The notes under the pieces are model-generated. The model saw only the letters and a list, made by a program, of their open reading frames with translations. It did no database searches and was not told where the DNA came from. Made by a program: the position numbers and the translations under genes. 20,052 bases of DNA from a virus, in IMG/VR virus record IMGVR_UViG_3300043466_003647, positions 1 through 20,052 of that record, one strand, 5' to 3'. Position 1 is the first letter of the stretch. Every line of letters begins with the position of its first letter. This document shows, one piece after another, positions 1 through 20,052 of the stretch.

Positions 1-2
1 AT

Positions 3-317
3 TTCCAAAACTTTCAATCGTCAGGTATGGTAGTTAAAAAAGAAATAATTGAAGACTTTGGAGGATTTAAAACAAATTTCAAGTTAACATTTGTATATGA
101 ATTTTTACTTCGATTAACTTTTAATTCATTAAAAATAATGACAATACCTAAAATTGGTTATAAGCATACTAATTTGAGAGACGGTTCAATATTCTGGAAT
201 TACAAATATGGTGATGAGACAATGACTGAAAATGAGGTAAAATTTTGGATAGAATCAGCTAAAAAAGAATATTTTTTTATTGATGAAAGACCATTAACAT
301 TTGAAAATAATGTTTAA
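3..317 (+). CDS. C-terminal end of a probable glycosyltransferase (partial)
   Basis: The reading frame is open from base 3, so the first internal ATG (27) is probably not the start and the gene begins left of the window. About 104 residues are visible. The visible part has a KKEIIEDFGGF segment, then YEFLLRL and a KIMTIPKIGYKH strand. This resembles the C-terminal half of family 2 (GT-A) glycosyltransferases, where a KKE..E..GGFD-like loop precedes an acidic/YEFLLR helix. Such enzymes transfer a sugar from a nucleotide sugar and could modify virion proteins, DNA or host surface glycans. The catalytic DxD region would lie upstream and cannot be checked. The stop codon overlaps the next ATG by one base (TAATG), which implies translational coupling with the sigma-like gene. 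The family call rests on pattern memory only. Confidence 0.5.
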   Translation, partial: FQNFQSSGMVVKKEIIEDFGGFKTNFKLTFVYEFLLRLTFNSLKIMTIPKIGYKHTNLRDGSIFWNYKYGDETMTENEVKFWIESAKKEYFFIDERPLTFENNV

Positions 318-1072
318 TGTTATTGGCAGTATCAAGTGGTAACACTAATGAAACTGTAGAAATAAGAAAAAGAGGACGACCAGTAAAACAAAACGTATAT
401 TTTGACATTGTTCAAGAAGATGCTGTAAAAAAGTTTTTAGCTGAACCGTCTTGGGAAGGGCGTAATGAAATTTATAATCAATATTTACGTAAACCCTTCG
501 ATAAAATGATATCGTCAATTATTAGACGATATAAATTATACAGAATCAATATGGACTTTCAAGAAGTTCATAATGATACCCATTCATTCTTAATGACTAA
601 ACTTGAAAAGTATAAGCCTGATATTGATAAAAAGGCTTATTCTTATTTTGGCACTATATGTAAAAATTATCTTATGGGCCAAAGAATGAAAGACCAGAAG
701 GAACAAAACCGTAAAATTATTTATGATGATGTTTCAAGTGATTTAGAAGAAGATGATAGATATTCATACCAAATTGATGAAGACTATATAGATTCAAGCG
801 TAGTTATTGAAAAGTTTATAATTAAAGTTGAGTTATTTATTAAAGAAAATAATTTGAATGAAAATGAAATAAAACTTGGTTATGCTTTAATAGATATTTT
901 TAAAAATTATAATCAGATATTTATAGATAGTAATAATAACAAATTTAATAAAAATTTAGTTCTCTTAAATTTAAGAGAAATGACAAACTTAAATACTAAA
1001 GAAATAAGAGCCGCTATAAAAAAATATAAAAAAATCTATGGTAATATTGTATCAGATTTAATAAATGATTAA
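317..1072 (+). CDS. gp55-like late-transcription sigma factor
   Basis: A 251-residue protein. Residues about 50-130 have the layout of T4 gp55, the late sigma factor that redirects host RNA polymerase to late promoters: a helical stretch (KPFDKMISSIIRRYKLY), an acidic helix (FQEVHNDTHSFLMTKLEKY), then a segment like a sigma region 2 core (KKAYSYFGTICKNYLMGQR) followed by a charged linker. T4 gp55 has the equivalent series: a Phe-Asp-Glu-x-Lys-Tyr segment, a short AY helix with aromatic residues, then a Lys/Arg/Glu run. The protein is longer than T4 gp55 (about 185 aa). It has an N-terminal basic KRGRP element at residues 18-22 that resembles an AT-hook, and an extra C-terminal basic helical region. 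It sits first in a run of virion genes. I am confident it is sigma-like and less so that it is the strict gp55 orthologue. Confidence 0.65.
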   Translation: MLLAVSSGNTNETVEIRKRGRPVKQNVYFDIVQEDAVKKFLAEPSWEGRNEIYNQYLRKPFDKMISSIIRRYKLYRINMDFQEVHNDTHSFLMTKLEKYKPDIDKKAYSYFGTICKNYLMGQRMKDQKEQNRKIIYDDVSSDLEEDDRYSYQIDEDYIDSSVVIEKFIIKVELFIKENNLNENEIKLGYALIDIFKNYNQIFIDSNNNKFNKNLVLLNLREMTNLNTKEIRAAIKKYKKIYGNIVSDLIND

Positions 1073-1078
1073 TTGATA

Positions 1079-1086
1079 TATTTATA
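1079..1086 (+). promoter_or_regulatory. TATTTATA box before the 121-aa gene
   Basis: TATTTATA lies four bases before ATG 1091. It is the same octamer as in the leader boxes of the 5105 and 17253 genes, but the flanking sequence is not conserved, so support is weak. Confidence 0.25.
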
Positions 1087-1090
1087 TAGT

Positions 1091-1456
1091 ATGGCTAATA
1101 TAAAAAAAGAAATCGCGTTAAGTAAAGAATCAATTTTAGCAGTTCTTCAAGAGGTCTACAATGAAATTGTTGAACAACGTAATACAGCTGTTAGAATTCA
1201 AAATAAAATGCTTGCAATGATGAAAGAACCTGAAGATATGCAACTTATTGGTCCAATTATTAAAGAGCAGCAAAAAATAATTAATGATTGTGTTGAAAAA
1301 AAACTTTCACTATCAAAAATTCAATCAACATTGTGGCAAAAAACTGCATCACAAAATGAATCATTTACAATAAATGATATTGATGAAAGTGTATTACAAA
1401 AAGCTATTAATACTAAAACTGATACTGAAATAAAAAGTTATACAATAAGAGAATAA
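1091..1456 (+). CDS. Small coiled-coil protein of unknown function
   Basis: I do not recognise this 121-residue protein. An in-frame TTG lies further upstream at 1073, but ATG 1091 is the better start because MANIKKEI then begins the helical part and the AT-rich box at 1079-1086 falls just before it. Residues about 10-95 read as long amphipathic helices (ILAVLQEVYNEIVEQRN, IIKEQQKIINDCVEKKL), which suggests a coiled-coil or helical-bundle assembly protein. It lies between the sigma-like gene and a large virion gene, with one base between its stop and the next ATG. A tail or baseplate assembly role is possible from position only. Confidence 0.55.
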   Translation: MANIKKEIALSKESILAVLQEVYNEIVEQRNTAVRIQNKMLAMMKEPEDMQLIGPIIKEQQKIINDCVEKKLSLSKIQSTLWQKTASQNESFTINDIDESVLQKAINTKTDTEIKSYTIRE

Positions 1457-1457
1457 A

Positions 1458-3359
1458 ATGGCTGAAGCGTCTCTTGATTTACAAAATGGGTATAAGGTTA
1501 TTAATTCTAAAATTAAATCTTCAAGAACTTATTTGGAGGTAAAAAAAGATGCTGAAAAAATACGTAAAGAACAAAATGATAATTTAGAACAGTTAAAAAA
1601 AAATGTAACTACAAATATTGAGGATTTAAAAAACTCAAAAAAAAGATACCAGAGAGAAATTAAAACACAATTAGACCATATGTTAGATATTATTAAATCT
1701 AATAATGGTTCTGGTAATGATACTATTAGATATATAAAAAAAACATTTGTAGAAACTGCAGTTAGAATATCTCCAAAAATTAAAGATATTTTAATTAGTG
1801 AAAGTATTAAAGCCCTTGGTTGTTCGCAACAACAAAAATATGGTAATCAAACTTTTTATATTAAGGTTGGTAGCATTGATATTCAAAACTTATTAAAAAC
1901 AAATCCTAAAGATACTTTAGGGTCTTTATTCTATGAGAAAAATCCACCTATTAAAGGTAATATTCCATATTCAATGAATAGAGAGTTATGGGATAGACTA
2001 CAACAACTAAACACTACAGTATCTTATTTTGGAGCATCAGGTCAAAAATTATTTGATATAACTTATGTTGATACTGATGGAACAAACCTTGGAGATTTTT
2101 ATAAAATAGATTTAGATAATAGATTAAATGGCGTAAATAAAGTAGCTGATTTTATTTTAGATTATTACTCTTCAATACAAATTGTTGATACTAATAATTT
2201 ATTTGCTCAACTTATGAACCAGTTAAGTGGGGCAATAAGTTTTCAAGCTAATCTTGGAGTTACAGAAATTAATGAAAAAAATACATTTTTATTAATATTA
2301 CAAAGAATTTTAGGATTATGTTTTGATAGTAGACAACAAATTGATGTTTCAGGTAATGCTAAAATAGGTGAACTCGATAGTGTTGATGATAGCTTTTTTG
2401 AATTAACAAATATTGATTTACGTAATCTTGAAGATAATTTATCTAATATTCAAAATGGTGTTGTTGAGTTTGAAGATTGTGGAACTGTTAAATTACCAGT
2501 AAATAGTCAAGATGTCATTGATGGGTTATTAAAATTAAATGGAAATCTGACACTACAAGAAGAAGAAGCTGCCATAATGTCATTAACTGAAACCTTAACA
2601 AATAATCCAAATTGGAATTTATTGGTTCCGAATATTGATATTAATTTAACAGTTAATTTACAGTTTATAAAAGATTTGCCAAAAGCAATATTTACGGCCT
2701 TATTAACCCCAAAAGTATTATTACCATTATTTATTATGTCCAAAGCTATCAAACAGAATATTGTTGATAGTGTTGAAACAATTTTAGATTTTCTAAAGAC
2801 TTTTAAAACCTATGTAATTAATGTAATGTCAAAAATTGGTTCATTGTTTATTGAACAATTATTTGAGATTATTAAAAAGGATATAAAAGTATTAATATCA
2901 ACAATTTTAAAAGACATAACTAAAGAGAAAATTTTAAAAAAATATACAATAGTCTTAAAACTTGTGTCAGTAATATTAGTAGTTGCAAATTTTGTTCAAG
3001 ATTATCGAAAATGTAAAAGTGTTATTGATGATATATTAAATTTGTTAAATTTAGCATCAAAATCTTCAGGATTTTCAATTCCAGCACCAATATTAGCCGC
3101 AACCGAATTACTTGAAGGGTTTTCAGTTCAAAGAGCCTTTATTAATGTAATTGATGAATATCAAAAACTTGGATTGCCAACTGGACCTATGCCTGATGGA
3201 AGTCCTAACTTAATGTTACAAGCGAAATTTGCAGAGATTTTTAGTATACAAAAAGAAGAAAATGAAAATGGTAAAGTACAAGTATTTATAAAACCATTAA
3301 CTGTTACTCCAGCAGGATTAACACTTCCAGCTGGAAATATTTTTGGTAAAAAATTATAA
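1458..3359 (+). CDS. Large probable virion/baseplate-associated protein, function unknown
   Basis: A 633-residue protein with no family I can name. Residues 25-80 are a charged coiled coil. The middle (about 100-400) is mixed alpha/beta with Asn-rich loops. Residues 405-435 (AIFTALLTPKVLLPLFIM) and 497-513 (IVLKLVSVILVVANFV) are strongly hydrophobic and could be membrane-active or buried helices. Between them is an amphipathic helical array (436-495). The C-terminal part has a Gly/Pro loop GLPTGPMPDGSPN at about 572-584 and ends in a Pro/Gly/Leu-rich beta-like tail. The gene is transcribed with the gp5-like spike gene, separated only by a 65-aa ORF, so a hub, tail-tip or tape-measure-adjacent role is a reasonable inference. 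The hydrophobic helices would also suit a protein that touches the host inner membrane during injection. Confidence 0.6.
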   Translation: MAEASLDLQNGYKVINSKIKSSRTYLEVKKDAEKIRKEQNDNLEQLKKNVTTNIEDLKNSKKRYQREIKTQLDHMLDIIKSNNGSGNDTIRYIKKTFVETAVRISPKIKDILISESIKALGCSQQQKYGNQTFYIKVGSIDIQNLLKTNPKDTLGSLFYEKNPPIKGNIPYSMNRELWDRLQQLNTTVSYFGASGQKLFDITYVDTDGTNLGDFYKIDLDNRLNGVNKVADFILDYYSSIQIVDTNNLFAQLMNQLSGAISFQANLGVTEINEKNTFLLILQRILGLCFDSRQQIDVSGNAKIGELDSVDDSFFELTNIDLRNLEDNLSNIQNGVVEFEDCGTVKLPVNSQDVIDGLLKLNGNLTLQEEEAAIMSLTETLTNNPNWNLLVPNIDINLTVNLQFIKDLPKAIFTALLTPKVLLPLFIMSKAIKQNIVDSVETILDFLKTFKTYVINVMSKIGSLFIEQLFEIIKKDIKVLISTILKDITKEKILKKYTIVLKLVSVILVVANFVQDYRKCKSVIDDILNLLNLASKSSGFSIPAPILAATELLEGFSVQRAFINVIDEYQKLGLPTGPMPDGSPNLMLQAKFAEIFSIQKEENENGKVQVFIKPLTVTPAGLTLPAGNIFGKKL

Positions 3360-3360
3360 C

Positions 3361-3558
3361 ATGGATAACAGAGAAAAACTTAATGAAATATTATCAAATA
3401 TTAAAGAAAGTACAAATAGTGACTTAGTATTTGGTTTGAAGTATTTAAATGAAGAATTTGAAAATACTAAACACATTATTATTAGTCAAACTGAGTATTT
3501 AGACAAAGTTGAATTATTATATAATAAATTATTAAAAGAAATTGAAAGCCGAAGTTAA
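3361..3558 (+). CDS. Small helical protein, unknown function
   Basis: A 65-residue protein starting at ATG 3361, two bases after the stop of the 633-aa gene. An in-frame TTG at 3343 would overlap that gene and is less likely. The sequence is acidic and helical (REKLNEILSNIKE, YLDKVELLYNKLLKEIE), consistent with a small coiled coil. Its stop overlaps the next start in a TAATG junction, so it is probably translationally coupled to the gp5-like baseplate gene and may be a chaperone or small structural partner. No family was recognised. Confidence 0.55.
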   Translation: MDNREKLNEILSNIKESTNSDLVFGLKYLNEEFENTKHIIISQTEYLDKVELLYNKLLKEIESRS

Positions 3559-5081
3559 TGTCATTAAAAAATAAAATAATATCATCAGGTATAGTAATTG
3601 ATAATGAAGACCCAATGCGCCTTAATCGAATTAGGGTTCAATTAGATACTGTTAATTATGAGTCAGTAATTAACTCAGTTCCCGATACATATAATGGTAA
3701 ACAAACAAAAGATTTATCTAAAACACCAATAGATTTATTACCTGAATTTAAATGGTCAAAAATTGACCCATTATGTTTTTTACCATTCATACCATTATAT
3801 TTAAATATACTACCTAAAAATGGTGAATATGTAAATATAATATATCCAAATGTTGAATACAAATATACTGAACAATATTATATTAAAGGTCCAATTTCTT
3901 CACCTTTAACAATGAATTTTGAAGATGGTAATACATCAAGAATGTTTACTACAAGGGAACGTGTTAAAACAACAATAACCCCTAATAATTCAAAAACTGA
4001 GGGGATATTTGCAGACTATGATGATGTGCAAATTTTTGGTAGAGGTACTGCAGATTTAATTATTAAAGATAATGATTTGATTTTTAGAGCAGGTAGAAGT
4101 ACTAATATTCCTAATAATAGTAATACAATTTTAGAAGGTAAAAATACAAGAAGTTTTCTACAATTGTCAAATTTTAATACAAGACTTAATTATTTGGGAA
4201 ATAATGAAAGATTAACATTGTTACCAGATGATAGTTATGTTAAAACTTTAATTGAATGGTCTATAATAAACCCTGAAAACCAGTTTAATAATTTCAATGC
4301 TGTAATTAATTTTTACAAATTAGTACCTAAATCAGGGTATACTTGTAATAATTTAGAAATTGATTCAATTATAGAATCTGTAGATACCTCATTAATTACC
4401 ACAATGAATTTTAATGGTACTAAAGATGAAATAGTCATTCAAATAAATAAATTTTTGACACAAATAAATGATGGAAATTTAAATATTAAACCTTATCCAA
4501 GGATAAGTGTTAATAACCAATTTCCATGTTATTTTAGACCATCACAATTAACTTATAAATGGTTACAAAATACTACAAGTTCTGGTACTTCTGAGTATTT
4601 TAATGTTTCCAGTTTTTATGAATCAATACAATTCAAAACTTTAATTGGGTCGGGACTTATTTACTCAAATAAGCTTGTTGGTAAGCAACAAAAAGTAAAA
4701 ATTATTTCAGAAAAAAAATATTCAGAAAATAATATATCAACAACATATGGAATACTTGGTGCTGATAAATTATTATTTTTATCGCATGAATCTGAAATAC
4801 CTGATAAAAGAAAAATAAATTTAGGGCAAAATACTTTATTAGGTATTGACCAAAGTAAACTAATTGAAGATATTGTTCCAAATACAAATGCATTTGTTCG
4901 TGGTGAACAATTAATTACATTTATGAATCTTATGACAAAATTTTTAATAGCACATACACATGCATTTCCTGGATTACCACCAGTGCCAATTGCTACTGAC
5001 GGTACAAACATTCAAGAAATTTTAACAGCATTGCAAAACGCTCCTAATACGATTTTAAATCAAAATATTAGAATAAACTAA
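3558..5081 (+). CDS. gp5-like baseplate hub/central spike protein
   Basis: A 507-residue protein. Residues about 8-30 (SSGIVIDNEDPMRLNRIRVQ) match the opening strands of the OB-fold of phage spike proteins such as T4 gp5 N-domain and P2 gpV, in which a G.V.DN.DP....R.RV pattern is typical. The fold continues through W66, DP (70-71), the LPKNGEYVNIIYP strand (about 85-97) and YYIKGPIS (107-114). The C-terminal 62 residues (from about 446) hold a conserved-looking block: FVRGEQLITFMNLMTKFLIAH, a PFPGLPPVP-type loop, then an ATDGTN element and NIRIN end. No lysozyme domain is visible, unlike T4 gp5. The protein would form or cap the central hub that pierces the cell envelope. The transcript order (633-aa protein, 65-aa protein, this, 514-aa protein) supports a tail/baseplate module. 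Confidence 0.68.
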   Translation: MSLKNKIISSGIVIDNEDPMRLNRIRVQLDTVNYESVINSVPDTYNGKQTKDLSKTPIDLLPEFKWSKIDPLCFLPFIPLYLNILPKNGEYVNIIYPNVEYKYTEQYYIKGPISSPLTMNFEDGNTSRMFTTRERVKTTITPNNSKTEGIFADYDDVQIFGRGTADLIIKDNDLIFRAGRSTNIPNNSNTILEGKNTRSFLQLSNFNTRLNYLGNNERLTLLPDDSYVKTLIEWSIINPENQFNNFNAVINFYKLVPKSGYTCNNLEIDSIIESVDTSLITTMNFNGTKDEIVIQINKFLTQINDGNLNIKPYPRISVNNQFPCYFRPSQLTYKWLQNTTSSGTSEYFNVSSFYESIQFKTLIGSGLIYSNKLVGKQQKVKIISEKKYSENNISTTYGILGADKLLFLSHESEIPDKRKINLGQNTLLGIDQSKLIEDIVPNTNAFVRGEQLITFMNLMTKFLIAHTHAFPGLPPVPIATDGTNIQEILTALQNAPNTILNQNIRIN

Positions 5082-5089
5082 TATTGTGA

Positions 5090-5104
5090 TATTTATAATT
5101 AAAA
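5090..5104 (+). promoter_or_regulatory. TATTTATA leader box before the 514-aa structural gene
   Basis: TATTTATAATTAAAA directly precedes ATG 5105 and is identical over 15 bases to the minus-strand leader of the gene starting at 17253. Confidence 0.45.
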
Positions 5105-6649
5105 ATGTCAACACATAGGTCATATTTCAGCAAAAATAATACTTTAATTGCAGAATCTTTAGCAAATACTGGTAGAAATCCTGTGATTGATTTATATTTT
5201 GGGTCAGCATTAAATACTATAGCTCCAGCAGGATTTACAAGATTTATTTTCGATTTAGATTTAATACCACTACTTGAAAAAATTGTTTCTGGAGTTATTA
5301 GTACTGAATGTTCAAATTCAATGACACATACTCTTAATTTAACAAATACTATAAGATTTGATGATGATTTATTAAATGCTTATAACTCAGATATGAGAAG
5401 AAGGGCAACGTCATTTGATTTAATATTATTTAGAATCCCAAACAGTTGTTATCAACAATCAGGTAGCGTATTAACAACAACAACAACATTACCATGTAAT
5501 CCTGTACCACAAAATTGGGATGAAGGTGTTGGATATGATTACATTAATACTAAAAAAGCTATAAACGTTCCAACAGGATTTTCAGTATCGACACAACCAA
5601 AAATTGATAAAAATTATTCAACAAGACCCTCAAATTGGTATCAGACCGATAATTTAGATTTTTGGTCTGAACCTGGAATGTATAATAATAAAAATGAATC
5701 TTCATATGTTAATTATAACAATTTAGAAATAATTGATATCCAACATTTTGATTATGGTAATGAAGATATTAATTTTGATATGACTGATGAAATAAATGGA
5801 ATTTTAAATGGTACAATAACTGGTGTAACAGGTTGGGGTATAGCATTTAGACCAGATTTTGAATTAATTTCAGGATTAACATCAAATTATAGTGTATCAT
5901 TTTTCTCAAGACATACACAAACTTTTTATGAACCATATTTATTAACAACATATAATGATTTAATTGAAGATGATAGAAATTTATTTGTCGAAAAAATTCA
6001 AAATAAATTATATCTTTTTGCATATATAGATGGTGAATTAGTCAATTTAGATGAAAACCCAACAGTTAAAATACTTGATGCTAATGGTGAAGAAATTCCA
6101 GGGCTTAATAATATTCCATCTTGTCCAAGAACTAAAGGCGTTTATGAAGCAGTTATTCCACCAATATCTGGTTATACAACACCTTGCCAATTTACAGATT
6201 TATGGTCAAATATTATATACCAAGGTGTACGATTCCCAGACATTGAAAATGAGTTTATTTTACAGCCTTATAAAAACAGATTAATTATTGGTCCAGAATC
6301 AAGAGAGCCTTCAATTTTTGGATTTGATTTTTATGGTATTAAACAAGATGAAAAGATTTTAAATACCGAAATTAGAAAAGTTGGTGTAGTAATTAAAAAA
6401 GCATATTCAACCGCACAATTATTGCAAAATGTTGAAGCATATTACAGAGTCTATGTTAGAGAAGGTGAAACTGAAGTTCAAGTACAAGATTGGACAAAAA
6501 TTAATAGGTCACCTAATGAGTATTTCTTCATGTTTGATACTGTTGATAAAATACCAAATGAATATTTTATTGATATTAAAGTTAACACAAGTGGAGTTAC
6601 AGATATTTATAAAAGAACAATAAAATTTATGATAGTAAATAAAAAATAA
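5105..6649 (+). CDS. Virion structural protein with DNRLRE-like domain
   Basis: A 514-residue protein. Residues 25-60 (NPVIDLYFG, then FTRFIFDLDL) and 223-290 (INFDMTDEINGIL, GWGIAF, SVSFFSRHTQTFYEPYLLTTY) resemble the start and end of DNRLRE-type beta-sandwiches, where a D(V/M)T element, a GWGI strand and an F.SR......P.L...Y strand are typical. Residues 295-350 look like an Ig-like or carbohydrate-binding beta module, and 360-514 a further beta-rich region. There is a Thr run at about 123-128 and six cysteines. DNRLRE domains occur in secreted and cell-surface proteins, so an exposed tail or baseplate role is plausible. The start is ATG 5105, preceded by the TATTTATAATTAAAA leader box described separately. 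The exact virion position cannot be told from sequence. Confidence 0.55.
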   Translation: MSTHRSYFSKNNTLIAESLANTGRNPVIDLYFGSALNTIAPAGFTRFIFDLDLIPLLEKIVSGVISTECSNSMTHTLNLTNTIRFDDDLLNAYNSDMRRRATSFDLILFRIPNSCYQQSGSVLTTTTTLPCNPVPQNWDEGVGYDYINTKKAINVPTGFSVSTQPKIDKNYSTRPSNWYQTDNLDFWSEPGMYNNKNESSYVNYNNLEIIDIQHFDYGNEDINFDMTDEINGILNGTITGVTGWGIAFRPDFELISGLTSNYSVSFFSRHTQTFYEPYLLTTYNDLIEDDRNLFVEKIQNKLYLFAYIDGELVNLDENPTVKILDANGEEIPGLNNIPSCPRTKGVYEAVIPPISGYTTPCQFTDLWSNIIYQGVRFPDIENEFILQPYKNRLIIGPESREPSIFGFDFYGIKQDEKILNTEIRKVGVVIKKAYSTAQLLQNVEAYYRVYVREGETEVQVQDWTKINRSPNEYFFMFDTVDKIPNEYFIDIKVNTSGVTDIYKRTIKFMIVNKK

Positions 6650-6650
6650 T

Positions 6651-6953
6651 ATGAAAAAAAGAATTAGATTAACAGAAGCAGAATTAATAAAATTAATAAC
6701 TCGTGTTATAAATGAACAAAATGATGAATTAGAATCAGAATCAGAATTTTCTAATTCAGATTTATTAGAACTTATTGAATATCGTGCAGAAATTTATGAA
6801 ATGGCAAGTGATATCCTTGGGGAAGAAGCTATCCAGTATTCAACAGACGAAGTTTGTGAAAAATTAATGGAAACTGGTGAACGTAGTGCAAGACATTTAG
6901 CTAAAGAAATTAAACGTGTTGATTCAGAATTTAAAATGCATAAAAACAAGTAA
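6651..6953 (+). CDS. Small acidic protein with putative capsid-targeting N-terminus
   Basis: A 100-residue protein, acidic and helical, with no recognised fold. The N-terminus KRIRLTEAELIKLITRVINE (residues 3-22) closely parallels that of the next gene and of the minus-strand gene at 8819-9214. It ends with I-N-E, which fits the P3-P1 part of the T4 gp21 cleavage rule (Leu/Ile-x-Glu before a small residue), although here Gln follows. In T4, internal head proteins are directed into the prohead by a short N-terminal sequence that gp21 removes. By analogy this could be an internal head protein, which is inference. Translation starts directly after the 514-aa gene (stop at 6647-6649, ATG at 6651). 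Confidence 0.6.
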   Translation: MKKRIRLTEAELIKLITRVINEQNDELESESEFSNSDLLELIEYRAEIYEMASDILGEEAIQYSTDEVCEKLMETGERSARHLAKEIKRVDSEFKMHKNK

Positions 6954-6965
6954 AATTAGTATATA

Positions 6966-7817
6966 ATGAAAAATAAAATTAGAATTAGTGATTCAGAATT
7001 AGTAAAAATTATTAATAAAGTTTTAAAAGAAGACAAAAATGTAGAACATGCTAATTATATGTTCTTTGCAAATTTAAGTAAAATTATTGAAAAATGTGAA
7101 GAATTATTAAGTATGGATAAAGATTTAATTGATGTAATTTTGGAAAAAGGCCATGATTGGGCTGATGACCACTTATCATCTGCAGCTGAAAATATTGACC
7201 AAGTATATGAGTTTTTAAAAGGTGAAGTTGATAAGAAAAGTGAATATGTGGATTATGAAGATGTTGATGATATGAAAGCTTTAAAAGAGTCAAATTTAAA
7301 TTTTTTTAATGGTAAACCAATATCATTAATTAGAAGACGTATTAATACAAAATTTAATATTAATACAAATAAAATTGAAAAAGTTTTTGAAGATGAAATT
7401 ATTGAAGGTAGAATTATTGAAGAATCTAAAAACAATATTACATCAAAACCATTTTTAAAGGTTAAATATTCAACTGGTAATTTAGATAAAACAACTTCAA
7501 TATTTTTTAATTCAGAAACTGGTAAATATGTAGATGTAAATTCAGTTAATAAATATGAATTTATGCCACTAAATGAAACTGATAGTAAAATTTTAAAGGT
7601 TTTTAAAAATATTCAAAGTAAGTTTGATGATATTAATTTAATTAATGAAGGTCGTAAAAAATCTGGAACTAAACTTTGTGCAAGAGGTAAATCTGCAGCA
7701 AAAGCTAAATTTAAAGTTTATCCCAGCGCATATGCGAATGGATACGGAGTTCAGGTTTGTAAAGGTAAAAAACCTGGATTAGATGGTAAAAAAAGATGTT
7801 CACCACCATATTGTTAA
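6966..7817 (+). CDS. Candidate internal head protein with basic Cys-rich C-terminal domain
   Basis: A 283-residue protein in three parts. Residues 4-22 (KIRISDSELVKIINKVLKE) repeat the N-terminal signature of the neighbouring 100-aa gene. Residues about 25-225 are acidic, helical and then beta-rich (IIEGRIIEE, FLKVKYSTG). Residues 229-283 are strongly basic, with 12 Lys, 3 Arg and only 1 Asp. They contain LCARGKSAAKAKFKVYPSAY, a motif I associate with small phage proteins of unknown function, and four cysteines (238, 265, 278, 283). The junction is NLINE-G at 224-229, which matches the Leu/Ile-x-Glu/Gly type of site cut by T4-like prohead proteases, so the basic tail may be released inside the maturing head. 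The gene is the last of the plus-strand run and ends before a strong terminator. Confidence 0.62.
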   Translation: MKNKIRISDSELVKIINKVLKEDKNVEHANYMFFANLSKIIEKCEELLSMDKDLIDVILEKGHDWADDHLSSAAENIDQVYEFLKGEVDKKSEYVDYEDVDDMKALKESNLNFFNGKPISLIRRRINTKFNINTNKIEKVFEDEIIEGRIIEESKNNITSKPFLKVKYSTGNLDKTTSIFFNSETGKYVDVNSVNKYEFMPLNETDSKILKVFKNIQSKFDDINLINEGRKKSGTKLCARGKSAAKAKFKVYPSAYANGYGVQVCKGKKPGLDGKKRCSPPYC

Positions 7818-7834
7818 TGAATCGAGTGAATAAT

Positions 7835-7872
7835 TAAATAAAAAGGCCCCATTTTAGGGGCCTTTTTATTTA
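7835..7872. terminator. Bidirectional intrinsic terminator
   Basis: A perfect 16-bp inverted repeat (TAAATAAAAAGGCCCC at 7835-7850 and its complement at 7857-7872) encloses a 6-nt loop. The GGCCCC/GGGGCC core is flanked by A and T runs on either side, so both strands give a GC-rich hairpin followed by U residues. It lies between the ends of two convergent genes. The stop codon of the minus-strand FKBP gene (7870-7872) is inside the stem. Confidence 0.93.
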
Positions 7873-8301
7873 TGAAGATATCACATTCAAAACTTCTAAA
7901 TCAAATATTAAAGTTTTTCCAGCCATTGGATGATTACCATCAATCTTAACTGTGGTATCATTAATTTCTAAAACTTTAACACTAATTGGCCCCCACGGAG
8001 CATTTGCTTGCAACATTTCACCAATAGTAACAGTTTCAGGAACTGAACTTTTTGGAACTTCAATTATTAAAGATTCAATAACATCACCATAAGCTTCTGA
8101 AGGTTCAAGTTCAATAGTTTTAGCTTCACCAATTGACATACCAACAAGATTATCTTCAAAACCTTTAATTAATCTACCTTCACCAAGTGTAACAGTTAAA
8201 GGTTCTCTACCTTCAGTTTTTGATGTATCAAATACTGAACCATCTTGAAATCTACCAGTGTAATTTACAACAACTGTGTCTCCTAATTTAATTTTATCCA
8301 T
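7870..8301 (-). CDS. SlyD-like FKBP-type peptidyl-prolyl cis-trans isomerase
   Basis: A 143-residue protein with the two-lobe layout of SlyD-like FKBPs. The N-terminal FKBP part has GDTVVVNYTGRFQDGSVFDT (7-26), GEGRLIKGFEDNLVGM (40-55) and EPSEAYGD (66-73). An insert-in-flap region follows at about 74-120. The FKBP fold closes with NHPMAGKTLIFDLEVL (123-138), which is typical of the family. It lacks the His/Cys-rich metal-binding tail of E. coli SlyD. The enzyme catalyses proline isomerisation and the flap domain gives chaperone activity, here probably in the host cytoplasm. A phage copy beside structural genes may help fold an abundant virion protein. The start is ATG 8301, with the motif AATAAATA at 8313-8306 four bases upstream. 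Confidence 0.94.
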   Translation of the reverse strand: MDKIKLGDTVVVNYTGRFQDGSVFDTSKTEGREPLTVTLGEGRLIKGFEDNLVGMSIGEAKTIELEPSEAYGDVIESLIIEVPKSSVPETVTIGEMLQANAPWGPISVKVLEINDTTVKIDGNHPMAGKTLIFDLEVLNVISS

Positions 8302-8305
8302 AATA

Positions 8306-8313
8306 TATTTATT
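8306..8313 (-). promoter_or_regulatory. Possible T4-late-type promoter box before the FKBP gene
   Basis: On the minus strand the sequence reads AATAAATA, one base from the T4 late promoter consensus TATAAATA and fitting the looser NATAAATA form. It is only four bases from the ATG. In such AT-rich DNA a chance match is quite possible. Confidence 0.35.
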
Positions 8314-8356
8314 AATTTAAGTATAATTAAAAAAATAAAAAAAATCAATTAATAAC

Positions 8357-8384
8357 TTGAATTAAGATTTTTTTTGTATATTTG
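8357..8384 (+). promoter_or_regulatory. Bacteroidota-type housekeeping promoter
   Basis: TTG at 8357-8359, a 17-nt spacer and TATATTTG at 8377-8384 match the Bacteroidota primary-sigma consensus (TTG at about -33, TAnnTTTG at about -7). Transcription would begin near 8390, giving a leader of roughly 16 nt before ATG 8406. This points to host-polymerase, probably early, expression of the downstream gene. Confidence 0.7.
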
Positions 8385-8405
8385 CAATCTAAACTAAACA
8401 TATAT

Positions 8406-8822
8406 ATGAGAAAAAAAAGATTAAATAAAAAATTAAGAATTGTTTTTCGTAAAATTCTACGTAAATTGTTTAAACCGTTAAATTCTGAAGAATATCGTAT
8501 AACATTAAATGATATTCAAAGTCAAGCTTATGTAAATGTTAAAAAAATGATTCAACATAAAGATTCAATATTAACATATGCTCCAGAATCACAATCTTAT
8601 TTAGTTCAATTAGATGAATATTGCGCAAAAATTAATTTTGAAACTTTAACAATTAAAAATGGAAAATTTTCTTATTATATTTTAATGCCAAGATATTACA
8701 ACATAAAATTAGTAAAATGTTTTAATAATACTTGTGAAAAAAGATTTAAAGATTTTGATAATAAATTTAATCAAAACGCTTTAAAACATTTGGAAGAAAT
8801 CTATTCAAAAATTACAACTTAA
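8406..8822 (+). CDS. Small basic protein of unknown function, own host-type promoter
   Basis: A 138-residue protein. The in-frame TTG at 8382 lies inside the predicted -7 element, so ATG 8406 is the likely start. The N-terminus is very basic (MRKKRLNKKLRIVFRKILRK), a possible nucleic-acid-binding or membrane-surface helix. The remainder is mixed alpha/beta with an ITLNDIQSQAYVNVKKMI helix, a two-strand FETLTIKNGKFSYYILMP segment, two cysteines and a C-terminal helix. I recognise no family. It is expressed alone, with its own Bacteroidota-type promoter and a terminator hairpin just downstream, which makes it a candidate early host-takeover gene. Its stop overlaps the stop of the convergent gene by four bases (TTAA, 8819-8822). 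Confidence 0.55.
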   Translation: MRKKRLNKKLRIVFRKILRKLFKPLNSEEYRITLNDIQSQAYVNVKKMIQHKDSILTYAPESQSYLVQLDEYCAKINFETLTIKNGKFSYYILMPRYYNIKLVKCFNNTCEKRFKDFDNKFNQNALKHLEEIYSKITT

Positions 8823-9214
8823 TTTTTTAATAAAAATTCTTTTAAAACGAGTTTTATTGTTGAATCAAGAGACTCGTTTTTTCTTTTTTTATGTGATACC
8901 ATAGTTGGTTTATTACCCTTACCCACTTTAGGATTCTTTTTTTCAGCTCTTCTTTTTTGTGAACACGCAGCTTTTTTTTGACTATCGGACATCTTAGAAG
9001 CTACATGTACAGCTCTACATTTAGGATATGCTTTACTACTTGCATTATCTCTACCACAAGGTGGGTGTTTACCGTTTTCATCTTTTCTACAAATATTTAC
9101 CCATGGGCCTTTTGGCTGTTTAGAACCTTTGGGTTTCTTTTTTGTTCCAAACCAAACCCCTAAATCTTCATTTAGATTATCTAATATTTCTTTTTTTGTT
9201 ATTATTTTTTGCAT
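8819..9214 (-). CDS. Very basic Lys/Cys-rich protein with putative capsid-targeting N-terminus
   Basis: A 131-residue protein. The N-terminus QKIITKKEILDNLNED (2-17) parallels the signatures of the two plus-strand small proteins and contains an LNE tripeptide. Residues about 20-110 are extremely Lys/Arg-rich, with KKKPKGSKQPKGPWVNICRK, HPPCGR, AYPKCRAVHVASKM and QKKAACSQKRRAEKK. This looks like the small Lys/Cys-rich proteins of unknown function seen in many tailed phages. Four cysteines (about 42, 53, 67, 84) could bind zinc. The C-terminus has a short amphipathic helix with LKE. The charge suggests DNA binding, and with the N-terminal signature this supports packaging in the head. A TATAAATA box on its strand (9250-9243) lies 28 bases before the ATG. 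Confidence 0.6.
   Translation of the reverse strand: MQKIITKKEILDNLNEDLGVWFGTKKKPKGSKQPKGPWVNICRKDENGKHPPCGRDNASSKAYPKCRAVHVASKMSDSQKKAACSQKRRAEKKNPKVGKGNKPTMVSHKKRKNESLDSTIKLVLKEFLLKN
8844..8887 (+). terminator. Intrinsic terminator inside the convergent gene
   Basis: AAAACGAGT (8844-8852) and ACTCGTTTT (8872-8880) form a 9-bp stem with a 19-nt loop, followed by a T-rich run. It would stop plus-strand transcription of the gene ending at 8822, although it lies within the coding sequence of the minus-strand basic protein. Confidence 0.6.
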
Positions 9215-9242
9215 ATGTTGAATTTTACAATTTTAATATCTA

Positions 9243-9250
9243 TATTTATA
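9243..9250 (-). promoter_or_regulatory. T4-late-type promoter box TATAAATA (minus strand)
   Basis: Minus-strand TATAAATA, the T4 late consensus recognised by gp55-like factors, lies 28 bases upstream of the ATG at 9214. This allows a short leader of about 20 nt. It is divergent from an identical box at 9254-9261. Confidence 0.5.
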
Positions 9251-9253
9251 TAA

Positions 9254-9261
9254 TATAAATA
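9254..9261 (+). promoter_or_regulatory. T4-late-type promoter box TATAAATA (plus strand)
   Basis: A perfect TATAAATA ends four bases before the ATG at 9266. If used as a -10 element, the mRNA would start at or next to the ATG and be leaderless. Together with the opposite-strand box at 9243-9250 it makes a compact divergent pair in a 51-bp intergenic gap. Confidence 0.45.
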
Positions 9262-9265
9262 TTGT

Positions 9266-9505
9266 ATGGATAATATAAATGAAGAGACCGTCGAAAAAGA
9301 TTTAAAATTATTTGGTAATTTGGGATATAATAATATTATTGTAATTAATCAATTAATTGATGATATGGATGAAAATCTGGCATACCTTATTATAACACGA
9401 GCATGTAATTATGCATATGAAAATCATATATTTACATTATTAGAATCTGAAATACTTTCAAAAGCTTTAAGATTAATACAAAAAAATAATGAATCAAATA
9501 ACTGA
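9266..9505 (+). CDS. Small helical protein, unknown function
   Basis: A 79-residue acidic, all-helical protein (ETVEKDLKLFGNLGYNNIIV, NLAYLIITRACNYAYE, LLESEILSKALRLIQK). No family was recognised. The 3' end overlaps the start of the homing endonuclease gene by 17 bases in another frame, so translation of the two may be coupled, or the endonuclease gene may have been inserted at the end of this gene. Comparison with relatives lacking the endonuclease would show whether the C-terminus is native. Confidence 0.5.
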   Translation: MDNINEETVEKDLKLFGNLGYNNIIVINQLIDDMDENLAYLIITRACNYAYENHIFTLLESEILSKALRLIQKNNESNN

Positions 9506-11117
9506 ATTATATATTGCAGGAAAATCTATTAATGAGCTATGTGAAATTTATAAATTAGGTAAATTGAAAATTAAATCAATTATAACTTTAGATGGTATAG
9601 AAATACGAAAAAAAGGTGGAGTTACAAAGAATTTTTCAGTTGTAAAAAAAGATTTATCAGAATTTTCTATTAAGTGTAAACAATGTGAAAAAATTTTCAT
9701 AAACGTTGATAACAAAAACGGTTCAATTATAGAACATATTAAAAATTGTTATCCTAATATCGATATATTAAGTTCATTTAAACGTAGAGCGTATTTACAG
9801 AATACTGGAATGCCTTGGCATTTAAACTATTTTGATTTAATACCTAAAATACATAAAGAATTTTTAAATTGTAAAATTTGTAATTGGAAAACTAATGATT
9901 TAAAAAATATTACTGGAAGTTTAACGAAACATATTGTTAATAATCACTTTTCAATTAGTGAATATGTTAATAAATATCCGTCAGAAATTTATTTATTTTC
10001 AAATTATAATAAATTTGTCGAACGTGATAAATTATTTAAAGATTCTGATAATTTTGTGTTATGCGAAATCTGCAAAGAACCATTTAAAACGATTTCAAAT
10101 ACCCATTTATCATTACATGGGTTAAATACTGATGAATATGTTAAGTTATATGGTAATAATTCTTTAGTTTCAAGGAATAAAAAAATTGAATATTTAAATA
10201 ATTTAAATAATTTAAATAATTCTTCATACATTCCTAAGTATAGAAGTGAAGATGAAATTGAAATTGAAGAATTTATTAAATCTTTAGGTATTAATTATAT
10301 AATTTGTGATAAAAAAATTTTAAATGGTGCTGAATTAGATATTTATTTACCAGATTTTAATATTGCGATAGAATATAATGGTTTATATTGGCACTCTGAA
10401 AAACAAGGTAAACATAAAAATTATCATCTTGATAAAACTAATTTATGTATTAAAAACAATATTAGATTAATTCATATTTTTTCAGATGAATGGAGAACTA
10501 AAAAAACAATAATTAAAGATAGAATCTTAAATTTACTTGGTATGAAGGTGAATAAAATTTATGCAAGAAAATGTAAAATTGTAATACTAACAAAAGATGA
10601 AAAATCAAATTTTTTAAATAACTATCATTTGCAAGGAAATGATAAATCTACAATTTATTTAGGTTTAAAATATAATAATGAATTGGTTAGTTTAATTACT
10701 TTTGGTAAATTAAGAAAAATTTTAGGTAATAAAATCAATAATATTGATGAATATGAAATATATAGATATTGTAGCTTAAATGTTATTGGTGGATTCAGTA
10801 AATTGTTAAATTATTTCATAAAAACTTATAATCCAAATAAAATTATTACGTATTCTGATAGAAATTGGTCACCATCTAATGAACATTGTTTTTATGGTAA
10901 AATAGGCTTTGAATATTTAGGAGTAACAAAACCTAATTATTGGTATACTAAAAAATATACTAAAAGAGAACATAGATACAATTTTAGAAAAAATAAATTA
11001 ATTGAACTTGGATTTGATAAAACTAAAACCGAAAATCAAATTATGTATGAATTAGGTTATGACAGAATTTGGGATACTGGTAATTTAAAATTTGTATATA
11101 ATAAAAAAGGGGAGTAA
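9489..11117 (+). CDS. Free-standing homing endonuclease with Vsr-like nuclease domain
   Basis: A 542-residue modular protein. Residues 1-42 look like a resolvase-type helix-turn-helix (Y..G.SINELCEIY). Three zinc-finger-like pairs follow: C63/C66, C128/C131 with H148/H153, and C192/C195 with H206/H210, the last followed by GLNTDEYVKLYG. Residues 252-340 form a Vsr/EDxHD-type nuclease: AELDIYLPD (281-289), IAIEYNGLYWH (292-302), YHLDKTNLC and IHIFSDEW. Acidic residues D284 and E295 plus H302 are candidate catalytic positions. Residues 358-500 form a further module (YARKCKI, LQGNDKSTIYLGLKY, VIGGFSKLLNYF, ITYSDRNWS) that accompanies such nucleases in phages. The enzyme would cut intron-less or endonuclease-less alleles of a nearby gene to spread itself. 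It lies beside the capsid gene and ends in a terminator. Confidence 0.9.
   Translation: MNQITELYIAGKSINELCEIYKLGKLKIKSIITLDGIEIRKKGGVTKNFSVVKKDLSEFSIKCKQCEKIFINVDNKNGSIIEHIKNCYPNIDILSSFKRRAYLQNTGMPWHLNYFDLIPKIHKEFLNCKICNWKTNDLKNITGSLTKHIVNNHFSISEYVNKYPSEIYLFSNYNKFVERDKLFKDSDNFVLCEICKEPFKTISNTHLSLHGLNTDEYVKLYGNNSLVSRNKKIEYLNNLNNLNNSSYIPKYRSEDEIEIEEFIKSLGINYIICDKKILNGAELDIYLPDFNIAIEYNGLYWHSEKQGKHKNYHLDKTNLCIKNNIRLIHIFSDEWRTKKTIIKDRILNLLGMKVNKIYARKCKIVILTKDEKSNFLNNYHLQGNDKSTIYLGLKYNNELVSLITFGKLRKILGNKINNIDEYEIYRYCSLNVIGGFSKLLNYFIKTYNPNKIITYSDRNWSPSNEHCFYGKIGFEYLGVTKPNYWYTKKYTKREHRYNFRKNKLIELGFDKTKTENQIMYELGYDRIWDTGNLKFVYNKKGE
10192..10218 (+). repeat. Three tandem 9-bp repeats (AT-rich)
   Basis: The unit ATTTAAATA is repeated three times in frame and encodes Asn/Leu repeats in the linker between the zinc-finger region and the nuclease domain of the homing endonuclease. 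It is likely a slippage-prone flexible linker. Confidence 0.7.
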
Positions 11118-11136
11118 TTAAACTCCCCTTTTTTAG
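11103..11136. terminator. Bidirectional intrinsic terminator
   Basis: AAAAAAGGGGAGT (11103-11115) pairs perfectly with ACTCCCCTTTTTT (11122-11134) around a 6-nt loop. It works for the plus-strand endonuclease gene, whose stop codon (11115-11117) is in the hairpin, and for the minus-strand capsid gene that ends at 11160. A second small palindrome (AATACT/AGTATT, 11142-11157) lies between this hairpin and the capsid stop. Confidence 0.92.
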
Positions 11137-11159
11137 TTGTTAATACTCAAAAGTATTGA

Positions 11160-12998
11160 TTATCTCAATTCTCTTAAGTCAAATGTACGTACACCATCGA
11201 CAGTAATTCTACCGAAGAAACGGTTATTAACCATCTTCTTAGCATATCGTGTCATTATTCCCTTTATAGGAGTAAAATTGAATGGATTATACATTGTTGG
11301 TGTTAATTGAAGTGGTACATATGGAGCATAAATGTAACCAGTATCAAGAAGCGAAGTACCCTTATGACCTAATAACAATGTGTTAGCTGGGAAATATGGG
11401 TCACGATATACTTGATAACGACCTGCTAATGTACCAACTCTTTCGATACCCATGTTGTATTGGTCTTGCTCAGGTGCAGCATTTGACACGTGGAAGTATT
11501 CCAAGTCATCAAAAATCGCACTGATTTCAGAAGATACTACAATCCAGTTAGCACCACCACGAAGTGTTGATTTGTGGATTTGAGCTGAGATTTGGTTGAT
11601 TGTAGTAATCAATGTTTGGTTCCAATCTTTCTGAGTATAAGCTGCGTTACCAGTTGTACCTAATCTTCTCCAACCATTGTAATCCCAACGTAATGTCCAA
11701 GCAGCACCTTTACGAAGGTCACGTAAAATTTCACGGTCAATTTCTGCAGCAATTTGCTCAGAAAGTAAAGCTGTCAATTCAGCTTCAGCATCAATGTTGT
11801 GGAATGCCGCAACGTCTTGAGCTAATTCTGGAGACCATTGAGCTCTAAGTTTTCTTTCTGAAACTGATACAGTTACTGACTCAAGGTCAAATGAAACTTC
11901 ACCAATTTTATCTTCGAATTCAAGTTCTTCATAACGTCTGAATACAGCTACGAAAGAAGTTGCAGAAGCTGCTGAGAAGATTGTACTTCCTGTATAACCA
12001 TCAAGGGAGTCAGTTGTACAATCTGTACATACTGGGCACTGAAGGTCAACTTCTAAGAAAATACAACCATCTTGTGAACAGATGTTGTTATATGTTCCAC
12101 CATTACCATTTGGCCAAATTGTTGGAGTTAATGTGCTTGTAGGTGAAACAATACCTTTACCATATTGTTGTGTTACAACACGGAATGGAAGTGGACCTGA
12201 AAGATTTAAGCAAGTTGATGTTGCTGCGGATAAACCTGTAGACCTTAAGATACGTAAATCTGACAAGAATGTTTCAGAATCTACTTCAGAACCATCAGGA
12301 CCCATTAATTTACCAACACCATTATCAAAGAAACCACACATTTTAACAATAAGTTTTCTTACGTTAACTGATGATGTAATAGATGATGGTACTAAACTGT
12401 TAGAACTCCAAACTTGAACTTCAGTACTTGCAGTAACAGCTGACCACTGACCTTTTGAATAGTCAAACAATCCAGGAGGGTCAAGGCTTGGTTCTGAACC
12501 TTCATAGAATAAATCGTAAAGATTCTTTTGGAATGAATTTGCACCACCTGCAGCAGGATAACCAGCATCAGGGTCTCCAGGATAATTACCAGGTGAACCT
12601 ACAGGAGCGTAATGTGTAGTTGATTGGTTAGCATTTGCCCAAGGAGCAGTTCCTCCAGTATAACCTTGGATACGTGGAACAAAGAAGAACAATTTACCAA
12701 TTGGTAAGTTCATCGCTTGAACTGATACGATATCGTTAGCTAAAAGTTTTGAGAACACTCTTCTAACAATAGGAAATACTACTGTTTCAAATGAACCTGA
12801 AGAATCTGTAGAAGATGCTTCGTTTATCAAGAAACTTGCTTGGTTTTCGTATAACTGAGCAACGTTTTCTTTCAAATGGCCTTTTAAGCCTTCAAGGAAC
12901 CCTAAACGGTCCCATTTGTTGATGGTGTCTTCTTTGATAACTTTAAGGTGTTTTAACCCAATATTACCAACAAGACCTGATTCTAATAATGCACCCAT
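11160..12998 (-). CDS. 23: Major capsid protein, T4 gp23-like
   Basis: A 612-residue precursor (T4 gp23 has 521). The N-terminal 60 residues are a helical delta domain with LYENQASFLINE-A at 50-61. The INE/Ala site fits gp21-type processing, so the mature protein would start at Ala61. Then come FPIVRRVFSKLLANDIVSVQ (75-94) and a P-loop/core of HK97 type. A surface insertion of low complexity lies at 110-180, and a Cys cluster at 307-327 (C307, C312, C321, C324, C327). The C-terminal part ends with YAPYVPLQLTPTMYNPFNF and a TRYAKKMV segment typical of gp23 (T4: APYVPL then TRYG). Codons are visibly richer in GC than neighbouring genes, as expected for the most abundant virion protein. It follows the scaffold gene with 29 bases between. 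Confidence 0.97.
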   Translation of the reverse strand: MGALLESGLVGNIGLKHLKVIKEDTINKWDRLGFLEGLKGHLKENVAQLYENQASFLINEASSTDSSGSFETVVFPIVRRVFSKLLANDIVSVQAMNLPIGKLFFFVPRIQGYTGGTAPWANANQSTTHYAPVGSPGNYPGDPDAGYPAAGGANSFQKNLYDLFYEGSEPSLDPPGLFDYSKGQWSAVTASTEVQVWSSNSLVPSSITSSVNVRKLIVKMCGFFDNGVGKLMGPDGSEVDSETFLSDLRILRSTGLSAATSTCLNLSGPLPFRVVTQQYGKGIVSPTSTLTPTIWPNGNGGTYNNICSQDGCIFLEVDLQCPVCTDCTTDSLDGYTGSTIFSAASATSFVAVFRRYEELEFEDKIGEVSFDLESVTVSVSERKLRAQWSPELAQDVAAFHNIDAEAELTALLSEQIAAEIDREILRDLRKGAAWTLRWDYNGWRRLGTTGNAAYTQKDWNQTLITTINQISAQIHKSTLRGGANWIVVSSEISAIFDDLEYFHVSNAAPEQDQYNMGIERVGTLAGRYQVYRDPYFPANTLLLGHKGTSLLDTGYIYAPYVPLQLTPTMYNPFNFTPIKGIMTRYAKKMVNNRFFGRITVDGVRTFDLRELR

Positions 12999-13027
12999 TT
13001 TTCTTGTATATTATTTTTTTTTATTGT

Positions 13028-14662
13028 TTATTTGTTTATTTTTGACATTAAATCTTTAATTCTTGTGAATTGATTATTTTCATGTACTTTATTTTCAATT
13101 AAATGTTCTGAAGAGCCTGTTTTTTGAACATTGTCAATTTTATCAAAAGATTCTTTAACAATATTTTTATTTTCGTTCCCTAATTCAGATTTAATTGTTT
13201 TGTAAAGATTTTTAGATTCTTTGATTGATTCGATGTTATCAAATCTTCTAAGAATATTAATCTTTTCTTGTTTAGTTGTTGAATGTTCAGTGAATAATCT
13301 TGTAGCATAAGCTAAGTTTGAATTAAATACAGCAACTTCATTAAGTTTTTCTCTGAAAATGTTTAATGCTTTTCTATATTCTTCATTCTTTTGTCTTAGT
13401 AATACCAATTCTTCATCATTAGATTCAACTTTTAAGCTACGAGGAGCACTTCTTGGTTTTGATAAACCAGGTTTACCCCAGAATTTACCAGACTTTAATG
13501 TGCGTGAAGCTTCCTTAGTTTCAGCTTTCTCAGCTTTTGGTTTTCCAGCTTTATCTGGGTCTGGTTTAAAAGGATGTTTTGGTTTAGGTTTAGTAGTTGG
13601 CTTAGTAGTTGGTTTAATTTTAGGTTTTGCTGGAGCATCACTCTCTTTAAACTCAAACTTTGGTTTACCAGTTCCCATTTTAGAATTAGCGTGTTTCATA
13701 TTTTCTTTAAAACCACCACTTGATTTTTTAAATTTAAAACTTGGCTTGCCCATACCAACACCTTTAGGTTTGAAAGCTTCTGTTGTAATTTCTTCATCAT
13801 CAAAATCAAAATCTTCTTCATCATCCATTACGATTTCAAAAACGACTTCATCATCTTCCATTTCATCCATTTCAGACATTTCCATATCTTCCATATCTTC
13901 CATATCTTCCATTTCATCCATTTCATCCATATCATCCATATCATCCATTTCATCCATTTCAGACATTTCATCCATATCATCCATTTCATCCATTTCATCC
14001 ATTTCCATATCTTCCATTTCCATATCATCCATGTCCATGTCCATGTCATCCATATCTTCAAAATTGTTCATATATTCGTTTTCCATTTCTTCTGACATTT
14101 CATCAAAGTCATCTTCATCAGATTCATCGATAGTAATTCTGTATTCAACATCATCATTATCATCTTTTAAATGAATCTCATCATCTTCTTTAGTTACTAT
14201 GATTCCGTCTTCATTACCCATAGCTTTAAAGACTTTTAAAATTTCTTCGTCAGAAGCATTTGTTAAATCTATTGGTTCGTCGTCCATATCAGGCATGTTA
14301 AACTCTTCAGAGTCATCAAATTCTGCATCAATATCTTCAGAATCTGCTTCAACATCTGACGACATTTCAATATCATCAACTTCTTGATTATCATCATCAA
14401 TATCAATGTTGTCAATTTCTACATCTTCTACTTCATCATCTACCATTTCATCATCATCCATTTGTTCTGATAAATCTGTTTCAAAATCGACCTCATCCAT
14501 ATCGGATTCTTCATTTTTAGTCATTAATGACTCTTTTACTAATTCATTAATTTCTTTGCTCATAGTCGAGCTAAGTATTTCTTTTGCATTTTCTTGTAAC
14601 ATGTTTTCCAAGTTGTTAACTTGGATAAGTGTTTCTTCAACAATGTTTTTTTTGTCTACCAT
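13028..14662 (-). CDS. Prohead core scaffold protein (gp22-like position), hyper-acidic
   Basis: A 544-residue protein placed between protease and capsid genes, exactly where T4 has the scaffold gene 22, but twice as long (T4 gp22 is about 269). Residues 1-50 are helical (IVEETLIQVNNLENMLQENA). Residues 50-300 are dominated by Asp/Glu, with a run of Asp-Met and Glu-Met dipeptides at about 200-271. Residues 300-410 switch to Lys/Pro/Gly-rich repeats (GKPSFKFKKSS, GKPKFEFKE, KPTTKPTTKPKPK). Residues about 418-500 form a coiled coil (LLRQKNEEYRKALNIFREKL, LAYATRLFTEHSTTK). Several LKVES/IKES/VKES sites could be protease targets. A scaffold that is degraded and expelled before DNA packaging is the likely role. 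The charge-segregated middle is unusual. Confidence 0.8.
   Translation of the reverse strand: MVDKKNIVEETLIQVNNLENMLQENAKEILSSTMSKEINELVKESLMTKNEESDMDEVDFETDLSEQMDDDEMVDDEVEDVEIDNIDIDDDNQEVDDIEMSSDVEADSEDIDAEFDDSEEFNMPDMDDEPIDLTNASDEEILKVFKAMGNEDGIIVTKEDDEIHLKDDNDDVEYRITIDESDEDDFDEMSEEMENEYMNNFEDMDDMDMDMDDMEMEDMEMDEMDEMDDMDEMSEMDEMDDMDDMDEMDEMEDMEDMEDMEMSEMDEMEDDEVVFEIVMDDEEDFDFDDEEITTEAFKPKGVGMGKPSFKFKKSSGGFKENMKHANSKMGTGKPKFEFKESDAPAKPKIKPTTKPTTKPKPKHPFKPDPDKAGKPKAEKAETKEASRTLKSGKFWGKPGLSKPRSAPRSLKVESNDEELVLLRQKNEEYRKALNIFREKLNEVAVFNSNLAYATRLFTEHSTTKQEKINILRRFDNIESIKESKNLYKTIKSELGNENKNIVKESFDKIDNVQKTGSSEHLIENKVHENNQFTRIKDLMSKINK
13850..14060 (-). repeat. Low-complexity Asp-Met/Glu-Met coding repeat
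   Basis: About 210 bases made of 6-bp units (GATATG, GATGAA, GAAATG on the coding strand) encode alternating Asp/Glu and Met residues in the scaffold. The near-identical units invite replication slippage and length change in multiples of 6 bp, which keeps the frame. Confidence 0.85.
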
Positions 14663-14685
14663 TGAATTTTTGTTATATTTTTTTA

Positions 14686-14692
14686 ATAAATA
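14686..14692 (-). promoter_or_regulatory. TATTTAT leader box before the scaffold gene
   Basis: Minus-strand AATATTTATTAAAAA precedes the scaffold ATG (14662) by about 23 bases. It resembles the boxes before the gene starting at 17253, the protease gene and the 5105 gene. The function is unknown: a promoter, or an A-rich translation leader. Confidence 0.3.
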
Positions 14693-14743
14693 TTAAGTTA
14701 TTTGAAAAAAGATTAATATTTGTATAAAATTTGCAAAAAAAAA

Positions 14744-14765
14744 TGCCATTTTTTTCAAAATGGCA
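14744..14765 (-). terminator. Second hairpin of a tandem terminator pair
   Basis: TGCCATTTT (14744-14752) pairs with AAAATGGCA (14757-14765) around a 4-nt loop, followed on the minus strand by a long U run. It lies just after the GC-rich hairpin at 14769-14793, in the reading direction of the protease operon. Confidence 0.75.
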
Positions 14766-14768
14766 TAA

Positions 14769-14793
14769 AAAAAGGCGGATTAACCGCCTTTTT
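14769..14793 (-). terminator. First hairpin of a tandem terminator pair
   Basis: AAAAAGGCGG (14769-14778) pairs with CCGCCTTTTT (14784-14793) around ATTAA, with T runs on both sides. It closes the transcript that ends with the DUF4494-like gene and isolates scaffold and capsid transcription from the protease genes upstream. Confidence 0.88.
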
Positions 14794-14811
14794 AATTAAA
14801 AATATTTAAAT

Positions 14812-15024
14812 TTAATCTAAAATAACCTCATCAATTTTACTTTCAGATACTGAAGTTATTCTCCAATCATTTGGGAAATTTTCATAAAGCTTTGTAACTT
14901 TAGCTTCAACATCTGTAACTGAAAAACCTTTAACAAGTTTTTCTTCCTTAATTTTCTTAATCCTTCCTGTTTCATCATCTTGAAGGTCATAAGTAACTTT
15001 TGCGATAAAATATTTTTCTTCCAT
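14812..15024 (-). CDS. DUF4494-like small protein
   Basis: A 70-residue protein resembling the DUF4494 family, which I associate with Bacteroidota and their phages. It has a YFIAKVTYDLQDDETGRIKK hairpin, then EEKLVKGFSVTDVEAKVTKL and a closing strand WRITSVSESKIDEVI. The family's function is unknown. The ATG is five bases after the protease stop, so it is very likely co-translated with the prohead protease. It is followed by two tandem terminators. Its place between gp21-like and gp22-like genes is not part of the T4 arrangement. Confidence 0.68.
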   Translation of the reverse strand: MEEKYFIAKVTYDLQDDETGRIKKIKEEKLVKGFSVTDVEAKVTKLYENFPNDWRITSVSESKIDEVILD

Positions 15025-15029
15025 ATTTT

Positions 15030-15758
15030 TTATTTTGACAAATAATGAGATAATTTTTTCATTAAGTCAAGTGACTTATTTCCATTTTTAAAACTTTGGT
15101 CAATAAATTGGTCTTGTCTTAATTTTTTCTCTTCTTCAAGATTCTCTTCATATTTTAATCTATCTTCTTTATTTAAAAATAGATATGCTCCAGGTGTTGA
15201 TGGCGAAGACACTAAGTCAAAGCATATTAATTCAAAATCTGATTGTACTTCATTTTGCTCACCTTTTCTTACCAAAGAACCAACACCTCTTGATGATATT
15301 CCTAAAGTTACACCTTGACGCAGATAATTTGCCGCCATATCACCTTTACAAGAAATAATCCCTCTTTCATGAAATCCTGGGGATGTTAATAATTTTAACT
15401 TACCCATTAGCACATTTGCTTCCCACCAAATTTCATTAATAATATGTGAAACTCTATCCAAATCAATTAATGAGGATTCTGGATGATTTAATTCGGATAA
15501 TGAAATACCTCTTGCAATAGCTTTTTTATAATTTTCAGCCTCACGTCTTAATATCTTTTCTGGATATATTCTACCATTTCTATTTGGTGTATCGTATTTT
15601 TGTAATACTGCATAAAATTCAAAAGGTTTAGAATGGTCTAAAAAATTATTAGATTCTTCAATAATACGTTTATTTCTATCATCTGAAGGTGTTACATACC
15701 CAGCATCCCACTCAATTAATATACCTTTACCTACGTCATTTGGACCCAATATTTTCAT
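15030..15758 (-). CDS. 21: Prohead maturation protease, T4 gp21-like
   Basis: A 242-residue protein. It has the herpes/T4-type prohead protease layout: an N-terminal beta domain with YAVLQKYDTPNRNGRIYPEK (49-68), SLSELNHPES (86-95) carrying the candidate catalytic His92, LGISSRGVGS (152-161) carrying the candidate nucleophile Ser155 or Ser156, and FELICFDLVSSPSTPGAYL (175-193), typical of the family, with D181. A charged C-terminal tail (about 195-242) may bind the scaffold or be self-cleaved. The enzyme degrades the scaffold and trims capsid and internal proteins at Leu/Ile-x-Glu sites. It heads a short operon with the 70-aa gene and is preceded by a TATTTATTATTAAAAA leader. Confidence 0.93.
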   Translation of the reverse strand: MKILGPNDVGKGILIEWDAGYVTPSDDRNKRIIEESNNFLDHSKPFEFYAVLQKYDTPNRNGRIYPEKILRREAENYKKAIARGISLSELNHPESSLIDLDRVSHIINEIWWEANVLMGKLKLLTSPGFHERGIISCKGDMAANYLRQGVTLGISSRGVGSLVRKGEQNEVQSDFELICFDLVSSPSTPGAYLFLNKEDRLKYEENLEEEKKLRQDQFIDQSFKNGNKSLDLMKKLSHYLSK

Positions 15759-15769
15759 AATTTTTAATA

Positions 15770-15777
15770 ATAAATAT
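15770..15777 (-). promoter_or_regulatory. TATTTAT leader box before the protease gene
   Basis: Minus-strand ATATTTATTATTAAAAATT runs directly into the ATG at 15758. It differs by one base from the leader of the gene starting at 17253, a resemblance too long to be dismissed as simple AT bias. Whether it acts as a late promoter or as an A-rich ribosome-loading leader is not clear. Confidence 0.45.
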
Positions 15778-15805
15778 TGGAGTACTCAATAAATTAACTA
15801 AAATT

Positions 15806-16237
15806 TTATTTTTTTGTTAATGAAAATTCAAATGTTTCATTTTTTTCCAATATATTATGAACTAAAGAATCAACAACCTTTAGTATTGAGTTTTTTAATT
15901 TATTACATTTAATATCTTCAATTGGTGAATTTAAATAAAATATACATTCTAAATTCATAAATGATTTTTTATTTTTTTGAATCCCGCTTGACCGTAAATC
16001 AACATCAATAATTATATTATCTTTAAATACATCTCTATTTAAATTCTCAATAGTTGTTGATTTAATTTTTTTAGATAGATTACCAACCATTTTATTAGGA
16101 TTTTCAGTTTCAACTTTCGGTTCGGCCCAAGTTTGAATGTTTAAATATACAGATTTTAAAATCTTTGAATCAACTGTACCATATTTCACTTTACACAATT
16201 TATAATTATCTAATTTCGCATTTCTACCTTTTTTCAT
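15806..16237 (-). CDS. Unknown protein in the head cluster
   Basis: A 143-residue basic protein that I do not recognise. It begins MKKGRNAKLDNYKLCKVKYG and has a central block DNIIIDVDLRSSGIQKNKKS followed by FMNLECIFYLNS, which looks like two or three beta strands, then a helix (LKNSILKVVDSLVHNILE). The position between portal and protease genes matches T4 genes 67 and 68 and the length is close to gp68 (141 aa), but the beta-rich sequence is unlike a core protein, so I do not assign it. The stop is 47 bases before the protease ATG. Confidence 0.55.
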   Translation of the reverse strand: MKKGRNAKLDNYKLCKVKYGTVDSKILKSVYLNIQTWAEPKVETENPNKMVGNLSKKIKSTTIENLNRDVFKDNIIIDVDLRSSGIQKNKKSFMNLECIFYLNSPIEDIKCNKLKNSILKVVDSLVHNILEKNETFEFSLTKK

Positions 16238-16297
16238 CTAAATTTTACATAAAAAAATAATTTATTCTTTAACAAAAGATAATAAAAAATATAAAAA

Positions 16298-16326
16298 TGT
16301 CAAATTTTTATAAACCATTTTTGACA
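16298..16326 (+). promoter_or_regulatory. Inverted repeat overlapping the -35 of the bS21 promoter
   Basis: TGTCAAA (16298-16304) and TTTGACA (16320-16326) form a dyad with a 15-bp spacer. The right arm contains the TTGACA hexamer. This is a possible operator for a dimeric repressor, or chance in AT-rich DNA. Confidence 0.35.
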
Positions 16327-16349
16327 ATTACGATATAATATCGTATAAT
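16321..16349 (+). promoter_or_regulatory. Consensus -35/-10 promoter driving bS21
   Basis: TTGACA (16321-16326), a spacer of exactly 17 nt and TATAAT (16344-16349) form a perfect sigma70-type promoter on the plus strand. The -10 hexamer ends only 7 bases before ATG 16357, so the transcript would start at or within a base or two of the ATG. Bacteroidota primary sigma prefers TAnnTTTG, so which polymerase form uses it is open. Confidence 0.55.
16330..16344. repeat. 15-bp palindrome within the bS21 promoter spacer
   Basis: ACGATATAATATCGT is a perfect palindrome around a central A. It lies between the -35 and -10 and touches the first base of the -10, a classical operator position. It could bind a regulator that shuts off or times bS21 expression. 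Confidence 0.5.
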
Positions 16350-16356
16350 TATATTC

Positions 16357-16548
16357 ATGTTAATAGTAAAAGTTGAAAACAAAAATTTAGACAAGGCTTT
16401 AAAAATCTTGAAAGGTAAAGTAATTAAATCTAAACAAGTTGAAGAACTCAAAGAGAAACTTGAGTATAAAAGTAAATCGCAGAAAAAAAGGGCTTTAAAA
16501 ACTAAAGCCCAATTTAAAGAAAGATTTAATAGTAAGAATTACCGATAA
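16357..16548 (+). CDS. rpsU: Phage-encoded small-subunit ribosomal protein bS21
   Basis: A 63-residue protein, the normal size of bS21. The start MLIVKVENKNLDKALKILKG matches the bS21 opening strand and first helix (I.V...E..D.ALR.LK), followed by a second helix with VEELKEKLEYKSKSQKKRAL (29-48), which parallels the family R.R..Y.KPS.KR. element, and a basic C-terminus. bS21 joins the 30S subunit near the 3' end of 16S rRNA. In Bacteroidota it also takes part in burying the anti-Shine-Dalgarno sequence. Phage copies are known from other tailed phages. The gene is the only plus-strand gene in the head cluster. It has its own promoter, and its stop abuts the stop of the convergent gene without a gap. 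Confidence 0.9.
   Translation: MLIVKVENKNLDKALKILKGKVIKSKQVEELKEKLEYKSKSQKKRALKTKAQFKERFNSKNYR
16483..16510 (-). terminator. Terminator for the portal transcript, embedded in bS21
   Basis: AGGGCTTTA-type arms at 16490-16497 and 16503-16510 form an 8-bp GC-containing stem with a 5-nt loop. On the minus strand the hairpin is followed by seven U residues (bases 16489-16483). It would end the transcript of portal and the 234-aa gene, although it lies within the bS21 coding sequence on the other strand. Confidence 0.7.
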
Positions 16549-17253
16549 TTAAAGCTCAGAACTAAGTGTCATTAGTTTTGCTAAATTAATGACACTTGGT
16601 TCATCAGTTTTAATTTTTTCAAGGGTTTCTTCAATAGTATTTTTAATAGGTTCTGAAGATTCCTCTTTTAACCCGTTTAGTTTATCAATAATAATTTCAC
16701 TTAATGTTTCGTATTTAATACGAATTTCATTTTCATTTAATGAAAGTAAATTTTTAACTCGTTCTCTTTGAGATTCATTAAGAGTTTCTAAATAATTCTT
16801 GAATGTATTATTTACATTTTCAACTAAAGATTCTAAAGATTTTTCTTTAATTTCAATAGTTTTTATTGGGGTAACTAAATTCTGAATAATTCTTTTTTTA
16901 GAATCTATCAGCGATTCTACAATAGTATTTTTTTTATCAAGAACATTATCGACATCTGAATATTTATTTTCAGTTTTAATATCTTTTAACCAGGTTTCTA
17001 AAAGAAATTGTGAAAACTTACTAATATTGACATTTTTATAAATGTCAACACATTCATTTAAATATTCTTTAGCATATTCTTCAGTATATCCTTTATTTGT
17101 TGATAATTCATGATATATGTTATACGCTTGTGCAACATCTTTATATTCTAAAACTATTTTATTAAATCTTTTCATTTCAGCTTTTAAAGATTTATTAACA
17201 AAAGCTTTAGTTAATTTCTCATCAATTCTTGATTTTAAAATTCCAAATTTCAT
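16549..17253 (-). CDS. Helical protein downstream of portal, possible prohead core protein
   Basis: A 234-residue protein that is almost entirely helical and highly charged, read as a series of coiled coils (LVENVNNTFKNYLETLNE, IKNTIEETLEKIKTDE). The N-terminus MKFGILKSRIDEKLTKAFVN is basic. It sits just after the portal gene, where T4 encodes the small prohead core proteins gp67 and gp68, and has LNES and LNENE sequences that resemble prohead-protease sites (LNE before Ser). A scaffold-core role is therefore plausible, but no homology is claimed. An extra tract is the perfect hairpin near its 3' end (16564-16597). The start is ATG 17253, preceded by the TATTTATAATTAAAAA leader. Confidence 0.6.
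   Translation of the reverse strand: MKFGILKSRIDEKLTKAFVNKSLKAEMKRFNKIVLEYKDVAQAYNIYHELSTNKGYTEEYAKEYLNECVDIYKNVNISKFSQFLLETWLKDIKTENKYSDVDNVLDKKNTIVESLIDSKKRIIQNLVTPIKTIEIKEKSLESLVENVNNTFKNYLETLNESQRERVKNLLSLNENEIRIKYETLSEIIIDKLNGLKEESSEPIKNTIEETLEKIKTDEPSVINLAKLMTLSSEL
16564..16597. repeat. Perfect 11-bp inverted repeat in the 3' end of the 234-aa gene
   Basis: AAGTGTCATTA (16564-16574) and TAATGACACTT (16587-16597) surround a 12-nt loop. No U run follows on either strand, so it is not a standard terminator. It may slow polymerase after bS21 or protect the 3' end of an mRNA. Confidence 0.6.
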
Positions 17254-17263
17254 AATTTTTAAT

Positions 17264-17271
17264 TATAAATA
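17264..17271 (-). promoter_or_regulatory. TATTTATA leader box before the 234-aa gene
   Basis: Minus-strand TATTTATAATTAAAAATT leads directly into ATG 17253. The same box with one change precedes the protease gene, and TATTTATAATTAAAA precedes the gene at 5105. Confidence 0.45.
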
Positions 17272-17298
17272 CTTTAATTTTGAAAAAATAATAAAATC

Positions 17299-20052
17299 TT
17301 ACTTATTTTTATCCAATAAATTGTTAATTTTAGTATTTAAAATATTTAATGATTTTATCCCTTTTAGATAATCAATATTATCTTTTTGTTCAACTAAAAT
17401 ATTAAAGTTTTTTTCAGTTTTTGATTCTGGAGTTATCGCAACAGGTTCAACTGGTGTGGTTTCAGCTGGACCTTCAATACCTGATTCTATAGGTGTTTCA
17501 GTAGGTGCTACTTGATTTTCTGTTGACCCTGTAGTTTTTCCACCATATAATGAATCAATATTATCAAATATTCCAGTTTTTGTAATAATATTTGGAGTAT
17601 TTGCCAATTCTGCAGCAACTGCTCTTTCAACTCTTTGTTGTTGAATATCCAATTTAATTTCTTCTTCTGAAAATCCGAGAATATGCTTTTTAGCATAAGA
17701 TACTGATGTTGGAGCAATTCCTTCAATTGATGTTACAGCATCTTTGTATAATAATATTTTCTCTTTCCAAACATCTATTTTTAATAAATCTGCTTGGGCT
17801 GATGGATTATTTAATAATAAAGTAAAATTATTTAATTCATCTTCAAACCCTAATAAAAACAAATGAATAATGGCGATTTTATTTAATTCCGCCAACATGC
17901 TTTTTTGTATTCTATTAATTGTTCTTGCAAATCTAATGTCTTGCAATGATAAATTTTTACCCCCACCAGCAGCTTCTTCAAATCCTAAAAATGCTTTTGG
18001 CACTCGTAAAGCCGTTAATAATTTCTTTTGGATGTATTCAATATCTGCTATTTCAGAAAGGTTAGAATTTTTTACAAATATTCCAGATTCCAATGCAAAT
18101 GTGTGTGATTTTGAATATAATTCATTACCATCCACGGTAATGGTACCTGTATCCATCTTGGTTTCTAACCATTCTATAGATACAATCTTATGGTTAAAAT
18201 TACTTTGTTTGTCAACATGGTATTTCCACTGACGGATATTTTTATATCCACGGATTCCACATTTGGTTTTTTTCCAATCCGAAAAATTCTTAAACCCACG
18301 TTCTTTAATCATTTTATCAACGTGATTAAGTGTAAACGTATCCAAATTTGTCATGGAACTTCTTATGCCTGAATTCAGTTCTCTAAATAATGAGATAAAC
18401 AATTCGTTCTTATTAAGAATGTCAAGTGTTTTGTCAGCTCTTAAATTAGTTTCGAATACCGAAACAAATTTATTATAGATTTCATCACCAAAAGTAATTG
18501 TTTGTTTTTTACTAAAAACTTTATCACTATATTCGGTATTGTTCCATTTTTTCTTAGATTCTTTAGAAAACCATTTTTTCCTCTCATCCGTAAACGCTTC
18601 TGAAATTTTTTTACCCTTTATTTTAAGGTTATCTTTATTTTGGTTCCAAGCTAAAAGTTTTTCGGTTGTTTTGCGCTTAACAATTGGGTTATTTATCCTC
18701 TCCATTCGTTCTTTAAAAGAATCATCTGACAAATTGTTTAAATAACGTTTTACTCCGTCAGAAATTTTCTTTTTATTTTCAGTTGGGTTAGCCCATATTG
18801 TTTCTTTGATAACACTTTGATGGTACTCTATATGGTCACCACCATCCATTAAGAGTAAATTATCTGGATTATTATTATATCTATTATGATTTTTGTGGTG
18901 AATAACATTTTTATTTCCAACTTGTTTATTTGGATTAAAATTCCACTCCTTAATCAAACCAAATTCAGCTAATTTATTTTTTACCATTCTGTGAGTAAAA
19001 ATCCATTTACCTTTTTCATTATCCCAAATTTGTTGGTAGGTATTTGTGTTAGATTTAATCTTCTCTTCTTGTCTATAAAAAGGCATTAAAGAATCACCCA
19101 CATTCAAATTTTGCGCTTCAACAAACCCGTTTGTTCTATGAACAAATTTGTGGTCGGGCGTTGTTATTATTTCTTCGCCATTATCCAAAGTAATTTTCAT
19201 CACTTCGGCATTTTTTCTTGTAATACCAGCCCAAGTAATCATACCTGGTTCTGGTGAACCTGTTTTTGGGTCGCATGAGTAAACCCAAAGATTTCTGTTT
19301 CCATTATCCCACTCATTAATTATTTCTGATAATGTTAAAACTCTACCGTCTAATAATGGTATTTTTGTATCTAAAGAAATACAAGCTCCAGGTAAAGTAT
19401 CTATAGGACTTGGTGCTGCAGTGTCACGTACAGGTACAAAGTAGTCTTGGTCAACAGCCATTTGATTGAATCGTAAATCAACATTTCCAGTTTTATTATC
19501 AACAACTTGTGAACGTTTAAATTTATTTGCTACACGCTGTACATAAGGCTCAACATCAGCATCATCCATATTCCCAACGAAAATTTTAAATATGCGTCTT
19601 TCTGGAGCTCTTGATGTGCGATAAATTAACATAGCATCTTCGGACAGAAGTAATTGTTTCCAAATCCTTCTTGCTTTATCTAACATACTGGTCCCATACG
19701 GAAGTTTTCTATCATCACCAAGAAGCCTGAAATGTGCAATCTCCCAAGTATTAAACTCCATATCTTTATTCTTCCAAGCAAACATCAATTTTTTCTGTTG
19801 ACCCTCAACATTTGTTAATTGAGATTGCCCATTCATACCTTTTTCAACACGTTCAATCTCAATATTTGGTAATTGCATACATCCAACAATACCTTTATCA
19901 GGGTCAAGTTTTAAACTGACAAAATTATCACCATATTTACAAGTATTTCTTGTCCACATTGTTAGATTTGTATTAATATCTAAAGTATTATTAAATAAAT
20001 CTGACAATATTGATTTTATTCTTGGCGATTCTGAATATATTTTTAAAATATC
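17299..20052 (-). CDS. 20: Portal protein, T4 gp20-like, interrupted by an intein (5' partial)
   Basis: The frame is open to the right edge of the window and the TTG at 20007 is an internal codon, so the start lies outside. Of 917 visible residues, 439 are intein (feature at 18067-19383), leaving 478 of extein; T4 gp20 has 524. The N-extein has LDINTNLTMWTRNTCKYGDN, WKNKDMEFNTWEIAHFRLLG and RIFKIFVGNM, typical of gp20. The motif DTLPGA precedes the intein and SNLSEIADIEYIQKKLLTAL plus RVPKAFLGFEE follow it. In T4 gp20 these form one continuous conserved stretch. The C-extein ends in a Pro/Thr/Glu-rich linker and a short helix. The portal forms the 12-subunit ring at the head vertex through which DNA is packaged and ejected. 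It must be spliced to work. Confidence 0.95.
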   Translation of the reverse strand, partial: DILKIYSESPRIKSILSDLFNNTLDINTNLTMWTRNTCKYGDNFVSLKLDPDKGIVGCMQLPNIEIERVEKGMNGQSQLTNVEGQQKKLMFAWKNKDMEFNTWEIAHFRLLGDDRKLPYGTSMLDKARRIWKQLLLSEDAMLIYRTSRAPERRIFKIFVGNMDDADVEPYVQRVANKFKRSQVVDNKTGNVDLRFNQMAVDQDYFVPVRDTAAPSPIDTLPGACISLDTKIPLLDGRVLTLSEIINEWDNGNRNLWVYSCDPKTGSPEPGMITWAGITRKNAEVMKITLDNGEEIITTPDHKFVHRTNGFVEAQNLNVGDSLMPFYRQEEKIKSNTNTYQQIWDNEKGKWIFTHRMVKNKLAEFGLIKEWNFNPNKQVGNKNVIHHKNHNRYNNNPDNLLLMDGGDHIEYHQSVIKETIWANPTENKKKISDGVKRYLNNLSDDSFKERMERINNPIVKRKTTEKLLAWNQNKDNLKIKGKKISEAFTDERKKWFSKESKKKWNNTEYSDKVFSKKQTITFGDEIYNKFVSVFETNLRADKTLDILNKNELFISLFRELNSGIRSSMTNLDTFTLNHVDKMIKERGFKNFSDWKKTKCGIRGYKNIRQWKYHVDKQSNFNHKIVSIEWLETKMDTGTITVDGNELYSKSHTFALESGIFVKNSNLSEIADIEYIQKKLLTALRVPKAFLGFEEAAGGGKNLSLQDIRFARTINRIQKSMLAELNKIAIIHLFLLGFEDELNNFTLLLNNPSAQADLLKIDVWKEKILLYKDAVTSIEGIAPTSVSYAKKHILGFSEEEIKLDIQQQRVERAVAAELANTPNIITKTGIFDNIDSLYGGKTTGSTENQVAPTETPIESGIEGPAETTPVEPVAITPESKTEKNFNILVEQKDNIDYLKGIKSLNILNTKINNLLDKNK
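18067..19383 (-). mobile_element. Intein with HNH homing endonuclease in the portal gene
   Basis: 439 codons, in frame. It begins with Cys1 (CISLDTKIPLLDGRVLTLSE) and has a Hint block B TTPDHKF (74-80, His78) and a block F/G end HTFALESGIFVKN followed by Ser+1. The penultimate residue is Lys instead of the usual His. The insert holds an HNH nuclease (NVIHHKNHNRYNNNPDN, 159-175) and, at about 200-300, several basic helical repeats (KKISDGVKRYL, KKISEAFTDERKKW, KKKWNNTEYSDKV) like NUMOD-type DNA-binding modules. The splice point is the highly conserved DTLPGA/SNLSE motif of portals, as expected for an element that homes into conserved sites. Self-splicing joins Ala to Ser. Confidence 0.93.

Follow-up and report, generated by a model that had tools for sequence, protein, structure and literature searches.

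In phage T4, internal proteins enter the prohead by means of a short N-terminal sequence, a leader that gp21 removes at Leu/Ile-x-Glu, and gp23 is cut at FLTE↓A (arrows mark known or predicted cut positions throughout). For the internal protein IPIII, the first 10 residues suffice for packaging, and the residues needed for targeting and for processing are separate (PMC9026906). Phages of the SPN3US/phiKZ type also carry many head-internal proteins with N-terminal propeptides that are cut by the head protease, gp245 in that case; these propeptides are mostly long, two having 20 and 24 residues and the others 111-254 (PMC10052503).

The sequence under study (hereafter, the window) is a virus record of 20,052 bases. 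Its head genes lie on the minus strand in the order gp20-gp21-gp22-gp23, a T4-like module of the gp23 type that agrees with the T4-like phage proposed in a first-pass annotation of this DNA (Table 1). The gp22 assignment is based only on position, acidity and conserved neighbours; a PHROG search with this protein gave no match, and its N-terminal region is conserved (...EI.ELVKESL). The portal gene contains an in-frame, HNH-bearing intein-like insert, and homologs of gp20, gp21 and gp23 flank the locus of the 3 small proteins studied here, P1, P2 and P3. The nearest isolates by protease E-value, among the matches listed, are Flavobacterium phage immuto and Microcystis phage Mel-JY01. The tag described below is absent from immuto, where one protein of the head region contains a T4-like HFIAEA and the major capsid protein (MCP) reads IVSE↓A. 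For the putative Bacteroidota host of the first-pass annotation, Bacteroidota-type promoter patterns showed no enrichment.

Table 1. Features of the tagged locus and of the head gene block in the window.
Feature	Positions	Strand	Basis or remark
P1 tag, residues 1-22, MKKRIRLTEAELIKLITRVINE	6651..6716	+	leave-window-out HMM
P1 payload, 78 residues, orphan acidic protein	6717..6950	+	relatives match mainly the tag region
P2 tag, residues 1-22, MKNKIRISDSELVKIINKVLKE	6966..7031	+	leave-window-out HMM
P2 first payload domain (NYMFFANL...), helical	7056..7247	+	alignment, AF2 model
P2 insertion of ~120 residues between both domains	7254..7622	+	alignment; missing from most relatives
P2 predicted second protease site, I226-N-E228↓G	7641..7649	+	conserved site
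P2 C-terminal basic Cys/Lys domain (GRKKSGTKLCARGK...KVYPSAYANGYGVQVCKG), phrog_27331	7650..7814	+	
P3, 131 aa, shortened member of a ~235-aa family, phrog_23735	8819..9214	-	
P3 C-terminal tag-like helix, NESLDSTIKLVLKE	8837..8878	-	common to many P3 homologs
P3 predicted protease site, L14-N-E16↓DLGVW	9167..9175	-	conserved junction
Major capsid protein (MCP), gp23 type, phrog_138	11160..12998	-	PHROG match
MCP conserved site LINE60↓A	codon 60 at 12819-12821	-	comparison of relatives
Acidic scaffold/core protein, gp22 position	13028..14662	-	between protease and MCP
Prohead protease, gp21 type, phrog_207	15030..15758	-	PHROG match, E 1e-40
Portal, gp20 type, phrog_213	17299..20007	-	PHROG match; gene runs into window end

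The first-pass annotation had described a shared N-terminal signature in P1, P2 and P3, whose coordinates and quoted peptides were correct on re-check. We searched for this signature with a regular expression first and then with an HMM across about 160 relatives, the profile applied to the window being built from the relatives alone, with the window excluded (leave-window-out HMM). This HMM finds the tag in exactly 2 of the 22 window ORFs, P1 (21.3 bits, i-E 1.9e-5) and P2 (12.9 bits, i-E 0.008), and BLASTP aligns both proteins across the N-terminus (E 2e-6). The likeness between P1 and P2 is real and beyond chance, and their common tag reads K-h-x-L-T-E-x-D/E-L-x-x-h-h-x-K-V-h-x-E, with the h-x-E triplets LTE9 and INE22 in P1. 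Glu22 of P2 is invariant across 31 homologs, and the AF2 model of this protein gives a single helix at residues 9-22, followed after a loop by a helical domain, with low confidence for the C-terminal part.

P3, in contrast, was rejected as a further carrier of the tag. The leave-window-out HMM recovers P1 and P2 and not P3, and BLASTP of P2 against P3 gave nothing, so that the shared signature holds for 2 of the 3 proteins. The stretch 'KIITKKEILDNLNE' of P3 aligns with the middle of homologs of about 235 aa, where the first 16 residues of P3 also fall, and is therefore not the same element. Homologs of P3, which carries the basic Cys-rich domain DLGVWFGTKKKPKGSKQPKGPWVNICRK..., have an N-terminal (I/L)xE↓AT site in 54 of 66 cases by a simple pattern, several of the others being wrong starts. 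The helix NESLDSTIKLVLKE and the C-termini of many P3 homologs resemble the helix half of the tag, and a simple N-terminal propeptide does not explain this C-terminal helix.

Comparison of 168 distinct tags gives the order L-T-E, S/x, D/E/Q, L/I, two free positions, two hydrophobic, two mostly basic, V-I/L, a free position, E and mostly Q. The most invariant residues are the Glu of LTE and the Glu of VIxE (167/168 each); the residue directly before the second Glu is free, and two positions ahead of this Glu every one of the 168 tags has I/L/V/M, which bears out the gp21-type L/I-x-E ending that had been noticed in the window. The residue that follows is usually Gln, unlike the Ala typical of T4 sites. 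When 98 payload representatives were aligned, the consensus was MKKIIRLTESDLTRIVKRVIxEQ and conservation was gone right after the final Glu. Synonymous codon variation inside the tag comes close to that of the payloads; constraint therefore acts on the protein, and neither a signal at the nucleic-acid level nor very recent copying is likely.

The position of the tag is equally strict. On five long related contigs, matches of at least 10 bits are found at the N-termini of proteins (Fisher p about 1e-19), and in 37,614 stop-to-stop frames all 79 matches of at least 15 bits are N-terminal, three seemingly internal ones in these frames being merely without a called start. A second contig set was drawn with a narrow tag profile (A2), with at least 461 places confirmed, and its 7,557 frames gave 121 N-terminal matches of at least 15 bits and zero internal matches of at least 12 bits; as this set was selected by the tag, its number of tagged proteins is expected, and what informs is the absence of internal matches together with the variety of payloads. 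These payloads form 28 clusters in the first set and 98 in the second (121 tagged proteins), which, with a consensus that stops after the tag, upholds the earlier proposal of a modular tag on otherwise unrelated proteins. Over the relatives and other IMG/VR contigs, the tag stands at the N-terminus of about 100-120 unrelated protein kinds; one 304-kb contig has about 19 matches, and tagged genes are frequently found in tandem runs.

Outside these sets the tag is scarce. Random contigs (1,605 ORFs) yielded one weak N-terminal match of 13 bits. A single stricter pattern found 8 places in 84,980 cellular genomes, so that the ratio to the viral scan, made with a different pattern set, is rough only; 3 of the 8 places are in one MAG, whose contigs resemble viral ones, with a terminase-like ORF and a gp21-type protease. 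A tblastn search of the bare tag against named phages gave no useful match and no named isolate with the tag, short queries being insensitive in such searches. Virion proteomics came to light for none of the tagged phages, and a literature search that took in only a minority of subscription journals brought up no previous account of the motif.

Which proteins carry the tag, and which do not, is also informative. Recognised payload domains are LysM, PG_binding_1, L,D-transpeptidase (YkuD/Tlde1), Phage_lysozyme2 and endolysin-type PHROGs, to which the families of unknown function DUF6576 and DUF6241 are added; several payloads have hydrophobic segments and appear membrane-like as judged by eye. 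Recognisable payloads are thus mostly cell-wall proteins, with no metabolic or replication enzyme among those recognised, and it is plausible that cell-wall and membrane-like payloads are injected proteins. A motif equally common on cytoplasmic enzymes would have spoken against a capsid role; none of 41 homologs of known enzyme and structural genes on the five long contigs is tagged, DnaB, RecA, SSB, TerL, ThyA, PhoH, portal, MCP, sheath and others being tag-free. A gp21-type protease is present in 22 of 28 tagged contigs and in 15 of 17 tagged contigs of at least 100 kb, as against 5 of 8 random untagged ones of that size (random-15-mer control, p 0.28); since such proteases are also common in large untagged contigs, their co-occurrence with the tag does not discriminate. 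One tagged contig of 274 kb has no phrog_207 match.

Sites of the h-x-E form, whose background is 2.5% per residue, recur in the MCP and at domain junctions of P2 and P3. The MCP of relatives reads LINE↓A or LINE↓S at residue 60, and the N-terminal region of T4 gp23 contains the matching FLTE↓A. Before the basic C-terminal domain of P2, [MILV]xE is found in 49 of 49 distinct relatives (LINE↓GRKK in the window), and the junction of the P3 family, [LIV]xE↓DL(A/G)VW, in 56 of 56 with adjoining positions free, counts that show conservation and not independent trials, because the sequences within each type are related. The P2 site lies in a low-confidence linker of the AF2 model, and a fold search with this weak model gave no significant match. 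In podophages P-SCSP2 and HTVC023P, the P2 C-terminal domain is a separate ORF that begins with MAKLCARGK or MTKLCARGK, and it therefore starts, at its own Met, about where cleavage of P2 would leave it. T7-like podophages are not known to have a head protease.

The N-terminal domain of P2 provides a second comparison. In the distant huge phage LR756502 (642 kb), which encodes a gp21-type protease, this domain is found behind MENIKSFDSFNE, a T4-type leader ending in F-N-E, and several neighbouring genes begin in a T4-like manner, a form modestly enriched relative to internal Met (21/330 vs 29/935). A scan of LR756502 with the A1 profile, built on a diverse tag alignment, found the LTE-helix tag absent. 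One P2 domain behind two leader types is the pattern expected of a loading tag.

Taken together, the sequence comparisons make it probable that this element is a capsid-targeting and processing tag, like the T4 CTS and different from it in sequence, because it is N-terminal, stands on ~120 payload kinds and has an invariant Glu pair, and because a gp21 homolog is encoded in the window, LINE↓A is found in the MCP, h-x-E at the domain junctions of P2 and P3, and no tag on any of the 41 core genes. From the T4-type targeting tag proposed at first, the modular tag with its gp21-type site is thus retained as the best reading, and the P3 N-terminus is dropped as a copy. The prohead would assemble around the scaffold, and the short amphipathic helix of the tag would dock each protein onto the core. 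The gp21-type protease of the window, the presumed processing enzyme, would then cut at h-x-E, after the VINE or VLKE that ends the tag and perhaps additionally at LTE, and, judging from the conserved sites, also at the internal junctions LINE↓G of P2 and LNE↓D of P3. Cleavage would strip the tag and free the payload domains within the head, where they would remain with the DNA and enter the cell upon infection, the tag being portable and attached by the phages to a large, fast-changing set of small proteins.

The rival that survives best, though we regard it as unlikely, is that proteins use the tag helix to dock on a cytoplasmic or membrane complex, for instance in replication, transcription or host takeover, and that h-x-E reflects helix chemistry and not proteolysis. 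Protein-binding segments commonly take the shape of an amphipathic helix with a final Glu, AF2 gives one helix, the helix-only form occurs also at C-termini, and many payloads are small and of unknown function; however, none of the hydrophobic positions in the helix is as conserved as either Glu, and the h-x-E rule repeats at the unrelated junctions of P2 and P3 and in the MCP. Moreover, none of the tested replication enzymes is tagged, and cell-wall payloads misfit a cytoplasmic role.

Less likely again is an address to the tail, neck or portal vertex, with the proteins external or in the tail lumen instead of being head cargo. Lysozyme-like payloads are indeed often tail proteins, and P1 and P2 come after a run of probable tail or neck genes, but P2 and P3 are close to the MCP in many relatives and the sheath and baseplate proteins are without the tag, while so many unrelated payloads suit a bulk compartment and h-x-E processing belongs to the prohead interior. 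A role of the tag in secretion or in periplasmic localisation within the infected cell is very improbable: the recognisable payloads do act on peptidoglycan, but the tag has no hydrophobic core or lipobox, bears several Lys/Arg in its helix and is nearly absent from the cellular genomes. Recent duplicates that keep a functionless N-terminus by descent, a reading just as improbable, would explain the tandem runs, but hardly the sharp boundary after VIxE over about 120 payload kinds, the codon variation within the tag, or its retention across divergent contigs on payloads without mutual similarity.

Beyond the capsid tag itself, we put forward tentatively, and with somewhat more doubt than belief, a general head-loading system of giant uncultured phages, in which one address helix at either protein end would load large, changing sets of effectors and domains would be cut out at h-x-E sites inside the head; in that case the tag alone would reveal the injected protein repertoire of a phage. 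If the capsid-tag reading is true, a simple N-terminal profile points out the proteins that many large uncultured phages probably inject, and most of these proteins have no match among known families. Capsid loading of the T4 kind would then also occur with an independent sequence and on a larger scale, and the tag would offer a testable handle for packaging foreign proteins into such heads.

Compared with described systems, the tag most resembles the CTS of T4 IPI, IPII and IPIII, in being a short N-terminal leader that ends in L/I-x-E on unrelated, quickly varying small proteins of a phage with a gp21-gp22-gp23 head set. The T4 CTS has about 10 residues (MKTYQEFIAE), whereas the tag has about 22, with the LTE motif and a helix, the usual Gln after the predicted cut, possibly a variant at the C-terminus, and many more kinds of payload. 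The tag HMM gave no significant match to T4 ipI, ipII or ipIII, the likeness being limited to h-x-E, and in sequence the tag stands outside the T4 CTS family. The propeptides of SPN3US/phiKZ-type phages are not described as one portable tag (PMC10052503), and the window phage is of the gp23 type. The podophages have a homolog of the P2 C-terminal domain with a Met start and no tag (PSCSP2_00019 in P-SCSP2, where it is encoded between the scaffold and MCP genes, and gp51 in HTVC023P), whereas LR756502 shares with the window both the P2 N-terminal domain and a gp21-type protease and places a T4-type leader where the window has the LTE-helix tag.

The N-terminus of the scaffold protein in the window and in its homologs carries a segment, EISELVKESL, that is similar to the helix of the N-terminal tag and to the C-terminal helix of P3, the proposed cargo protein without the N-terminal tag, and the same similarity was observed for KSLDLMKKLSDYLGK at the C-terminus of the gp21-type protease and its homologs. 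These segments perhaps share a common core-binding element.

Features among the proposed cargo genes and the head genes of the window
Feature	Position	Strand	Similarity or content
FKBP-type prolyl isomerase	7870-8301	-	PF00254, 3e-20
Free-standing homing endonuclease	9489-11117	+	phrog_3339, 1e-106
Scaffold	13028-14662	-	
Protease	15030-15758	-	phrog_207
Small ORF	16357-16548	+	ribosomal protein S21, weak (phrog_21469, 0.0015)
Portal gene	17299-20007	-	in-frame intein-like insert with HNH domain

The portal insert (GACISLDTKIPLLDG...FVKNSN) is bordered on either side by portal similarity. The isomerase gene lies within the putative head-cargo region, flanked by P2 and P3.

Tagged genes were present on each of 3 contigs binned as the Alphaproteobacteria MAG UBA3650 (L286, L288 and L289; DFKH01000024, -32 and -114). 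These contigs look like phage DNA; L289 bears a terminase-like ORF, and a gp21-type protease is encoded on another contig of the MAG. Matches to phrog_207, the family of this protease, contain in-frame stop codons in some large contigs (G018, G021, G022, G032, G034, G038 and G065), which may reflect alignment overrun, an intron or recoding.

Leaders of other kinds were also found. MKIKITESQLxxL is a second N-terminal form that precedes other payloads, a lysozyme-like protein among them (L056, L081, L107, L263), and several ORFs of the huge phage LR756502 (L207, L415-L424) begin with leaders such as MKYLKRFNE, MENIKSFDSFNE and MLRKYGQFINE, similar to the capsid targeting sequence of T4. The homing endonuclease, located between P3 and the capsid gene, is comparable in place to T4 segD, which adjoins gene 23.
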